This document shows, one piece after another, positions 1 to 64,000 of a stretch of 64,000 bases of DNA (position 1 is its first letter; the number at the start of each line of letters is the position of its first letter). A model generated the notes under the pieces. That model saw only the letters and a list, made by a program, of their open reading frames with translations. It ran no database searches and was not told the DNA's origin. The DNA is from Chloroflexi bacterium HGW-Chloroflexi-2 (lineage in GTDB: Bacteria > Chloroflexota > Anaerolineae > Anaerolineales > Anaerolineaceae). The DNA lies in assembly GCA_002840735.1 (NCBI GenBank), contig PHBY01000008.1, positions 62,001 to 126,000 on the forward strand, in the 5' to 3' direction. The position numbers and the translations under genes were made by a program.

Positions 1-756
1 TAAAAGATCTTCTTGATAAAGGAGTCTCAAAACAAACAAAACATCCACCTGATAAAACAAGGGGAAATTTAGCTTATACCAGATTGGATGTGTTTTTTTC
101 TCAACCTGGCTGGGTTGGTTGTCCATGATCAGATTCACATTTTCAAGCATGAACTCCAGACCACTTTGAATTGCCTGCTCAACAGTGGCAGATCGATCAG
201 CTTTGGGTATGGAGATTAATCCCCAAATCGATCGGGCAGCTCCCCAAACGCATGCCATTTGCCAGTTATACTCGCATTTACATTTTTCACCGAGCAAGCT
301 ATTGGAAGTTAAGCGAATCATGGATTGCAATCGTGTATCTTCCAGTTTTCCAGCGTATACACAATAACGGATGATATTTCCAAATAAGCAGGTAAAGCCG
401 CTGTTTTGGGTTTGGGTGTATTCCTCTGTAATTTTTTGGGTATTACTCAGCATGAACTCTGCAGCTGACTGGAAACGCGGTTTTTCAGGTTCACATAATA
501 ACTCTTCAAGCAGTATCATACTCCAGTGAGTACTGGTATATTTGGGTGTGTAATAATGTTGGGGATATTTCCAGCAGCCAGATTGAACTTGCTGGTTGAG
601 AATTGCAGGTACTGCTCCTGAAGATTGAATGGCTTCGTATGCCGCCTGGCATTCGGGATGGTTAGATGGGAGCTCTAACAAGTCCCGCATTGTTTTATAA
701 CGAATGGTGGCTGTGGGTGATTCCAATAACCAGTTAATGAATGGGTTCTCTTCCAA
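1..756 (-). CDS. Prenyltransferase/squalene-oxidase-repeat-like protein, partial (3' end outside window)
   Basis: The frame is open from a TTG start at 756 to the window edge, giving 252 residues. The start is chosen because GGAGGAG lies about 7 bases upstream and no ATG occurs in the first 22 codons. The protein is helical and rich in Trp and aromatic residues, with segments such as SGCWKYPQHYYTPKYTSTHW and CEYNWQMACVWGAARSIWG. These resemble the alpha/alpha-barrel repeats of squalene-hopene-cyclase-like proteins. It appears to be a distant paralogue of the broken gene at 46028-47033. It follows the transporter gene by only a few bases and is probably co-transcribed with it. Function is unknown; the family call is by pattern only. 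Confidence 0.72.
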   Translation of the reverse strand, partial: MEENPFINWLLESPTATIRYKTMRDLLELPSNHPECQAAYEAIQSSGAVPAILNQQVQSGCWKYPQHYYTPKYTSTHWSMILLEELLCEPEKPRFQSAAEFMLSNTQKITEEYTQTQNSGFTCLFGNIIRYCVYAGKLEDTRLQSMIRLTSNSLLGEKCKCEYNWQMACVWGAARSIWGLISIPKADRSATVEQAIQSGLEFMLENVNLIMDNQPSQVEKKTHPIWYKLNFPLFYQVDVLFVLRLLYQEDLL

Positions 757-760
757 GGCT

Positions 761-1756
761 TTACTCCTCCTGGGTAGAAACAGGTACCAATGGTCTTTTT
801 GCACTCGAATTCAGTTGTTTATTCTCAAACATTCTTAAGAATACCACACCAGACAGCGTGAAGATACCGCCAATCGCTTGAATTGTTGTCAATCGTTCCG
901 CCAGAAATATATAGGCAGTTACCGCTGTGAAGGCGGGTTCCATGGTTGCAATCAGATTGGCGATGCTGGATGGCAAATAGCTCAGGCTGACATTATAAAA
1001 TCCAAAACCTGCCAGGGTGGGAATCGCAGCCAGGAGAAATAAAATGATCCAGCCATCAAACCGGTTTCCCAGCCACATTAAGTCACTGGCCTGTACTGCC
1101 TTACCAATGAAAAAATCTCCAGGAATGAGATTGAAAAGCAAAAGGAAGATACCTGCAAACCCAAATGAATAGAATAAGGTTGTCCAGGGGGATAAACCCC
1201 GTTGAGAAGCTGAGCGACCCATTAAACTATAAGCAGCGTAGGAAAGACCAGATAAAACACCTGTCACAATCCCTGCAAAATTGGTATTCCACATGGTTGG
1301 TTCATATGCACCTGCCACCAGGACACAACCCCCTAAACTCAACACGACGGCGACAATTTTGATCCATGTCAGGCTTTCTTTCAGAATCCACCAACCCAGC
1401 AATACGGTAAATCCAGCGGAGCAATAAACCAATACGGTCGCCACAGCGGCTCCATTAATCGAGACCGATATTGTCCAGAATGAATTAAAGATCGCAACAA
1501 TTAATCCGAACCCGATCAAAAATCCGAGATGAGCGCTTTTTAGTTTAATTAACTGTTTATTGATGAACCAGAAAGCAGGGAGAAGGGTAGCAATAACAAA
1601 AACATTCCGCCAGAATGCCAGTATCAGAGCGGGTATCTCGTATGTCAAAGTCATATGCCGGATAATGATGGATGTGGTGGATAAAAAGAATGCGCCTGAG
1701 AGGGCAAAGAGATAACCACGGTTTATTTGTTTTAGTGCGATAGGTTGGGATGTCAT
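761..1756 (-). CDS. EamA/DMT-family transporter
   Basis: This 331-residue protein has about ten hydrophobic helices arranged as two EamA repeats, roughly residues 15-147 and 162-312. That matches the usual length and layout of drug/metabolite-superfamily permeases. The segments FWRNVFV in the first repeat and ATMEPAFTAVTAYIFLAERL in the second are typical of the fold. It should sit in the cytoplasmic membrane and export or exchange a small metabolite; the substrate cannot be read from sequence. It is the first gene of a pair with the partial gene at 1-756. The C-terminal 25 residues are polar and probably cytoplasmic. Confidence 0.9.
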   Translation of the reverse strand: MTSQPIALKQINRGYLFALSGAFFLSTTSIIIRHMTLTYEIPALILAFWRNVFVIATLLPAFWFINKQLIKLKSAHLGFLIGFGLIVAIFNSFWTISVSINGAAVATVLVYCSAGFTVLLGWWILKESLTWIKIVAVVLSLGGCVLVAGAYEPTMWNTNFAGIVTGVLSGLSYAAYSLMGRSASQRGLSPWTTLFYSFGFAGIFLLLFNLIPGDFFIGKAVQASDLMWLGNRFDGWIILFLLAAIPTLAGFGFYNVSLSYLPSSIANLIATMEPAFTAVTAYIFLAERLTTIQAIGGIFTLSGVVFLRMFENKQLNSSAKRPLVPVSTQEE

Positions 1757-1788
1757 TATCTTCTTCTTTGTGTTTTTAATTTTTCATA

Positions 1789-2466
1789 TCAATAAGGATT
1801 GAAAACTCTGAAATTTTTGGCAGAAGTAATCCGAATATTTTCATTTCGTGGGCTGAGTAAATAATTTTTGCCATTACGGTGTAGGATGGGAATACGATAC
1901 CGTTTCTGAATATATACTGCTCGCATTTCTTCGGATTTGACTGCATAGCTTTCCATCTCTTCTGGCCAGAGATTGAATAGCTCATCAAATGTCTGAATGA
2001 ATTCCTGCCGATACATATCGGATACCTGATCCAGATGACTGATCACCCAACATTGGTTTTCAAATTCCCATTCGTACGCCAACCCGATAAAGCGAAAGTC
2101 CGCGGTGACATAAGGAAAGAATGGAAATTGGCGACAACTGATTGTCCGGTAAGGGCGTTGGCAATCTTGAACACCCTTGCAAGCCAGTAAAACCATATTC
2201 TTGGGTAAATTATCAATCGATACCTCCTGAATCCCGTTTTCGGATTTACAATCATCCTTATTCCAAAGATGCCAGAGATCTGTGTGTTTTTGCAAGTATT
2301 CCCATTCGCTATCATAAGCCGCTGGGATCGCATGGCAAATATCGCAACAAAATGGAATTCCAAGTGGATGATGGGTTGCGCATTTCTTACCACAATCCAG
2401 CTCGCAGATGGGGGAAAGAAATGATCTATAAAGTTTATTGAAATTCAATTGCGGGTAATCGATCAC
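1789..2466 (-). CDS. Cysteine-rich protein, YkgJ-like metal-chelating pattern
   Basis: I place the start at the GTG at 2466, which overlaps the stop of the upstream gene as GTGA; an upstream TTG at 2508 is the alternative. The 225-residue product has one cysteine cluster near residues 21-44 (CxxxCxxxC, then CCDIC) and another further on containing CKGVQDCQRPYRTISC followed by RQFPF. The arrangement resembles the zinc/iron-chelating YkgJ family, in which cysteine pairs precede a C-R-x-F-P-F motif. No signal peptide is visible, so the product is probably cytoplasmic. It is coupled translationally to the cytochrome-like gene upstream. Function is unknown and the family assignment is tentative. 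Confidence 0.75.
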   Translation of the reverse strand: MIDYPQLNFNKLYRSFLSPICELDCGKKCATHHPLGIPFCCDICHAIPAAYDSEWEYLQKHTDLWHLWNKDDCKSENGIQEVSIDNLPKNMVLLACKGVQDCQRPYRTISCRQFPFFPYVTADFRFIGLAYEWEFENQCWVISHLDQVSDMYRQEFIQTFDELFNLWPEEMESYAVKSEEMRAVYIQKRYRIPILHRNGKNYLLSPRNENIRITSAKNFRVFNPY

Positions 2467-2810
2467 GAAGCCAATTTTAGCTGATCTTGCAAGTTTGGTG
2501 GGAACCAATTTAGAAATAAAAACTCATGGTGATTGAAAATGAACCATGGATTATTTGTTTCTCGAAATTCCTCAATTAATTGTTTAGCGCTCCCTGGGTC
2601 ACCCAGTCCTCGAATAGTTGCACCATTGACTGATCCCGCCAATAAGCCAGCATAGGAAGTCATGTTCAATCCTTCTTCTCTACGTTCGCCTCCATGACAA
2701 TTCAAGCAACGGGATTCGATGATAGGAAGCACATCATTAGAAAAGCTGACCAGGTTTTCTGTTGATTGTGTTTCCGTAATGGCATGGATGATCCGATTAA
2801 TCACTTCCAT
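2463..2810 (-). CDS. Small cytochrome c-like protein (planctomycete-type cytochrome domain)
   Basis: This 115-residue protein contains CLNCH, a CxxCH haem-attachment motif, in the context SRCLNCHGGERREEGLNMTS. That context is typical of the cytochrome c-like PSCyt1/planctomycete domain (C-x-x-C-H-G-G then a GL-x-M-x-S-Y segment). The start is firm because AAGGAGG lies just upstream of the ATG. The N terminus, MEVINRIIHAITETQST, shows no signal peptide, although c-type haem attachment normally happens outside the cytoplasm. The usual distal-methionine segment near the C terminus is also not evident. The gene overlaps the cysteine-rich gene downstream by four bases. It may be a decayed or repurposed cytochrome. 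Confidence 0.78.
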   Translation of the reverse strand: MEVINRIIHAITETQSTENLVSFSNDVLPIIESRCLNCHGGERREEGLNMTSYAGLLAGSVNGATIRGLGDPGSAKQLIEEFRETNNPWFIFNHHEFLFLNWFPPNLQDQLKLAS

Positions 2811-2923
2811 AGAACCTCCTTAATTTCAGATATTGCAAGATGTTTATTGATTTGAACTCAAACGAATGTATAAGGACGAAGTGAAACCGGAAAATTTGTA
2901 GTATATTTATCCCTCGAGGAAGC

Positions 2924-4765
2924 ATGAATTTAATCAATTTCGAAAACATTAGTCTGGGATTCGGTGGCGATTTATTACTGGATGAAGTAAATTTTCGCAT
3001 TAAAGACAATGAACGGATAGGCTTAATCGGCCGCAATGGAATGGGAAAAACATCTCTGATGAAACTGATCAATGGAGATTTGACAGAAGATTCAGGTATT
3101 GTGTCCCGTCAACAAGGTTTGCGCATAGCTTACCTTCCTCAGGAAGTGCCACAAGAGCTATCTGGCACTATTTATGAAATTGTAAAAAATGGACTGGCAG
3201 ACATGGTGTTTGATTGGTCCGAAGAAGAAATGGAATGGCAGTCAGATCTGCTGGTACAAAAAACACTCAGCCGCATGCAATTACTCCCTGAGATGGATTT
3301 CGATGTCCTCTCAGCCGGGATGAAACGCAGGGTTTTGTTGGCAAAAGGCTTGGTAGCGCAACCGCAACTTTTATTATTGGATGAGCCCACCAATCATCTG
3401 GATATCCAATCCATTTTGTGGCTGGAAGATTTCTTGTTGCGCTGGAATGGATCTTTGATTTTCGTCACGCATGACCGTGTTTTTCTGCAGAAGTTAACCA
3501 CGCGTATCGTTGAATTGGATCGTGGCAAGATTTTTGATTGGGATTGTGATTACCCAACCTTTTTACTGCGAAAAGAAGCTTACCTGAATGCAGAACAGAC
3601 CCAAAACGCATTGTTCGATCGCAAATTAGCGCAGGAAGAGCAATGGATTCGCAAAGGGATCGAAGCCCGCAGAACCCGTAACGAAGGTAGAGTACGCGCG
3701 TTGCAAAAATTGCGTGAAATTCGCAAGGAAAGGCGAGAAAAACCAGGAAAAGTGAATTTACAGATTCAGGAAGCCCGAAAATCTGGTAAGCTGGTGATAG
3801 AAGCTGAAGACGTCAGCTTTGGCTATTCAGACCAATTGATCATCAGAGATTTTTCTTTTATCCTGCAAAGGGGGGATAAATTAGGTATTGTCGGCCCCAA
3901 TGGCTCCGGAAAAACAACCCTCGTAAATTTATTAATTGGAAACCTAAAACCACTCAAAGGATTGATCCAATTTGGAACCAATCTGGAATGGGTTTATTTT
4001 GATCAATTACGCTCTCAATTGGATGAGAATCAGACCCTGTATGAAAATGTAGCCCAGGGACGGGATACTATCGCGATTAATGGTCAAAACCGGAATGTTT
4101 ATGGGTATCTTGAAGACTTTCTATTCACGAAAGAAAGGGTACATGCGCCTATTCATGTGCTTTCCGGAGGTGAACGCAACCGGTTGTTGTTAGCGCGTTT
4201 ATTTACCATGCCTGCTAATTTGTTGATTTTGGACGAACCCACCAATGATCTCGATCTGGAAACTTTGGAATTGCTTGAAAACTTATTGCTAGATTTCAAA
4301 GGCACATTTATTCTGGTCAGTCATGACCGCGCGTTTCTGAACAACCTGGTCACCAGTACTTTGGTCTTGGAAGGTGATGGGTTGGTGCGCGAATATATTG
4401 GTGGTTATGATGATTGGTATCAACAATCCCAGGAAATAATGAATAAAACCAATTTGGATTCCGAAACATCAAACCTATCCAACAAAAATCTAACAACTTC
4501 AGAAATTGGCATTCCAAAGAAGTTAAATTTCATGCAAAAGAAAAAATTGCAGGAAGAATTGGAGCAACTGCCGGGGAAAATAGAATTGTTAGAATCTGAA
4601 TATCAACAAACAATTCAAAAAATGTCCTCTTCAGAATTTTATAATCAGGATGAAAAAGCCATCACCGAAACTGCCAGTCGATTAAAATGGATCGAAGATG
4701 AAATAGCACATACTTATCAACGCTGGCAGGATGTCGAACATTTGCTTGCAGATAATGAAAATTAA
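2924..4765 (+). CDS. ABC-F family ATP-binding protein (Uup-like)
   Basis: The 613-residue protein has two complete ABC ATPase domains and no membrane segment, the hallmark of ABC-F proteins that act on ribosomes. Domain 1 has Walker A GRNGMGKTS (36-44), signature LSAGM (129-133) and Walker B ending DEPTNHLD. Domain 2 has Walker A GPNGSGKTT (324-332), signature LSGGERNR and DEPTNDLD. A basic inter-domain linker (about 245-290) matches the P-site tRNA interaction motif region. A charged C-terminal coiled coil after residue 530 matches the Uup C-terminal DNA-binding domain. The gene is divergent from the cytochrome-like gene and ends at a hairpin shared with the converging MFS gene. Confidence 0.95.
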   Translation: MNLINFENISLGFGGDLLLDEVNFRIKDNERIGLIGRNGMGKTSLMKLINGDLTEDSGIVSRQQGLRIAYLPQEVPQELSGTIYEIVKNGLADMVFDWSEEEMEWQSDLLVQKTLSRMQLLPEMDFDVLSAGMKRRVLLAKGLVAQPQLLLLDEPTNHLDIQSILWLEDFLLRWNGSLIFVTHDRVFLQKLTTRIVELDRGKIFDWDCDYPTFLLRKEAYLNAEQTQNALFDRKLAQEEQWIRKGIEARRTRNEGRVRALQKLREIRKERREKPGKVNLQIQEARKSGKLVIEAEDVSFGYSDQLIIRDFSFILQRGDKLGIVGPNGSGKTTLVNLLIGNLKPLKGLIQFGTNLEWVYFDQLRSQLDENQTLYENVAQGRDTIAINGQNRNVYGYLEDFLFTKERVHAPIHVLSGGERNRLLLARLFTMPANLLILDEPTNDLDLETLELLENLLLDFKGTFILVSHDRAFLNNLVTSTLVLEGDGLVREYIGGYDDWYQQSQEIMNKTNLDSETSNLSNKNLTTSEIGIPKKLNFMQKKKLQEELEQLPGKIELLESEYQQTIQKMSSSEFYNQDEKAITETASRLKWIEDEIAHTYQRWQDVEHLLADNEN

Positions 4766-4768
4766 TCA

Positions 4769-4799
4769 AAAAAGAGTTAGGATTATTCCAACTCTTTTT
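4769..4799. terminator. Bidirectional intrinsic terminator
   Basis: The arms AAAAAGAGTT (4769-4778) and AACTCTTTTT (4790-4799) form a perfect 10-bp stem with an 11-base loop. The A/T ends provide a U-tract on either strand. It lies between the convergent ABC-F gene, which ends at 4765, and the MFS gene, which ends at 4814, so it can serve both. Confidence 0.85.
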
Positions 4800-4813
4800 G
4801 TGAGCAATCAAAT

Positions 4814-6082
4814 TTAGATTCGAGTAACCTCTATCTCTTCCAATTCCCGCTTATTTGTTTCAGACGGGTTGAGGAAGAGGACAATTACGATGGGTACCAG
4901 AATAACCACAGCACCAACCACCCAGAACCACTCCATTGTTGGGAAGAGACTGAGTACATAACCAGTCAAGAGCGGTCCAATCACATAAGAAACACGGGCT
5001 ATGGTGGTAGTCCAACCCATGCAAGCACCTCGTCGTTCCGTGGGAAAGACTTCAGGAATGTAAACAACGATCCATGTGTAAGTAAAGGAAGTGAAAAACC
5101 CCATTAATACCGCAGCAACCGGTAGCAAAAATCCCTGCCCAAAACCCATCAATACCAAAACCATAGATAATCCAATACAACCTGAAATTAATGCAGGTTT
5201 GCGCCCGATACGATCCATGATCCAGCCACTTAGATATCCGCCGAGCATGGCTACGATCAGGGTCACCAGGAGTACCATGGACCATTGATTCAGGGTATAT
5301 CCTTTGATGGTCATAAAATAATAACCAGCCCAGAAATAAAAGAACTGATAAGTCAACCAGGCTAACCAGATGGATGAGGAAATGATGATATAACGGACGT
5401 CTTTCTTATCAATAACGCCCAGACCGAAGAAATGGTTCTTTCGGCTACCGTCTTTCCGTTCTGCCTTTATGGCCTCAAAGCGGCTGGTTTCCTTCATGAA
5501 TGCCCACATAATCAATACGGGAACCATGAAGATGAACATGATACCGTACATCCACTTCCAACTCAACCCCAGGGTATTCATCAGAAGGGGTGGAAAAACT
5601 GCTTGTAATGGAATTAATCCGATAATGTAAACTATGGCGATATATTTTGCCCGTTTTTCTGCTGGTGATTCCTCACTGACAGGAATTGTCCACATGTTGG
5701 ACACTGTCGCGAAGATTGCCAGCGTGTACATAATCATGAACCAGTGAATACTGGGGGTGAAATATAAAACGCCAAATGAAGACAATCCCATGATCAAAAT
5801 CAATAGCAATATGGAAAATTTGCGCCCTATAATATCTGTTAATCCATTTAATAAAACAATCAGGAATGTAAAAGCCAGATAAGCAGCCTCAAGATAGGAG
5901 AAATTGGATGCGGAAATTTTGTACTCTTCGAGAATGTAAGGGAGTGCTGTCGTTTTAATCGTGGATAAATATTGATCCATGACAGCCACTAATCCCATGA
6001 AAATAATCATGTACAACAGATAATTTCGACTACGTGTCTTTATGGCAATACTGGGTTTTACACCTTGTGAGATTGAACTCAT
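4814..6082 (-). CDS. MFS transporter, sugar/metabolite type
   Basis: This 422-residue protein has about 12 hydrophobic helices. The loop between helices 2 and 3 carries GLTDIIGRKFSI, a G-x-x-x-D-x-x-G-R-K/R match to the MFS signature, and the second half repeats it as GWIMDRIGRKPALI. PEVFPTERRG resembles the conserved PE-x-x-P-x-x-x-R-G segment of the sugar-porter/SV2-like group. It should be an inner-membrane secondary transporter; the substrate is not evident. A small inverted repeat lies just upstream of its start. Confidence 0.92.
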   Translation of the reverse strand: MSSISQGVKPSIAIKTRSRNYLLYMIIFMGLVAVMDQYLSTIKTTALPYILEEYKISASNFSYLEAAYLAFTFLIVLLNGLTDIIGRKFSILLLILIMGLSSFGVLYFTPSIHWFMIMYTLAIFATVSNMWTIPVSEESPAEKRAKYIAIVYIIGLIPLQAVFPPLLMNTLGLSWKWMYGIMFIFMVPVLIMWAFMKETSRFEAIKAERKDGSRKNHFFGLGVIDKKDVRYIIISSSIWLAWLTYQFFYFWAGYYFMTIKGYTLNQWSMVLLVTLIVAMLGGYLSGWIMDRIGRKPALISGCIGLSMVLVLMGFGQGFLLPVAAVLMGFFTSFTYTWIVVYIPEVFPTERRGACMGWTTTIARVSYVIGPLLTGYVLSLFPTMEWFWVVGAVVILVPIVIVLFLNPSETNKRELEEIEVTRI

Positions 6083-6115
6083 CTTTGTTTTCCTTCCTGA
6101 CAGTTAAATATAAAT

Positions 6116-6134
6116 ATACCTGTATTTCAGGTAT
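6116..6134. promoter_or_regulatory. Inverted repeat upstream of the MFS gene, candidate operator
   Basis: ATACCTG (6116-6122) and CAGGTAT (6128-6134) form a perfect 7-bp inverted repeat around a 5-base centre. It lies about 35-50 bases upstream of the MFS start on the minus strand, where a repressor site would be expected. No cognate regulator is adjacent. The rest of the 234-base gap up to 6317 shows no gene. Confidence 0.35.
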
Positions 6135-6316
6135 TTACTAAAAGTTTGGGTAAAGATTGATCAATAAAACATCCTTGAAAGGGTTAACCCATATTTTCTG
6201 TTTTGGTTATGCCCTCCATAACGAAACAAGCTAATTTTATAACCAAACCTGAAATTTGCAAAACGGAAACAGTTTTAGTTTACCAAGAATGATAAGAAGT
6301 ATTTAGTGACAAATCA

Positions 6317-7120
6317 TTACAGATGTTTTATATAAGCGTCTGGACTATTCAGAAAACCTCGCATAATTTCCACGTGTTGTAAGTCATCAAACGCGATCGG
6401 ACGGATCGGGACTTCATCAAAATTGAGGATCTCTGCATCTGGAAATGCCATCAAAATGGGTGAGTGGGTAGCAATAATGAATTGGGCATTCTCTGCCACC
6501 ATCTGTTTGATCAGCGTAATGAGGGTCAATTGGCGTAATGGAGAGAGAGGAGCTTCCGGTTCGTCCAGTAAATACAATCCATTCGGGACAAAACGAGATT
6601 GAAATAATTGTAAAAAACTCTCTCCATGCGATATATGATCCAGCGAATCGGATTTATTCTGCTTCATTCCGTACAATTCGCGCTGAAAAGGCGATTCAGC
6701 CAATTGCTGAGCCAGGGTTGAACGATGACTGGTTTGTTTTTGCATCTCCTCCAGCTCTGCTTGCATCTCCGCTCTTAATTGAGCCATGCGCCGGGCATAT
6801 CCAAAAAAATCTTCAGCCCGGAGAAAGAAACCTTTATGGGTACGTTTATTCCAGACAAGTTGAAGGTAATTGGCTAATTTCTTTACGGGTAGCATTGATT
6901 TGTCATTCTGAATATTTTCACTACCAACAACGATTGAACCAATAGCCATGGCAATGGTTTCAATCAGGGTGGATTTCCCAGATCCATTTTCTCCAACAAA
7001 AAAAGTTACCGGTGATTGGAAGTTGATACCGGGCAACTGTTGAATCAAGGGCAAATTGAACGGATAGGATGAAGGTGAATCTTCGAGACTCCTGATGTGA
7101 ACAGATCGTAAGTGAATCAT
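6317..7120 (-). CDS. AAA/ABC-type ATPase, COG3910-like
   Basis: The 267-residue soluble protein has Walker A GENGSGKST near residues 44-52. The Walker B and D-loop segment is YLLDEPEAPLS, and a late histidine switch appears in ATHSPILMAFP. A helical insertion rich in Gln, Glu and Arg sits between them (about 110-165). This arrangement matches stand-alone predicted ATPases of the COG3910/AAA_23 type rather than a transporter subunit. No nuclease domain or partner gene is adjacent. Its role is unknown; related proteins are often linked to DNA repair or defence, but nothing here shows that. It is divergent from the carboxypeptidase gene. Confidence 0.88.
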   Translation of the reverse strand: MIHLRSVHIRSLEDSPSSYPFNLPLIQQLPGINFQSPVTFFVGENGSGKSTLIETIAMAIGSIVVGSENIQNDKSMLPVKKLANYLQLVWNKRTHKGFFLRAEDFFGYARRMAQLRAEMQAELEEMQKQTSHRSTLAQQLAESPFQRELYGMKQNKSDSLDHISHGESFLQLFQSRFVPNGLYLLDEPEAPLSPLRQLTLITLIKQMVAENAQFIIATHSPILMAFPDAEILNFDEVPIRPIAFDDLQHVEIMRGFLNSPDAYIKHL

Positions 7121-7245
7121 GAATATACCTCAGGATGATTGTACTTTATTTTCAATAAGTGAATAAAAGGCGGGGGTGATTTTATTAAAGTGAATTTTTC
7201 AGGTTCTGATACAATCAAAGGATATTGACCATCCAAGGAGGAAAA

Positions 7246-8709
7246 ATGACAGAACAATCTCAACCTTCAGACCAAAAAGAGAAGGAAACAAAACCACAGG
7301 AAATCACCTCAAAAACACAACACAGCATCATCATTGATGGTAATAAATTGGAATACACGGTTACAGCCGGTACAATTATTTTAAAAGAAGAAAACGTGGA
7401 AAATGGTGAAGTAGCCAAAGCCTCAATTTTCTACATTGCATACACATTGGATGGGGTTGAAAATTCAGCAGATCGACCGGTAACCTTCTCTTTCAATGGA
7501 GGTCCCGGATCATCTTCTGTCTGGATGCATCTCGGGTTGTTAGGTCCTAAACGGGTGTTGTTCGATGATGATGGCAATCCATTACCACCACCTTATAAAC
7601 TGATCGACAACGAATTCACATTATTGTCTCATACCGACCTGGTTTTTATTGACCCTGTCAGCACCGGCTATAGCCGTACAGTACCAAAGGAAAAGCCTGA
7701 TCAATTCCATTCATTGAAAAAAGATGTCGAATCGGTGGGAGAATTCATTCGCTTGTGGACAACCCGCAACAACCGCTGGTCTTCTGCCAAATTCCTGATT
7801 GGAGAAAGCTATGGTACCACCCGCGCCGGTGGATTATCAGAATTCCTGCAAGCGCGCTATGGCATGTATTTGAACGGTATTATGTTGGTTTCCTCGATCC
7901 TTAATTTCATAACCGCCAGATTTACACCTGGTAATGATCTTCCCTTTATATTATTCCTGCCGACCTATGCAGCCACCGCCTGGTATCACAAGAAACTGTC
8001 TCCGGAATTACAGAAAGATCTGGGCAAAACACTGGCTCAGGTAGAAGAATTCGCTTCTGGAGAATATACCCTGGCATTGATGAAGGGAAATCGCCTGTCT
8101 GAGGGTGAACGCCAGCAAATCATTGAAAAATTAGCTTATTTCACCGGTCTCTCGAAAGAGTACGTTGATAAAACCAATCTGCGTATTGATATTCATCGTT
8201 TCACTAAAGAATTACGCCGATCAGAAGGGATCACAGTAGGTCGCCTCGATAGCCGTTACACTGGATTCGATAAAGATGGGGTAGGGGAATATTACGAGAG
8301 TGATCCATCCTATAATGCAATTTTAGGACCTTATACCGCGACCCTATATGATTATGTTCGTCGCGACCTGGGTGTGGAGCTCGATCGCCATTATGAGATC
8401 CTGATCAGTCTGTATCAATCCTGGAAGTATGACGAGCATGAAAATCAATTTGTTAATACAGCTGAACAATTGCGGACAGCGTTTCAATTGAATCCTGCAA
8501 TGAAGGTGATCGTATGCAACGGCTATTTTGATCTGGCGACCCCATATTTCGCGACCCGCTACACCTTTGATCATATAGAATTGCCTGCCGGGTTACAAAA
8601 GAATATTTGTATGACCTATTATCGATCCGGACATATGATGTACACCCACAAACCATCATTGTCTCAGGTAACACTGGATCTTAAAGAATTTATACAAAAG
8701 TCGATTTAA
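7246..8709 (+). CDS. Serine carboxypeptidase, peptidase family S10
   Basis: The start is the ATG at 7246, preceded by AAGGAGG with proper spacing; 487 residues result. The family S10 triad is visible as Ser188 in GESYGTTRAGG, Asp429 in CNGYFDLATP and His463 in YRSGHMMYTH. The oxyanion region is FNGGPGSSS at about 83-91, and the fold should be alpha/beta-hydrolase. The N terminus (MTEQSQPSDQKEKE) is hydrophilic with no signal peptide, so the enzyme is predicted to be cytoplasmic. It would remove C-terminal residues from peptides. The gene is monocistronic, between a divergent ATPase and a weak hairpin. Confidence 0.93.
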   Translation: MTEQSQPSDQKEKETKPQEITSKTQHSIIIDGNKLEYTVTAGTIILKEENVENGEVAKASIFYIAYTLDGVENSADRPVTFSFNGGPGSSSVWMHLGLLGPKRVLFDDDGNPLPPPYKLIDNEFTLLSHTDLVFIDPVSTGYSRTVPKEKPDQFHSLKKDVESVGEFIRLWTTRNNRWSSAKFLIGESYGTTRAGGLSEFLQARYGMYLNGIMLVSSILNFITARFTPGNDLPFILFLPTYAATAWYHKKLSPELQKDLGKTLAQVEEFASGEYTLALMKGNRLSEGERQQIIEKLAYFTGLSKEYVDKTNLRIDIHRFTKELRRSEGITVGRLDSRYTGFDKDGVGEYYESDPSYNAILGPYTATLYDYVRRDLGVELDRHYEILISLYQSWKYDEHENQFVNTAEQLRTAFQLNPAMKVIVCNGYFDLATPYFATRYTFDHIELPAGLQKNICMTYYRSGHMMYTHKPSLSQVTLDLKEFIQKSI

Positions 8710-8738
8710 CCATTCCGTTTTGTGAATCTATTAAATTA

Positions 8739-8763
8739 AGAGCCTGGAGACCATCCTGGCTCT
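8739..8763 (+). terminator. Weak hairpin after the carboxypeptidase gene
   Basis: AGAGCC (8739-8744) pairs with GGCTCT (8758-8763), and the stem can extend by GG/CC beyond a T-T mismatch. The following bases are only partly T-rich, so termination efficiency is uncertain. Confidence 0.4.
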
Positions 8764-8792
8764 CTTGTCATTGATAAAACACATGCTTTAAA

Positions 8793-8830
8793 AATTGTCA
8801 CAAATTAATCATATTTATATTGTGACAATT
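8793..8830. promoter_or_regulatory. Long inverted repeat upstream of the sulfur-relay cassette
   Basis: AATTGTCACAA (8793-8803) and TTGTGACAATT (8820-8830) are perfect 11-bp inverted arms separated by 16 AT-rich bases. The right arm also begins TGTGA-CAATTA-TCACT (8821-8836), which matches the CRP/FNR-type pattern TGTGA-N6-TCACA at nine of ten positions. The site lies just upstream of the predicted promoter, where an activator or repressor would bind. Confidence 0.5.
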
Positions 8831-8835
8831 ATCAC

Positions 8836-8853
8836 TTGTGAAAAGTTGCACAA
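8836..8853. promoter_or_regulatory. Rex-like operator
   Basis: TTGTGAAAAGTTGCACAA is an 18-base near-perfect palindrome that matches the Rex consensus TTGTGAA-N4-TTCACAA with one mismatch in the right arm. Rex proteins sense the NADH/NAD+ ratio and repress fermentation and redox genes. The site overlaps the predicted -35 element of the downstream cassette, so binding would block transcription. No rex gene is in the window. Confidence 0.5.
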
Positions 8854-8875
8854 CAATATAATATAAACGTATAAC
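8846..8875 (+). promoter_or_regulatory. Predicted sigma-70-type promoter for the sulfur-relay cassette
   Basis: TTGCAC (8846-8851) and TATAAC (8870-8875) are separated by 18 bases. The flanking DNA is very AT-rich, with several ATAACA repeats up to the start codon at 8908. The -35 element falls inside the Rex-like palindrome. Confidence 0.45.
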
Positions 8876-8907
8876 ATTATATAACATGATATAGCAAAGT
8901 ATAACAA

Positions 8908-9651
8908 ATGGAAAACTTTCTAACAACGAAACAGGTACAGGATTTATTCAAAATCGACCGCATAACAGTCTATCGTATGTTGGGGGATGGAAGGTTGAAA
9001 GGCGTTAAAATCGGCAATCAATGGCGATTTCCACAAAGGGAAGTTGAAAAATTATTAAGCGGTGAAACCATTGAACTGCCGATTGTCAATGAGTCTGATT
9101 CAATTTTTCCAATTCATTGTGTTCAAACCATTCAGGATTTATTTACCTCCGTGAGTCATTACAGTGCTGTCATTATTGACCAAAAAGGGGAGAAAGTTAC
9201 CCAAATCAGCCAACCAGGTCCGATTTGCAAACTTTTATTATCGACGGAGAAAGGTCGAGAAATTTGTGAAGAATCCTGGCGGAATATTGCAGATCAGGCA
9301 AAAGTTCGGGAACAATTATTCACCTGCTATGCTGGATTGAAATATTTTGGATCTGTGATCCAAGCACAAAATATAAAGCAAGGCGTATTCCTGGCTGGGG
9401 AATTCTATCTGGATACCGTTGATGCAGAAGCAGAAAAAGAAATCTTGAGAGAGACGGTTCGGTTGTGTGGCATTGACGAACAGGAAATTATGAATGCTTA
9501 TCAGAAAGTTCCACATTTATCACAGGCAGAACAACTGCATCTGTCAGCACAGCCAGCAGCAGCAGCCAATGCTGTCGAAAGTATCTTAAATGAACGCAGC
9601 GCTTTTATGGAGCGTTTACAACAAATTGCAAGCCTAACACAAAAATTATGA
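8908..9651 (+). CDS. Excisionase-type HTH plus PocR sensory domain regulator
   Basis: The 247-residue protein starts with an excisionase/MerR-like helix-turn-helix at residues 4-50 (FLTTKQVQDLFKIDRITVYR, then RFPQREVEKLL). From about residue 65 to 195 it has a PocR-type sensory domain with conserved cysteines in PICKLLLS, REICEESW and FTCYAGL. PocR domains bind small ligands and are common in regulators of anaerobic metabolism; the cysteines may also bind metal or sense redox. It is the first gene of the cassette, 11 bases before the flavoprotein gene. It probably controls its own operon, perhaps through the palindromes upstream. The ligand is unknown. Confidence 0.88.
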   Translation: MENFLTTKQVQDLFKIDRITVYRMLGDGRLKGVKIGNQWRFPQREVEKLLSGETIELPIVNESDSIFPIHCVQTIQDLFTSVSHYSAVIIDQKGEKVTQISQPGPICKLLLSTEKGREICEESWRNIADQAKVREQLFTCYAGLKYFGSVIQAQNIKQGVFLAGEFYLDTVDAEAEKEILRETVRLCGIDEQEIMNAYQKVPHLSQAEQLHLSAQPAAAANAVESILNERSAFMERLQQIASLTQKL

Positions 9652-9662
9652 GGAGCTAAGGA

Positions 9663-10919
9663 ATGAAGAAAATTGTAATTTTAGGGGCTGGAACAGCCGG
9701 AACGATGGCAGCCAATCATTTGACCCGCTTGATGGATTTGGATGAATGGCAAATCACGATTGTGGATGAAGATCCAATTCATTACTATCAAGCCGGGTAT
9801 ATTTTTGTGCCATTTGGGAAAGCAAATCCCAATCGATTAATGAAACAAAAAAAGAATTACCTCCCTTCGAAAGTGCGTGCGCTTCAACAAAAAGTCGAGT
9901 TGATTCAACCAGAGAACAACAAAGTCATTTTAGCCGACAAAACCATCCTTGATTATGATTTTCTGGTCATTGCTACTGGTTGTGATATTTATCCTGAAGA
10001 GACACCTGGTTTGGCTGAACATGAATGGGGCAAGTCTATACACTCATTCTATACCTTGAAAACAGCGGTTGCTCTGGAAGAGAAAATGCGCAATTTCCAG
10101 GGTGGGCGAATTGTCGTCAATGTCGTCGAAAATCCGATTAAATGCCCGGTAGCCCCGATGGAATTTTTAATGCTAGCCGATTCCTACTTCACACAAAAAG
10201 GGATACGCGACCGAGTAGAGTTGATTTACGCCACCCCCAATTCAGGTGCATTTACCAAACCAGTAGCTTCGAAGTTGATTGGTGACATGTTGGATCGGAA
10301 AAATATTAATGTTGAAGCTGATTTTTATATTGATCGGGCTGATCCGGACGCGAAAAAGATCATTTCTTACGATGAACGAGAACTGGAATATGACTTGCTG
10401 GTCAGTGTTCCTCTTAATAAAGGATCGGATGTAATCGGAAAGTCTGGTTTAGGAGATGATCTGAACTATGTGGCAGTGAATAAATCCACCTTTTTATCAG
10501 ACAATTTTGACAACATTTTTGTTCTGGGTGATGCTGCCAATGCACCAACCTCCAAAGCTGGGGCTGTTGCCCACTATGCGACAGAGATGTTTGTTGAGAA
10601 CTTCAAACATTATATTGAGGGTAAACCATTAGAAGAAAAATTTGATGGACACACCAATTGTTTCATCGAATCTGGATACGGAAAAGGTGTTCTGTTGGAT
10701 TTCAATTATGAACAGGAACCTTTACCAGGTCGTTTCCCGGTTCCTGGTATCGGACCTTTCGCTCTCTTACAGGAAAGCCGACTGAATCATATTGGAAAAT
10801 TATCCTTCGAATGGATGTACTGGAATATTCTCATGCATGGAAGAAAAGTACCATTGGCACCAACTATGAGCATGGCAGGCAAATGGACTGACTGGGAAAA
10901 ACGTTTCAATATTGCATAA
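9663..10919 (+). CDS. Sulfide:quinone oxidoreductase-like flavoprotein
   Basis: The 418-residue protein opens with an FAD-binding Rossmann motif (ILGAGTAGTMAANHL, residues 5-19). It carries the DYDFLVIATGCD segment and a second FAD segment, FVLGDAAN, typical of the FCSD/SQR group of pyridine-nucleotide-disulfide-family flavoproteins. A cysteine in NPIKCPVAPMEF corresponds in position to one of the catalytic cysteines of SQR, and another lies in HTNCFIESGYG. It likely oxidises sulfide or a protein persulfide and passes electrons to quinone at the membrane. Its tight linkage to DsrC- and DsrE-like genes supports a sulfur role. A good GAGGA ribosome site precedes the ATG. Confidence 0.9.
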   Translation: MKKIVILGAGTAGTMAANHLTRLMDLDEWQITIVDEDPIHYYQAGYIFVPFGKANPNRLMKQKKNYLPSKVRALQQKVELIQPENNKVILADKTILDYDFLVIATGCDIYPEETPGLAEHEWGKSIHSFYTLKTAVALEEKMRNFQGGRIVVNVVENPIKCPVAPMEFLMLADSYFTQKGIRDRVELIYATPNSGAFTKPVASKLIGDMLDRKNINVEADFYIDRADPDAKKIISYDERELEYDLLVSVPLNKGSDVIGKSGLGDDLNYVAVNKSTFLSDNFDNIFVLGDAANAPTSKAGAVAHYATEMFVENFKHYIEGKPLEEKFDGHTNCFIESGYGKGVLLDFNYEQEPLPGRFPVPGIGPFALLQESRLNHIGKLSFEWMYWNILMHGRKVPLAPTMSMAGKWTDWEKRFNIA

Positions 10920-10957
10920 AAAATTAAAAAAATATAAGAAATTAAGGAGTAATAATT

Positions 10958-11275
10958 ATGGCAACCAAAGTATTAGCAGGCGTAACAGTAGAAGTGAACG
11001 AAGAAGGTTTCTTAGTAAACCCAGCTGATTGGACAAAAGAGATTGCAGCAGAGCTGGCAAAAGAAGAAGGCATTGCTGAATTAACCGAAGCTCATTGGAA
11101 GGTGATCGATTTCAGCCGCCAAAGCGCTGGAACATCCGGTGCTGCTCCAACATTACGTGGTATCACCAGCGGATCCGGTGTGAGTACTAAAGAGTTGTTC
11201 TCTTTGTTTCCAAAGGGACCTGCCAAAAAAGTGGCAAAAATTGCTGGTCTCGGGAAACCAGAAGGTTGTGTCTAA
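10958..11275 (+). CDS. DsrC/TusE-family sulfur carrier with only the C-terminal cysteine
   Basis: The 105-residue protein has the DsrC/TusE fold signature from VEVNEEGFLVNPADW to the flexible tail KPEGCV. Cys104 is the penultimate residue and carries the persulfide in this family. The second cysteine of dissimilatory DsrC, 11 residues earlier, is alanine here (Ala93). The protein is therefore a single-cysteine carrier of the TusE-like class, able to relay sulfur but not to form the DsrC trisulfide by itself. It is preceded by AAGGAG and follows the SQR-like gene by 38 bases. The likely partners are that flavoprotein and the DsrE2-like protein. Confidence 0.93.
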   Translation: MATKVLAGVTVEVNEEGFLVNPADWTKEIAAELAKEEGIAELTEAHWKVIDFSRQSAGTSGAAPTLRGITSGSGVSTKELFSLFPKGPAKKVAKIAGLGKPEGCV

Positions 11276-11314
11276 TTTAGATCAAATTATAGTGAATAAT
11301 AGGAGATGGTAACA

Positions 11315-11818
11315 ATGGAAGAAAAACAAAGAAAAATGGTATTTATTTGTTCCAAAGGAACATTGGATATGGCATACCCGGCTTTGATCATGGGCTGGGC
11401 AGCCCTGGGTAATGGTATTGACGTTACATTATTCTTCACCTTCTGGGGTTTGGATTTGATTAACAAACATCGTGTTGACAGATTGGAATTAGCCCCAGTC
11501 GCCAATACCAGTATGAAAATGAGCATGATGGGGGTTAAAACAGGCAACCTGGGTATTCCGAATATCATAGGAATTTTACCAGGAATGACTGCCTTTGCAT
11601 CTAAAATTATGCGTGACACAATTGCTGATCTGGATGTTCCCCCTATTGGTGAATTCATGCAAATGCTGGTCGATGCTGGTGCGCATATGTATGGATGCAA
11701 AATGACAGTTGATATGATGAGCCTGACTAAGGACGATTTTATTCCCGGTGTGGAAGACATTGTTACCGCTGCTGAATTTATCGATATGACAGAAGGCGCT
11801 CAAATTATCTTCATATAA
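11315..11818 (+). CDS. DsrE2/DsrE-F-H-like sulfurtransferase protein
   Basis: I choose the ATG at 11315 because AGGAG lies at 11301-11305; an ATG at 11306 is immediately after that ribosome site. The 167-residue protein matches the DsrE2-like branch of the DsrE/F/H fold, with FICSKGTLDMAYPALIMG near the N terminus. A conserved cysteine occurs in HMYGCKMTVDMM, near residue 127, and would carry the persulfide. It probably exchanges sulfur with the DsrC-like protein encoded 39 bases upstream. It is the last gene of the cassette and is followed by a strong terminator. Some DsrE2 proteins are membrane-associated; this one looks mostly soluble with hydrophobic stretches. Confidence 0.9.
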   Translation: MEEKQRKMVFICSKGTLDMAYPALIMGWAALGNGIDVTLFFTFWGLDLINKHRVDRLELAPVANTSMKMSMMGVKTGNLGIPNIIGILPGMTAFASKIMRDTIADLDVPPIGEFMQMLVDAGAHMYGCKMTVDMMSLTKDDFIPGVEDIVTAAEFIDMTEGAQIIFI

Positions 11819-11839
11819 TTCAAATTTCTTGATCTAAAC

Positions 11840-11889
11840 AGGTGATTATGATGCCAAACATGGTTTCATAATCACCTTTATTTTTTTTT
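11840..11889 (+). terminator. Strong intrinsic terminator of the sulfur-relay cassette
   Basis: AGGTGATTATGA (11840-11851) pairs perfectly with TCATAATCACCT (11866-11877), and TTTATTTTTTTTT follows. It lies 22 bases after the DsrE2-like stop codon. Confidence 0.92.
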
Positions 11890-11998
11890 CTGTCCTGGCA
11901 TGAATCTGGCAACTTAATACAGAAATTCCTGTGTTTTGAACGGTTATGGTTTTATAATTAGCCAGTAATCGGTACAGAATCGAACTGAGAGTGAACAT

Positions 11999-13111
11999 TT
12001 GAATAATTTCTATAATAATCAAAAAAATACTCAATTTCGAAGAAGGGTAATGCATCCAGCCAATGGAAACAATTGGTCTGGTCAGTCGATGGCAAGACCA
12101 GTTGCACCGAAGAAAAGCAGTCAATTTAAAATTCCAATTCCTAAGTTTAATGGACGCATGCCAAAATTTAAGTTCAAATTCAATCTCACCACCATTCTAG
12201 GCGCATTATTTATATTTTTTGCTTGCCTGACCATGATCACAACTCTGATCGCTGTAGCACAACATTTTTCCAGTGACAAAAAAGCTGTAGCTGCCAGCCT
12301 GGACGAAGAAAATATTCCTGTTATGGTGACGCCTAATTTCAGTAACCAGATCAAGATCCTCTTACTGGGTTCTGATCTGCGACCCAACGATGGTAGTTTT
12401 CGCACAGATGCCATCATGATGGTTGTACTCGACCCGGATTTGATGCAGATTAATGTAGTTTCATTTCCCCGAGATTTATGGGTACAGGTACCCAGCTTAT
12501 GGGAGATGAAAATCAATCAGGTATTTCAATTGGGTGGGTTTGAAGCAACCGCAGAAATGTTTGCAGCGAACTTCGGCATTCGACCAGATTATTATGTGAT
12601 GACCAATTTCAACGGTTTTACGCAATTTATTGATAATCGTGGAGGTTTGGAAGTTAATATAGCCTCTGATTTTTCTGACCGGTGTGATCTGCCATTACAG
12701 GATGCCAATGGAGATTGCTATGTTCAGCAGGGTACAATGCATATGGATGGACCAACTGCACTCTGGTATGTGCGTGCGCGTGCTTCGTCCAATGACATAG
12801 ACCGTAATCGCCGTGAACAGGAAGTGCTGTATGCATTAGCGAAAAAAATGGTCAGTTTTCAGTCGATCACAAAATTATCCCAGATGAAGGATGAAATCCA
12901 GGATAATGTTGAAACCAACATGACTATCGAACAAGCTGTCAAATTAATGCCGTTTGTAGCCATGGTTTTGAACCAACCTGAAAAGATCAATTCAATTGCC
13001 ATTGGAGAGGATCATGCCTATCCATCCTGGTCATGGGATGGTATGTGGATTTTATTGCCTGACATTGAAGCAATTCAAAACTTATTACGGGAAGCTGGAA
13101 TAAAACTCTAA
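11999..13111 (+). CDS. LytR-CpsA-Psr (LCP) family cell-wall protein
   Basis: The 370-residue product has a basic cytoplasmic N terminus and one membrane anchor at about 62-90 (LTTILGALFIFFACLTMITT). An extracellular LCP domain follows from about residue 120. It contains LLLGSDLRPNDGSFRTDAIM and INVVSFPRDLWVQVP, matching the conserved Arg/Asp residues that bind polyprenyl pyrophosphate, and a later RNRREQEVL. LCP proteins attach glycopolymers to the envelope. The TTG start at 11999 is uncertain; an ATG at 12050 would remove 17 basic residues. It is monocistronic and ends at a strong terminator. Confidence 0.9.
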   Translation: MNNFYNNQKNTQFRRRVMHPANGNNWSGQSMARPVAPKKSSQFKIPIPKFNGRMPKFKFKFNLTTILGALFIFFACLTMITTLIAVAQHFSSDKKAVAASLDEENIPVMVTPNFSNQIKILLLGSDLRPNDGSFRTDAIMMVVLDPDLMQINVVSFPRDLWVQVPSLWEMKINQVFQLGGFEATAEMFAANFGIRPDYYVMTNFNGFTQFIDNRGGLEVNIASDFSDRCDLPLQDANGDCYVQQGTMHMDGPTALWYVRARASSNDIDRNRREQEVLYALAKKMVSFQSITKLSQMKDEIQDNVETNMTIEQAVKLMPFVAMVLNQPEKINSIAIGEDHAYPSWSWDGMWILLPDIEAIQNLLREAGIKL

Positions 13112-13141
13112 AAATCAGGTTTAGCGTTTTATCTTCATGCT

Positions 13142-13178
13142 GTTCTCAGAGGATGCAAGTTCTCTGAGAACTTTTTTT
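13142..13178 (+). terminator. Strong intrinsic terminator after the LCP gene
   Basis: GTTCTCAGAG (13142-13151) pairs with CTCTGAGAAC (13162-13171), followed by seven T residues. Its position argues against any gene starting at the ATG at 13137. Confidence 0.93.
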
Positions 13179-13241
13179 CTCCAACTGAATTATCATCGTC
13201 TGAATGCTATAATAACCAAAATAAAATTCGAGGTATTAATC

Positions 13242-13865
13242 GTGTTTCTTACTCTGATTGGGATGTCTGGCACAGGAAAATCTTACTGGTCGAAAAAACT
13301 TGAATCGCAAGGTTTCAAACGTTTTGGGTGTGATGATTTGATTACAGTTCATCTGGCTGAGCAACTCGGATATATCGAACCCGAAGAGTTTGATATGCAT
13401 CAGTGGGTCGGATATCCGGATGAAGAAACCCATATTTCCCGCGCTCAGCAATATTTAGACGCTGAAAAAGAAGTATTGAACGAGATCATTGATTACCTGA
13501 ACAAAGCTGGCGAACATGAAAACATCGTTATTGATTCTACCGGCAGTGTTATCTACATGCCAGAGGAAATTCTGGATACGTTAAGTCAATTGACCAGGAT
13601 TGTTTATCTCGATTTAACTTCACAGGATTTTGATCGTATGTTGCAATTCTATCTTGAAAATCCGGTTGCCATCATCTGGAATAATTACTTTCTGCCTAAC
13701 CCAACAGAATCACGTTCTCAAACCTTTGCCCGTTGTTATCCGCAATTGATCAAATCAAGAGAACAAAAATATAACGAATTGGCTCATCTCACAATTCCAC
13801 CTGCTTTGCATCGCGCATCCGATGCTTCGGTGGAGAGATTCTTAAGTTTCATCACAAGTGCATGA
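13242..13865 (+). CDS. Shikimate-kinase-like P-loop kinase
   Basis: I place the start at the GTG at 13242, after GAGG at 13230-13233, because an upstream ATG at 13137 would read through the terminator. The product has 207 residues. FLTLIGMSGTGKSYWSKKL is a Walker A in the style of shikimate/gluconate kinases, followed by FGCDDLI, which corresponds to their substrate-binding DD-x motif. NIVIDSTGSVIY would be Walker B and IVYLDLTS follows. The family is P-loop kinase, but the lid and substrate residues do not identify shikimate as substrate. No aromatic-pathway genes are nearby. Confidence 0.85.
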   Translation: MFLTLIGMSGTGKSYWSKKLESQGFKRFGCDDLITVHLAEQLGYIEPEEFDMHQWVGYPDEETHISRAQQYLDAEKEVLNEIIDYLNKAGEHENIVIDSTGSVIYMPEEILDTLSQLTRIVYLDLTSQDFDRMLQFYLENPVAIIWNNYFLPNPTESRSQTFARCYPQLIKSREQKYNELAHLTIPPALHRASDASVERFLSFITSA

Positions 13866-13871
13866 ATAGAA

Positions 13872-13905
13872 AAAAATTACAGCGGGAGTAAGTCTATTCC
13901 CGCTG
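13872..13905 (-). terminator. Intrinsic terminator, mainly for the SPFH operon
   Basis: CAGCGGGA (13880-13887) pairs with TCCCGCTG (13898-13905). On the minus strand the stem is followed by TAATTTTTTT, giving a strong terminator 25 bases past the SPFH stop. On the plus strand the T-run is displaced, so it is weaker for the kinase gene. Confidence 0.85.
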
Positions 13906-13929
13906 ATGTGCTTTTTCATTGTTTACAAA

Positions 13930-14832
13930 TTATTTTGTAGAGCCTGCAACAATCAATTGGTTTAGAAGATCACTACCCGGGGGGACCAGTGTCAATTTAC
14001 CATTGTTATCCAATAATTTCTGCATTTCCAGGATCTCAAACATGGCATTGGCAACATCTGGATCACTGGTTATTTGCTGCATGGCTTCTCCTACGATTTT
14101 AGGGCGAATAGCGCCTGCCTTCGCAAATTCTACGGCTGCCAGACGTTCAGCGGTTCCAGCGATTATATTTACCTGATTGGCGCCATCCTGTTTGATGGCG
14201 GAGGTGACCTGACGCAAGCGGTTGACCACTTTCTCTTCAATCTGGCGGATCATGCCGATATCACGAAAATGGACTTTCCGTATATATACCGAACCCAATT
14301 TATAACCCCATTCGTGTGAACGTGGCGTGACTTCTTCACGCACGGTCCGGCTCATCTGATGGCGATCGACCAGCATCTGATCCAATGGCATGTTACTCAA
14401 AGAACGTACCACAGCATTGCTAACGTTTGCTGACAGGGATCCACGCGGGTCTGCATTCTTGAACAGGTAAGCAACCGGGTCACTGATGAACATTTCATAC
14501 CAGATACCCACACCCATGGGTGCACCTTCCTCAGAATTGACCGGATTACTGCGTAAATATTGTTGATCGAGACGCATATCCAACACTTTACGACTACCAA
14601 ACCAGTTCACCAGGAATGCACCTGGACCGATCTTGAAAGGCAGGATGTGAATGCCGGGTTCTTTCAGAATCCCAATAACTTTGCCAAACAGGATAAATAC
14701 TTGAGAGGTACCTTCATTAACGATGGTGTAAAAACCCAGCAGACGAACGAACAATAATAAGAGTGGCATCAAAAACCACATGGCGAAGAATGTTATTCCA
14801 GCTGCAACCATCATTTGTAAAAATGGACTCAT
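13930..14832 (-). CDS. SPFH/Band 7 domain membrane protein
   Basis: The 300-residue protein has an N-terminal membrane segment (residues 5-33) and then a Band 7/SPFH domain, about 40-230, containing IHILPFKIGPGAF and GVGIWYEMFISDPVAYLFKN. A helical Ala- and Glu-rich region precedes the C terminus. SPFH proteins form ring-like scaffolds in the membrane and often modulate proteases or lipid domains. It overlaps the stop of the paralogous upstream gene by four bases (ATGA), with an AGGTGGAG ribosome site inside that gene. The two probably form a hetero-oligomer, like HflK/HflC. Confidence 0.9.
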   Translation of the reverse strand: MSPFLQMMVAAGITFFAMWFLMPLLLLFVRLLGFYTIVNEGTSQVFILFGKVIGILKEPGIHILPFKIGPGAFLVNWFGSRKVLDMRLDQQYLRSNPVNSEEGAPMGVGIWYEMFISDPVAYLFKNADPRGSLSANVSNAVVRSLSNMPLDQMLVDRHQMSRTVREEVTPRSHEWGYKLGSVYIRKVHFRDIGMIRQIEEKVVNRLRQVTSAIKQDGANQVNIIAGTAERLAAVEFAKAGAIRPKIVGEAMQQITSDPDVANAMFEILEMQKLLDNNGKLTLVPPGSDLLNQLIVAGSTK

Positions 14833-15809
14833 GACTCCACCTCCCTTACAATTTGTTGGGCATGCGAGAATAATCGTAAGCGCACATTTCGTACATAAGC
14901 TGCCAATGCTCCCGGACCACTGCTCTTTAAGATACGCAATTGTTCTGCCAAAGCTTTTAAAGGTTCCACTTCCGCCTGAGCGTTGAGTGTCTCAATCTCG
15001 ACTGCACGTTTGGACTGAACAATCTTTTGATCCGCCAGAGCTTGCGCCAGACTGATATCCGAGGACACCTGGTTGTGCGCGGTATTGATCGCGGCTAAAG
15101 CAGATTCAACCTCTGCTGGCGGGTCTATACCGGTAATGAGCGATGCATCCAGTAGAATTCCATAACGAGCGATGGATGAGCTGCATTCTCTTTCCATGTG
15201 ATCGTTCAAGTCCCTGAGATTTTTTCGGAGATCATTGATTGATACACCAGTCACAATACTCATTTCACTTTCTGGAATAATGGGACTATCCGGTGCTGCA
15301 AAGCTGGCAATTCGTTCACGCAGGACAGAGACAAAATATCCCATGACATGTGAGATCGGTTGTTTTACCCCGAATAAATAGGCATACAAATTATTCTCTG
15401 CAATCCGGTAACGGATCTGGCCAGTAAGGCCGGTGTTGAGTTGATCTTTCGTCACGGCTTCCAGGATAGTACCCCCAGCATTTGCCTTTGGTTCATCCGG
15501 GTCGTACGCCATGTTGATTGTCTGTGTTGCCACAGAGACTTTGTAAACCTTTTCCCAGGGCCATTTAAAATAGGGACCACCTGGTTGAATAACCTTTACC
15601 ACCGGATAGTTGTAACGTTTTTTATGTTCCTCGGTCAACATGTCTGCTAATGGTGTATTGATGGTAGTGTTGTCACCCATCCGTTCTGCCCGACCAAAAA
15701 CGGTTTTCACCGCGCGTTCATTTTGCTCAACAGTAAAAAATGAAGTCAGAACATAACGAAAAACAAACCATACACCGAATCCAATGAAGATTCCCAATAA
15801 TATACTCAT
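14829..15809 (-). CDS. SPFH/Band 7 domain membrane protein, first gene of pair
   Basis: The ATG at 15809 is preferred over the one at 15815 because AAGGAGAG sits about 5 bases upstream of the former. The 326-residue product has a membrane anchor (about 3-22), FFTVEQNERAVKTVFGRAER, and a Band 7 domain to about residue 250. A coiled, Ala/Glu-rich segment follows (LAQALADQKIVQSKRAVEIE), as is usual in stomatin/HflK proteins. FKWPWEKVYKVSVATQTINM is typical of the family. It is translationally coupled to the second SPFH gene. No FtsH-type protease gene is adjacent. Confidence 0.9.
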   Translation of the reverse strand: MSILLGIFIGFGVWFVFRYVLTSFFTVEQNERAVKTVFGRAERMGDNTTINTPLADMLTEEHKKRYNYPVVKVIQPGGPYFKWPWEKVYKVSVATQTINMAYDPDEPKANAGGTILEAVTKDQLNTGLTGQIRYRIAENNLYAYLFGVKQPISHVMGYFVSVLRERIASFAAPDSPIIPESEMSIVTGVSINDLRKNLRDLNDHMERECSSSIARYGILLDASLITGIDPPAEVESALAAINTAHNQVSSDISLAQALADQKIVQSKRAVEIETLNAQAEVEPLKALAEQLRILKSSGPGALAAYVRNVRLRLFSHAQQIVREVES

Positions 15810-16122
15810 AAGCATCTCTCCTTTGCAGAATCACAGATTGATTAATAAACAACAACAAGAATGGACTGAATAGAGTATACAATTCATAAATTTGATTATG
15901 CAAGTAGGTATATCAGGATTGAAAAACATTCTTGGAAGTACAACTTCCATCCACTTCGATCATGTTATTTCTTGTTAAGTTTATATAATAAGGAAGAACC
16001 CACTTTACAAAAATTATCCAAACCCAAAAAGGTATTATGTTTCGAATTGGTGTTGATCCAAAAGGCTGAAGATTGTGAAATTATGGAGAGAAATCCTATG
16101 CTAGCAACTGAAAGGAACATTT
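15810..16122. other. Intergenic region between SPFH and eut operons
   Basis: This divergent 313-base gap holds no convincing gene. A perfect 7-bp hairpin, TGGAAGT-ACA-ACTTCCA, lies at 15933-15949, and a TATAAT hexamer occurs near 15985, without a good -35. I see no clear EutV-type antiterminator pair and no cobalamin riboswitch core. How eut is regulated is not visible. Confidence 0.5.
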
Positions 16123-17559
16123 GTGAAAAGTGCGCATGAAATAGTCAGTGTCGGTATTGATATTGGCACGACTACAACTCAAGTGATCTTCAGTGAGTTA
16201 TCGCTGGTGGAGATCGCTCGTGCCGGGCAGATTCCCAGGGTTGATATTACTGATCGCAAAGTTTTGTTTGCGAGTGATATCGTTTTTACACCTCTTTTGG
16301 ATGCTGAAACCATTGATGCAGATCGCCTTGCCGGAATCCTGAAACAGGAATATTTACGTGCTGGTATCACTCCTGATCAGGTTGAAACCGGAGCTGTCAT
16401 CATCACGGGTGAAACGGCTCGCAAGAAAAATGCTGATCAGATTTTGACAGCAATTTCGGATCTGGCTGGAGATTTTGTCGTCACGATTGCGGGACCAAAT
16501 GTAGAAAGCATGATTGCCGGCCGTGGGTCTGGAGCAGCCAGCTATTCTCGCCAGCATTTCACCACTGTCTCAAACATAGATATAGGTGGTGGAAGTGCCA
16601 ACAGTGCTGTTTTCCGCCAGGGAAATCTGGTGGGATCGGCAGCCATGAATTTTGGCGGCAGGGTCATTGAGATAAAAGACGGGGTAATAACTTCAATCAC
16701 CCGCGCTGGAGAGTGGATTATCTCCGAAGCGGGAGTTCAGATGCGGGTGGGTGATCGCCCGCCCCTGGCAGATTTATCCCGCGTGGCGGATTGTATGGCA
16801 GATGTCACGGTTCATTTGATTGAAGGTACCACCTCACCACTGGCGGAAAAACTCTATCAAACGCCACCCAATCCGGTTTCTGGTGTGGGAAGACCAGTGA
16901 TGTTTTCCGGTGGTATTGGCTATTATTATTATTCCCCTATTGTGTTAAATTCGGTCGCTGATGTGATCCGACATGGTGATATTGGTCCCTTATTAGCTCA
17001 ATCCTTACGACTTCACCCAAAAATTAAATCATACCATGTGATTAAACCTGCTGAAACACAACGGGCTACTGTGCTGGGGGCCAGCTCTCAAACATTGACG
17101 CTTTCAGGCTCGACGATTTGGGCTGAACAATCAATCTTACCCTTAAAAAATGTACCGGTTATTCGTCCTGATCTATTCGGGAAAGAATTATCACCGCTGG
17201 TGATCTCGGAGACTGTAAGAAATGCACTCCGGCGTTGGGATCTGGATCTGGGTGTCGATCCATTTGCCATTTCCCTGGAGTTAGATTTAAGGATGGATTA
17301 TCCCCAACTGGTGCAGGTAGCGCAGGGATTGGAATCATTTGCTGCCTCATTACCTATCGGGCGACCTCTCATTGCGATCATTAAGCGCGACTATGCCCAG
17401 GTACTGGGTCAGACAGTCAAAGGACTGGTAAAGGAGCGACCGTTACTGGTGATTGACCAGGTTGGGCTGGAGGAAGGTGATTATATCGATATTGGAACGC
17501 CACTCATGGATGGGAGAGTGGTACCATTGGTGGTGAAAACGCTGATTTTTTACCATTAG
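16123..17559 (+). CDS. eutA: Ethanolamine ammonia-lyase reactivating factor EutA
   Basis: The GTG start at 16123 has AAAGGA upstream. The 478-residue protein is an actin/Hsp70-fold ATPase with the phosphate loop VSVGIDIGTTTTQVIF near the N terminus. The central segments NIDIGGGSANSAVF and VMFSGGIGYYYY are also typical. EutA removes damaged cobalamin from the EutBC lyase using ATP, restoring activity. It is the first gene of eutABCL, 13 bases before eutB, and its length fits the family. There are no regulatory genes such as eutVW next to it. Confidence 0.95.
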   Translation: MKSAHEIVSVGIDIGTTTTQVIFSELSLVEIARAGQIPRVDITDRKVLFASDIVFTPLLDAETIDADRLAGILKQEYLRAGITPDQVETGAVIITGETARKKNADQILTAISDLAGDFVVTIAGPNVESMIAGRGSGAASYSRQHFTTVSNIDIGGGSANSAVFRQGNLVGSAAMNFGGRVIEIKDGVITSITRAGEWIISEAGVQMRVGDRPPLADLSRVADCMADVTVHLIEGTTSPLAEKLYQTPPNPVSGVGRPVMFSGGIGYYYYSPIVLNSVADVIRHGDIGPLLAQSLRLHPKIKSYHVIKPAETQRATVLGASSQTLTLSGSTIWAEQSILPLKNVPVIRPDLFGKELSPLVISETVRNALRRWDLDLGVDPFAISLELDLRMDYPQLVQVAQGLESFAASLPIGRPLIAIIKRDYAQVLGQTVKGLVKERPLLVIDQVGLEEGDYIDIGTPLMDGRVVPLVVKTLIFYH

Positions 17560-17572
17560 TCTGAGGTATTGA

Positions 17573-18940
17573 ATGATTTTACGCACGAAATTATTTGGAA
17601 AACAATACGAATTCCCCGATTTGCGTATTCTGATGGGAAAGGCCAATGAAGAAAAATCAGGGGATCGTCTGGCAGGTCTGGCGGCTGAGACAACGGCAGA
17701 ACGCGCTGCTGCCAAACTGGTTCTGGCAGAGGTTCCCCTCTGGGCGTTGTACGAAAATCCAGTATTACCACCTGACCAGGACGAAGTCACCAGGGTGATA
17801 TTTGAAGGATTGAACCAGACGAGTTATTTGGAGATTAAAGACTGGACGGTGGGGCAATTACGAGAGTGGTTGTTATCCAATGAAACGGATGGTGACCAGA
17901 TCAAACGAATCGCCAATGGTTTAACGGCTGAGATGATATCAGCAGTCACAAAATTAATGTCGAATATGGATCTGGTTCTGGCGGCCAGTAAGATCAGGGT
18001 TGTTCGCCATTGTGTCAACACCATTGGAATGTCAGGTACATTATCCAGTCGCTTGCAACCCAACCATCCCACCGATTCACCCGAGGGAATCCGGGCTTCT
18101 ATATATGAAGGACTTTCCTTTGGCAGTGGTGATTCCGTGATTGGCATCAATCCATCTGATGATAGTTATGCATCGGTGTCACGCTTGTTGGATATGACCT
18201 ATGATGTCATCAAAACCTGGGAGATTCCCACGCAGAGCTGTGTTCTGGCACATGTCACCACCCAGATGCGCTGTATGCAATCCGGTTCACCGGTGGGTCT
18301 GGTATTCCAATCGATTTGCGGTTCACAAGCCGGGAACGAATCCTTCGGTATCTCTGTGGGCATGCTGGATGAAGCCTACCAGATGGCAAAAAAGTATTGT
18401 TATCCAGCCGGGCCAAATTATATGTATTTTGAGACGGGTCAGGGATCAGCCCTTTCTGCCAATGCTCATCACGGTTGGGATCAATTGACCCTGGAAGCGC
18501 GCAATTATGGGCTGGCAAAACGCTATGAGCCCTTTCAGGTCAATACAGTGGTAGGTTTCATTGGTCCGGAATATTTATATAATACTGAGCAAATTCACCG
18601 TGCTGGACTCGAAGACCATTTTATGGGTAAATTGACTGGTATATCCATGGGATGTGATGTTTGCTATACCAACCATGCCCGAACGGATCAAAATAGCGCA
18701 GAAAACCTGATGGTGTTGTTAACTGCCGCAGGGTGTAACTTCTTTATGGGTGTGCCCATGGCTGACGATTCGATGTTATCCTACCAATCCACCTCTTTTC
18801 ATGATACGGCAACGGTCCGCAATATTTTTAACCTGCGTCCCGCGCCTGAATTTGAAGCCTGGATGGAAGCCATTGGATTAATGAAAAATGGGAAGCTCAC
18901 CCCAAAAGCCGGTGACCCTACTTTTTTCTTGTCCCGTTGA
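17573..18940 (+). CDS. eutB: Ethanolamine ammonia-lyase heavy chain EutB
   Basis: The 455-residue product carries the EutB hallmarks: LMGKANEEKSGDRLAGLAA at the N terminus, SRLQPNHPTDSPEGI in the middle, and YFETGQGSALSANAHHG and MGCDVCYTNHARTDQN toward the C terminus. EutB is the TIM-barrel subunit that binds ethanolamine. With EutC it converts ethanolamine to acetaldehyde and ammonia through an adenosylcobalamin radical. Length matches the E. coli protein closely. It lies between eutA and eutC with gaps of 13 and 5 bases, so the three are one transcription unit. Confidence 0.97.
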   Translation: MILRTKLFGKQYEFPDLRILMGKANEEKSGDRLAGLAAETTAERAAAKLVLAEVPLWALYENPVLPPDQDEVTRVIFEGLNQTSYLEIKDWTVGQLREWLLSNETDGDQIKRIANGLTAEMISAVTKLMSNMDLVLAASKIRVVRHCVNTIGMSGTLSSRLQPNHPTDSPEGIRASIYEGLSFGSGDSVIGINPSDDSYASVSRLLDMTYDVIKTWEIPTQSCVLAHVTTQMRCMQSGSPVGLVFQSICGSQAGNESFGISVGMLDEAYQMAKKYCYPAGPNYMYFETGQGSALSANAHHGWDQLTLEARNYGLAKRYEPFQVNTVVGFIGPEYLYNTEQIHRAGLEDHFMGKLTGISMGCDVCYTNHARTDQNSAENLMVLLTAAGCNFFMGVPMADDSMLSYQSTSFHDTATVRNIFNLRPAPEFEAWMEAIGLMKNGKLTPKAGDPTFFLSR

Positions 18941-18945
18941 GGTGA

Positions 18946-19926
18946 ATGATGGATAAAGACCAGATGCAGAAACTAGTCGAAGCAATTTTACAGGAGATTG
19001 CTCAGGAAAATCTCAAAAAGCTAACGGAACAGAATGATGTAGCGTTATCTACGAACCTTTCAAATGCACCAATAGAAATTTCGGAATTGGTACCTGATTT
19101 CAAACAACCAAAAGAAAGTCATGTATCCTCAGGATCCTTTTCGAGTTTGACAATCGATTTGCCTGATCCAACCACTGATGAAATGCGAAAAAAACCAGGT
19201 GTGGATCATCCGCTCGATTCAGAGGGATTGCCAGCTCTCATTTCCACAACCTCTGCCAGGATAGGTGGTGGACGGGCAGGTACACGCTTACGAACCAGGT
19301 CTTTATTACTATTCCAGAGTGATCTGGCAGTAACACAGGACACCTTGTATCGGGATGTGGATCTAAAGATTCTGGCGCAATTCAACCTATTCAGTGTGCA
19401 AACCCAAATCACGGAAGGGAAAGAACAATATTTGTTACGTCCTGATCTGGGTCGTCGATTAAACGAGGAAGCCTGCAAAACCATTCAGGCGAAATGCGTC
19501 AAATCACCTAATATTCAGATCTGTATTGGTGACGGTCTGAGTGCATATGCGATTGAGGTAAATTTACCAAAAATCTTCCCGGTGCTGGAAGCGGGTTGTA
19601 AAACGGCTGGATTAACATTGGGAACTCCATTCTTCATTCAATATTGCCGGGTCGGTGTGATGAATGATATTGGAGATCTGATCCAGCCGGATGTGCTCAT
19701 TCTGTTGATCGGAGAACGTCCAGGTTTGGGACGTGCGGAGTCAATGAGCGCTTATATGGCTTTCCGTCCTTCCAGTGGACAAACGGATGCCGATCGCGAA
19801 GTCATCTGTAATATTTTTGATGGTGGTGGCACCAATCCATTGGAAGCTGGCGCTTATGCCATTCAAATGGCAAAAAAGATGATCAAAAACCAGGCTTCAG
19901 GCGTGAAATCGAAGCTGATTGAATAA
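18946..19926 (+). CDS. eutC: Ethanolamine ammonia-lyase light chain EutC
   Basis: The 326-residue protein matches EutC from about residue 100 on, with TSARIGGGRAGTRLRT, LRPDLGRRLNEEA, IQICIGDGLSAYAIE and LLIGERPGLGRAESMSAYM. These form the adenosylcobalamin-binding subunit. The first 75 residues are a variable, polar extension. It is somewhat longer than the roughly 295-residue enterobacterial protein. Starts at 18946 and 18949 (ATGATG) are both served by the GAGGTG ribosome site. It is followed 13 bases later by eutL. Confidence 0.96.
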   Translation: MMDKDQMQKLVEAILQEIAQENLKKLTEQNDVALSTNLSNAPIEISELVPDFKQPKESHVSSGSFSSLTIDLPDPTTDEMRKKPGVDHPLDSEGLPALISTTSARIGGGRAGTRLRTRSLLLFQSDLAVTQDTLYRDVDLKILAQFNLFSVQTQITEGKEQYLLRPDLGRRLNEEACKTIQAKCVKSPNIQICIGDGLSAYAIEVNLPKIFPVLEAGCKTAGLTLGTPFFIQYCRVGVMNDIGDLIQPDVLILLIGERPGLGRAESMSAYMAFRPSSGQTDADREVICNIFDGGGTNPLEAGAYAIQMAKKMIKNQASGVKSKLIE

Positions 19927-19939
19927 AAAGGAGTAACAC

Positions 19940-20596
19940 ATGGCAATCTTAGATCCAATTCATGCGAGACCATTGGCGGTGCGTTTAATCTCTCAGGTAG
20001 CTCCAAATTACGCCCGGGTACTGGGATTGCGTTCAGATCAACACAGCCTGGGCATTCTGACTTCAGATAATGATGATGCAACTTATGTATCCATTGATGA
20101 AGCCACGAAAAAAGCGAATGTGGAAGTGGTGTATGCCCACTCGTTTTTCGCTGGATCTCGACACGCATCCGGGCCGCTTTCTGGCGAAATCATCGCCATG
20201 CTGGCGGGTCCAGACCCGGATGAAGTGCGCGCTGGTCTGGAAGCGGCAGTTCAGTATCTGACTGTTAACGCGACCTGGTATTCCGCCAATCAGGATGGAT
20301 CTATCGCTTTTTTTCCGCATGTCATCTCACAGACTGGGTCCTATTTATCCAAAGTCTGTGACATACCATTGGGATCACCTATCGCTTATCTGATCGCCCC
20401 CCCTCTGGAAGGTGTCATGGCGCTGGATGCCGCGCTGAAGGCTGCGGCTGTGGAAATTGTCTCTTACACGCCACCCCCATCCGAAACGAACTTTATGGGT
20501 GCCATCCTTACGGGAGATCAATCAGCCTGTCAGGCAGCAGCGATCGCCTTCCAGGAGATGGTATTGAATGTAGCCCGGCGACCGATTTCTTTCTAA
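19940..20596 (+). CDS. eutL: Bacterial microcompartment shell protein EutL
   Basis: The 218-residue protein is full length for EutL, a tandem-domain trimeric BMC shell protein. Recognisable segments are HARPLAVRLISQVAPNYARV, AHSFFAGSRHASGPLSGEII, FFPHVISQTGSYLS and PPLEGVMALDAALKAAAVEI. In known systems it forms gated pores that let ethanolamine cross the shell. No other shell gene (eutM, eutN, eutS, eutK) and no eutE, eutG or eutD is in the operon, which ends here. Its stop overlaps the stop of the opposite-strand phosphodiesterase gene by four bases. Confidence 0.95.
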   Translation: MAILDPIHARPLAVRLISQVAPNYARVLGLRSDQHSLGILTSDNDDATYVSIDEATKKANVEVVYAHSFFAGSRHASGPLSGEIIAMLAGPDPDEVRAGLEAAVQYLTVNATWYSANQDGSIAFFPHVISQTGSYLSKVCDIPLGSPIAYLIAPPLEGVMALDAALKAAAVEIVSYTPPPSETNFMGAILTGDQSACQAAAIAFQEMVLNVARRPISF

Positions 20597-21333
20597 TCAG
20601 TTTCTGGTTTTTGGGTTTTCAAGAACGTTTTCAATCGATCAGGGTAGTTGCTGAGGATTCCATCCACACCCAATACCAGCATTTCTTGAATGTCTTGTGG
20701 TTCGTCCACCGTCCAGGGATAGATCGAGATTCCAAAAGATTTTATTTCTGCCACAACTTCAGGTGTCAAAGCTCGGAAGTAAGGCATACAGGCTGTGATG
20801 CCATGGCTGTGGCAGTAGCTACCATACCCAAATATCCAATTGTCAAACGGGAAGAGTAGTTGGACATCCGGAGCCAAAGTCCCAAAATATTTAACAGATG
20901 GATGATTGGCTGAAAAAAGGATGGTACCTTTCTGACGATTAAAATTCTTAAGGCAATCAGCGACTTTTTCTTCCATTAAAGGATAAGGGAGCACCCCATT
21001 TTTCAGTTCCAGGAATGTGAGGATATTCTTGTTTGCAGTCAATTCCAGGTATTCAGACAGGCAAGGAATGGTTTGTTTTCCAAATACACCTCTATATTCT
21101 CCAGATGCATCCAGCTTGCGCAGTTCAGCGCAGGTGAGATCTTTCAGTAAACCTTTTTGTCCGGTAATACGCGAAAGCTCTTCATCATGAAAAATGATGA
21201 TCTCCCCATCTTTGGAGAGCTGAACATCTAATTCGATAGCTTCCACACCCAGTTCAATTGCTTCCTGAAAAGCAAGCAATGTATTCTCTGGAAATTGACC
21301 GGAAAAACCACGATGCGCAATGGTGAGTGTCAT
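20593..21333 (-). CDS. Glycerophosphodiester phosphodiesterase, second copy
   Basis: The 246-residue TIM-barrel enzyme shows IAHRGFSGQFPENTLLAF, ELDVQLSKDGEIIIFHDEEL and the later FLELKNG and IYPWTVDEPQDIQEML. The catalytic HR, PENT, E-x-D and HD residues of GDPD are therefore all present. It hydrolyses glycerophosphodiesters to glycerol 3-phosphate and an alcohol. There is no signal peptide, so it acts on imported substrate. It overlaps the preceding GDPD gene by four bases and is the last gene of the ABC importer operon. The two copies are clearly diverged, suggesting different head-group preference. Confidence 0.95.
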   Translation of the reverse strand: MTLTIAHRGFSGQFPENTLLAFQEAIELGVEAIELDVQLSKDGEIIIFHDEELSRITGQKGLLKDLTCAELRKLDASGEYRGVFGKQTIPCLSEYLELTANKNILTFLELKNGVLPYPLMEEKVADCLKNFNRQKGTILFSANHPSVKYFGTLAPDVQLLFPFDNWIFGYGSYCHSHGITACMPYFRALTPEVVAEIKSFGISIYPWTVDEPQDIQEMLVLGVDGILSNYPDRLKTFLKTQKPETD

Positions 21334-22064
21334 TGGGCTTGATATTCCTGAAGTATACGGGCAAATGTGTCCGGATGATTGGTGATGACCCCGTCCAATT
21401 TCATTTCAATGGCTTTGCGCATGTCTTTTTGATCATTGATTGTCCAGGTATTGATCTTGATCTGATGTGTGCGTAAATTCTGCAAGGTTTCATCTGTCAG
21501 CGCATGGAATTCCGGGTGATACCATTCAGCAGCGAGTGATTTAGTGTACCCGCCTGGATCAATTAGCCAGCTTTCTTCGAGAACACCGATCTGAATGTCC
21601 GGGGCGAGTTTTTTAAATATACGGATGGAATGGTGGTTGAAGGAAGATACGATCACATCTTCACGGAAGTTGAATTCATCAATGATTGCCAGTACCTGTT
21701 TTTCAATTTCCGGATAATGGACAATACCGGTTTTGAGCTCGATGTTACTAAGTAATTTTGTGCCTCTGACCAATTCAAAATATTCCCTTAATGACGGAAT
21801 TCGCTGCACCGGGAACATCCCGTTATACCTGACAGCGGCATCCAATCGGCGCAGTTCCTCGAACGTGTAAGCGCCTATCAGACCAGTACCGTCAGTGGTG
21901 CGATTAAGATTTTCATCGTGGTGGATAACAGGCACACCATCACGGGTCAGATGAACATCGAATTCATTGCCATCAGCTCCAGCTTCGAGCGCTTTCTGGA
22001 ATGCTAACAGTGTATTTTCCGGATACTGACCAGAAAAACCACGGTGAGCAATATTTTTGATCAT
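21330..22064 (-). CDS. Glycerophosphodiester phosphodiesterase, first copy
   Basis: The ATG at 22064 is chosen because CAGGAG lies 7 bases upstream; a GTG at 22070 is less likely. The 244-residue cytoplasmic enzyme has IAHRGFSGQYPENTLLAF, FDVHLTRDGVPVIHHDENL and INTWTINDQKDMRKAI, so the GDPD active-site residues are intact. It lies 56 bases downstream of the ABC ATPase gene and overlaps the second GDPD gene. With the importer it would yield glycerol 3-phosphate plus the free alcohol, for example ethanolamine or choline. Confidence 0.95.
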   Translation of the reverse strand: MIKNIAHRGFSGQYPENTLLAFQKALEAGADGNEFDVHLTRDGVPVIHHDENLNRTTDGTGLIGAYTFEELRRLDAAVRYNGMFPVQRIPSLREYFELVRGTKLLSNIELKTGIVHYPEIEKQVLAIIDEFNFREDVIVSSFNHHSIRIFKKLAPDIQIGVLEESWLIDPGGYTKSLAAEWYHPEFHALTDETLQNLRTHQIKINTWTINDQKDMRKAIEMKLDGVITNHPDTFARILQEYQAQ

Positions 22065-22119
22065 TAACACACTCCTGGGAATTGGATTATTCTAATTTGG
22101 GATGTATTTGAACTGGCGG

Positions 22120-23127
22120 CTAAAGTTGAATGACCTCATCTTTTTTAATGGACAGGAAAACATTTACGCCTTCCTGTATGGGTAGTCCGCCTTCAAAAAT
22201 GAGATCTGCATTCAACCTTACATCTCCGCATTGCACGCCATACCGGATGATGTTGCCATGTGAGATACTGTTATAAATGGTTCCCTTCAGGTGATATTTG
22301 TCTTCACCTTCTTCAGGTTGATGATTGACATGGATGATTTCAGGCCGGATGGCCACATCTTTGCAATCCAGTTTCTCGTTCACCGCTTTACCAAATTCAG
22401 CGGCTGTGAGAATGTTGTAATTGCCGATAAAGGTGGCGGCAAATTTTGTGCGCGGTCGTGAATACAGATCAATGGCTGTGCCACTCTGTTCAATAAATCC
22501 ACTATTAAACAAATGAATCATATCGGACATAACCATGGCTTCGTCCTGATCATGGGTGACGAAAATGGTGGTGATATTCAGCTCTCTTTGTATACGGCGA
22601 ATTTCAATCTGCAGGTTCCTGCGTAATAGGGCATCGATGGCTGAGAGAGGTTCGTCCAGTAACAGAACCTTCGGCTCTGTGACAATGGCTCGTGCTAGGG
22701 CTACGCGTTGTTGCTGACCACCGGAAAGCTGGCTGGGATACTGGTCTATTTTTTCTGACAAACCGACCAGAGCCAGAATCTGTTTCACTTTGGTATCGAT
22801 ATCAGTGCCCGATACTTTCTTCATCTTCAGACCAAAGGCAACATTCTGCGATACGTTCAGATTGGGAAATAATGAATACTGCTGGAAAACCATGCCGATA
22901 CCACGGTCTCGTGGACTTACCTCGGTGATATCGTTGCCATCCAAAAAAACTTTTCCGGATGTGACCACTTCAAGACCGGCCAGACACCGCAACAGGGTGC
23001 TCTTGCCGCAACCGGATGGCCCCAGGAGCGTAACCAGTTGTCCTTTCTCGACTGTCAGGTTGATATCCTTGAGAACATGGTTCTTATCGAAAAATTTGTT
23101 GAGGTTTTCAAAGCGAATATAGGACAT
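22120..23127 (-). CDS. ABC transporter ATP-binding protein (PotA/FbpC-like)
   Basis: The 335-residue ATPase has Walker A GPSGCGKST (36-44), signature [15 protein letters not shown], Walker B LLLDEPLSAID and the H-loop FVTHDQDEAM. A C-terminal TOBE-like domain (about 245-335) is typical of importers for polyamines, iron or phosphonates. It energises the two permeases encoded just upstream. Given the GDPD genes that follow, the substrate is probably a glycerophosphodiester, but this is inferred from neighbours only. Confidence 0.94.
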   Translation of the reverse strand: MSYIRFENLNKFFDKNHVLKDINLTVEKGQLVTLLGPSGCGKSTLLRCLAGLEVVTSGKVFLDGNDITEVSPRDRGIGMVFQQYSLFPNLNVSQNVAFGLKMKKVSGTDIDTKVKQILALVGLSEKIDQYPSQLSGGQQQRVALARAIVTEPKVLLLDEPLSAIDALLRRNLQIEIRRIQRELNITTIFVTHDQDEAMVMSDMIHLFNSGFIEQSGTAIDLYSRPRTKFAATFIGNYNILTAAEFGKAVNEKLDCKDVAIRPEIIHVNHQPEEGEDKYHLKGTIYNSISHGNIIRYGVQCGDVRLNADLIFEGGLPIQEGVNVFLSIKKDEVIQL

Positions 23128-23130
23128 TTT

Positions 23131-23940
23131 TTATCTCCCTTTATTTTCCATTTTTTGCCGGTTGTCTCTGCTCTGAAGATATAGTACCAGGGCTGTGATC
23201 AGGAATGTGGTTACCATAATAATCACAAAAACAGCGGAAGCTTCTGTACTGGATCGTTTCATAGCCAGAAATAGATATATCTGCACATTCTGGAAAGAAC
23301 TGCCGGTGATATTGCGAATTAAAACGTAATCCCCAAAGATGATGCCAACCGCGAGCAACGAAGAAACGGTAATCCCCGAGATGATGTTTGGAACAATCAC
23401 CTTGAAAAAGGCAGTTAATTTACTGGCACCTAACATCTCAGCCGCTTCGATGAGCATGGGCATATTGATCGCATGCATGCTGTTGCGAATGCCCTGATAG
23501 ATATAAGGAAGAATGATGATACAGTATGCACCGATCAACATTACCAGGCGCAGCCCCAAAAATCCTCCAACACCAGCATATAAAGATAGGATACTGACAG
23601 ATAAGATAACTCCCTGAATGGTGTAAGGAATCATACATAGGATCTGGACATACTTTTCTAATTTGGGGAAATAGATCGTAACGGCGAATAGAGCCAGAAG
23701 GGTTACCAGGACTGTCAATACAATTGGAACGATACTGATGATGACAGTTCTCCCTAGCGTTAATAAAAACGCTTGATTGGAAAGTAAACTGGCATAATGC
23801 CCTAATGTGAAACCCTCCGGTAGTATATCGGTCCACTTTTGAAATAAGGAGTAGATAGCGGTAGCTACTAGAGGAATTAATAAATAAATGATGAGAATGA
23901 TGATAACCATATTGGAAGTAAACCTTGTCTTTTTCATCAT
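23131..23940 (-). CDS. ABC transporter permease (second permease)
   Basis: The ATG at 23940 overlaps the preceding stop as ATGA, with AAGGTGAG upstream. The roughly 269-residue protein has about six membrane helices. Its EAAEMLGASKLTAFFKVIVP is a match to the EAA loop that contacts the ATPase in binding-protein-dependent permeases. It pairs with the permease encoded upstream to form the channel. The arrangement of two different permeases matches PotB/PotC- and PhnU/PhnV-type importers. Confidence 0.92.
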   Translation of the reverse strand: MMKKTRFTSNMVIIILIIYLLIPLVATAIYSLFQKWTDILPEGFTLGHYASLLSNQAFLLTLGRTVIISIVPIVLTVLVTLLALFAVTIYFPKLEKYVQILCMIPYTIQGVILSVSILSLYAGVGGFLGLRLVMLIGAYCIIILPYIYQGIRNSMHAINMPMLIEAAEMLGASKLTAFFKVIVPNIISGITVSSLLAVGIIFGDYVLIRNITGSSFQNVQIYLFLAMKRSSTEASAVFVIIMVTTFLITALVLYLQSRDNRQKMENKGR

Positions 23941-24797
23941 CTCACCTTCCATTTTGTTGTTTGCCGATTGATATAGTTGTTGATCATGATTGCTACCAGC
24001 ATTAATAACATCATAACCACCGACAAGGCTGCACCCAGGTGAGGGCGCGTGGTCATATCGCCGGTAAACATGCCGGTAATATTGACTGGTAATAGCGAAT
24101 AATTATTCATCAAAAGGGCATACGCTGTTGCGTACGCAGCCAGAGCGTTGGCGAACAGAACACTCATTGTGCCAAAAATACTGGGTAATAATACCGGAAT
24201 ACCTACCTTAGCCCAGAAATCATATGTGTGGCCGCCTAGAAGCATGTTCGCTTCTTGCCACTCCTGCCGGATTCCATGGAAAGCTGGGATAAGCAGCAGG
24301 GTAGAGAGCGGGATTTGAAAATACACATACATTAACAACAGCCCCGTACTGCTGTATAAATCAAAGTTAGTCAGAAACTCAACACCATATGCTTTGGCAA
24401 ACTGAGTGATAACACCAGAATTTCCAAGAATAATCATATAAGCAAAAGCCAATGGTACACCAGCGAAGTTGGATGTCATATTCAGAATGGTGAGAAATGC
24501 ATTTCTAAATTTTCCACGCGAATTATGGGCAGCTTGGGCACCAAAGAACCCGATCAGGATTCCAAATCCAGTGGAAAGAATGGTGATTCTCAAACTGTTG
24601 ATGATAGCTCTCTGATAAGAGAGTTTTGTGAAAGCTGATATATAATTTTCCATCGTAAAAAAAATGTCAGGATCAGTTTCCGATTTGAAACTGCTGAGGA
24701 TCATCATTATCAGAGGAAGAATTTCGTAAAGAAAAACAATAATCAGAAAGGGTAGGAGAACGAGTAAATATATTTTAATATTTGTCTTTTTTTTCAC
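23937..24797 (-). CDS. ABC transporter permease (first permease)
   Basis: This 286-residue protein has six predicted membrane helices. The cytoplasmic EAA-like loop is EANMLLGGHTYDFWAKVGIP, in the expected position about 90 residues from the C terminus. It forms a heterodimeric channel with the following permease. The gene is separated from the binding-protein gene by 84 bases containing a strong hairpin, which may lower its expression relative to the binding protein. Confidence 0.93.
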   Translation of the reverse strand: MKKKTNIKIYLLVLLPFLIIVFLYEILPLIMMILSSFKSETDPDIFFTMENYISAFTKLSYQRAIINSLRITILSTGFGILIGFFGAQAAHNSRGKFRNAFLTILNMTSNFAGVPLAFAYMIILGNSGVITQFAKAYGVEFLTNFDLYSSTGLLLMYVYFQIPLSTLLLIPAFHGIRQEWQEANMLLGGHTYDFWAKVGIPVLLPSIFGTMSVLFANALAAYATAYALLMNNYSLLPVNITGMFTGDMTTRPHLGAALSVVMMLLMLVAIMINNYINRQTTKWKVR

Positions 24798-24816
24798 GGA
24801 ATCTCCTAAAATTTAA

Positions 24817-24847
24817 TTATGGGGCGTATCGGCAATACGCCCCATAA
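24817..24847 (-). terminator. 13-bp hairpin between binding-protein and permease genes
   Basis: TTATGGGGCGTAT (24817-24829) pairs perfectly with ATACGCCCCATAA (24835-24847) around a 5-base loop. On the minus strand the following bases (TTAAATTTTAGG) are only moderately T-rich. It probably acts as a partial terminator or mRNA-stabilising structure that keeps the binding protein more abundant than the permeases. Confidence 0.7.
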
Positions 24848-24881
24848 ATTTTTTACAGGTTAGACCTTATTTTTAAGCCGA

Positions 24882-25976
24882 TTATTGGCTCATGAGAGGA
24901 ATGATTTCTTCTTCCCATCGAGCGGCAATTTCAGCACCGACCTCAGCATAGCGAGCTGCGTCGGTAATCGGAATTGAATTCGCATATTGTGATTGTTGGA
25001 TTGTCATATCCTGAATTTCTTTTGGAATGACAATATCGGTGCGGGTGGGAACAGCGCCACCTTTTGCCAGGTTAATTTGGCCTTCATCGCTGAAGATGAA
25101 TTCACGTGCTAATGCTGCAGCGTATGGATGGGGTGCATAGGCGTTGATTACAGAGGCATATCCACTGAGGATGGAACCGTCTGCGGGAACGCCTACGGTA
25201 AATGCATAATTCGGGGTCTCGTTGCGATATGTCAGGGCATTGTAACTCCAGGTTACACCTAACTGAACTTCACCAGCCTGAATTCTTTGCAGAAGAATGT
25301 CGCCCTGATCAATGCGACCAGCTTTTGCCATCTCAGCCCAGAACTCAAACGCTGGGTCCAAGTTGTCCATGCTTCCGCCAAATGCGTAAGCTGTTGCCAA
25401 AACATTTGCCTGGCCGGTTGCGCCTCCAATTACGTCACCAATCGTGACTTTGTAGGTACCGGCACGAACATCAGCCCATGAAGTTGGGGCTGGTTCTTCG
25501 GTGATATCTTCATTGTAGATGAATGTAGTAACACCTGTGTAAGCAATCATCCACATTCCGTCATCTGCTTTCGCCCAGTTGGGAACAGTATCCCAATAGG
25601 ATGTCTTATAACCCTGAACAAGTCCTCTGGAAATGGCATCGGCAGTAAAACCAAGTCCAATGTCTCCAATATCTTTGGTTGGAGCATCTTTTTCATTTTC
25701 GAACATGTTCAATTCTTCAGCAGAGCTCATATCGGTGTCGGCGTGCGTGATACCATACTCAGCTGTGAGTTCCTGCCAGGTCTCACCCCAGTTTGCCCAG
25801 GAATCGGGCATACCAACGGATTCAACATGGCCTTCTTTTTTTGCACCAGCAATAATTTCTTCCAGCGTAGCCTCATTCAGGTTCACGGCTTCTTTTCCAG
25901 TAGCACCACCGCAAGCAGCCAAAACCATTGACATGATTGTGAATATTGCCAGGGTTAATAAAATACTTTTTTTCAT
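24882..25976 (-). CDS. Extracellular solute-binding lipoprotein of the GDPD-linked ABC importer
   Basis: The 364-residue protein has a lipoprotein signal peptide with lipobox LAAC (Cys near residue 22), so it should be anchored outside the membrane. The mature part looks like a family-1-type periplasmic binding protein, with YKTSYWDTVPNWAKADDGMW, IYNEDI, VRAGTYKVTIGDVI and the late FIFSDEGQINLAKGG. It begins an operon of six genes: binding protein, two permeases, ATPase and two GDPDs. AAGGAG precedes its ATG, after a long leader. The ligand is probably a glycerophosphodiester; iron or polyamine binding is the alternative. Confidence 0.93.
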   Translation of the reverse strand: MKKSILLTLAIFTIMSMVLAACGGATGKEAVNLNEATLEEIIAGAKKEGHVESVGMPDSWANWGETWQELTAEYGITHADTDMSSAEELNMFENEKDAPTKDIGDIGLGFTADAISRGLVQGYKTSYWDTVPNWAKADDGMWMIAYTGVTTFIYNEDITEEPAPTSWADVRAGTYKVTIGDVIGGATGQANVLATAYAFGGSMDNLDPAFEFWAEMAKAGRIDQGDILLQRIQAGEVQLGVTWSYNALTYRNETPNYAFTVGVPADGSILSGYASVINAYAPHPYAAALAREFIFSDEGQINLAKGGAVPTRTDIVIPKEIQDMTIQQSQYANSIPITDAARYAEVGAEIAARWEEEIIPLMSQ

Positions 25977-26112
25977 TTTTTCTACTCCTTATTTATTTAT
26001 AAAGTGCTTGGGAATTACAACATCCGAAACGTAAAATAACTTTGAAATTTGTTTTTAGTTTCCACCTCCTCGGAATTCATCAAGTCCTTTTCAGGTGTTT
26101 GTGAATAGATTA

Positions 26113-26141
26113 ATCATATAACTGATTGTAAATTATTACAA
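26113..26141 (-). promoter_or_regulatory. Predicted promoter of the ABC-GDPD operon
   Basis: On the minus strand TTGTAA (26141-26136) and TATGAT (26118-26113) are separated by exactly 17 bases. The start codon lies about 137 bases downstream, leaving a leader in which I see no recognised riboswitch. Confidence 0.45.
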
Positions 26142-26204
26142 ATAGATAATTAGAGAGAATAAGAAAAAAAAAAGGAATTTTATGCTGACTCTTGAGGCGT
26201 AGAA

Positions 26205-26501
26205 TCAATCCGATAATAAAATCGGGAGGAGAGAATCAGATGATAATTTCCAGAGTTCAACATCTATCTTTTTCCCTTCTTTTTCATCTCGAAGCATGGC
26301 TGGATACTCATCCTGGATAGACCACATTCGATATTCAGAACTCGTCTTGGATTCGGGAACAAATTCCTCGTTTTGATCCAAAAGATTTTTATTGAGCGAG
26401 AGGCCACGCATCAACGTTCCATTAACGGCTAAAGTAATTTCGTCCAATTTCCCTCCTGATTTTTTTAGATGAATTCGTACTGCAATCTTTTGATTTTTCA
26501 C
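26205..26501 (-). CDS. Small stand-alone protein like the C-terminal domain of allophanate hydrolase
   Basis: The 98-residue product (GTG start) contains LAVNGTLMRGLSLNKNLLD, then SEYRMWSIQDEYPAMLRD and a closing VELWKLSSDSL. This resembles the small gamma-glutamylcyclotransferase-like C-terminal domain of allophanate hydrolase (AtzF), which has an MRG-x-x-L-N segment and an E-x-W-x-L ending. No amidase domain or urea-carboxylase gene is adjacent. It is monocistronic and divergent from the lipid-kinase gene. The ribosome site is weak. Function is unknown; the domain may bind a small metabolite. Confidence 0.7.
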   Translation of the reverse strand: MKNQKIAVRIHLKKSGGKLDEITLAVNGTLMRGLSLNKNLLDQNEEFVPESKTSSEYRMWSIQDEYPAMLRDEKEGKKIDVELWKLSSDSLLPILLSD

Positions 26502-26631
26502 GTATAATCCAGTTTCATATCAATCACAAACGAAAACTGAATTAACGTATCTGGATGAACCACAATGTGTTAACACTTAGTGCCTATTACTATTTTATCC
26601 AGAAATTTTTTTCTCAAAAGGATTCTTGACC

Positions 26632-27564
26632 TTGCCCCAAAAACCACTTCTCATTTTTAACCCAATTGCCAACCATGGAAATGCAGAAAAAATTCTGCCC
26701 GTCATTAAAGAATTATTTGAAAAACACCAATTTGATTATGAATTGATCCTCACAGAGTTTCCTGGACATGCTTTGGACATAGCCAAACAACAGGCTGAGT
26801 TAGGACGTTCCTTGATCATTGCAGCCGGTGGTGATGGGACCATGAACGAAGTCATCAATGGTTTAATGAGAGCCGAAAACCATCATCAGAATCGTCCTGT
26901 TATGGGCGTATTGCCGGTAGGGCGCGGGAATGATTTTGCGTTTGGTATTGATATCACCAAAGATCTGGAAAAAGCGGTTCTGGCGATTGTTACTGGAAAT
27001 ACCAAAAAAATTGATATAGGATTGGTGACCGGAGGGGATTATCCTCAGGGTAGATATTTCGGTAATGGTGTCGGGTTGGGTTTTGATACAGTGGTAGGTT
27101 TTGAAGCTGCTAAAATTAAATGGGCACATGGCGCAGCTTCCTACCTGGTGGGATTAGTTCGCACCATATTTTTATATCATACCGCTCCAACATACGAAAT
27201 CGTTTTGGATAATGAAACAATCACCCAACCTTCCTTACTGGTATCCATTATGAACGGCAAACGCATGGGGGGAACTTTTCATATGGCGCCTAAAAGTGAT
27301 CCAGGCGATGGATTTTTCAACTTATGCATTGCCAGCCAGGTACCGCAGATCAAGATTTTACCTTTAGCCACGAAATTTATCAGCGGTACTCAGGAAGGTC
27401 ACCCTGCCATCCGCATGTTGCAATCAAGGAAGGTTGTTGTGAAAGCAATTACCGGTAATATACCTGCCCATGCAGATGGTGAAACGATATGTTATGCCTG
27501 TTCAGAATTGACGATTGAACTAATTCCGCAAGCGTTGGATGTAATTTCAATGGATGGGGTTTAG
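26632..27564 (+). CDS. Diacylglycerol kinase-family lipid kinase (YegS/DgkB-like)
   Basis: The start is TTG at 26632 (spacing 9 from AAAGGA) or TTG at 26626. The protein has about 310 residues. LIFNPIANHGNAEKILP, IAAGGDGTMNEVINGL and GVLPVGRGNDFAFGI match the catalytic GGDGT loop and substrate motifs of the DAGK catalytic domain. A C-terminal beta-sandwich with HADGETICYA is also present. It should phosphorylate a diacylglycerol or related lipid at the membrane. Seven bases later comes a PlsC-like acyltransferase gene, so the pair suggests a phospholipid-recycling operon. Confidence 0.93.
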   Translation: MPQKPLLIFNPIANHGNAEKILPVIKELFEKHQFDYELILTEFPGHALDIAKQQAELGRSLIIAAGGDGTMNEVINGLMRAENHHQNRPVMGVLPVGRGNDFAFGIDITKDLEKAVLAIVTGNTKKIDIGLVTGGDYPQGRYFGNGVGLGFDTVVGFEAAKIKWAHGAASYLVGLVRTIFLYHTAPTYEIVLDNETITQPSLLVSIMNGKRMGGTFHMAPKSDPGDGFFNLCIASQVPQIKILPLATKFISGTQEGHPAIRMLQSRKVVVKAITGNIPAHADGETICYACSELTIELIPQALDVISMDGV

Positions 27565-27570
27565 TCAGAT

Positions 27571-28248
27571 ATGCGAACTGGATTGAAAATAATGAATTGG
27601 TTCTTGCGATTTGTGTTTCAAATCGTATGCCGGATCAACCCAAAAGATTTCAAAAAAGTCCCGGTTGAAGGCCCTCTTATATTGGTGGGCAACCACATCA
27701 ATTTTCTGGAAGTACCGGTTTTTTTACCGCACATTGATCATCCAAATGTGATAGGGATTGCAAAAAGGGAAACCTGGAAAAATCCCCTGTTTAACTTTCT
27801 CTTCAACCAATGGGGTATTATCCCCATTGACCGTGGCATGGTGGATCGTGAAGCATTCCGTTTGACAGAGGAAGCGCTAAAACAAGGGAAAGTAGTTGCC
27901 ATGTTGCCAGAGGGTACGCGCAGTAAAGATGGAAAATTGTTGCAAGGGAAACCAGGTGTTGTTGCGATAGCGGCTCGTACCAACACCCCATTATTGCCGA
28001 TTGGTTTTTACGGGTATGAAAATTTCTGGCAGAATTTCAAGCATTTCAAGAAAACAGATTTTATTATCGTGGTGGGAAAGCCATTTAAACTGAATTTGAA
28101 CGGTAACGCATTGTCTCGCGATGTGCGCCAGGAAGTTGTGGATGAGATTATGTACAAAGTTGCTGAACTGTTACCGGAAAAGTATCGCGGATATTATCAA
28201 TACGATAATGAAATCATTTACAAGTATCTGGAAACAATTGATTCATAA
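27571..28248 (+). CDS. 1-acyl-glycerol-3-phosphate acyltransferase (PlsC-like)
   Basis: The 225-residue protein has the acyltransferase blocks LVGNHINFLEVPVF, AKRETWKNPLFNFLFNQWGI with IPIDRG, and MLPEGTRSKDG with PLLPIGFYG. The catalytic H-x4-D motif reads H-INFL-E here, an Asp-to-Glu change that keeps the charge. It should acylate lysophosphatidate to phosphatidate at the membrane surface. It follows the lipid-kinase gene by six bases and is probably translated from the same message. Confidence 0.9.
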   Translation: MRTGLKIMNWFLRFVFQIVCRINPKDFKKVPVEGPLILVGNHINFLEVPVFLPHIDHPNVIGIAKRETWKNPLFNFLFNQWGIIPIDRGMVDREAFRLTEEALKQGKVVAMLPEGTRSKDGKLLQGKPGVVAIAARTNTPLLPIGFYGYENFWQNFKHFKKTDFIIVVGKPFKLNLNGNALSRDVRQEVVDEIMYKVAELLPEKYRGYYQYDNEIIYKYLETIDS

Positions 28249-28310
28249 TCATTTACCGGCTTGATTCCACTGCAAAATAAATCTATGTTTGGTTCTTTTT
28301 GGAGATAAAA

Positions 28311-29504
28311 ATGTCTGAACCAGTATCCAATCATCCTCAAGTCAATAAATGGTTATCCCATATCCGTGCTCTGGCAGTGGATATTGGACCAAGAGGGTCT
28401 ACCACTCCGGAAGAGCGTCAGGCGGCAGAATATGTGAAAGATCAATTCAAGCAAATCGGTCTGACACCTGTCTGGCAGGATTTCCGGAGTGCAAGGTCGA
28501 TATTTTTACCTCACATCATCGGCAGTTTCTTTATGATTTTTGCGTTTATTTTATATCCTCTGGGTGGGAAGGTAACAGCAGCGATTGCAGCCATCATCAG
28601 CATTTTAGTGATCGTGAGTGAGTTACAAGAGTTGGGTTTTCAAAACAATCTCATCCGCATGATGGTTCCCAAAGGGAGTAGCCAGAATGTGCATGCTGTT
28701 ATCCCCCCTACGAGTGAACATAAGCAGGATATCATTCTGGTTGGTCATCTGGACACGCAACGCACACCCCTATTCTTCCGAACACCGAAATATGTGAAAA
28801 TCTACGATAAATTCACAACCATAATCTTCGTAACCTATCTCTTACAAACCATTCTTTACAGCCTTTCAGTTTTTCTGCCCTGGTCCTGGGTCTGGTATGC
28901 ATCCATTCCGACCGCCATGTGCGCGGTTTTGATGATTTCCTTCTTCATTGAGGCAGAATTCTCTCCATTTACTTCTGGGGCGAATGACAATGCCAGTGCA
29001 GCCGGGATGGTTTTGACAATGGCAGAAGAACTAAAGAAGAATCCATTAAAACACACCCGTGTCTTTGCAGTATGCACAGGTTGTGAAGAAACGCAACATT
29101 ATGGCATGATCGCCTGGTACCAGCAGAATTTGAATATGCTTAAGAACCCAAAAGCGATTGTGTTCGAATTATCAGGTGTGGCCGGTCCTGGATATTTAAC
29201 CCAGGAAGGCATCATCGTTCCTTTTAAAGCAGATCAAAATTTAATCAAAATGGTTGAAACCATCAACAGCGAACATCCTGAGTGGGGTGCTTACCCGGTT
29301 AAAATAAGCGCTGGCAATAGTGAAATGGCAGATGCCCTACGAAATAAAATTCCAGCGATCAGTTTATTCGGTCTGAAGAAGGATGGTGAGGCACCTTACT
29401 GGCATCAAATGGAAGACACCTACGATAAAATGAATCCACAGGTGATGGAAGATGTCTGGTCACTTACAATGGCTATGCTTCAAAAAATCGATCAAAACCC
29501 GTAG
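28311..29504 (+). CDS. Peptidase family M28-like protein with internal membrane segments
   Basis: The ATG at 28311 follows GGAG at the right distance; the TTG at 28299 is rejected. The 397-residue product has the M28 zinc-ligand pattern: ILVGHLDTQR, GANDNASAAGM, CTGCEETQHYG and a late YWHQMEDTYD. Between the N-terminal part and the metal domain are two to four hydrophobic segments (around 65-105 and 175-215). These are unusual for soluble aminopeptidases and suggest membrane attachment. It converges on the DegV gene with only six bases between stops. Confidence 0.88.
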   Translation: MSEPVSNHPQVNKWLSHIRALAVDIGPRGSTTPEERQAAEYVKDQFKQIGLTPVWQDFRSARSIFLPHIIGSFFMIFAFILYPLGGKVTAAIAAIISILVIVSELQELGFQNNLIRMMVPKGSSQNVHAVIPPTSEHKQDIILVGHLDTQRTPLFFRTPKYVKIYDKFTTIIFVTYLLQTILYSLSVFLPWSWVWYASIPTAMCAVLMISFFIEAEFSPFTSGANDNASAAGMVLTMAEELKKNPLKHTRVFAVCTGCEETQHYGMIAWYQQNLNMLKNPKAIVFELSGVAGPGYLTQEGIIVPFKADQNLIKMVETINSEHPEWGAYPVKISAGNSEMADALRNKIPAISLFGLKKDGEAPYWHQMEDTYDKMNPQVMEDVWSLTMAMLQKIDQNP

Positions 29505-29510
29505 GTAAGA

Positions 29511-30359
29511 CTAATCTTCGTAATATCCGCATAATGCCAATGCGCCTGGACCTGTGTTAATTCCCAATACCGGTCCTGTCATATTTATGATCAGTTCCAC
29601 CGGGTTATAGTCAGATTGGATTTTGGCCGCCAATTCTTCAGCTTTTTCCAAAGTATTCCCGTGCAATACGGCGATGTGTAATATTTTATGGATATCCAGT
29701 TTTTCGAAGAATTTTTTGTACATATTCTCCACCAATGATTTATGTGTACGTGCCAGGCTAACCGGCTCTACCAATCCGGTTTCATGATTAATAGAAATCA
29801 ATGGTTTTACATGCAATAATCCACCTGCCCATTTTACGGCACCACCAATCCTTCCGCCTTTTTGCAGATATTCAAGTGTATCCATGGCTACAAATTGCAC
29901 CAGACGTTTGCGAACCTGATCAATTTTTTCAAGAATGGTTTTTACATCAGCACCCATATCCCGTGCACGCGCCGCTGCTAGCACCTGCCAACCCAATGTC
30001 ATCGTGGGTCCTTTTGAGTCGACCACGGAAACTGGAAAATTGACCAATTTTGCGGCTTCCTTCGCCATATGAAATGTGCCACTCATCGCACTGCTGACAG
30101 TGAGGACGATCAACTCACTGAATCCGAGCTGGTTCTGTGTTTCGTATACAGATTTGAAATCAATGATGCTTGCCTGGGACGTGGTAGGTCTGGTTTCATC
30201 TGTTTCCAATCGCTGATAGAATTCCAGAGAACTCATCTCTACGCGATCTTTGTATTGGTGGTCGTCCCAAATGATGTATTGTGGTACGATCGTGATTCCG
30301 TATTGTTCAATTAATTCTTCTGGAATGTCACAGGTGCTGTCAGCAATGATACCAATCAT
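29511..30359 (-). CDS. DegV family fatty-acid-binding protein
   Basis: The ATG at 30359 is preferred, with GTGGAGG upstream; 282 residues is the usual DegV length. Characteristic segments are IIADSTCDIPEEL at the N terminus, RPTTSQAS, VVDSKGPTMTLGWQVL and the C-terminal GPVLGINTGPGALALCGYY. DegV/FakB proteins bind a fatty acid and present it to FakA kinase for phospholipid synthesis. A fakA gene is not visible here, although lipid genes lie on the opposite side. It is apparently monocistronic. Confidence 0.94.
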   Translation of the reverse strand: MIGIIADSTCDIPEELIEQYGITIVPQYIIWDDHQYKDRVEMSSLEFYQRLETDETRPTTSQASIIDFKSVYETQNQLGFSELIVLTVSSAMSGTFHMAKEAAKLVNFPVSVVDSKGPTMTLGWQVLAAARARDMGADVKTILEKIDQVRKRLVQFVAMDTLEYLQKGGRIGGAVKWAGGLLHVKPLISINHETGLVEPVSLARTHKSLVENMYKKFFEKLDIHKILHIAVLHGNTLEKAEELAAKIQSDYNPVELIINMTGPVLGINTGPGALALCGYYED

Positions 30360-30470
30360 GTTTTCCTCCACTACCTCTAATCAAAGCATAATTAATAAGA
30401 ATAAGTTTACTCAATCAGTAAAAAAACGTCAAATGAATTCGCTCAATTTTGTTTCTTGAACAGATCAGGT

Positions 30471-30977
30471 TCATAGGAGATTTTTTTGATAAATATCCAG
30501 ATCATTTTGTGAGAAACAACAGAAAATCACTTTTTCAATCGATGAGGATTTTGCCAAAAAATTCTGAACGCTGGTAACAGCGATTTTTGTGGCTTGAACA
30601 ACCGGGAATCCATAAACGCCGGTGCTGATGGCTGGAAACGCTATGCTGGAAAAAAGATTGTCTGCTGCGATCCTTAATGAATTATGGTAACAGGCGGCCA
30701 ACAAATCAGCTTCTCCCTGGTTGCCTCCTTGCCAGATGGGACCAACTGTGTGAATAACAAATCTGGCAGGCAGGTTATATCCCCGGGTAATCTTCGCTTC
30801 ACCGGTTTTACAGCCATTTAATTTTCGACATTCCTTCAATAATTTTGGACCAGCTGCCCGGTGGATAGCGCCATCCACCCCACCACCACCCAATAAGGAT
30901 GAGTTGGCAGCATTGACGATTGCATCCACCTTTAATGTGGTGATATCGGCTAGAATAGCTTGAACATTTGCTATCAT
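30471..30977 (-). CDS. Macro domain protein, O-acetyl-ADP-ribose deacetylase type
   Basis: The 168-residue protein is a single macro domain: [54 protein letters not shown] and [14 protein letters not shown]. These match the ADP-ribose pocket of the YmdB/MacroD class, including the catalytic Asn-Asn and GGGGVD loop. It should hydrolyse O-acetyl-ADP-ribose or remove mono-ADP-ribose. It lies nine bases after the DinB-like gene on the same strand. The ADP-ribosylglycohydrolase at 57766 could act on related substrates. Confidence 0.94.
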
Positions 30978-30986
30978 CAAACAGGG

Positions 30987-31496
30987 TTAAAATTCGGGTG
31001 TATAGGGTGCTTTTTTGTCGATAGCTCCCACAAATTGGGGAAGCTCTGTGTGACCTAATTGTTGGCGGATTGCCATATTTTCACCCAGATGGTACCAGTA
31101 ATGATAAATTGTCCGTAATAAGAGATTTCCAAATGTGTACTGTATTTCCTTACCCCGACTGATGATGCGAGACACTAATGAATCATTGGTGAGCGTGTCC
31201 AACCAGGGATCGGCAGTTTCGGTGATGGTTTTCCAGGCAGTAAGCACCTCCTGCAAAGGAGGCGTGCTGCCTGGAGCTCCATAGGCGAAAGCATCATCAA
31301 TTTCAGGAAAGAGAATTTGCCCCATTCCATATTTTAAGAAGTATCTCTGTTCCTGCCAGGCGAGATGCCCAACATTCCAGCTCATGCAATTCATGGGCAG
31401 GATACGAATGATGGCATCTTCCTGATTGATGTTTTTTATTCCTCGATTAAATTCACTGCGTGTAAAACGCAACTGGGTAACCAATGGATGTGGCAT
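30987..31496 (-). CDS. DinB superfamily protein
   Basis: This 169-residue four-helix protein has the spaced histidines of the DinB/YfiT fold: NVGHLAWQEQRYF, then IYHYWYHLGENMAIRQQLGH. The histidines in these segments would form the metal site. DinB-fold proteins are metal-dependent thiol transferases or of unknown function. It is co-oriented with the macro-domain gene. The specific reaction cannot be read from sequence. Confidence 0.86.
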   Translation of the reverse strand: MPHPLVTQLRFTRSEFNRGIKNINQEDAIIRILPMNCMSWNVGHLAWQEQRYFLKYGMGQILFPEIDDAFAYGAPGSTPPLQEVLTAWKTITETADPWLDTLTNDSLVSRIISRGKEIQYTFGNLLLRTIYHYWYHLGENMAIRQQLGHTELPQFVGAIDKKAPYTPEF

Positions 31497-31589
31497 TCAG
31501 ACCTCGCAAAATCAGACAAAGAAACCTTCATTCTCTGTATGGTTTCAAAAAATTCGATAATTCTATTATACCGAGAACTAAATCAAGGT

Positions 31590-32159
31590 TTATTCAGCCG
31601 TACCATAAGCAATTTTTATCCAATTAAGCAGTTCTTCGTTTATTTCATGAGTAGCGGATAACCACACTTTGTACTGGCACATTCCACCCGGTTCTAGTTC
31701 CACCAGCCGATCTGTTGCTGGCACACCCTTCATGTTCAGGCCAATCTCTAATCTGCCTTTCGTGCCTGGACCCACCATCGCAAATTGTTTTTTCCTGCGT
31801 AAACTCAGGTAAGTTTTCTTGGGTGAGATTTCGAAATCTCCCAATTGGGAAAAAGCTTGCATGACAGCATCATGCAGCGGACGTAAAGGCTCTCGGGAAC
31901 CGGAATAAATTTCATCAACTTTTATGGTAATGGCATCCGATGATTCTGCAGGTGGTTCCTGGGCTTTCTTAAATACATGTGCCAAAGTATTTGCATCTCC
32001 AAATCCCAAATTGAATTCGTTTTTCACATAGTCACGAATTTCTCCATGTTTTTCAAACCCACTGCTCTTGATCATAGCAAACAAATCATCCAGCGATTTA
32101 TTTGTTTTATTCTGGATATTCGATAATTGCGTTTCAAATGCTTTGTCAACACTGTTCAT
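31590..32159 (-). CDS. DUF4287/DUF5655 domain protein
   Basis: The start is the ATG at 32159, with GGAG about 9 bases upstream, giving 189 residues. The first 65 residues (NKTNKSLDDLFAMIKSSGF, EIRDYVKNEFNLGFGDANTL) match DUF4287. The rest (SREPLRPLHDAVMQAF, YLSLRRKKQFAMVGPGTKGR) matches DUF5655. These two domains commonly occur together; their function is unknown, although DUF5655 may bind nucleic acid. It appears monocistronic between the DinB gene and the antiporter gene. Confidence 0.85.
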   Translation of the reverse strand: MNSVDKAFETQLSNIQNKTNKSLDDLFAMIKSSGFEKHGEIRDYVKNEFNLGFGDANTLAHVFKKAQEPPAESSDAITIKVDEIYSGSREPLRPLHDAVMQAFSQLGDFEISPKKTYLSLRRKKQFAMVGPGTKGRLEIGLNMKGVPATDRLVELEPGGMCQYKVWLSATHEINEELLNWIKIAYGTAE

Positions 32160-32269
32160 TTTAGATCTCCACATTCAATATCTTAATGAATAGAATCTAT
32201 AAACATCTGAACAAATTTTCAATTGGATGTACAAGTTTGATGATTGATAGAAAACCTATCCAGAATTTA

Positions 32270-34177
32270 TTAATTTAAGTTTTGTAATTCTGTTTGTGGA
32301 AGGGTTTCTTCCACATTTTTGCTCCAGCGCTCCATGTGATGTTGAAACAAATCCATAACTTTATAGGTGAACGTGTTATTTACAAGAATGGATACCTGAT
32401 CATCCAATTCCAACCGTGTGCTGCCATGCGGGATCAAAATTTCATTATCACGTTTGATCGATAGAATCAAAGAATCACCAGGAAGGATGACATCACGGAT
32501 TTTCTGTCCCGCCAGCGCAGAATTGCGAACAGTCAATTCCAGTAAATCTCTTTGATCGGACGTTGAACTTAGTAAACTGAACATGCTTGGATTGCGTGCC
32601 ATGAGCGTGATCAAAGTCGATCGATACAGGGCTGGTGAAAATACCTGAACACCTAAACGTTTGAATTCTTCCAGTTTCCTGGGTTCATTTACCAGAGCAA
32701 TAATATGTTGAATCTCTGCGTTCTGTGCTTTTTCACCGATGTTTAAATTGTCCGCATCATCTCCACTCAGGATTAATAGGGTGTCAATTTCATCTCCTGA
32801 GGACCTAAGATTTTCTATAGGGAATACTTCAAAGCCTTCATCAGTGATGCTTTTTTCTTCCTCGATATTTGTTGGAATGATTTTTACCACATCACCATGC
32901 GCTTTTAATTGTTGAGCCACATTTCTGGTTAAATTGTTATCCCATCCATAAATCAGGCGCAAAAGGAGACCAGATTCTTTTGCTGTTTTTGGTTGAATCA
33001 GATTGAAAGTTAAGGGCATCAAGATCACTGTAATGATCGCAAAAACAATGATTGCTGCGCTGGTGGCTGGTGAGAGCAATCCTAGCTGTTCACCAACTAC
33101 GGCAATAGCAACCTCGATGGAAAGATGGGTATTGAGTAAAAATCCTGCAGCAATCGAGGAACGCCACCCTATTCTCGATTTCAATAAGAGCGCAGGCAAC
33201 AATTTCACCAGGATAGAAATCACCAATATTGCTGGCAGGAAAATCAAATTTTGAGGATTCGCAATCAGGGCATCGATATTTAAATTAGCACCTGTGACGA
33301 TGAAGAAAATAGGGACAAATAAGCCGAAACCGAAAGCTTCCAATTTGTGTACCAGGCTATCATCCTGTGGAGACTTAAAAAGACTCACCAACATACCCGC
33401 CAGGAAAGCACCCAGAATCAGTTCAACCCCCAGCGATTCAGCCAGCACCACAAAGATCAATAATATGACGATAGCTCCCCGCACTTTAATCTGAACAGTT
33501 GCCTGGGAAAGCTCGTCAAATAATTTGACCACCCGTGGCAACCGAAAGAACTGTAAACCAATCCGGGCAATGACAATAAACAGAATCAAAATGAGTAGAA
33601 ACGACAAAATTTGAATATTCAGGCCGTGTTGCGTGAAGAGGATGTAAACCGTTAACAAAATCACAGTAAACAGATCGTCCACGGTAGATCCTAAAAAGAT
33701 TGCCTGACCACTATTGGTGTGCAATATTCCCCGATTTTTCAGTACAGGCAGTACCACACCCAACGAGGTTGCTCCAAATATGAGGGTTAACAAAATGATG
33801 TTGGCTGGCATTCCCCATTGAGTTAACAGATAGCTTCCACCAGTGCCTAGCAGCAATGTAACAGCGTAAATAATCAATATTAAAGCAGGGAGTGATAATT
33901 TTTGTTTTTGGTTTTTATCCTTCCCGTTTTTGAAAAATGCGGGAATATCAATTTCAAGACCTGCCAGAAACATCAGGAAAGCCAGACCAATGTTGGAAAA
34001 TAATGTCAAAGTATTAGATTCGGCTGGGTCTAATAAACCAAGTTGGGCAAAAATAAGACCTGCAATGATTTCCCCAACAACGACTGGTAAAGCTTTGAAT
34101 CGGTTGATTAATAACGGAACAAAAAAAGCCAGTGCTAAAACGACTAAAAGCGATGAAAATTCATTTGAGTGAGACAT
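32270..34177 (-). CDS. CPA2-family cation:proton antiporter with RCK-type domains (Kef/KefB-like)
   Basis: The 635-residue protein begins with about 12 helices of a Na+/H+ exchanger domain (residues 1-395), including FLMFLAGLEIDIPAF and SLGVVLPVLKNRG. A degenerate TrkA-N-like domain follows (about 400-530, TLLILSGDDADNLN), then a TrkA-C domain (LAGQKIRDVILPGDSLILSI). It should exchange K+ or Na+ for protons across the membrane, gated by ligand binding to the cytoplasmic domains. The normal dinucleotide-binding G-x-G-x-x-G is not clear in the TrkA-N part, so the ligand is uncertain. Confidence 0.92.
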   Translation of the reverse strand: MSHSNEFSSLLVVLALAFFVPLLINRFKALPVVVGEIIAGLIFAQLGLLDPAESNTLTLFSNIGLAFLMFLAGLEIDIPAFFKNGKDKNQKQKLSLPALILIIYAVTLLLGTGGSYLLTQWGMPANIILLTLIFGATSLGVVLPVLKNRGILHTNSGQAIFLGSTVDDLFTVILLTVYILFTQHGLNIQILSFLLILILFIVIARIGLQFFRLPRVVKLFDELSQATVQIKVRGAIVILLIFVVLAESLGVELILGAFLAGMLVSLFKSPQDDSLVHKLEAFGFGLFVPIFFIVTGANLNIDALIANPQNLIFLPAILVISILVKLLPALLLKSRIGWRSSIAAGFLLNTHLSIEVAIAVVGEQLGLLSPATSAAIIVFAIITVILMPLTFNLIQPKTAKESGLLLRLIYGWDNNLTRNVAQQLKAHGDVVKIIPTNIEEEKSITDEGFEVFPIENLRSSGDEIDTLLILSGDDADNLNIGEKAQNAEIQHIIALVNEPRKLEEFKRLGVQVFSPALYRSTLITLMARNPSMFSLLSSTSDQRDLLELTVRNSALAGQKIRDVILPGDSLILSIKRDNEILIPHGSTRLELDDQVSILVNNTFTYKVMDLFQHHMERWSKNVEETLPQTELQNLN

Positions 34178-34202
34178 GCGCTTGATTATAACAAATAGGA
34201 TT

Positions 34203-35168
34203 CTACTTTTCCTGCAACTCTTTTCGGATCCGCCGATAAAGGATGATTGGTTGATCTGCCGGGATCAGTTTCTCGCTCATTTTCAAATCCGACTTAATCG
34301 GGATTTGCTTTTCTACCACCCGTTTATCCTGATGGAGGATGATAATGCTGAAGATGCTGGTTATCCAGGAAACAAAGTGACCAAAAATTGGAACTTTGAC
34401 GAAACATTGATAATACCGTGTATACATCATTGTGTTTTCCTCATCAATGGGGGTGAAATAAACAGTAATGCGCATATCCTCCGAAATGTGATTTTGCCAT
34501 AAATGTGGAAACCGAAAGTGTAAAAAAGGAGGCCTGCTGGGTTCGGGCAATTCACTGGCGCGTTTGGCGGGCAATCCATCATCAACCCGGTTATTGACCC
34601 ATATTTGCAGCTCGTCTCCCTCCATTTTCACGATAGGTCCATCGGCAACGGTTCTATTGCCACGCCAAATCGTGGTTCGATGTGGAAATGGGAGATGAAA
34701 AACATCCAATTGGTTTTCGATCGCCCGTGAATAATGTACACTCCAGCGTTCTTTATAGTCTGCATGGTAATATCCGTTTTCAAGCTCCTCGAAGACAGGC
34801 AAATCTGGATAGGAAGTTTGCTCATCGCCCCACCAGATAAAGATATATCCATACCTTTCAATACTTTGATAAGTTTTCGCATGCAGTATTTTGGGCGGTG
34901 TTGTGTATTTCCCGTTGGCAGGGATGTATTGGCATGCGCCAGAGGAATCAAACTCAAACCCATGGAACGGACACATAATGTGATCATGAAGAATCTTGCC
35001 CTGATGCAATGCTGCTCCCCGGTGTGGGCGAACATCTCCTTGAACGACAACTTTACCGGAGGAATCTCGCCAGGCAACCATTTTTTCTCCCAGGCGGGTA
35101 AATCCAATTGGCTTGCCAGCTTTCACTTCACGTGATTCGAGAATTACATACCATTGATTTGAAATCAT
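34203..35168 (-). CDS. Rieske non-haem iron oxygenase with an incomplete [2Fe-2S] motif
   Basis: The 321-residue protein has the two-domain layout of a ring-hydroxylating oxygenase alpha subunit. The Rieske motif reads VRPHRGA (Arg47, His49) and then CPFHGFEFD (Cys66, His69). The first cysteine ligand, normally C-P-H-R-G, is therefore arginine, encoded by CGC at 35030-35028. The mononuclear iron site NQLDVFHLPFPH (Asn152, Asp155, His158, His163) is intact. Without the first cysteine a normal Rieske cluster should not form, so electron transfer may be lost or altered. No reductase or ferredoxin gene is adjacent. Confidence 0.9.
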   Translation of the reverse strand: MISNQWYVILESREVKAGKPIGFTRLGEKMVAWRDSSGKVVVQGDVRPHRGAALHQGKILHDHIMCPFHGFEFDSSGACQYIPANGKYTTPPKILHAKTYQSIERYGYIFIWWGDEQTSYPDLPVFEELENGYYHADYKERWSVHYSRAIENQLDVFHLPFPHRTTIWRGNRTVADGPIVKMEGDELQIWVNNRVDDGLPAKRASELPEPSRPPFLHFRFPHLWQNHISEDMRITVYFTPIDEENTMMYTRYYQCFVKVPIFGHFVSWITSIFSIIILHQDKRVVEKQIPIKSDLKMSEKLIPADQPIILYRRIRKELQEK

Positions 35169-35289
35169 TTCCCTCTCCTTTTAACCACAATTGCTCGATA
35201 TTAATTATGGATGAGATATGGTCTGGTAAGTCTTTATGATAAAAAAAGATTAAGCCAGATCAATGATAGAATATTTTTCTATATAAGTT

Positions 35290-36717
35290 CTATACCGGAA
35301 ATTTAATGATTAACTTACTTCCCTGATTTATTTCACTTTCCAGAATAATCGAGCCCCCCATTTTTTCCACCAGAGCTTTTGCAATTGATAATCCCAATCC
35401 AAATCCTGGCAAGATTGTATTGTCTTCCTCTCCCCGGTAGAATCGATCAAAAACATGCTCCAATTTATTTGCAGGGATTCCCTCCCCCTGATCTATGATA
35501 ATAATTTCTATCTGATTATCAATTGTTTTGGTATTGACTTCAATCTTGCCTTTGGAATGTTTGATTGCGTTATCCAGACCAATTAATACAATTTGTTTGA
35601 TCGCATCACGATCACCTGTGATAACAAGGTCCGCTGATATGTCTTGATTGAAAACAATTTTTGTACCAACTTGTTCCATTTGCCGACAGGTTTCTTCAAG
35701 AAGTTCTGTTACCTGTACGGGCTCATTAGTCAGATTTCTACCTGCATCCGCTCGTGCCATTAAAAGGAGTTCATTCACTAATCGAATCAATCGATCACTT
35801 TCATCAACCAAATCATTGAGAATATCAGCCTGAACATCCACAGGAGCAGGTGGATTTTTCCTCAATAATCCCAGGTTCCCTCGCAGGGTGGTTAATGGTG
35901 TTCGTAACTCATGCGAGACATCTGCTACAAAATTACGTTGCATTTCCAAAGCATGTTCCACTTTTTGGAAAGCATCCTGCAGATGAGTGAGCATGGCATT
36001 AAAGGTATTCGCCAGTTGTCCCACTTCATCATTTGGTCCCCGATAATGCACCCTTTGCGAAAAATCTCTTTTCTCGCCAATCTCTCTGGCAGTTTGTGTC
36101 ATTCGTTGAATGGGTTGTAATGTCAGACCAGATAAAAACCATCCTATGCCAAAAGCAATCAGAACAGTCACCAATCCTGCTGTGAAGAGTGTGGTAGCCA
36201 GGGATTGTAATGTGCGATCACGCTCGGTTAAAGGACGGGCTACCTGGACAATATTGCTTGCTTCACCATTGATGAAAACCGTGCGGCTATAAATCAACAT
36301 ACGTTCATCTAAAATGGTATCGATTTCCCACCATTCATTTTGAGTTTGTATTGCTGTTAATCCTTCCAGGCTCAACGGCAATTCATCCCCTTCTCTTCCG
36401 AATGGACTGGATATCAAATCACCATTCATATCCAGTACTCGCACAAGTTCTCTCTCAGAAAAAGCTTGAAATTCTTTCTCTTTGGAAAATTGATCAAAAG
36501 GAATTGGTTGAAAATCCAGGGTATCAGGAGGTGGAAATGGTCGTGTTCCTGTTTTCTGTGTTGCATCAGCAAAACGGTTTGCTGAAATTACCAGATCTTT
36601 TTTGAGGGAATTGATCGTATCCTGAGCCTGAACAGTATATAAAGCGATGCCAAAAATTGACAGTGTTAATGCCAGAATGAAAGTGTAAAGTAAGCTAAAT
36701 CGGGTGCGTATTGACAT
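35290..36717 (-). CDS. Sensor histidine kinase
   Basis: The 475-residue protein has an N-terminal membrane helix (about 10-30), an extracytoplasmic domain, a second helix (about 172-195) and HAMP. HisKA contains FVADVSHELRTPLTTLRG. The HATPase domain has GLDNAIKHSK, DQGEGIP and FGLGLSIAKALVEKMGG. It should phosphorylate the response regulator encoded just upstream; the two genes overlap by one base (TAATG). The signal is unknown. The divergent VTC-DUF4956-CotH cluster is the obvious candidate target. Confidence 0.95.
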   Translation of the reverse strand: MSIRTRFSLLYTFILALTLSIFGIALYTVQAQDTINSLKKDLVISANRFADATQKTGTRPFPPPDTLDFQPIPFDQFSKEKEFQAFSERELVRVLDMNGDLISSPFGREGDELPLSLEGLTAIQTQNEWWEIDTILDERMLIYSRTVFINGEASNIVQVARPLTERDRTLQSLATTLFTAGLVTVLIAFGIGWFLSGLTLQPIQRMTQTAREIGEKRDFSQRVHYRGPNDEVGQLANTFNAMLTHLQDAFQKVEHALEMQRNFVADVSHELRTPLTTLRGNLGLLRKNPPAPVDVQADILNDLVDESDRLIRLVNELLLMARADAGRNLTNEPVQVTELLEETCRQMEQVGTKIVFNQDISADLVITGDRDAIKQIVLIGLDNAIKHSKGKIEVNTKTIDNQIEIIIIDQGEGIPANKLEHVFDRFYRGEEDNTILPGFGLGLSIAKALVEKMGGSIILESEINQGSKLIIKFPV

Positions 36718-37394
36718 TATTCCTCACGTAAGACGTAACCAATACCCCGAACGGTTTGGATCAGGCGAGAATCGCCTTCACTCTCCAGCTTTTTTCGTAA
36801 ATAGCCAATATATATTTCCAATACATTGTCATCTCCTCCAAAGTCATACCCCCAAACCTCATTTAGAATCTGATTCCTCTCCAACACCTGCCGTGGATGA
36901 CGCATCAGGATTTGCATAAGATTGAATTCGGTCACTGTCAGGTTGATGGATCGTTCACCCCGTAACACCTCTCTTGTGAAAGGATCCAGGGATATGTCTG
37001 CATATGTAAGTTTTTTCTGCTCGGGTTTGTTTTCCACTCTGCGTAAAATTGCATGAACCCTTGCCACCAATTCCGCTGGGGCAAAAGGTTTGACCAGATA
37101 ATCATCCGCTCCACTTTCCAATCCCTCAACTCGATTTTCAATCGCATCACGAGCAGTGAGCATCAATACCAGTGTGTGATCATCCTGATCCCGTAAGCTT
37201 TGAATAAAGGCCAATCCATCCATATGGGGCATCATCCAGTCCAGAATGATCAAATCAGGATGATGAGTTGTAACCATTGGCAAAGCTTCCAATCCGTTTG
37301 CGGCTGTAAATACTGTTATATTTTCATATACCAGTGTGCGTTGCAGCATTTTGAGCAACTTTGGGTCATCATCAACAATTAATACTTTCGACAT
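36717..37394 (-). CDS. OmpR/PhoB-family response regulator
   Basis: The ATG at 37394 is preferred over 37400 by spacing from AAGAG. The 225-residue protein has a receiver domain with acidic pair Asp8-Asp9, phospho-acceptor Asp52 in LIILDWMMPHMDG and DDYLVKPF. The C-terminal winged helix (INLTVTEFNLMQILMRHP, NVLEIYIGYLRKKLE) binds DNA, usually as direct repeats. It forms a two-component system with the following kinase. Repeats of TTCACAG lie upstream of its gene, in the region shared with the VTC gene. Confidence 0.95.
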   Translation of the reverse strand: MSKVLIVDDDPKLLKMLQRTLVYENITVFTAANGLEALPMVTTHHPDLIILDWMMPHMDGLAFIQSLRDQDDHTLVLMLTARDAIENRVEGLESGADDYLVKPFAPAELVARVHAILRRVENKPEQKKLTYADISLDPFTREVLRGERSINLTVTEFNLMQILMRHPRQVLERNQILNEVWGYDFGGDDNVLEIYIGYLRKKLESEGDSRLIQTVRGIGYVLREE

Positions 37395-37456
37395 TTTCAT
37401 CTCTTATATTTTATTCCGATTACTTCATAAGCATAATGACTAATTCTTTGAAAAAG

Positions 37457-37524
37457 CTGTGAAAAATGATGATTATTTGGATTCTCTCAGCAAATTCACA
37501 GTTTGTTCATGGCTTCTTCACAGT
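37457..37524. promoter_or_regulatory. TTCACAG repeats, candidate response-regulator sites
   Basis: TTCACAGT occurs at 37495-37502 and again at 37517-37524, exactly 22 bases apart, which is close to two helical turns. The reverse copy CTGTGAA is at 37457-37463. They lie in the divergent region between the response-regulator gene and the VTC gene, as expected for OmpR-type direct-repeat operators. Confidence 0.4.
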
Positions 37525-37586
37525 CTTATTTTTTAGAATTCATTTAGATACAAAATTGACATAAATGCAACAAACAAGGAGTACCA

Positions 37587-38360
37587 ATGTCTACCCTTAG
37601 CCAAACCATACGGCATTTCAATCGGTTTGAGTTGAAATACCTGATTACCTTGAAACAAGCAGAAGCGATTCGAAAAACCCTCTTTGATTATCTCAAACCA
37701 GATGAGTATGGCAATAGGGACGGTCATTATTCCATCACCAGTTTGTATTACGATTCACCGGATTATCGCTGCTATTGGGAAAAAATGGACGGCGTTCGTT
37801 ATCGCCGAAAACTACGCATTCGCACCTATGATTCTACAGAAGGTGTTAGCGAAAACACCCCGGTCTTTGTGGAGATCAAACAACGCTATGATCGTGTAAC
37901 ACAAAAGCGAAGGATTATTCTTCCGTACCATGATACAGTTGCTTTATGCAATCAACGTCAATACCCTGCAGAATTAAATATGGAGGATAAGCAGGTTGTG
38001 CAGGAAATTCAAGCATTTGCCTGGCAATATAACCTGAGACCAGTAAGTATTGTCAACTATCAACGTCAGGCTTTTGTTGGTGGTGATTTTGATATCGGTT
38101 TACGGATCACGTTTGATACAAGAATGGTTTCGCAGATCCACCCTTTGGAAATCAATGACCTGACACACGCCACGCCAATGTTCACTTCGGATGAGGTGAT
38201 CATGGAGATCAAAGCGAACGAACGCTTACCTTACTGGGTAACCGAGATGGTTGCAAGCAACAATTTACGCATGGTCAGGATCAGCAAATATTGTCGCAGC
38301 ATTGATCAATCAAATGTATTTCCATCATTTTCAGTTAATTATTTGCACTCAGTATTTTAA
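37587..38360 (+). CDS. VTC-domain polyphosphate polymerase-like protein
   Basis: The 257-residue protein matches the VTC/CYTH-like tunnel fold: HFNRFELKYLITLKQAEAIR, SLYYDSPDYRCYWEKMDGVR, RRKLRIRTYD, VFVEIKQRYD and a late VIMEIKANERLPYWVTEM. The regularly spaced Arg, Lys and Glu residues line the tunnel that binds polyphosphate and metal. In yeast Vtc4 the domain makes polyphosphate from ATP. An AAGGAG ribosome site precedes the ATG. It begins a three-gene set with DUF4956 and CotH genes, an arrangement seen repeatedly in bacteria. Confidence 0.9.
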   Translation: MSTLSQTIRHFNRFELKYLITLKQAEAIRKTLFDYLKPDEYGNRDGHYSITSLYYDSPDYRCYWEKMDGVRYRRKLRIRTYDSTEGVSENTPVFVEIKQRYDRVTQKRRIILPYHDTVALCNQRQYPAELNMEDKQVVQEIQAFAWQYNLRPVSIVNYQRQAFVGGDFDIGLRITFDTRMVSQIHPLEINDLTHATPMFTSDEVIMEIKANERLPYWVTEMVASNNLRMVRISKYCRSIDQSNVFPSFSVNYLHSVF

Positions 38361-38390
38361 TTTTTTTTATCATATCAAAGGAGTATTAAC

Positions 38391-39071
38391 ATGGATATAT
38401 TTACGTTTCAGGATTTAACCGGGGAATTTTCAGTATTGGATGTCGTTATTGTGATGGTGCTAAGCTTTGTTTTGAGTGCCTTTATCGGATGGATTTACAA
38501 ACAAACCCACCGAGGCACCTCGTATACTCAGAGTTTTGTGTTCACTTTAGTGATTAATGGAATGGTGGTTGCGCTGGTGATGATGATTGTCGGCTCCAAC
38601 ATTGCCCGGGCTTTCTCGTTGATTGGTGCTCTGTCCATCATCCGATTCCGAAATGCGGTCAAAGAAACCAGAGATGTGGGCTTCATCTTCTTCAGTATGG
38701 CTGTAGGCATGGCTGTTGGTACGAAATTCTACTTCCTGGCAGTTGTTGCAGCAGTTGTTATCAGCATGATGATCTTATTAATGACTCGCTTTAATTGGTT
38801 CGCACGCGAAATGGCAAGCCAGATCTTAAGAGTACAGGTCCCCAATAGCGTACCTTTTGATAAGTTATTTGATTCCCCTTTTCTTAAGTACACCACATCC
38901 TCTGAATTGATCAGTGTGGATTCTGTTCACAGCGGTATGCTCACAGAGTTGACTTATAGCATCGGTATGAAAAAATCAAGTTTGATTCAGGAATTTATCA
39001 GCGAGATCAAGAATTTAAATGGCAATAATAAAGTCACATTAATTGCCGGTTACAACAATACAGATCTCTAA
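38391..39071 (+). CDS. DUF4956 family membrane protein
   Basis: The 226-residue protein has three to four membrane helices in the first 140 residues. These are followed by a soluble C-terminal part ending in VTLIAGYNNTDL. The characteristic loop is FSLIGALSIIRFRNAVKETR, which is strongly conserved in DUF4956. The function is unknown, but it nearly always travels with VTC-domain proteins and may help translocate or anchor polyphosphate synthesis. It follows the VTC gene by 30 bases with AAGGAG before the ATG. Confidence 0.92.
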   Translation: MDIFTFQDLTGEFSVLDVVIVMVLSFVLSAFIGWIYKQTHRGTSYTQSFVFTLVINGMVVALVMMIVGSNIARAFSLIGALSIIRFRNAVKETRDVGFIFFSMAVGMAVGTKFYFLAVVAAVVISMMILLMTRFNWFAREMASQILRVQVPNSVPFDKLFDSPFLKYTTSSELISVDSVHSGMLTELTYSIGMKKSSLIQEFISEIKNLNGNNKVTLIAGYNNTDL

Positions 39072-39086
39072 TTGAAAGAGAATGAT

Positions 39087-40712
39087 ATGAGTATGAACTT
39101 TAAACGACACTATCCCATTCTGATTCTGGTAACCGTCGTACTCAGTTTGCTGGCATTCGTTTTAGGCAAACAAAGGGTGATTGCTTACACGACGGAAAAT
39201 GATGAATCGGAACAATCTTTACCCACTTCAGGATATGATGTTTCAAACAGTATAGATATATTTGATGATTCAACCATACATTCAGTCCAGGTAATCATGT
39301 CAGAAGGGGATTATGACCAAATGCTCTCTACCTACCAGGAAACAGGGTTAAAGGATTATTTTCATGCAGATGTGATCATTGATGGTGTTCGTGTCAATAA
39401 TGTGGGCATCCGCTTGAAGGGAAACGCTTCCTTGCGGTCAGCACTGGGTGGCAATATGAATCCAGGTGGTATGCGGCAGGGGGATTTCGTCGGGGGAAGA
39501 CCGGACTTGGGTGAATTCCCTCAAATGCCCGAAGCAGGTCAAAGACCAGATTTAGGCGAACGACCTCAACCGCCACAGGACCTACAACCACCTGCAGCAG
39601 ATCAGGAAAATAACGATAATGGTCAGTTACAATCTGAATTGGATGAACAAGCTGGTGATCAACAGGGTATTTTTCCTGCGCCTGGAAAAGGTGGATTCCC
39701 AGACATGAATCGATTGGGTCAGAATGATGGTGAGGTGAAGATCCCAATCATGATCAAATTCGATGAATTCGAATCTGGTCAAACTTATCAAGGTTATACT
39801 GCACTGGCGGTTCGAACTTATGGGGCTTCCTATGATGAGGCTTTATTGGAGGAACCAATCACCAATCAGATCGCCAACCTGGTAGGGCTACCAGCAACCC
39901 AGACAGCCTATACCGGGTTTAAGATCAATGATGATGAGGAAAAACTCTATGTGATTTCGGAGTTGGTTAACCAGGTGTATCTGGATGAAAACTTTGAAAA
40001 TAGCAATGGGGTTCTGTATAAAGCTGAATTAGGCTCAACTTTGAATTTTAAGGGGGAGGATCCAAGCAGTTATGCAGATAGTTTCACCCAACAAACCCGG
40101 AAAAATGATGCTGACTTATTGCCCTTGATTTCATTCATGAGGTTCTTAGAAGAAACGGACGATCAAGCCTTTGAAGAAGAATTACCAGTTTGGTTGGATT
40201 TGGATTCGTTCGCCTTGTATCTGGCAGTCAATGCCATGGTGGTCAACACAGACTCGATGATTGGTATGAACAACAATTTTTACCTGTATTATGATGATGT
40301 TTCCAGCCAGTTCACGGTATTGATGTGGGATGCGAATGAGAGTTTCGGAAAATTGGGAGGTTCTACTACATATGATATTTCACTTTCCGATGTTCCTACC
40401 GCTTTTCCCGAAGGAAGGATGGGCGGACGTGGTGGAATGGGAGGTGGTCAAAATGTGTTAATTTCCCGTTTCCTGGGAAATACGACCTTTCGATCACTCT
40501 ATGAAGAGAAATTGAGACTGGTATATGAACAGGTTTTTCAAAGTGATTATTTGGACACACTGGTGAATCAATATTCAGATCTGATTCATTCGGTCAACGA
40601 AGAAAGAAGTCTGGTTGATCTGGATGCTTATGATCAGGCGGTGGCTGATTTTCTGAGTTTTATTGCACAACGCAAGGAATACCTGGGTTCGCAAACCTTA
40701 CTAACTGAATAA
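39087..40712 (+). CDS. CotH-family protein kinase-like secreted protein
   Basis: The ATG at 39087 is chosen over the TTG at 39072 because GAAAGAG lies just upstream. The roughly 541-residue product has an N-terminal membrane/signal segment (ILILVTVVLSLLAFVLG). A CotH-type atypical kinase fold follows, with GIRLKGNASLRS, DSMIGMNNNFYLYYDD and VLMWDANESFGKL holding the likely catalytic Asp. A Pro-, Gln- and Gly-rich low-complexity insert occupies about residues 125-215. CotH proteins phosphorylate secreted or surface proteins. It is the last gene of the VTC-DUF4956-CotH set. Confidence 0.92.
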   Translation: MSMNFKRHYPILILVTVVLSLLAFVLGKQRVIAYTTENDESEQSLPTSGYDVSNSIDIFDDSTIHSVQVIMSEGDYDQMLSTYQETGLKDYFHADVIIDGVRVNNVGIRLKGNASLRSALGGNMNPGGMRQGDFVGGRPDLGEFPQMPEAGQRPDLGERPQPPQDLQPPAADQENNDNGQLQSELDEQAGDQQGIFPAPGKGGFPDMNRLGQNDGEVKIPIMIKFDEFESGQTYQGYTALAVRTYGASYDEALLEEPITNQIANLVGLPATQTAYTGFKINDDEEKLYVISELVNQVYLDENFENSNGVLYKAELGSTLNFKGEDPSSYADSFTQQTRKNDADLLPLISFMRFLEETDDQAFEEELPVWLDLDSFALYLAVNAMVVNTDSMIGMNNNFYLYYDDVSSQFTVLMWDANESFGKLGGSTTYDISLSDVPTAFPEGRMGGRGGMGGGQNVLISRFLGNTTFRSLYEEKLRLVYEQVFQSDYLDTLVNQYSDLIHSVNEERSLVDLDAYDQAVADFLSFIAQRKEYLGSQTLLTE

Positions 40713-40999
40713 TTCTCAGCCCCTTTTTTAATTCTTCTTCCGCATGGCAAAGTACCCATAACCCTTCGGAAAATTTCTATAAATTCTATTTTATTAGCTC
40801 AGGAACTCATCCGGGTGAAGGAAAAGCATGGAGCTGTGTTCTTCTATCAATGTGGAAAACCTAATTAAGGATTTTCAGGAGATAGATGTTTTTAAACCGA
40901 TAATGAGAAGAACAAAAGGAGGAAAATTCTCCTCCTTTTTCTTGACATGCTGAGATGCGGTTGATAAGATAAACCCATTATTTTCACCGAGGATTTCAA
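40713..40999 (+). terminator. Intergenic region with strong terminator at 40914-40942
   Basis: In this 287-base gap AAAAGGAGGA (40914-40923) pairs with TCCTCCTTTT (40930-40939) and runs into further T residues, an intrinsic terminator about 200 bases after the CotH stop. The intervening DNA shows no convincing gene. A 41-codon frame from the ATG at 40829 overlaps the terminator and is not credible. Confidence 0.8.
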
Positions 41000-41527
41000 A
41001 TGCAAACCTACCTGACATGGGTCACGCAAAACCCATTATTATCCGCTGCCATTCAATTCGCCATCCTGGGCACATTAGGGGAGATCATCTCTTTCAGCAT
41101 CCAGAAGAAAAAAATCGCTATTCCCTGCACATGGCTGCAATTATTGTTAAAAGGTATCGCCTGGGCAGTCCTTGGCATTGTGATCAAATATGGTTTTGCC
41201 GGCATGAAAGGCTTTACGCAAGCGCTTTTGGACCATGAATTGCTACCAGCCGTTCTGGGTTCTGGTTTGGGATGGGCGTTTGCAGTCTCTGTATTTACAA
41301 ACGTACTCTTTGGTCCTCAAATGATGGTCTTTCATCGACTCGAGGATAATCTCATTCTCAGGCTGAAAGGCTTTCAGGGCATCACCACAGCATGGAAGAC
41401 CCTGATCTGGTTCTGGATTCCTGCACACACCATCACATTTTTGTTACCAGCAGATTTACAGATCGGACTGGCAGCCCTCTGGTCATTGGTGCTGGGCATC
41501 ATTATGGGAGCGACCAGGAAGAATTAA
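41000..41527 (+). CDS. Mpv17/PMP22-like integral membrane protein
   Basis: The 175-residue protein has four to five hydrophobic helices. The C-terminal half, WKTLIWFWIPAHTITFLLPA then a final helix, recalls the Mpv17/PMP22 signature W-x-x-W-P-x-x-Q-x-x-N-F-x-x-V-P in position and aromatic content. Mpv17-like proteins are membrane channels of unclear substrate. It is monocistronic between a terminator and a converging small gene. Function is unknown and the family call is tentative. Confidence 0.82.
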   Translation: MQTYLTWVTQNPLLSAAIQFAILGTLGEIISFSIQKKKIAIPCTWLQLLLKGIAWAVLGIVIKYGFAGMKGFTQALLDHELLPAVLGSGLGWAFAVSVFTNVLFGPQMMVFHRLEDNLILRLKGFQGITTAWKTLIWFWIPAHTITFLLPADLQIGLAALWSLVLGIIMGATRKN

Positions 41528-41567
41528 TCATATCCGAATTTTCTTCTGGCATATGATGGAAGTTTTA

Positions 41568-41951
41568 TCAACGGTTTTGAAGACGATATGGAATGCCAAA
41601 AAAGGTCTCATCTCCAATGATCTCTTCAATCTCCAGTCGATTCTCGTGTGATGCGTACCAGAATATGAGATCAGCCTTTCCCTGACAAGTTGTTGTGTCA
41701 ATTTCAATCCCAACCAATCCCGGGTTTACCGCTTCGATTTCCTTGATTACATTTTGGTGCTCTGCGATAATTTTGGTAACCTCATCCCGGGACGGTAGTT
41801 TTTCACAGGGCAAATAATGGTTTTTATTATCATAGATAAAATCGTCGAAAATACTTCGGATCGTATGGGTTTGGGTTTCGATCAAAATAACAACAACGCA
41901 TAATGAGATCAAAATGAGCAGAAAAATGATTATTCTGGATTCTTTTTTCAT
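41568..41951 (-). CDS. Hypothetical membrane-anchored protein
   Basis: The 127-residue product starts with MKKESR and a single hydrophobic helix at about residues 7-24, acting as signal anchor. A polar domain follows with two cysteines (LPCEKLP and TTTCQGK), which could form a disulfide outside the cell. I do not recognise the family. It converges with the Mpv17-like gene and is preceded by AT-rich DNA. Confidence 0.7.
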   Translation of the reverse strand: MKKESRIIIFLLILISLCVVVILIETQTHTIRSIFDDFIYDNKNHYLPCEKLPSRDEVTKIIAEHQNVIKEIEAVNPGLVGIEIDTTTCQGKADLIFWYASHENRLEIEEIIGDETFFGIPYRLQNR

Positions 41952-42289
41952 CGCTTTAATTTCCTGGAAAAAAATTAATCATCGTTTGTTACAAATGGTG
42001 ATTCCTTTCAATAATACATCATTTCAGCCGGTCTGATCATTCGTCCGTAGAGATGGTTTAAAGGCAAGGGTTAAAGCAATTAAGTAAGCAATAATTATCT
42101 TTGACTGGGTCAGATTTATTTCTTTCATTAGAATAACCTTTCAATTTTTGACATAAACTTATGAAATACTTGACTGGATGTCTTTTATAGGCTGATTTTA
42201 ATAAGATAAACTCTTCTTCCCATTAATCAGAAGAAGAGTTTATTTATGACATTAAGAATTATTTTTAAAGTTTTGTTTGATTAAATCGG
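41952..42289 (-). terminator. Intergenic region with 13-bp hairpin at 42206-42243
   Basis: ATAAACTCTTCTT (42206-42218) pairs perfectly with AAGAAGAGTTTAT (42231-42243), 47 bases downstream of the beta-helix protein stop on the minus strand, and is followed by CTTATTAAAA. It probably terminates that gene. The remaining bases up to the hypothetical gene at 41951 show only AT-rich sequence, with no gene that I can support. Confidence 0.65.
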
Positions 42290-44521
42290 TTATCGAACCA
42301 GCAATGGTAAAAACACTTCAAATTGATCTGTTACATACAGGTTTGAGGTCCTGGTAACACCATTGAGGTGGGCTGTTATGATGGCATAATCCCCAGATGA
42401 GACGGATGAAGTCTGAATGGAGAATGTCTGACTCTTTTGACCTGCTGGCACCGTTATGGTGGCTGAGGGTAAAGTGGCAAAGCTTTTGTTGCTGGAAACA
42501 TTCACCTCAATTCCACCTGTAGGAGCATTTACATCGAGCAGGACTGTACCGGTCAGGTTTGTTCCACCAATCACAGAATTGGTACTGAGGGATAGTTGCA
42601 TAAGCGCTGGGAATGGTTTGTAGGTGGTTTCAATTGCCCCAATATCACAGCGAGATTCTAAAACTCTTGGCCATCCAACACGCCCACGTTGATCATATTG
42701 CAAGGATATATTGAAGCTATCTCTACAACCTGCGGGATTGCCACGATTCACAGCCAGGCTTTGATTTTGCGGGAAATGCGCATATGTAAGGATTTCTCCA
42801 AAATATTCATAAGCCAGTATTGTGCTTAATAGCGGGTCAATCGGTCGGTTGACTGTGCCCACAAAATTTCCTGTATCACTTCCGGTTATCAAACTATTGT
42901 AGCCTTTTGACCCGAGTATGTTGTATCCCTTCGAGGTCAGCGTTCCATACCAATCATGATGATAAAGAAAAATGATCGGTGGGGGAGATGGCGCATGGCT
43001 TGTGTTTTGAGCGATGATCGAATTTTGAACATTCACGATCACCCCACCTGTGTTATCCACCATAAATCCACCTCCCATACCGGTGTTATTTTCATTTTGG
43101 TTCGCGATATTCTGCGTGATGGTAACATTATTCAGATTGACAACGCCTGTGTTGATTATGTAGAGACCACCTCCGTGAGAATTCGCAGAATTTGCGCTGA
43201 AAGTCGTATTATTGAAATTTGCCTGGCGGGCTGAAGAGTTGTTCTCAATAAATACTCCTCCACCTCCATGTGTGTTCTCTGTTCCAAAGGATTCATTCCC
43301 CCTGAACACGCTGGAATCAATGTCTACCTTGCTATCCTTAATTGAAATTCCTCCACCCGATTGAGCTAAGTTGCCATTAAAATCACTCTTGCTCAAATTG
43401 ATCCCGACCCAATTATTCAAAAGAAATATTGCTCCACCTTGTGTTGCGCTTGAATTTTGGGTAAATGTCTCATTACTGAAGGAAGACTCTCCATTGTTGT
43501 TAAAATAAATAGCTCCTCCATTGGATGCTGTATTTCCTTGATATTTGTTGTAGGATAAATCCAGAGTTGATTGATAGGTGTAAATTGCCCCACCACGATT
43601 AGTGGCCAGATTATGTTTAAAGGTCGAACTACCAACGCTATGCGTTTGACCTGATTCCTTAAGAAAAATCGAAATAGCACCACCATCACCAATTACAGTA
43701 TTATTTTCAAAAATGGATTGAGAAATTTTGATTTTATTTCTTGAATGATTAATAGCTCCACCTAATTCTCCAGCCTGGTTGAATTTGAAGGTGGAATTGT
43801 TGATTGTTGCGCTACCATCAATTGAGGTAATAGCGCCTCCAATACCATCGGCTGAGTTATCCGTAAATGTTGTATTGATAACTTCCAATGAACCTGAATT
43901 GTAAATGGCTCCCCCATGATTTGCCTCATTATTGGTAAATGCGCTGTTCAGAATGATAAGTTCACCATTATTTCTGATTGCGCCACCATTGCCTGCAATT
44001 CCCAGGTTTGAATTATCCATGAAAGTGGTTTGATTGATGGTAACCTGAATATTTTCTCCAATGGCTAGTGGGTTACGGACCCCATTCTTAATCGTCAAAG
44101 AATCAATACTTAGCTTACTTTCGCGACGAAAAGAAAGCACATAACCTGTGTGACCACTAACATCAATCGTTCCATTGTTTCCATTGATATTTACGGTTGC
44201 GGAAAAAATCTCAGGGAGATATCCCTGGATTGGATAGACCAGACCACTATCAAAGGTGATATTGACGATATCACCTACATTCTTTGTGGCTGCTTCCTGC
44301 ATAGCAGCCAGGAATGTGCAGTTTTTATTGTTCACCTCCTGGCATTTTCCATCATTTGGATTACTATCTGGCCACCATTCATTGGAATTGACCTGGAAAT
44401 TATACGTAACTGCTGCTTTCACCGGGGGTTGACTGCCTGGTAGACTGAACAAAAAAGTGACCAAAAGGATTATGACCATTTTTTTTCGTACAAATTGATT
44501 GGTTTTATTCTTGTGTTTCAT
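42290..44521 (-). CDS. Secreted beta-helix surface protein with GGAI repeats
   Basis: The 743-residue protein has a signal peptide (MVIILLVTFLFSLPGS region, after a basic start). From about residue 175 to 500 it has a right-handed beta-helix with many repeats of the form GGAI-x-N and N-x-x-F-x-x-N, as in Chlamydia-PMP-type and pectate-lyase-like proteins. A beta-sandwich segment follows (PTGGIEVNVSSNKSFATLPS). The protein ends in FEVFLPLLVR, a short hydrophobic-plus-basic tail. It is probably an adhesin or surface-layer-associated protein. It is monocistronic. Confidence 0.9.
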   Translation of the reverse strand: MKHKNKTNQFVRKKMVIILLVTFLFSLPGSQPPVKAAVTYNFQVNSNEWWPDSNPNDGKCQEVNNKNCTFLAAMQEAATKNVGDIVNITFDSGLVYPIQGYLPEIFSATVNINGNNGTIDVSGHTGYVLSFRRESKLSIDSLTIKNGVRNPLAIGENIQVTINQTTFMDNSNLGIAGNGGAIRNNGELIILNSAFTNNEANHGGAIYNSGSLEVINTTFTDNSADGIGGAITSIDGSATINNSTFKFNQAGELGGAINHSRNKIKISQSIFENNTVIGDGGAISIFLKESGQTHSVGSSTFKHNLATNRGGAIYTYQSTLDLSYNKYQGNTASNGGAIYFNNNGESSFSNETFTQNSSATQGGAIFLLNNWVGINLSKSDFNGNLAQSGGGISIKDSKVDIDSSVFRGNESFGTENTHGGGGVFIENNSSARQANFNNTTFSANSANSHGGGLYIINTGVVNLNNVTITQNIANQNENNTGMGGGFMVDNTGGVIVNVQNSIIAQNTSHAPSPPPIIFLYHHDWYGTLTSKGYNILGSKGYNSLITGSDTGNFVGTVNRPIDPLLSTILAYEYFGEILTYAHFPQNQSLAVNRGNPAGCRDSFNISLQYDQRGRVGWPRVLESRCDIGAIETTYKPFPALMQLSLSTNSVIGGTNLTGTVLLDVNAPTGGIEVNVSSNKSFATLPSATITVPAGQKSQTFSIQTSSVSSGDYAIITAHLNGVTRTSNLYVTDQFEVFLPLLVR

Positions 44522-44621
44522 CGATTACTCCTTCTTTTGTGATTCCTGATAACCATATCTTACAAATGGAGCGTCACAAAAGCGTAAAAAACCTGAGTAA
44601 TCAGATAAAATATATAAAAAA

Positions 44622-45074
44622 TTATCGAATCTTTACCAATGGAAGTGGAGCAGCGGGGTCCTTATTGGATTTATTTCTGAAAAATCGTTGAATCAAAAAA
44701 GTAATTAGAAAGGCAATAATGGAAGATACAATAATTCCGATGAATATGAATATACCACTCCAGATTAGCGCATAACCCCCACCAAGATTTTTGATTGAAT
44801 TCCCATTCACATCTACACAATGCATTTCATAATAAGTTGTTGGACGCACGAAACCATCTTCATCGACTCTATTTGATTTGTAAGATCTGATTTCTGCAGT
44901 GCTGTCTTCCTGACACATGAAGGTCCCCAGTGTGGAAGTGATCAGATCACCGGTGAACAATGAACTGATGCTACCGATGAACATGCCTGCAGGCGCTAAA
45001 CAACTGCTGATAATGAGAAAACTAACAAACCAGACAAGACAACCAGTTAAAAATCGGTTAGGTTTTCTTTCCAT
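44622..45074 (-). CDS. Hypothetical protein with two membrane helices
   Basis: The ATG at 45074 is preferred because AAGAGG precedes it; a longer frame begins at 45122. The 150-residue protein has a helix at about 9-35 (FLTGCLVWFVSFLIISSCL). An extracytoplasmic loop with two cysteines (FMCQEDST and MHCVDVNG) follows, then a second helix (about 105-132) and a basic tail. I do not recognise the family. It lies downstream of, and co-oriented with, the methyltransferase gene. Confidence 0.7.
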   Translation of the reverse strand: MERKPNRFLTGCLVWFVSFLIISSCLAPAGMFIGSISSLFTGDLITSTLGTFMCQEDSTAEIRSYKSNRVDEDGFVRPTTYYEMHCVDVNGNSIKNLGGGYALIWSGIFIFIGIIVSSIIAFLITFLIQRFFRNKSNKDPAAPLPLVKIR

Positions 45075-45156
45075 CCTGTGACCTCTTGATCTATCATCAT
45101 TGTAGCCCACAGGTATTTGCATGAAAATTTACGTATAATGATGCGCGCTATGGTTT

Positions 45157-45954
45157 TTATCGTTTGCGAGCCCAGAAAATGGCTTTCAATGAGTGCTCGT
45201 GATAAGGGTTTGCTGAATGATCGCCATACACAGCTAAAACTTCAAATCCATGTTTTTCCAACCAGGTTTGAACTTCATCTTTGCTGACCGGATGTTTTTG
45301 TTGCGTAAATTGATATTCAGTGACAATTCCTTCCGGAGAAGTGATCTGGTATCGCCGGTCAAACCGGGCAAGTCGTTTTTTAACATCAAACCAGATGGTC
45401 TCACGCGTGTTTTTTACCTGGGTTCCATCTTTGCAAATTCCGGACAAATACACGTATTTGTGATTCATATCCTGCCAGGCTGCGTCCAGTTCGCCTTCCA
45501 TGTGGTCATTGTCCACATAAATGTAGCCACCTGGATTACATGCCTTGGACGCCTGATAGATGCAATATTCCTGTTCTTCTGCTGTTGCTAACTCGTAAAA
45601 ACAATTAAAGCCAAGAATCACCAGGTCAAATCCTGTTGGCCAGGTCTCCACGGTCACATCAGCACATTGTAGCTGAATTCTTTTTTGTACGTCATCAGCC
45701 AGATCTTTGATTTTTTTCTGTGCTAATTGCAACATGGCCTGTGATTGGTCGATTCCCAAAATGGAATGACCATCAAGGGCGAGGGGAATAACGAAACGTC
45801 CGGTTCCGCAAAATGGTTCCAGAATGTTTAACCTGGTTTTTCCACGCAGTAAATTTCTTAAAAACTCGACATCCTTTGTGTTATTCTCCTGCATATCATA
45901 AATTTCAGCTATGTGAATGTCGAAGTCGTATAAATTATGTTGATTAATGCTCAT
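45157..45954 (-). CDS. Class I SAM-dependent methyltransferase
   Basis: The ATG at 45954 (MSINQHNLYDFD) is chosen as the start of about 265 residues; an earlier TTG would add 20 residues. Motif I is LNILEPFCGTGRFVIPLA, followed by ILGIDQSQAML, the acidic residue after beta-2 that binds SAM. QCADVTVETWP and FDLVILGFNCFYEL give motifs II and III. The substrate is unknown. No obvious pathway partner is adjacent, although the neighbouring genes concern small hydrophobic or lipid-like metabolites. Confidence 0.88.
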   Translation of the reverse strand: MSINQHNLYDFDIHIAEIYDMQENNTKDVEFLRNLLRGKTRLNILEPFCGTGRFVIPLALDGHSILGIDQSQAMLQLAQKKIKDLADDVQKRIQLQCADVTVETWPTGFDLVILGFNCFYELATAEEQEYCIYQASKACNPGGYIYVDNDHMEGELDAAWQDMNHKYVYLSGICKDGTQVKNTRETIWFDVKKRLARFDRRYQITSPEGIVTEYQFTQQKHPVSKDEVQTWLEKHGFEVLAVYGDHSANPYHEHSLKAIFWARKR

Positions 45955-46027
45955 GGTTGGTGTATTTTGCCTTCTTAAGCGAATAAATTCTTCAATTAAT
46001 CCAATTTTCCACAATCAGGATCTAAAC

Positions 46028-47033
46028 CTAAGCAATCTTAACCTGAATATCTTTAAGAATTCTACATATAACCAGGCTGATCCACAATTTACGATCCAAT
46101 GTTTGAGGGGTGGATTTTTCTGGATCAGTAGAATAATAGTTTACTTTCCAAAGACCATCCGATTGTTGATGTTCGACCAACCAATTGATTGCTTTTTTCA
46201 TATGCGGATCTATTGCTGAAACTTCCATTTTCACCATAATATCCATAGCTGAGACCAGATTATTCCACCAGAATGGATACTCAAATCTGATCCAATATCG
46301 GGCATCCTTGAGTGAAGCATAAGCATCAGGCTGGAAGAAACGGGATTTTAAAAGATCAGCAGCAAGTCTGGCATCCTCAGAATGCCCATAGATTGGATGG
46401 GCTGCAAAGGCTCGCAATACCATTCCGGTCCAGTTATGAGAGAATGGCTTTGTGCGGTCTGGTTCCACAGGTGGGAGAAACTCTGTTTGCAATTTGTATT
46501 GTGTTTCTCGATCAAATTTGTGAGTGATCATGGGAATGGACCAACCGCCATCATCCTGGCGCATAGAAAGTAACCATTGAAAACATCTATCTACCCTGGG
46601 ATCATCCTCATATCCAGCCTCTACGATAGTAGCCAGGATTGCGCCAGTGTAGTAGGTGGCCATGGTTAGCCAGGATTCCTCTGAAATCACCATCTTCCGT
46701 CTGGCAGGAAAAGAGGTATTCAACCGCCTGCGCTAATTGGGGATGTTCCCTGGAAAACCCAAATTTACCGACCAGTTCATTGACTGCTCGCCAGGTATCG
46801 AAGAGTTGATGTTTGACGGCTGGGTGTTGTTTCTTATCCGTTCGAGGCCAGCTACCATCCGGAAGTTGTTTTTTGAGTATTTTTTGCGGTTCTGGTAAGT
46901 TCCACAATGACTGGATGGTGTCGACTTCCAGATTAAGAAGATCTCGTTCTACGAAATACTGGATGGCAATATTTCCTTTACTAACAAAGGTTGAAATTGG
47001 ATCAAACGTAAGGAGATCGCGCCATCTATCCAT
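46028..47033 (-). pseudogene. Prenyltransferase/squalene-oxidase-repeat-like gene broken by a frameshift
   Basis: Two overlapping frames form one protein. The first (start 47033) runs through LFSCQTEDGDFRGILAN. The second resumes as ATYYTGAILATIVEAGYEDD and ends at 46028 after the repeat WLLSMRQDDGGWSIP. The junction is at AACCATGGCCACC (about 46655-46667), where one extra base or two missing bases shift the frame. The QxxDGxW-type repeats match the terpene-cyclase alpha/alpha-barrel. It is a paralogue of the partial gene at 1-756. It sits downstream of the epimerase gene. It is either a recent pseudogene or a sequencing error. Confidence 0.8.
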
Positions 47034-47042
47034 TGTTTACAT

Positions 47043-48062
47043 TTACTGCTTGAGCTTAGATTCCTTTTTCTTTTTTGCGAGTATTCTCTCTCCTTCTATC
47101 GTATCACACCAGGCTTGTTCTAAACTGCGAAATTGCATGTGTAATTCTCGTTCTGCTTTGGCAGCAGAAAATTGCCAGTTATCTTTGGCCGTTAGGATGA
47201 ATTCTTTACAAAAAACGATGGGAAACCCCAATAACCTTTCGATTGGTTCTGCCACTCGATTGAGAAAAAACGCAATCGAGTTGGGTAGCCAAAACCAGGT
47301 CTTTTTACATCCACCGTCGCATTTTTTCCAGTCTTCACTCATCTCACGATGGGTTTGATTTCCATTGCTCAATAAATAAACCTCACCAATTTTCCCATAT
47401 TCCACACAGCGCGCAATTCCTTCTGCAGCATCATCCACATTAACATGGGCTAATTTTCCATTCGGTGTCCATAGAATGGGTGGTAAACAATGACGCACAT
47501 ACATTCTTACCAGATACCCGGTAGCGGAATGGTCTCCAGGTCCAATCACCCCGGCAGGGCAGGTTATGATGATCGGTGCTCCTTGTTTTTGTAAACTTGT
47601 CGCAATCTCATGGGCTTTCATCTTGGTTTCTTCATAATATGTTAAGGGGGGAAATTGGCGCACATAGCTTTCATCAACGACTATGTCACCCGTGCGTCCA
47701 TAAGCCAGAATAGAAGAGGTGTGAATGATTCTGGGTATTCTCAGTTCGACTGCCAGATCAAGCGTGTTTTGGGTACCTTCCACATTGATCCTGAACATTT
47801 TTTCATGATCCTGTTTGCATATTCCAAACTCATACCAGCCTGCATTGTGAATCACCACATCTGCACCTTGCATGCCTGCTCTCATGCTTTCTTTATTTGT
47901 GACATTCCCCTGGATCAGATGCGCACCCAGAGATTTAATCTCCTTGGATTCATTACTCTCTGGATTTCTGACCAGTGCGATAACTTCCCAACCACGTTCA
48001 AGCAAACGTTGTGTGAGAGGTCTCCCAATAAAACCGGTTCCGCCTGTTAAGAAAATTTTCAT
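47043..48062 (-). CDS. NAD-dependent epimerase/dehydratase (extended SDR)
   Basis: The 339-residue enzyme starts with the Rossmann motif KIFLTGGTGFIGRPLTQRL. It has the SDR active-site Ser in HTSSILAYG and YYEETKMKAHE carrying the Y-x-x-x-K pair. TCPAGVIGPGDHSA is typical of the HpnA-like and dihydroflavonol-reductase-like group. The substrate may be a nucleotide sugar or a lipid-linked ketone. It is followed nine bases later by the broken terpene-cyclase-fold gene, hinting at isoprenoid chemistry, but this is only context. Confidence 0.92.
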   Translation of the reverse strand: MKIFLTGGTGFIGRPLTQRLLERGWEVIALVRNPESNESKEIKSLGAHLIQGNVTNKESMRAGMQGADVVIHNAGWYEFGICKQDHEKMFRINVEGTQNTLDLAVELRIPRIIHTSSILAYGRTGDIVVDESYVRQFPPLTYYEETKMKAHEIATSLQKQGAPIIITCPAGVIGPGDHSATGYLVRMYVRHCLPPILWTPNGKLAHVNVDDAAEGIARCVEYGKIGEVYLLSNGNQTHREMSEDWKKCDGGCKKTWFWLPNSIAFFLNRVAEPIERLLGFPIVFCKEFILTAKDNWQFSAAKAERELHMQFRSLEQAWCDTIEGERILAKKKKESKLKQ

Positions 48063-48215
48063 TAATCACCTCAGTCAGCCCAAGGATCTTTAACAATGAA
48101 ACCTTCTTCAATACTTACTCATGAGGAATGTATTTTGCTGTGTTTGAGAATTAAGCGATGATGGATGCCTGGAAAAGATTATTAAAATAATTATAACAAG
48201 ATCCTAAACAATTTT

Positions 48216-48941
48216 TCATATCCTTTGGTATTTATGCCCTGCGACTATATTAACTTCTGGATGGAAATGGGCAAATGCTTTAATCCGTTCTACATGGGGA
48301 CCAATTACCATGCGATTCAGCCATCCAGGTGTCAGATCAAATGCTGCGTTTGTCGGAATGGAATCTCCTGCCTGAAAAAGCCACCCCAAACCATCCTGGA
48401 TTGCTACACCACAATGACCGGAGGTATGACCGAAAAGTGGGATCATGTAAATCCGTGGCGTGAAGGGTAATGGGATGGCATCAAACTCATACCATTTCTC
48501 CGTGCAATTTTCATAGGTCACCCAGTTGGGTTCATGTGTGAAATCCGCTTTGTCATAGGCAAACCGTTCCAGCCAGGTATTCGGTTTTAACATAGCTGCT
48601 AATTCTTTCTGATGCAAATGTACCTGTGCCCAGGGAAAATCCGGCAATCCACCGGCGTGATCAAAATGGAGATGGGTCTGGATAATGTGTTTCACATTGG
48701 TTGGTGAAATTCCCATCGATTCCAACTGCTGAAAAGCTGTCGAATTCGGAGCATATGGGACGCGAAAATTCCTACGAAACATCCTCACGAGCCGGGTCGG
48801 TGATTCATGATCATGCAGTCCTAAACCCGTATCCACCAGAACCAATCCCTGATCGGTTTCTACCAGTATGGCCAGGTTATCCACGTTCCATTTTAACAAC
48901 CTGGGTTTCATGGGTGCGCAGTTAATCAATTGAATTGACAT
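48216..48941 (-). CDS. MBL-fold metallo-hydrolase
   Basis: The ATG at 48941 is preferred because AAGGAG precedes it; a TTG at 48965 is the alternative. The 241-residue protein has the metallo-beta-lactamase motif HLHFDHAGG, VLVDTGLGLHDH before it, and the later metal ligands in LFGHTSGHCG, QAGDSIP and a terminal VAGHKYQ. It resembles lactonase-like members such as N-acyl-homoserine lactonases, but the substrate is unknown. It is monocistronic and divergent in position from no other gene. Confidence 0.92.
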   Translation of the reverse strand: MSIQLINCAPMKPRLLKWNVDNLAILVETDQGLVLVDTGLGLHDHESPTRLVRMFRRNFRVPYAPNSTAFQQLESMGISPTNVKHIIQTHLHFDHAGGLPDFPWAQVHLHQKELAAMLKPNTWLERFAYDKADFTHEPNWVTYENCTEKWYEFDAIPLPFTPRIYMIPLFGHTSGHCGVAIQDGLGWLFQAGDSIPTNAAFDLTPGWLNRMVIGPHVERIKAFAHFHPEVNIVAGHKYQRI

Positions 48942-48988
48942 GGAACTCCTTATCGTTGGCTCCAATAAAATTATCCACTTAATAATAA

Positions 48989-49018
48989 AAAATGCCCATC
49001 ATAATTGATGGGCATTTT
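48989..49018 (-). terminator. Strong terminator of the efflux operon
   Basis: AAAATGCCCATCA (48989-49001) pairs perfectly with TGATGGGCATTTT (49006-49018) around TAAT. On the minus strand TTTTTTATTATT follows. It lies 21 bases beyond the stop of the ABC ATPase gene. Confidence 0.92.
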
Positions 49019-49038
49019 CACTTTTTGAACAATTTCTA

Positions 49039-49767
49039 TTAGTGACGGCTACCCTGGATCAATTCCATGATTTCGCTATGTCCGGTGTAGATGCGTACCA
49101 GTTTTCCATCCTGCATTAAGAGAACGCGATCAACAAATTCAACCATGCGTAGATCGTGGGTGACCATGATGCCAGCCCTGTTCTGCTCATGGATTAATCC
49201 GGCGAATGTTTCGACGACCTGATAGGCACGTTCGGTATCCAGGCTGGCGGTAGGCTCATCTGCCAGCACCAGGCTGGGATTATGGATCAATGCCCGGGCG
49301 ATGGCGACCCGTTGTTGCTGCCCGCCGGACATTTGTCCGGGAAGGTTGTGCATACGGTCAGCCAGTCCGAGACGTGCCAGAAGTTCACGGGCACGTAACT
49401 TCCCGGTTTTGTCCAGTTTGTTGTTGAGGCGCAGCATCAATTCCACATTCTCGACAGCGGTGAGATAAGGTACCAGGTTGTTTGCCTGGAATGTGAAGCC
49501 AATTTTTTCGCGACGCATGGCGACACGATCGATATCATTTATGCCAGCCAGATCCTGCCCATCCAGTACTACCTTCCCTGATGAAGGTTGGAGTAAAGCT
49601 GCCAGGATGGACAACATGGTGGTTTTTCCTGAACCACTGGGTCCAACCAGGGCGACAAACTCGCCAGCTGCTACCTGCAAGGAGACATCATCGACTGCCT
49701 GAATGGTCCCGGATTCACTCTGATATGTTTTAATGACGGATTGCGTTTCGAGTGCGTATGTTTTCAT
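49039..49767 (-). CDS. MacB/LolD-type ABC ATPase
   Basis: The 242-residue ATPase has Walker [10 protein letters not shown], signature [16 protein letters not shown], Walker [13 protein letters not shown] and H-loop [11 protein letters not shown]. The Q-loop and spacing match the MacB/LolD family, which powers FtsX-type permeases. It is the last gene of a four-gene operon (redoxin-like protein, HlyD adaptor, FtsX permease, ATPase) and overlaps the permease gene by four bases. The complex probably exports a peptide, lipid or antimicrobial compound. Confidence 0.95.
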
Positions 49768-50936
49768 GATGATAACCCCAATGCTTTTAGTGGTTCAATC
49801 CGCACCGCATACCTTATGGATACCAAACCGCCCAATGGACCAATCAAGAGTAAGGCGATGATCGCAATCAGGGATGTGGTGCCATTGAATACAATCGGGA
49901 CGGTGGGTGGGAAGAACAGTGAGAAGGAGAATGTCAATAGCGCTCCGATTAACACACCAATTACCGTGATGACGACGATCTGAATGATTGAAGAAAATGC
50001 CACCACCGGATTGGCAGCCCCGATTGCTTTGAGCACACCAATCTGCGCTACTTTTTGCAGAATCTGAATCTGGAAGAAACCACCAATCACCAGAATACCA
50101 ATGAAGAGAGTGAAACCACCCTGGGTATTGAGTGTGCTTTGTTGGGCGGAGTAACCGGGTAGCGCTTGAATAGCTTTTGTGAGCGTTGCAGTTTCAATAT
50201 TGCTTACCTGAGCAACCAAACGCTGGCTGACCTGTTCCAGTTGGGCTGGATCCTGCAATTTAACCAGGATCACATTGCCTACCGAGGTGAGACTGTTGAC
50301 TTCGGCTTCCGATTTTGACCGGATCCGATCCCAGGTGAAGAAGGGGACGAAGATGGAAGGTTGCAATTGAAATTGTTGACCATCTGAAATACCCACGATA
50401 CGCAAATCAAAGAATTCATCCCGGGTACCCTGGGTGGTACGAACGGTGAGTGTATCTCCGACAGCTAAACTGCTGCGTATAGCTGTATTGCGGTCGATGA
50501 TTGCTTCAGAAGCCTGGTCTGTGCTGAGTTGTTGACCTTCCAAAACGGTTGGTTCACCGGTTCTACCAGGTTCAACACCCAGCATAGCGACTTTTAGGGG
50601 TTCATCATCACCCGGAAGGATCAGGGATGCACTGGATGTACCGATCATCGCCGCATCTGCAACACCATCCACACGGCGCACAGCTGCCAATCGATCACGA
50701 CCCAGACGGCTGGCAGCAATGACATTGTCTGATTTTGCCTGGAATACGATCATATCAGCGTCCAGCTTGGAGAGATATTCACGGTTGCCATTGCCCAATC
50801 CTTCTCCCAGTGCTGCAACAAATAGCACCAGCAGGGTGATTAAAGCAATCACCAGGCTGACCAGCAGGAAGCGTCCGCGATTGCGCCATACTTCTTTGAC
50901 TGCCAGGTAACTTGCGATGGAAAAAGTTTGTATCAT
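49764..50936 (-). CDS. FtsX-like ABC permease (MacB-type)
   Basis: The ATG at 50936 has AAAGGAA at suitable spacing and is preferred to 50942. The 390-residue protein has one N-terminal helix (LVSLVIALITLLVLFVAAL), a large extracytoplasmic domain of about 220 residues, and three C-terminal helices. This is the four-helix FtsX/MacB topology. KVAQIGVLKAIGAANPVVAF is the typical cytoplasmic coupling segment. It works with the ATPase encoded downstream and the HlyD-type adaptor upstream. Confidence 0.94.
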   Translation of the reverse strand: MIQTFSIASYLAVKEVWRNRGRFLLVSLVIALITLLVLFVAALGEGLGNGNREYLSKLDADMIVFQAKSDNVIAASRLGRDRLAAVRRVDGVADAAMIGTSSASLILPGDDEPLKVAMLGVEPGRTGEPTVLEGQQLSTDQASEAIIDRNTAIRSSLAVGDTLTVRTTQGTRDEFFDLRIVGISDGQQFQLQPSIFVPFFTWDRIRSKSEAEVNSLTSVGNVILVKLQDPAQLEQVSQRLVAQVSNIETATLTKAIQALPGYSAQQSTLNTQGGFTLFIGILVIGGFFQIQILQKVAQIGVLKAIGAANPVVAFSSIIQIVVITVIGVLIGALLTFSFSLFFPPTVPIVFNGTTSLIAIIALLLIGPLGGLVSIRYAVRIEPLKALGLSS

Positions 50937-50952
50937 TAACATTTCCTTTGCA

Positions 50953-51903
50953 TTAAGGTAAGAATTGAACCGCAGCGGTCATCCCCCAGCGCATTTGCGG
51001 ATCCATTTGATCCAGTGAAATGGTAGCTGTGTAGGTGGTATCACCACGTTTTTCTTCATACACCATATCGATTTGGGTAACCTGACCGCTGAAGGTTAGT
51101 TTGGGGAGTGCATCCAGAACAACCTCTACTTTTTGGCCGACCTGAACTTTGACCACATTGATTTCGGTGAGATTGTCGGTTTTGATTTCCCAGTTTACGA
51201 AGTCAGCGATGGTCATGACCGGGAACCCGGCATTGATGCGTTCACCAGCTTTGATATTGATGTTTGTAACCGTTCCACCCACATTCGCCTTGAGTTCATA
51301 ACTATCAATTATTGATTGAGCACTGAGCATGGCTGTCATAGCAGTGGTGAGACGCGATTCGGCAGCTGCCAGGCGATCCTTATCAATCCCATTACCTTCT
51401 TCAAAAATGGCTAAATGGCCTTTTGCTAATTCCAATGTTGCCAGCGCAACATCCAAACGTAATTGATTTTCTTCACTGGACTCAGCATCAAAATCTTCCT
51501 GAGCTTCATCGACCAGGGTTTGTGCGTTGAAAACATCCAATCTGCTTTGTGCAAGATTGACATCCGCGCTTTTTTTCAATTCATCCACTGCCAGTCGGGC
51601 ATTTTGAACTTCGGTCTGATTTTGAGAAAATGCAACCAGGGCTGAGTACGGCACATCTAATTTGGCGATTGTCTGACCAATTTCGACGGTGTCGCCTTCC
51701 TGTACCAGCACTTGAATTACCTGGCCGGAAACAGAAAATGACTGATCCAGATAGTTGGCTGGTATCAAACGCCCTTCAGTGATTAATTTATTTGGTTGAG
51801 CGATAGTTTCGGCAACAACAGGTTTTTCTGCTTTTGGTGCACATCCTGCCATTAAGATGGCAGCCAATGTAAATAACACAAAAAATATTGATAATTTCTT
51901 CAT
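50953..51903 (-). CDS. HlyD/MacA-family efflux adaptor lipoprotein
   Basis: The 316-residue protein has a lipoprotein signal with cysteine after ILMAGC (about residue 21). The barrel-sandwich halves VQEGDTVEIGQTIAKL and AGERINAGFPVMTIADF flank a coiled-coil hairpin rich in Ala, Glu and Leu (about residues 75-190). A beta-barrel domain closes the protein. Such adaptors link inner-membrane transporters to the outside. A four-base overlap (ATGA) joins it to the upstream redoxin-like gene. Confidence 0.93.
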   Translation of the reverse strand: MKKLSIFFVLFTLAAILMAGCAPKAEKPVVAETIAQPNKLITEGRLIPANYLDQSFSVSGQVIQVLVQEGDTVEIGQTIAKLDVPYSALVAFSQNQTEVQNARLAVDELKKSADVNLAQSRLDVFNAQTLVDEAQEDFDAESSEENQLRLDVALATLELAKGHLAIFEEGNGIDKDRLAAAESRLTTAMTAMLSAQSIIDSYELKANVGGTVTNINIKAGERINAGFPVMTIADFVNWEIKTDNLTEINVVKVQVGQKVEVVLDALPKLTFSGQVTQIDMVYEEKRGDTTYTATISLDQMDPQMRWGMTAAVQFLP

Positions 51904-52523
51904 TCTCTCTCCTCTTTATCCTGAACTCCAGGTCCCACCGGACCTTCAAATGGTTGATCCCAACTGGACGAAAGCACCCCGCTCAGCAACAGGTCCAATG
52001 GGGGATGATCTGCAATGTGATCGTAATAATAGGGTAATAAAATTTGCCCGGATGTACTGATAATAAAAGTCCCGGACATCTGCATGGCATCCTGTCCTTC
52101 TGGTGGAATCTCCACCTGATAGCCTTTCTTGCGTGCCCTGGATATTGCTGACCATACCTTTGGATTGAGGAAAGTTTGGAATAAATTACCTCTTTCCAAT
52201 CCATATGCTTCATAGGCTTTCCGTTCGGGATCACAAAGCATCAATAATCCCGGGGCAAATTTCTCGGCAAACAAGGCTGTCGTTTCCGGTGTGCCCTGAT
52301 TGATAACCGCCAGCGATAATCCAGCCTTTACGATCTTTTCACGCCCTTCCACCAATTCATCCAGCATTTCTTTGCACTGTGTACAACCGAAATGGCGAGT
52401 GAATGCCAATATCAATGGCTTTTCCTGCCAGAGGGTGGAGAGTTTCAACGGTGTCCCTTCCACATCCAGCAACTCGGCATCCGGGGCATTGCGATAAAAG
52501 TTTAGATGTTTATTCTTGGTCAT
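51900..52523 (-). CDS. Peroxiredoxin-like protein, AhpC/TSA_2 type
   Basis: The 207-residue thioredoxin-fold protein has the redox motif CTQC in LAFTRHFGCTQCKEMLDEL. A strand-helix pattern follows with INQGTPETTALFAEKFA and a cis-Pro-like GTFIISTSGQILLPYYYD, as in the PRXL2/AhpC-TSA_2 group. It should be a cytoplasmic thiol oxidoreductase. AAAGGAG precedes the ATG. It begins the efflux operon and is divergent from the selenoprotein redoxin gene, so the 212-base gap may hold shared oxidative-stress control. Confidence 0.9.
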   Translation of the reverse strand: MTKNKHLNFYRNAPDAELLDVEGTPLKLSTLWQEKPLILAFTRHFGCTQCKEMLDELVEGREKIVKAGLSLAVINQGTPETTALFAEKFAPGLLMLCDPERKAYEAYGLERGNLFQTFLNPKVWSAISRARKKGYQVEIPPEGQDAMQMSGTFIISTSGQILLPYYYDHIADHPPLDLLLSGVLSSSWDQPFEGPVGPGVQDKEERE

Positions 52524-52735
52524 ATGTCTCCTTTTTGTTTTGATACGGTAATTTTAGTTTGGTTTCAGCCAGACGTAATAAGATTGTATAAAGTTTGTAG
52601 AACTAGAATCTTTCTTTTCCAGCTGATAGACTGTACAATATAAAAAATGATTAAGTTTTGAATTAGTTTCAGTGAATAATAGAAAATAAAGTAGCTTGAG
52701 ATCGTTAATTTATTTAGGGAAACCGGGAGGAAATT

Positions 52736-53206
52736 ATGCCAAAAGTATCAATCAGTGCACCAGCGCCAGATTTTACGCTGGAGGATTACGAGGGGAAAAC
52801 TGTGCGATTGTCAGATTTCAAAGGCAAATCAAACGTGATATTAATCTTCAACAGGGCATTCACCTGACCATTCTGCCGGGCGCATATGGCGCAGTTGCGT
52901 CAAGATTATCAAGAGTTCGTGGATCGTCAGGTAGCCCTTCTGGTATTGGGACCAGAAAACGCAGATGCATTCAAAAAGTATTTCGAAAAAAATGATTTAC
53001 CCTTTATTGGGTTACCGGATCCCAAAGCCAGTGTGCTCAAACTGTATGGACAGGAAGTCAATCTATTCAAGTTGGGTCGTATGCCGGCCCAGGTCATTGT
53101 GGATAAGGAAGGCATGGCCAGGTTTGTGCACTACGGTCATGCCATGTCTGATATCCCCGAAAACGCTGAGTTGTTGGCATTGATAGACGAAATCAATAAT
53201 AATTAA
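52736..53206 (+). CDS. Redoxin-family selenoprotein (in-frame TGA read as selenocysteine)
   Basis: The frame from the ATG at 52736 (GGAGG upstream) to 53206 is interrupted once, by TGA at 52865-52867, codon 44. The codons on both sides read IFNRAFT-(TGA)[11 protein letters not shown]. In redoxin-family homologues this position is a Cys or Sec in C/U-P-F-C, and the second Cys is residue 47. The rest ([44 protein letters not shown]) is a complete AhpC/TSA-like domain of 156 residues. GCGC-ATATG-GCGC beginning about 13 bases after the TGA could be the bSECIS stem. The selA-selD machinery is not in this window. Confidence 0.88.
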
Positions 53207-53210
53207 GGGT

Positions 53211-53250
53211 CTGGGTGTTTTTACCGGTCTCCACCGATAAAAACACCCAG
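53211..53250. repeat. Long hairpin of the GGGTGTTTTT type
   Basis: CTGGGTGTTTTTA (53211-53223) pairs with TAAAAACACCCAG (53238-53250). The stem continues by CGGT/ACCG past a mismatch, closing on CTCC. It follows the selenoprotein stop by four bases and may act as terminator or mRNA-stabilising element. Its arm GGGTGTTTTT recurs in the hairpin at 58801. Confidence 0.75.
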
Positions 53251-53279
53251 AAACCTCTTCTAGAAATAAGGAAAATTAT

Positions 53280-53621
53280 ATGGATATTATTTTCATATTA
53301 AAAGTTATTGCCGCCATGTTAACCATTGCAACCGGTTTACTGGCACTGATCAAACCCTCTGCAGTTCCCGGATTTACCGGGCTTTCTTACAGTGGCCCCA
53401 GGGGTATTTCCGAGGTTCGTTCGATTTTTGGTGGGCTCTTTATTGCCCTGGGATCAGCACCTTTCGTATTGGGTGAAGCAGCATTTGGTGTGTTAGGTTT
53501 CTCATACCTGGGGATTGCAATTGTGAGACTTTTTTCGATTTTCTTTGATAAATCCAAAGAACAATCCAATCTGATCAGTTTGGGAATTGAAATTGTGTTG
53601 GGAATCATTCTGATACTTTAA
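53280..53621 (+). CDS. DUF4345-like small membrane protein
   Basis: The 113-residue product has four hydrophobic helices and the conserved-looking loop GISEVRSIFGGLFIALG between helices 1 and 2. This pattern resembles DUF4345 proteins. The function is unknown. AAGGAAAA precedes the ATG. It probably shares a message with the selenoprotein redoxin gene, separated by the hairpin at 53211, and is followed by a terminator. Confidence 0.82.
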   Translation: MDIIFILKVIAAMLTIATGLLALIKPSAVPGFTGLSYSGPRGISEVRSIFGGLFIALGSAPFVLGEAAFGVLGFSYLGIAIVRLFSIFFDKSKEQSNLISLGIEIVLGIILIL

Positions 53622-53680
53622 TTTGTGATTTAAGATACATTTTTCCAAATCAGAATAATTTTGATTGAAAATGAAAATTA

Positions 53681-53726
53681 AAAAAACATCCCACGACCCT
53701 ATGAAATAGGAGTGGGATGGTTTTTA
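53681..53726. terminator. Bidirectional intrinsic terminator
   Basis: CATCCCAC (53687-53694) pairs with GTGGGATG (53712-53719). T-runs flank it on both strands: GTTTTTATT on plus and TTTTTTTAATTTT on minus. It serves the DUF4345-like gene and lies 18 bases beyond the stop of the heliorhodopsin remnant on the other strand, probably that gene's original terminator. Confidence 0.85.
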
Positions 53727-53743
53727 TTCAATTGTTCGTTATT

Positions 53744-53904
53744 CTACACCGGTGCTAATGTTCCGGAAAAGATTAACCAGGCAAGCACTGTTTTTGCCAG
53801 CAAACTTAAGATGATATAAACACGTTCCCCATACAGAGAATCTTTCCAGCGTCCAACTTTTTTGTATTGCAGTATCATATTGATGACGAATTATTGAAAT
53901 GAAA
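53744..53904 (-). pseudogene. C-terminal remnant of a heliorhodopsin
   Basis: On the minus strand 44 codons after an ATG at 53878 end in TAG at 53744. They read MILQYKKVGRWKDSLYGERV, then YIILSLLAKTVLAWLIFSGT and LAPV. The order N-M-x-LQY, G-x-W, GE-x-x-YI-x-LSL-x-AK matches helix 6 to helix 7 of heliorhodopsins. The lysine in SLLAK is the retinal-binding position. Upstream, F-N-N and F-V-I-N-M can be joined in one frame by restoring a single missing T near 53890, so a frameshift is present. Homology ends near 53904, where the palindrome array begins. The DUF2177 gene beyond the array is a known frequent neighbour of heliorhodopsins. Confidence 0.78.
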
Positions 53905-53918
53905 GTTCTCCTTACCGT

Positions 53919-54335
53919 ATCTGAGGGTGCTCATCCTGTGGAAATTTATCCTGTGGGTACTTATCCTGTGGATACTTATCCTGTGGATCAATCCACAGGA
54001 TACTTAAGTTCAAACCAATTGAAAATGGTTAAAAAAACAACCGGTTTTGAACCGGTTTGAGATTGAGTATCCATGGATTTGAATCCATGGATGAGCGAGC
54101 TCAATTAGAATCCATGGATGAGCGAGCTCAATTATTGGTATTATGGAATTTACCTTCCTAACCCGTGGAAATGTATCCTGTGGACACTCATCCTGAGGAT
54201 ACTTATCCTGTGGGTGCTTATCCTGTGGATCAATCCACAGGATAGTAAACCCCAAACCATTTGAAAATGGTTAAAAAAACAACCGGTTTTGAACCGGTTT
54301 GAGATTAAGTAACCATGGATTTGAATCCATGGTGC
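53919..54335. repeat. Duplicated array of nested palindromic hairpins
   Basis: Two copies, offset by about 242 bases, each contain the same elements in order. First come three 15-base units ATCCTGTGGNNNNTT (53933-53977 and 54175-54219). Hairpin A is TATCCTGTGGAT-CA-ATCCACAGGATA (53977-54002, 54219-54244). Hairpin B is AACCAWTTGAAAATGGTT. Hairpin C is AACCGGTT-TTG-AACCGGTT. Hairpin D is ATCCATGGATT-TG-AATCCATGGAT (54069-54092), closely similar at 54312-54333. Copy 1 is followed by two 27-base direct repeats that carry CCATGGATGAGCGAGCTCA. C and D are each a short palindrome written twice. Between copies one stem pair of D changes from T-A to A-T. No coding function is evident. Confidence 0.9.
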
Positions 54336-54360
54336 TTTTGGAAATCTTACCCAAAACCCC

Positions 54361-54759
54361 TTACATCAACCAGCGAGCAATAAAAAAACTCGCCAGGCTG
54401 ACCAGTAAACTCAACACAGTCCCCCAGATCATATCCACCACCGTCACGATGATCGGCCAGTCTTTGATGGTTGCCAGGTTGGTGAGATCATAGGTGGCGT
54501 AAGTGATCAAGCCGAATAACGCCGCCCGGATCAGGGTCATCTGCAAAGAGCCTTCTTTCACCCCCGGCACCACCACAAACACCAGAATTCCCAGAATGAA
54601 GAGCAGATAGAAAATGATGGCTGCCAGCCAGTTGGTGGGACCCATCAAAAAGCCCAGATGCTTTGCATAAAATGTGCGTGCGACTACTCCCAACCAGAGC
54701 ATGTCAATCGCAAAAAATACCAGCAGGGTGGCAAAATATAGTTTTATATAAGTGACCAT
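54361..54759 (-). CDS. DUF2177 family membrane protein
   Basis: The 132-residue protein has four membrane helices. The DUF2177 hallmarks are FFAIDMLWLGVVARTFYAKH near the N terminus and FGLITYATYDLTNLATIKDW in the third helix region. Function is unknown. The family is the strongest reported genomic neighbour of heliorhodopsins, and here it lies upstream of a heliorhodopsin remnant on the same strand, separated by the palindrome array. GGAGGGAG precedes the ATG. It follows the phosphatase gene by 34 bases and is probably co-transcribed with it. Confidence 0.93.
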   Translation of the reverse strand: MVTYIKLYFATLLVFFAIDMLWLGVVARTFYAKHLGFLMGPTNWLAAIIFYLLFILGILVFVVVPGVKEGSLQMTLIRAALFGLITYATYDLTNLATIKDWPIIVTVVDMIWGTVLSLLVSLASFFIARWLM

Positions 54760-54793
54760 CGCTCTCCCTCCAATTCAGCAAGTTAACGATTGA

Positions 54794-55408
54794 TTATTCA
54801 CCCGATGTAAACTCCAACAACATCCAACGATGTTGGTCAGGATAATATGCCAGACGAACATAGCCGGTATCCCCAAAAGAGATCGCAAATCCTTGCGGGT
54901 TGACCATGGGGGTTGCTCCCATCATGGTCTGTAAAGCCGTATTGAGAATGCCACTATGAGCCACCACCAGATAGAAGCCGGGACCGCGCTGTACCAGCTT
55001 CTGCACCACTCTGGCAGCCCGGCTGTAGATATCCCAACCGCTCTCTCCAGTGCCTGCCAGGGGCATATAAGGTGTACGAAAGGCTGGTTTGGGATATCTT
55101 TCTTCCGCCACATCGAAGGGCAGTCCCGCTAACGGACCATTGTCCCATTCCATCCAATCGGGATTATCCTCGACCCGGGTGCCCAGGGTAGACCCGATGA
55201 TTCGAGCCGTCTCGTTGGCGCGTTGCAGCGTGCTGGCGATGATGAGGTCAAACTGAAACCCACGCTGCAGAAAATCCTGTGCGCGCTTGTGCACCTGTTC
55301 TCGCCCCAACTCGGTCAAGGGGGAATCGTAGCGCCCCTCATGTACACCTTCATCGTCTGCCTGAGAACGGCCATGTCGTAGGAGAGTTATCAGAATTTTA
55401 TTTTCCAT
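54794..55408 (-). CDS. Histidine phosphatase family protein
   Basis: The 204-residue protein has the catalytic LLRHGRSQADDEG motif near the N terminus and the second histidine in YLVVAHSGILNTALQ. Intermediate family segments are DSPLTELGREQVHKRA, IIASTLQRANETARI and EWDNGPLAG. It belongs to the phosphoglycerate-mutase-like branch 1 and could be a broad phosphatase; the substrate is unknown. It is co-oriented with the DUF2177 gene. Confidence 0.94.
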   Translation of the reverse strand: MENKILITLLRHGRSQADDEGVHEGRYDSPLTELGREQVHKRAQDFLQRGFQFDLIIASTLQRANETARIIGSTLGTRVEDNPDWMEWDNGPLAGLPFDVAEERYPKPAFRTPYMPLAGTGESGWDIYSRAARVVQKLVQRGPGFYLVVAHSGILNTALQTMMGATPMVNPQGFAISFGDTGYVRLAYYPDQHRWMLLEFTSGE

Positions 55409-55484
55409 AGAATTAATTGTAGAGGGAATTAAACGTTTGTATCAGGGATATGTAATGTGTTTTGACATAGTTATCACAGCTTGT

Positions 55485-56006
55485 TCAACTTTCTAATATT
55501 TTGATCATGTGGATGTCATTCGGCTCCAGAGCATACAACTCCGGATGCGCATCCAGTGTCGGGACAAATCCCTGACTGATGTAAAACCCCACCGCGGATT
55601 GGGATTCTGTGGCGGAGACATACAGGTAGGTATGTCCATCTGCGATCGCCTGTCGCTCCAGCAGTTGTGTCAGGTGGGATGTGATGCCTTGCTGGCGGTG
55701 ATCCTTGTCCACGAACAGGGCATCCAGTTGCGCCATGTCCTTGGTCAGGTAGGGACGGTAGACGATGATGCCAACCATCACCTCACCCTCAAAGGCTCCC
55801 CAGGTTTTGACGCCCGGAAGAGTGAGTACGCTGGCCCAGTTTTCCTGCCAGGTTTCGGCGGTGCGCGGGGGACGATCCCAGACGAGGGGTTGGGTGACCA
55901 GTTTTTCGTCCTGCCAGAGATAAATGAGCTCGCCATGTTCCGAGACATCCACTTCCAGGATGTGCTGGTGTATTTCTTCGATGGTGATTTCGCGATAGGT
56001 GATCAT
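55485..56006 (-). CDS. GNAT-family N-acetyltransferase
   Basis: The 173-residue protein has the GNAT core: VGIIVYRPYL, AQLDALFVDKDHRQQGITSH with the Q/R-x-x-G-x-G/A-like acetyl-CoA loop (RQQGIT), and a C-terminal YLYVSATESQSAVGFYISQGF. The acceptor is unknown. AAGGACA precedes the ATG. It appears monocistronic, followed at 56007 by a gene-poor stretch. Confidence 0.9.
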   Translation of the reverse strand: MITYREITIEEIHQHILEVDVSEHGELIYLWQDEKLVTQPLVWDRPPRTAETWQENWASVLTLPGVKTWGAFEGEVMVGIIVYRPYLTKDMAQLDALFVDKDHRQQGITSHLTQLLERQAIADGHTYLYVSATESQSAVGFYISQGFVPTLDAHPELYALEPNDIHMIKILES

Positions 56007-56340
56007 GGTGTTGTCCTTGTGGATTAAATTGAGTATGAAAAAGAATGAACATGCTTCGAAAATTTTGTTACCTGAATTGCCGTCAATGAATTTAAAACGA
56101 ATACACGAATATCAAAAGAGTACTATACCAACGGATAAAATGTTTCGAATAGTTTCATGCTTTGCCGGGTAATCTTTTCAAATTATGTTAAAACTCAAAT
56201 AATTTTATCATTTATGTTTTCTTGAAGAATGGAATATGAAACAAAAACTCAATTCAGCATATGGTCAAATACTAACCTTACTAGTATGGACCTTTATTCG
56301 AGAATTCGTGTTCTTATTCGTGGATGGCATTTCTGATATT
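56007..56340. other. Gene-poor AT-rich stretch
   Basis: These 334 bases contain no frame with convincing coding character. A plus-strand frame from 56236 overlaps the minus-strand fragment at 56341-56562 and has no ribosome site. No hairpin with a T-run was seen. The stretch opens the decayed zone that reaches to about 57.7 kb. Confidence 0.5.
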
Positions 56341-56562
56341 TCAATTATCCTCGAAATTTCTCAGACCATACTTCCGATTCTTATGCCTCCTGGCTCTCCT
56401 GATCTTGCGGTTGGCGATGATCTCCTCTTCTGTAAGATCGAGATCATCTTCTATGGATTCCGGATCTTCAGATGTGATTAATGCCTGGATTGTTTGCTGA
56501 AGTTGCTGTTTACTTTTCTTCTGCACCCGGGCATAGGTCTCTTTTTCGTTGTGAATTTTCAC
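56341..56562 (-). CDS. Small charged hypothetical protein or C-terminal gene fragment
   Basis: The 73-codon frame encodes a very charged helical product (KETYARVQKKSKQQLQQTIQ, then EDPESIEDDLDLTEEEIIAN and a basic RRARRHKNRKYGLR). The only start is a GTG with no properly spaced ribosome site, and the frame stays open upstream to a stop at 56592. It therefore looks like the 3' end of a lost gene. I do not recognise the family. Confidence 0.35.
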   Translation of the reverse strand: MKIHNEKETYARVQKKSKQQLQQTIQALITSEDPESIEDDLDLTEEEIIANRKIRRARRHKNRKYGLRNFEDN

Positions 56563-56575
56563 CTCTTCCGCCGCA

Positions 56576-56722
56576 ATGGATGGAAATGTTTACAACACTG
56601 GTGGTAATGGTAGTGGAATGCCAGCAGTGCATGGCGTGGATGGTAAAACCTTTGGCTCAATGGTCAGTGGTCTGGCACAAATGTACCCGGGTGCAGTAGC
56701 CGGTCATGTAGGCGGAAAATAA
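56576..56722 (+). pseudogene. Short plus-strand fragment, probably a gene remnant
   Basis: A 48-codon frame reads MDGNVYNTGGNGSGMPAVHG and then VDGKTFGSMVSGLAQMYPGA, ending GGK. It has protein-like composition and is followed about 50 bases later by a good terminator, which suggests the end of a real transcript. No ribosome site precedes the ATG, and its 5' end collides with the opposite fragment at 56341-56592. Family unknown. Confidence 0.35.
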
Positions 56723-56770
56723 TTCCCTTTTCCACTCTGATTTCTCTCCATCAGATCTCCTTCATAAAAT

Positions 56771-56800
56771 AGCCCCAGACCAGCGGGGCTTTTATTTTTC
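56771..56800 (+). terminator. Intrinsic terminator
   Basis: AGCCCC (56771-56776) pairs with GGGGCT (56785-56790), and TTTATTTTTC follows. It ends the transcript of the plus-strand fragment at 56576-56722. Confidence 0.8.
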
Positions 56801-56912
56801 TATTGATTGGCGGGGGTGCCCATATTATCCAGAAAATCAAGCACGATTTTTCGGTTTGTTTCTCCACATCTGATCTACAATTAACCAATTATTTCTTGTC
56901 AGGTGGTCAAAG

Positions 56913-57338
56913 ATGGACGAATTAACTCAAACGCTGCTGGTGATTCTGGTGACAATCCTGTTGGTCATCCTCATTTTTGTTCTGGTACGCCGCAATCGCT
57001 CCGAGCAGGAGAAACGGCTGGCGCAAATGGCGCTGGAACGGGGTTGGAAGCTGGAACTTGTCAAAGAGAGATTGGCATTTGGCCAACGCATTCACCATCA
57101 AGATTGGGTGATCGAGTTGTTGACTGAGTCCAGTGGCAAGCCGGAAGCGGAAGGATCCAGCAATGTGGCAGCATCCACGCTCTGGCGTGCACCAGGGTCC
57201 GGGAGTACCATTCTGATTGGTCCACGTACTGCGCAGATCAACCTGGGTGGTATTGATATCATCACTGGTGTGACCTACAATCCATTCCGGCAAGGGATCA
57301 CCACCCGTCCAGAAGAGCCCATTGGCATAGATTTATAG
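56913..57338 (+). CDS. Hypothetical membrane-anchored protein, 3' end possibly rearranged
   Basis: The 141-residue product has an N-terminal helix (LLVILVTILLVILIFVLV), a basic-acidic coiled segment and a C-terminal beta-rich domain (ILIGPRTAQINLGGIDIITG). I do not recognise the family. Its last codons, encoding EEPIGIDL, are antisense to DNA that still encodes IYANGL of the esterase remnant on the other strand. The present C terminus may therefore be a product of a rearrangement near 57315. A weak AGGTGG lies upstream of the ATG. Confidence 0.6.
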   Translation: MDELTQTLLVILVTILLVILIFVLVRRNRSEQEKRLAQMALERGWKLELVKERLAFGQRIHHQDWVIELLTESSGKPEAEGSSNVAASTLWRAPGSGSTILIGPRTAQINLGGIDIITGVTYNPFRQGITTRPEEPIGIDL

Positions 57339-57703
57339 CCGATCAACGTAGTATTCTTGTTGTAGTTGATCAATCAGATCCGCGATGAATTGCATATCCA
57401 GCAGGCTTTCTTCCAGTCGATTGGTACGCCAGCGTAGCGGGAAACCTGATCCGCGCGGATACACAACGATAAAGTTTTCCTCATCCGCCAGCTCATTCCA
57501 GTGGCTGAGTTTCATCTGATGCGCGGCCATTCCGCAAAACCATGGATGCAGATAATCAAAGGCGTTGGGATGGCAGGATCATACCCCTCCGGAACATGCA
57601 ACAAGTACTTGCGGGCTTCTCCCGAGGTGATCACTTCGTCATCCTGCTGGTTAATGATGACAAAAATGATGGCTGCTAAAACCAAAACGATTACAGCCGA
57701 ATG
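57315..57703 (-). pseudogene. Remnant of a polyhydroxybutyrate-depolymerase/feruloyl-esterase-like gene
   Basis: A signal-anchor-like stretch (IVLVLAAIIFVIINQQ) is followed by SGEARKYLLHVPEGYDPAIP and LIICIHGFAEWP. The frame then shifts, by one missing base near 57525, into AHQMKLSHWNELADEENFIV and VYPRGSG. It continues to FIADLIDQLQQEYYVD. A stop occurs at 57333, but homologous-looking IYANGL continues for about 18 bases. The catalytic-serine half is gone. There is no start codon after the upstream TAG. The original enzyme was an alpha/beta-hydrolase. Confidence 0.68.
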
Positions 57704-57765
57704 CTAAATGTTAATAAGAGGATTTTTAGAATTTTTTGATGATCTTCATCATTTTCCAATAAAGA

Positions 57766-58674
57766 TTATTGATTGTCCTTCCAGTGAAATAAACGTTCTG
57801 CCAGATTCGAGATTTCCGCGCGCATCACCAGCTTCTCCAGCCAGTGCTGGGGGATACCGGTTTCTCCATAAAATGCTCCGGCCACCTGTCCACACACAGC
57901 GGCTGTGGTATCGGCATCATCGCCCAGGTTGACCGCCTGGAGAATGGCTGCTTCGAAACTATCAGTCGTCCAGAAACTCCACAGGGCTGCTTCCAGACTC
58001 TGGACCACATAGCCTGTGCCCTGAATCTGGCTTTCAGCTTTCTCAAAATAATCCCCAAACGATATTTCTTTCAAAGCTTCAGAGGTAAGTGGTATCAGAT
58101 CTCTCTCCACCAGCACATCAACTCTATTTTTTCCCTGAAAAGCACGATAGATCACGCCAGCTAAAATCTGGCAGGCTTCCAGACATTCCAGAGTTGCATG
58201 CGTGGTGCGTGAACTCTTAACTGAATAATGCAGAACCGCTTCCAGATCAGGGTAATACAGCATCACCACGGGTGCCAGGCGCATGATGGAGCCATTTCCA
58301 GCAGAATATGGATCGATTCTGCCACTCATGGGATCACCGGTGATATGGAATTCTTCCAGCGCTATTTGGGTGGTATTACCGATATCAAAACACCTGCCGA
58401 TGCTGCTCAGATAACCTTCCTTATACCAGCGCCAGTAACGTTCCATCTGGTCCTGTGCATCGAAGCCGTTCTTTTCCAGCAGGCTGGTCGCCAGGCAGAG
58501 TGCCATGGAGGTGTCATCGGTCCAGGCGCCGGAGGGAACACCAAAAGGACCGCCACCGGTCATATCTGTGACCGGCTCAAATGTGTCGCGTGGTTTAAAT
58601 TCGACAGTTGTGCCAACTGCGTCACCAACAGCCAGCCCCAACAAACAACCACGAAAGCGATCGAGCAGTTCCAT
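57766..58674 (-). CDS. ADP-ribosylglycohydrolase family protein
   Basis: The 302-residue protein matches the DraG/ARH fold: DRFRGCLLGLAVGDAVGTTV at the N terminus, GAWTDDTSMALCLATSL with the metal-binding T-D-D, GNGSIMRLAPV, and late AVNLGDDADTTAAVCGQVAG carrying the second D-D-A-D-T metal motif. It should remove ADP-ribose from a protein or small molecule using two Mg ions. AAAGGAGG precedes the ATG. No nitrogenase or DraT partner is present. The macro-domain protein at 30471 is functionally related. Confidence 0.95.
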   Translation of the reverse strand: MELLDRFRGCLLGLAVGDAVGTTVEFKPRDTFEPVTDMTGGGPFGVPSGAWTDDTSMALCLATSLLEKNGFDAQDQMERYWRWYKEGYLSSIGRCFDIGNTTQIALEEFHITGDPMSGRIDPYSAGNGSIMRLAPVVMLYYPDLEAVLHYSVKSSRTTHATLECLEACQILAGVIYRAFQGKNRVDVLVERDLIPLTSEALKEISFGDYFEKAESQIQGTGYVVQSLEAALWSFWTTDSFEAAILQAVNLGDDADTTAAVCGQVAGAFYGETGIPQHWLEKLVMRAEISNLAERLFHWKDNQ

Positions 58675-58800
58675 GATACCCTCCTTTAAAAAATAGCCCC
58701 TTATAATCTGATTTTATAACAAATTTTCAGGAATAGATCACACAAAGATAAATATTATTTTTATATAGGATGGAAGTGTCCTTTCAACAATTAGCGGTCA

Positions 58801-58838
58801 GGGTGTTTTTGGCGTGCGTCCGCACGCCAAAAACACCC
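58801..58838. repeat. Perfect 18-bp hairpin of the GGGTGTTTTT type
   Basis: GGGTGTTTTTGGCGTGCG (58801-58818) pairs perfectly with CGCACGCCAAAAACACCC (58821-58838) around two bases. It lies in a 230-base gap with no gene, between the ARH gene start and the antitoxin-like gene. It has no T-run after it. The outer ten bases match the hairpin at 53211. Confidence 0.8.
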
Positions 58839-58904
58839 GCTTGCCCCGATTTATTGAGATGATACGGATGGAAGCAGTATGATAAATCGAAAATAATACT
58901 TAAA

Positions 58905-59096
58905 TCATGCTTCATCCCAAAACCACTCTTCTGTATCAAATTCATTAAGAAGAGAATCATCAATCAGTTGATCATCTTTATTTTCAGCCATCAAAGCAAA
59001 CAGTTTTTCCCAACCCTCACGGACTGGTTTTTGAGGAATTAATTTCTCTGAGTTTGTTGGATTTTGAGCGTCTTTCACGTTGAACATTTTTTCCAC
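58905..59096 (-). CDS. MazE-like antitoxin tail lacking the AbrB DNA-binding domain
   Basis: The 63-residue product (GTG start) ends in PVREGWEKLFALMAENKDDQ and DTEEWFWDEA. This is the pattern P-R-E-G-W-x-x-x-F-x-x-M-A-x-x-x-D-D and D-x-x-E-W-x-W of MazE-type antitoxins, the part that binds the toxin. The usual SpoVT/AbrB N-terminal domain is absent; only 24 unrelated residues precede the motif. No MazF/PemK toxin gene follows. It is probably a remnant of a toxin-antitoxin module, or a stand-alone toxin-binding peptide. Confidence 0.55.
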   Translation of the reverse strand: MEKMFNVKDAQNPTNSEKLIPQKPVREGWEKLFALMAENKDDQLIDDSLLNEFDTEEWFWDEA

Positions 59097-59169
59097 AAAA
59101 TCTGATTAATAATCGATTTTATTTTACATGATCTTAAGAATCACATTCATCTTTGTTAGGAAAATTAAA

Positions 59170-59202
59170 CAACCAGATCTGGATTTTTTCCAGATCTGGT
59201 TG
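59170..59202. repeat. Hairpin made of a duplicated palindrome
   Basis: CAACCAGATCTGG (59170-59182) pairs with CCAGATCTGGTTG (59190-59202) around ATTTTTT. The inner CCAGATCTGG is itself a 10-base palindrome, repeated twice, the same design as elements C and D of the array at 53919. It lies 36 bases downstream of the VWA gene on the minus strand and may terminate it. Confidence 0.75.
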
Positions 59203-59238
59203 ACGGAGTTTCCCCTTTTCGCGTGTCTTGTGATGTTC

Positions 59239-60477
59239 TTATTCCCCGCGTCTGCGTTTTTCCCGGTAAGCATCGTATTGGGATGTTTTGCGGTCTGTTT
59301 CATCCAGACCCCGTTTCATACGATTGGATAGCAAATTATATTCGTCCAGCTTATCCTCAGAAAGAAAAGGTCGATTTGCCATAATGGAAGCTTTCATCAA
59401 GCGATGGGCTCTATCTCTTTCCCCGGCTCGTTCCAGTTTCAAAGCTTCGGTGGATCGATCTGCCATTTCTACAGAAGCATAGCGTTCCAAAACATCCTGC
59501 TTGCGATCTTCCTGTTGCACACTTTCTGCATCCGCAAATTTGAAGACCCAGGTTGCTTTATCTTCGATCACCTTACCGTTTTCATCTTTTGCCATCACGC
59601 TGGCTGAAAAGTCCAGTTCGCTTTTTTCGGCAGCCGGTGGGGTCAGCACTTTGAGGTATATCTCCTGGGTTTGACCTGAATAGAGATTGCCTGCAAAAAT
59701 CCTGAATTTTCCATCCTTTTTTTCGTTTGCCCATCCACCTAACAACTCAACATTGACTTGCGCCGGGATTTCCAGCTCAATCTCAACATCGGAAGCGGAG
59801 ATGGTTGCCAGTTCGTTGAACTCTTTCAGAAAAATATCCGGAATTTGCATGGGGGTTTCGATAAAGTAGAAATTACCTCTACCCTGATTGGACATTGCTT
59901 CCAGCAGGTGTTCGTTGAAGCCCAGTCCCACACCAAATGTAGAGGTGGTAACACCCCGGCTGGCTAACTCACGGGCATGCATGGCTAATTCTTCCAGATC
60001 GGTGATCCCGACATTGGCCAGTCCATCAGTCAATAGTAGTGAGCGGTTGATTGTCTTCTCCTCAGCCGCTTCTGCTACTTCATGACAACCCTGCAGCCAA
60101 CCGCCACTTAAATTGGTGGTTCCGCCAATGCGAATATCTTGAATCAAGCGCTTCATTTCATTGCGATTCGCACCCGTCATTCTGATGCTGGAGGAAAGCA
60201 GATGCACCTGATCATCATAGGCAACCAGCGCACAGCGATCATTTTCTTCCAGCCGGTCCACAACAAAAGCCGCTGCTTGTTTGACATACTCCAGCTTTTC
60301 GCCGGACATTGAACCACTGCGGTCGATCACCAATGCCAGGTTGAGCGGGGGGCGGGATTTGGTGGTCTCAATGGTGGGTGCCTGAATGCTGATCTCCAGC
60401 ACTCTTTGAGAGGGAACTTCCCGAGCGATTAATGTCTGTTCAGAATTCAAAGATAATTTTAGTGAGTTTTTTTCCAT
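59239..60477 (-). CDS. von Willebrand factor type A domain protein
   Basis: The 412-residue protein has a VWA domain from about residue 43, with MIDAS motif LVIDRSGSMSGEKLEYVK, Thr in GGTTNLSGGW and Asp in LLLTDGLANVGIT. A beta-rich region (about 230-330) and a C-terminal charged helix (KLERAGERDRAHRLMKASIM, MKRGLDETDRKTSQYD) follow. There is no signal peptide, so it is predicted cytoplasmic. It should bind a partner protein through the metal site. It follows a MerR-type regulator gene by nine bases; the pair is probably one operon. Confidence 0.92.
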   Translation of the reverse strand: MEKNSLKLSLNSEQTLIAREVPSQRVLEISIQAPTIETTKSRPPLNLALVIDRSGSMSGEKLEYVKQAAAFVVDRLEENDRCALVAYDDQVHLLSSSIRMTGANRNEMKRLIQDIRIGGTTNLSGGWLQGCHEVAEAAEEKTINRSLLLTDGLANVGITDLEELAMHARELASRGVTTSTFGVGLGFNEHLLEAMSNQGRGNFYFIETPMQIPDIFLKEFNELATISASDVEIELEIPAQVNVELLGGWANEKKDGKFRIFAGNLYSGQTQEIYLKVLTPPAAEKSELDFSASVMAKDENGKVIEDKATWVFKFADAESVQQEDRKQDVLERYASVEMADRSTEALKLERAGERDRAHRLMKASIMANRPFLSEDKLDEYNLLSNRMKRGLDETDRKTSQYDAYREKRRRGE

Positions 60478-60486
60478 TTTTACCTT

Positions 60487-61083
60487 CTATTGTTTTGTGA
60501 ATATTTTTTTGGCATACGAAATGAGTTGTTGAATTCTATGGTTGGTATCCGAGTCAGTGGGATAGCGCAGGTGCATTTCAACGCCTGGTGCCAGAATGAT
60601 GCGTTGCCAGTTTTCAACATCATCTGGGGAGATCGGCAATGGAATTTGTAAGTTATCCAGGTCCTCGTGGATTTGCGGTGGTCGTCTGGAATGCAATTGA
60701 TTGGATCGAAATTTGGTCTGCGTTTCCATCAGGTTGGAGATGTAATTTAAAGCATCTGACTCTTTGCTTTTTTGGATTGGTGGTAAGTTTTCTTCCATAT
60801 ACTCGATTTTGTGTGTCTGAGTCTTTTCCATCAATCGTAGTTTGACCTCTTCATCACTGAGTGAAAGCATGATCTGTCTGATTTCTTTTAAGGGTAAATA
60901 GGCTTCTTTCATGCGCAGGATTAATTCCAATCTCCGTAAATGGTTTTCGTCATAATATGCATATTTCCCATCGGTATCAGGTTGGGGGAGCAAGCCCTCA
61001 CTGGTGTAATAACGTATGGTCCTTACGGTTGTGTCTGCTCGTTTTGCCAGTTCGTTAATCAAATAGCGCGCTTTTTCTAACAT
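60487..61083 (-). CDS. MerR-family transcriptional regulator
   Basis: The 198-residue protein has a MerR DNA-binding domain at residues 7-75: YLINELAKRADTTVRTIRYY, then EGLLPQP and a wing with RRLELILRMKEAYLPLKEIR. A linker helix (EEVKLRLMEK) and an effector region of about 100 residues with no cysteines follow, so metal sensing is unlikely. It precedes the VWA gene, which is likely its target. Palindromes ATTACGTAAT and ATTACGCAAT upstream may be its operators. Confidence 0.93.
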   Translation of the reverse strand: MLEKARYLINELAKRADTTVRTIRYYTSEGLLPQPDTDGKYAYYDENHLRRLELILRMKEAYLPLKEIRQIMLSLSDEEVKLRLMEKTQTHKIEYMEENLPPIQKSKESDALNYISNLMETQTKFRSNQLHSRRPPQIHEDLDNLQIPLPISPDDVENWQRIILAPGVEMHLRYPTDSDTNHRIQQLISYAKKIFTKQ

Positions 61084-61127
61084 TCAATCACCTGTATTTT
61101 TCTTTCCGGATAATTTTATAATAACAG

Positions 61128-61176
61128 TATTACGTAATAATGTCAATAAGGAATTTTGTCATGTAAATTACGCAAT
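61128..61176. promoter_or_regulatory. Paired TTACGTAA-like palindromes, candidate MerR operators
   Basis: TATTACGTAATA (61128-61139) is a perfect 12-base palindrome, and ATTACGCAAT (61167-61176) differs from its core in one base. The two are 38 bases apart, in the gap between the divergent MerR and TetR genes. Confidence 0.4.
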
Positions 61177-61212
61177 AACCTGGAGATTTCTTGTAAAAAA
61201 ACCAAAAAATCC

Positions 61213-61241
61213 TTGACAGCTGGAATGATTGGTGATTTAAT
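61213..61241 (+). promoter_or_regulatory. Predicted promoter of the TetR-ABC exporter operon
   Basis: TTGACA (61213-61218) is followed after exactly 17 bases by TTTAAT (61236-61241). It lies 42 bases upstream of the tetR start codon and abuts the operator at 61241-61274. Confidence 0.65.
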
Positions 61242-61274
61242 ATGACCGATCAGTCATATGACTGGGTAGTCATA
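61241..61274. promoter_or_regulatory. TetR-type operator
   Basis: TATGACCGATCAGTCAT and the mirrored ATGACTGGGTAGTCATA form a 34-base inverted repeat, matching at 13 of 17 positions. It begins at the -10 element and ends 8 bases before the tetR start codon, so the repressor would block transcription of its own operon. Confidence 0.65.
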
Positions 61275-61282
61275 AGGAGATT

Positions 61283-61936
61283 ATGCCACAACAAACATTT
61301 TTTAATTTGCCGGATGAAAAAAGGCAGCTCATTCTGGATCTGGCCATTGAGGAATTTGCGCAACATGATTACAAAAACGCCTCTATTTCCAATCTGGTTG
61401 CCCGGGCAGGGATTGCCAAGGGGAGCTTTTATCAATATTTTGAGGATAAACGCGATTTATACCTATATCTAATTCAAATCGCTGGTGAAGAAAAAAAACG
61501 CTTTTTGGAACAAAAATCACCTCCTAATCCAGGTATGCACCTGTTTGATTTCCTGCGCTGGGCGATGAGTGAAGGCGCTCGCTTTGAGTTTTCCAATCCT
61601 TTGTTGGCTCAGGTAGCCTACCGTGCCTTATTCAGTGATCGACCCTTTGGGAATGATCCATTTAATCAGTTGCAGGATATGGTCATGGCATATTACCTCA
61701 GCCTGGTGCAACTGGGAAAATCACAGGGTGTAATCGAAGGGGATCTGGATGATTCGCTGGTAGTTTTTCTACTCAGCACGATATTCAACAATTTCGGTAA
61801 ATTTGTTTTGGAAAGTCAAAAAATCGCGCCTACAGATCTGGCCAGCGGATCGGTAGATTATCGTTCTGTAAATATGGATGAATTAGCTGGGCAATTAATC
61901 GCTATTCTTCAACGCGGGCTGGCACCCAGAAATTAG
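61283..61936 (+). CDS. TetR/AcrR-family transcriptional regulator
   Basis: The 217-residue protein has the N-terminal HTH: ILDLAIEEFAQHDYKNASIS, NLVARAGIAKGSFYQYFEDK and RDLYLYLIQI. The C-terminal helical domain binds an unknown ligand. AAGGAG precedes the ATG, which lies just after the operator palindrome, so autorepression is likely. It leads an operon with an ABC ATPase and at least two permeases, and its ligand is probably their export substrate. Confidence 0.94.
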   Translation: MPQQTFFNLPDEKRQLILDLAIEEFAQHDYKNASISNLVARAGIAKGSFYQYFEDKRDLYLYLIQIAGEEKKRFLEQKSPPNPGMHLFDFLRWAMSEGARFEFSNPLLAQVAYRALFSDRPFGNDPFNQLQDMVMAYYLSLVQLGKSQGVIEGDLDDSLVVFLLSTIFNNFGKFVLESQKIAPTDLASGSVDYRSVNMDELAGQLIAILQRGLAPRN

Positions 61937-61987
61937 AAAGCAAAAAAACCATCATATTTTGATGTTATTGTCATTAAAGGAGCGCTC

Positions 61988-62842
61988 ATGTTAGCAGTTA
62001 AGAATTTATCTCACGATTATGAAGGAAAAGGAAATTACGCCGTCCGGAATGTTTCGTTTTCCATTCCGGAAGGAACCATTTTTGGTTTCCTGGGTCCCAG
62101 TGGGGCTGGGAAAAGTACGGTTCAAAATATTCTGATTGGGCTTTTACCTTTACAGCAGGGAGAAGTCACCTACACCGGTAAATCCATTCGCGATCAGGAT
62201 GCAAAGTTTTTCAACCAATTAGGAGTTTCCTTCGAGCACCCCAATGTATATGGTCGCTTAACCGGTTATGAAAACTTGAAGTACTTTGCAGGCCTATTCG
62301 ATGTTCCCACCCTGGATCCACTGAAACTCCTTGAAGCTGTTAATCTCACCGAGGCAGCTCATCGCAAAGCCAGCGCTTATTCAAAAGGGATGCGTCAACG
62401 GCTGGTATTTGCCCGTTCATTAATCAACAATCCCAAAATGCTTTTCCTGGATGAGCCCACCTCCGGTTTGGACCCCAATACCGCAGCCATCATAAAGGAG
62501 ATCATTCTACAAAAGAAGAAAGATGGCTGCACCATCTTCCTGACTACACATTCCATGGCAACTGCCGATGACCTGTGTGACACCGTTGCTTTCCTGAATG
62601 AAGGCAAAATGGTAGCCATGGATTCACCCCGGAACCTGAAGCTGGCATATGGGGAACGCTCGGTGCGGGTTGAATATGGTGATAATGGACGGGTTTTGGA
62701 ACAGGTCTTTTTCCTGGATAAGGCGGAAGATCACCGTTTATTCACGGATCTGGTTCAATCCCAGCGTATACAGACCATTCATACCCAGGAAGCAACCCTG
62801 GAACAGATATTTATGCGATTAACCGGCAGAGGTCTGGCATGA
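61988..62842 (+). CDS. ABC exporter ATP-binding protein
   Basis: The 284-residue ATPase has Walker A GPSGAGKST, signature YSKGMRQRLVFARSLI, Walker B MLFLDEPTSGLD and H-loop FLTTHSMATADDL. The length and C-terminal extension resemble the DrrA/CcmA-type exporters for drugs or lipids. AAAGGAG precedes the ATG. It overlaps the downstream permease gene by four bases and lies 51 bases after tetR. Confidence 0.94.
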   Translation: MLAVKNLSHDYEGKGNYAVRNVSFSIPEGTIFGFLGPSGAGKSTVQNILIGLLPLQQGEVTYTGKSIRDQDAKFFNQLGVSFEHPNVYGRLTGYENLKYFAGLFDVPTLDPLKLLEAVNLTEAAHRKASAYSKGMRQRLVFARSLINNPKMLFLDEPTSGLDPNTAAIIKEIILQKKKDGCTIFLTTHSMATADDLCDTVAFLNEGKMVAMDSPRNLKLAYGERSVRVEYGDNGRVLEQVFFLDKAEDHRLFTDLVQSQRIQTIHTQEATLEQIFMRLTGRGLA

Positions 62843-63870
62843 AACGCTTCATTTCAATGTTTATGCAGGACCTGATTCTGGCAAATCGCAATGGTCTGAT
62901 TTTGGTAACCGGAATTCTCCTGATTGCCATGCTGGCGCTGGTTTTATTCCTGCCCAAACAGCTAAAAATTCACAACGAAATGATCCTGGATCTCAGTCAG
63001 GGAACTATTCTGGCAACTTATTTGAACAATCAGGGTGTCGGTGAAGATGTCGTTTTTATCGAGGAACAGGAATTCAATCAAAAGCTTGAAAAACAACCCA
63101 ATAAAGTTGGGGTTATTTTCTCTGGTGATTTGGAAAATCCGGTGTTTGCATTTCTGATCAATTCCCAAATCCCAATGGAGAATATTAACTTGCTGAAAGC
63201 ATCACTCGACAGGGCAATTCTTGATCTTCGCGGAGAATCTACAGCAACCATACCGGTGAGATTTTTACGGGGTGTTATGCAAACACCTCCGTTAAATTTG
63301 AAGATTATCCCAATTGCCCTGGTATTCGAAGTGGTCCTGCTCGGATTTTTCTTCGTCTCTGTGATGATGTTTCAGGAAAAGCAGGAAGCCACCTTGCGGG
63401 CCTATCGCGTTACGCCGGGAGGCGCATGGAACTACATTCTTTCCAAGAATTTGCTGTTCATTGTGCTGAGTATTGCCTATGGCTTGCCACTGCTGCTGGT
63501 TGGATTTGGTCTCAGCATCAATTATGGCTTGATCCTGCTGTTGGTTGTGATGACAGCTTCGATGATGACGCTGATCAGTCTTTTCATTGCTGTATTCTTC
63601 CGGAATTTATCGGAATGGTTCTTTGTGGGTGTGGCTGTCCTGGTAATTAATTCTCTGCCTTCAATCTCCTATGGAATTCCCAGCTTCTCACCGGCCTGGA
63701 TGAGTTGGATTCCCTCTTACCCGGCTGTTTTTGCGGTGCGGGATGTGCTCTTCAACGCAGCCACCTGGGTGGACGTGCTGCCCACTATCGTTCTGTTGCT
63801 AGTTTTAAATGGAATTGGATTCTTATTGGCGTATCTGGCCATCCAGCGCAAGTTGTTAAAGGAAGGGTGA
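62839..63870 (+). CDS. ABC-2-type exporter permease
   Basis: The 343-residue protein has an N-terminal helix (GLILVTGILLIAMLALVLFL). An extracytoplasmic domain of about 120 residues follows, then five helices starting near residue 158 (IPIALVFEVVLLGFFFVSVM). FQEKQEATLRAYRVTPGG is the typical ABC-2 coupling segment, E-K-x-x-x-T-L-x-x-x-x-V-T-P. It pairs with the permease that starts at 63873. The substrate is unknown. Confidence 0.92.
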   Translation: MKRFISMFMQDLILANRNGLILVTGILLIAMLALVLFLPKQLKIHNEMILDLSQGTILATYLNNQGVGEDVVFIEEQEFNQKLEKQPNKVGVIFSGDLENPVFAFLINSQIPMENINLLKASLDRAILDLRGESTATIPVRFLRGVMQTPPLNLKIIPIALVFEVVLLGFFFVSVMMFQEKQEATLRAYRVTPGGAWNYILSKNLLFIVLSIAYGLPLLLVGFGLSINYGLILLLVVMTASMMTLISLFIAVFFRNLSEWFFVGVAVLVINSLPSISYGIPSFSPAWMSWIPSYPAVFAVRDVLFNAATWVDVLPTIVLLLVLNGIGFLLAYLAIQRKLLKEG

Positions 63871-63872
63871 AC

Positions 63873-64000
63873 ATGTTCAAGCGAATAATCAATTTAATGC
63901 GTCAGGATTGGACCAATGCAGTGCGAGATAATATCCTGCTGTACATGATGATTGCACCACTCTTATTGGCACTGGGAGCGCGTTTTTTCCTGCCTTCCCT
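63873..64000 (+). CDS. Second ABC-2-type permease, partial (runs off window)
   Basis: The ATG at 63873 is preceded by GGAAGGG. The 42 visible codons read MFKRIINLMRQDWTNAVRDN followed by ILLYMMIAPLLLALGARFF, a basic N terminus and first membrane helix like those of ABC-2 permeases. It begins three bases after the stop of the first permease gene. Most of the gene lies beyond position 64000. Confidence 0.88.
   Translation, partial: MFKRIINLMRQDWTNAVRDNILLYMMIAPLLLALGARFFLPS

Follow-up and report, generated by a model that had tools for sequence, protein, structure and literature searches.

The gene at positions 52736–53206 of the window (the 64,000-nucleotide stretch of Chloroflexi bacterium HGW-Chloroflexi-2 analysed here) almost certainly encodes a small selenoprotein of peroxiredoxin fold, in which selenocysteine (Sec) would be placed at an in-frame UGA through SelB and an mRNA hairpin. 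This reading brings together an otherwise open frame, a conserved TGA, full Sec machinery in the genome, a covarying hairpin and the predicted fold. Less expected than the selenoprotein itself is the history of its putative bSECIS, which appears to have changed place within the coding sequence of one branch of the family. Coordinates are collected in Table 1.

Table 1. Features of the predicted selenoprotein gene and its neighbours (window positions)
Feature	Positions	Strand	Basis
Predicted selenoprotein gene, 156 residues, Sec at 44, UxxC, AhpC-TSA/Redoxin domain	52736..53206	+	Frame, profiles, homologues, predicted fold
Shine-Dalgarno GGAGG, 5 nt 5' of ATG	52726..52730	+	Read from sequence
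In-frame TGA, probably decoded as selenocysteine (U44)	52865..52867	+	TGA in 47/47 site-covering loci, own gene counted
Cys47, predicted partner residue of U44 (UxxC)	52874..52876	+	Invariant in 34/34 aligned proteins
Putative bSECIS stem, 5' arm UGGCGC	52887..52892	+	Covariation, hairpin counts
Putative bSECIS apical loop AGUU, G second then U; spacing from UGA 25 nt	52893..52896	+	
Putative bSECIS stem, 3' arm GCGUCA	52897..52902	+	Covariation, hairpin counts
SelL-related redox protein, Cys form (CTQC), opposite strand	51900..52523	-	NF040769 142.6 bits, cut-off 120
DUF4345 protein, downstream neighbour	53280..53621	+	Profile match

The frame runs for 156 codons from the ATG at 52736 to a TAA ending at 53206, interrupted solely by the TGA at 52865–52867, exactly as the first-pass annotation had placed all three; read through, its product carries the active-site run T-U44-P-F-C47. 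The same annotation had noted a good ribosome site, which is the GGAGG five bases ahead of the ATG, and a coding character continuous across the TGA. Both sides of the TGA do evolve as coding sequence: dN/dS was 0.042 on the 5' side and 0.106 on the 3' side against one homologue (L022), and 0.107 and 0.052 against another (L023); comparisons with L024 and L025 were saturated and gave no dS. The read-through protein matches the Pfam families AhpC-TSA (PF00578; 84 bits, cut-off 26) and Redoxin (PF08534; 63 bits, cut-off 26.6). An NCBIfam scan returned no model at or above its cut-off, the best match being NF040769 (SelL-related; 82.6 bits over residues 9–105, cut-off 120). Since no NCBIfam model reaches its cut-off, an annotation that stops at the TGA would probably list a 106-residue fragment lacking the active site.

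A contig search for homologues returned 18 loci, 16 of them from organisms that, by the taxon names of their records, we take to be Chloroflexota; of the other two, L029 comes from an unclassified bacterium and L033 from Acidaminobacter hydrogenoformans. This distribution points to an Anaerolineales-type Chloroflexota genome for the window as well. Thirty further loci, including the window's own gene, were taken from 400 genomes of the phylum. TGA occupies residue 44 in all 47 loci that cover the site (the window's gene and 46 homologues); a 48th (L039) stops short of it and was left out. By sequence comparison, such conservation of TGA at one residue goes far beyond chance. Across 34 aligned proteins A10, C44, P45, C47, R55, G114, P117, G126 and P141 are invariant, U being shown as C. 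One TGA-form homologue (L087, G263:C1) carries a second stop, a TAA, later in frame, and is possibly a decaying copy or a sequence error.

We then considered a wider set of 127 loci, made up of the close loci, more distant matches and a paralogue (L074). The alignment placed 124 of them; residue 44 was unaligned in L104 and L121, and L137 had no usable match. Matches from the 400 genomes, here and in every count built on them, are those among the matches listed. Residue 44 is TGA in 95 placed loci (own gene included), Cys in 10 and Thr or Ser in 19, the last being mostly plain TxxC peroxiredoxins of PrxQ type; Trp occurs in none of the 124. The first-pass annotation had held that the TGA falls where this family has its redox Cys or Sec, and had proposed alignment with homologues as a check: U or C stands at the site in 105 of the 124 loci.

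The genome (4.1 Mb, 99.87% complete) contains SelA (546 bits), SelB (350 bits) and SelD (347 bits), each above its cut-off, together with a tRNA-Sec (69.9 bits, also above cut-off; Sec with anticodon TCA according to ARAGORN), all four on a single contig (C7), so that everything sought under selA, selB, selC and selD is present. A second match above the tRNA-Sec cut-off proved to be a tRNA-Ser (ARAGORN). Among the matches listed for the 400 genomes, SelA was found in 65/65 genomes with TGA verified at residue 44, against 38/49 in which none of the listed matches has TGA at that residue (Fisher p = 4.5e-5). The latter group counts G283, whose match (L140) has Cys at residue 44 and its TGA elsewhere, and which has SelA; G015, which also has SelA, was left out of the comparison with its unplaceable match (L137). 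Because SelA is common in the phylum (322/400 genomes), its presence alone is weak evidence.

An in-frame TGA occurs in 4 of the 12 PF00578 matches of this genome, namely the window's gene, C39:6437, C14:105672 and C2:121147. The C14 gene encodes a Sec-form SelL-related protein (U-L-P-C; NF040769, 171.2 bits) and the C2 gene (L101) a further peroxiredoxin, with TGA at TFV-U. Read by eye, these two genes carry the hairpins GCAC-AGUU-GUGC and CGGC-AGUU-GCCG, respectively. SelD itself (L017, G000:C7:53947) has an in-frame TGA (U-A-S-K), and its mRNA offers two competing hairpins.

Published limits for bSECIS elements (PMC13188914) comprise a loop of 3–9 nt, a stem of 4–16 bp, G in loop place 1 or 2, 16–37 nt from UGA to loop and an MFE of at most -7.5. 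The hairpin UGGCGC-AGUU-GCGUCA, found when a bSECIS was looked for after the TGA as had been suggested, lies within them (loop 4 nt, stem 6 bp, G second, 25 nt, -8.1 kcal/mol when folded alone). The stem-loop that the first reading had called possible is upheld by sequence comparison but not by single-sequence folding: the sequence of the window's gene folds no better than synonymous versions (z 0.27; z 0.29 for the 48 nt that follow the TGA), and its mRNA has a somewhat more stable competing fold (-10.6 kcal/mol over 48 nt vs -8.1 for the hairpin alone). Over the 47 loci the median z was -1.17, with p ≤ 0.05 in 13. The relevant hairpin is thus UGGCGC-AGUU-GCGUCA and not the minimum-energy fold of the 40–50 bases after the TGA.

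Codon identity exceeds expectation at codons +8, +9 and +10 after the TGA by 0.73, 0.49 and 0.64, against a background with mean 0.033 and sd 0.058 over 111 columns. These codons are near-frozen over the 47 loci (GCG for 46/46 Ala, CAG for 34/34 Gln and TTG for 40/43 Leu), with TTG making up about one in five Leu codons in the pooled usage; in the window's gene they form the hairpin UGGCGC-AGUU-GCGUCA. Relatives keep the stem through paired changes (GACGC/GCGUC, CGCGC/GCGCG, CUCGC/GCGAG and GGCAC/GUGCC). Both sides have changed in 4 of the 6 stem pairs and 99.4% of cells pair, as counted over 29 distinct rows whose best AGUU hairpin has a 4-base loop starting at +26, a choice that favours structure. 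Shuffles reached four of the five covariation measures in 0/500 cases and the fifth in 1/500, and sliding the partner breaks the pairing.

Among the matches listed, an AGUU hairpin with a stem of 4 bp or more is present in 76 of the 95 TGA forms, in none of the 10 Cys forms and in none of the 19 Thr/Ser forms. When these proteins' codons were shuffled synonymously, such a hairpin arose in 1082 of 47500 cases (2.3%). The loop starts at +26 with four bases in 52 of the 76, at +26 with five bases in 9 and at +17 in 14; the remaining one, L153, has a +17 hairpin with AGCU and was counted through a hairpin at +37. The set rule missed 19 TGA forms, including near-form loops CGUU (L063, L069 and L099) and GGUU (L098 and L125) and two loci with AUUU (L036 and L051), which lack the G that the published model requires; the other misses are mostly relatives near 30% identity.

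A covariance model built on the hairpin gave two matches in the 4.1 Mb genome when 150 of its 1505 first-look candidates were scored: the window's gene, which is among the model's rows, and the TGA-bearing paralogue on C39, which is outside them; SelD and the Sec genes on C2 and C14 were not found among those scored. An Rfam scan of 52700–53250 returned a chance match to RgsA alone (14 bits vs a gathering score of 88.4). A small UGCC-GGCA hairpin nearer the TGA was given no weight, since it shares bases with the invariant Cys and near-invariant His codons, whose conservation beside the TGA is largely explained by the protein alone. Six distant TGA-bearing relatives (L136, L138, L144, L146, L147 and L150) show by eye a different hairpin after the TGA, CAGCUC-GUG-GAGCUG, with a paired change to CAACUC-GUG-GAGUUG, which is perhaps a second type of SECIS. 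A literature search on selenocysteine and SECIS in Anaerolineae found nothing.

A lone in-frame stop in an otherwise good gene resembles a fresh nonsense change, and the TGA might have replaced a Cys codon, by mutation or sequencing error, so that the whole protein is no longer made. The conserved TGA refutes this: the same TGA is common to 46 homologous loci, dN/dS is low on either side of it and the hairpin covaries, and we regard a pseudogene as extremely improbable. The true gene might instead be the 106-residue ORF starting at the ATG at 52886, with the stretch 5' of the TGA a leader or chance. Such a mechanical ORF (52886–53206) does exist, but no ribosome site was seen by eye ahead of 52886, GGAGG precedes 52736, and the shorter product would omit the active site. 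Codons 1–43, moreover, evolve under purifying selection (dN/dS 0.042 against L022, 0.107 against L023) and contain the first strands of the predicted fold, which makes the shorter gene very unlikely.

A changed code or a suppressor tRNA could also have the TGA read as an ordinary amino acid such as Trp or Cys, and would keep the frame open; nothing further speaks for it. Of the 48 mechanical ORFs in the 64-kb window that reach 200 aa, 12 end in TGA, and as it is an ordinary stop for these long ORFs, general reassignment is unlikely. The site holds TGA, Cys or Thr/Ser in the 124 placed loci and never Trp, and the genome has dedicated Sec machinery, leaving this explanation next to no probability. 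Selenocysteine thus remains the preferred reading of the TGA.

The predicted selenoprotein family shows a second hairpin position. Eighteen TGA forms carry GCGCGC-AGUUG-GCGCGC or a close version of it (three with CGUU, one with AGCU, the rest with AGUU), and here the loop begins 17 nt past the TGA rather than 26. This is a shift of exactly three codons toward the TGA, and the encoded Gln-Leu (or Ser-Leu) is shifted too. The Sec columns of all 93 alignment rows coincide, and codons +1 to +14 are gap-free in the alignment of the 47 close loci. In a tree of the 93 rows the 18 loci lie on one side of one branch (SH-aLRT 99), which midpoint rooting sets among the rows with the +26 hairpin; they fall on one side of a branch again in a tree without the Sec column and the next 15 (97). 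The two trees were quickly made and hold 83 of the 95 TGA forms, leaving out 11 under 31% identity, mostly rows without an AGUU hairpin, and L087, which is too short. Among three hairpin classes the least number of changes was 4 in both trees, the least possible being 2.

From these comparisons the SECIS probably moved once within the coding sequence, by nine bases or three codons, with Gln-Leu moving along; the direction rests on the rooting of the tree. Seen in the peptide, U-xx-C-xx-H-M-A-Q-L-R likely became U-xx-C-R-A-Q-L-A-R-L-R, with Sec, Cys and frame unmoved. Few substitutions would suffice for such a move, because the old hairpin's left arm and the new hairpin's right arm overlap. The window's gene has GCGC-AUAUG-GCGC (4 bp) at the upstream place and may well carry a rudiment of the second position already. 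If this is true, an RNA signal re-wrote the protein beside the active site.

The Cys rows L083–L086, L103 and L105 are neighbours of L097, a Sec row, with further Sec rows around them, and Cys-form L083 keeps a hairpin remnant of 5 bp with loop AGCU. The group, which includes this Cys-bearing relative, would offer a natural series for a question not easily approached in other systems: how an intragenic mRNA signal constrains, and can move along, the encoded protein. Remnant SECIS elements in Cys homologues are described for other families in PMC1794560. For moved SECIS elements nothing on point was found in titles or the starts of abstracts, which does not prove absence.

An AF2 model of the protein (pLDDT 94) predicts a peroxiredoxin fold. 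Among Foldseek's first 1000, the closest solved structures are Bcp4 (Z 24.4), AhpE (Z 23.8) and Bcp1 (Z ~24), over 148–153 residues. In the model U44-P-F-C47 sits where the first long helix begins. The typical peroxiredoxin catalytic motif is PxxxTxxC; here the corresponding run is R40...U44-P-F-C47, with Arg at the Pro place and Sec at the Thr place. Alignment with the 19 Thr/Ser forms likewise matches Sec44 with the Thr of peroxiredoxins and Cys47 with their peroxidatic Cys.

For Sec insertion, SelB binding, the catalytic cycle, its substrate and its electron donor we infer the following course. SelB carrying Sec-tRNA-Sec would bind the mRNA hairpin UGGCGC-AGUU-GCGUCA, selenocysteine would be inserted at the UGA, and the ribosome would continue to the TAA at 53206 rather than halting after 43 residues. 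Sec44 would attack a disulfide or peroxide, Cys47 would resolve it as a selenenyl-sulfide, and a thioredoxin-type donor would reduce the latter. Other UxxC proteins suggest by analogy that the attack most likely comes from Sec44, with Cys47 as the resolving residue.

Gene neighbours tell little about function. Within the flanks that the loci carry (up to 3 kb per side), 3 of the 17 named loci (L022, L023 and L032) have a SelL-related gene near the selenoprotein gene, and DUF4345 occurs in 6 of the 17, directly downstream in 5 of those; a weak match at L029 was the selenoprotein gene itself. Between the selenoprotein gene and DUF4345, a near-perfect inverted repeat seen by eye at 53210–53251 (TCTGGGTGTTTTTACCGGT...ACCGATAAAAACACCCAGA) is perhaps a terminator. 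Further on, 53921–54340 holds two similar blocks of short tandem repeats, which neither precede nor overlap a strong gene, with a 15-base unit (ATCCTGTGGATACTT) and a 27-base unit at 54077–54134.

Several known redox proteins invite comparison. Iodothyronine deiodinase-like proteins have a T-U-P run at their Sec, as does the window's protein, which also has a weak match to NF038285 (residues 6–70, E 2.8e-8); that match, however, scores 33.6 bits against a cut-off of 250, and Cys47 is invariant in the group described here. Peroxiredoxins carry TxxC, and those of the AhpE/Bcp type (1xvw, 3drn and 3hjp) resemble the predicted fold over its whole length (Z 23.6–24.4), but here U stands at the Thr place and Cys47 at that of the peroxidatic Cys. 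SelL and SelL-related proteins (NF040769) give the best NCBIfam match and have their redox motif at the same place, yet the match stays below the cut-off and covers residues 9–105 only; the true members in this genome are the Cys-form gene at 51900–52523 (142.6 bits) and the Sec-form gene at C14:105672 (171.2 bits). Redoxin family selenoproteins (PF08534; PMC13188914, and 'Prx-like 3' of PMC2398784) share UxxC and the PF08534 match of 63 bits, whereas the window's protein matches PF00578 better (84 bits); the likeness is one of description.

The Prx-like thiol:disulfide oxidoreductase selenoproteins correspond most fully, as they are described with PF00578, a distant kinship to peroxiredoxins, UxxC replacing TxxU and a bSECIS after the UGA. 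The Sargasso Sea paper (PMC1088965) reports such Prx-like proteins, and families of this kind also appear in PMC2398784 ('Prx-like 1') and in Table 1 of PMC13188914. The first-pass proposal of a redoxin selenoprotein with T-U-P-F-C therefore stands in its Sec site and redoxin domain and is refined to the 'Prx-like' UxxC kind rather than the TxxU of Sec-peroxiredoxins. Matching that description, the window's gene belongs to an already known kind of selenoprotein, the comparison with its representative (WP_010940744.1) being by description and not by orthology. Unlike the Prx-like proteins as described, the group here is mainly from Chloroflexota and has a putative SECIS with an AGUU loop, and it brings to that kind a large set of redox proteins, most of them using Sec.
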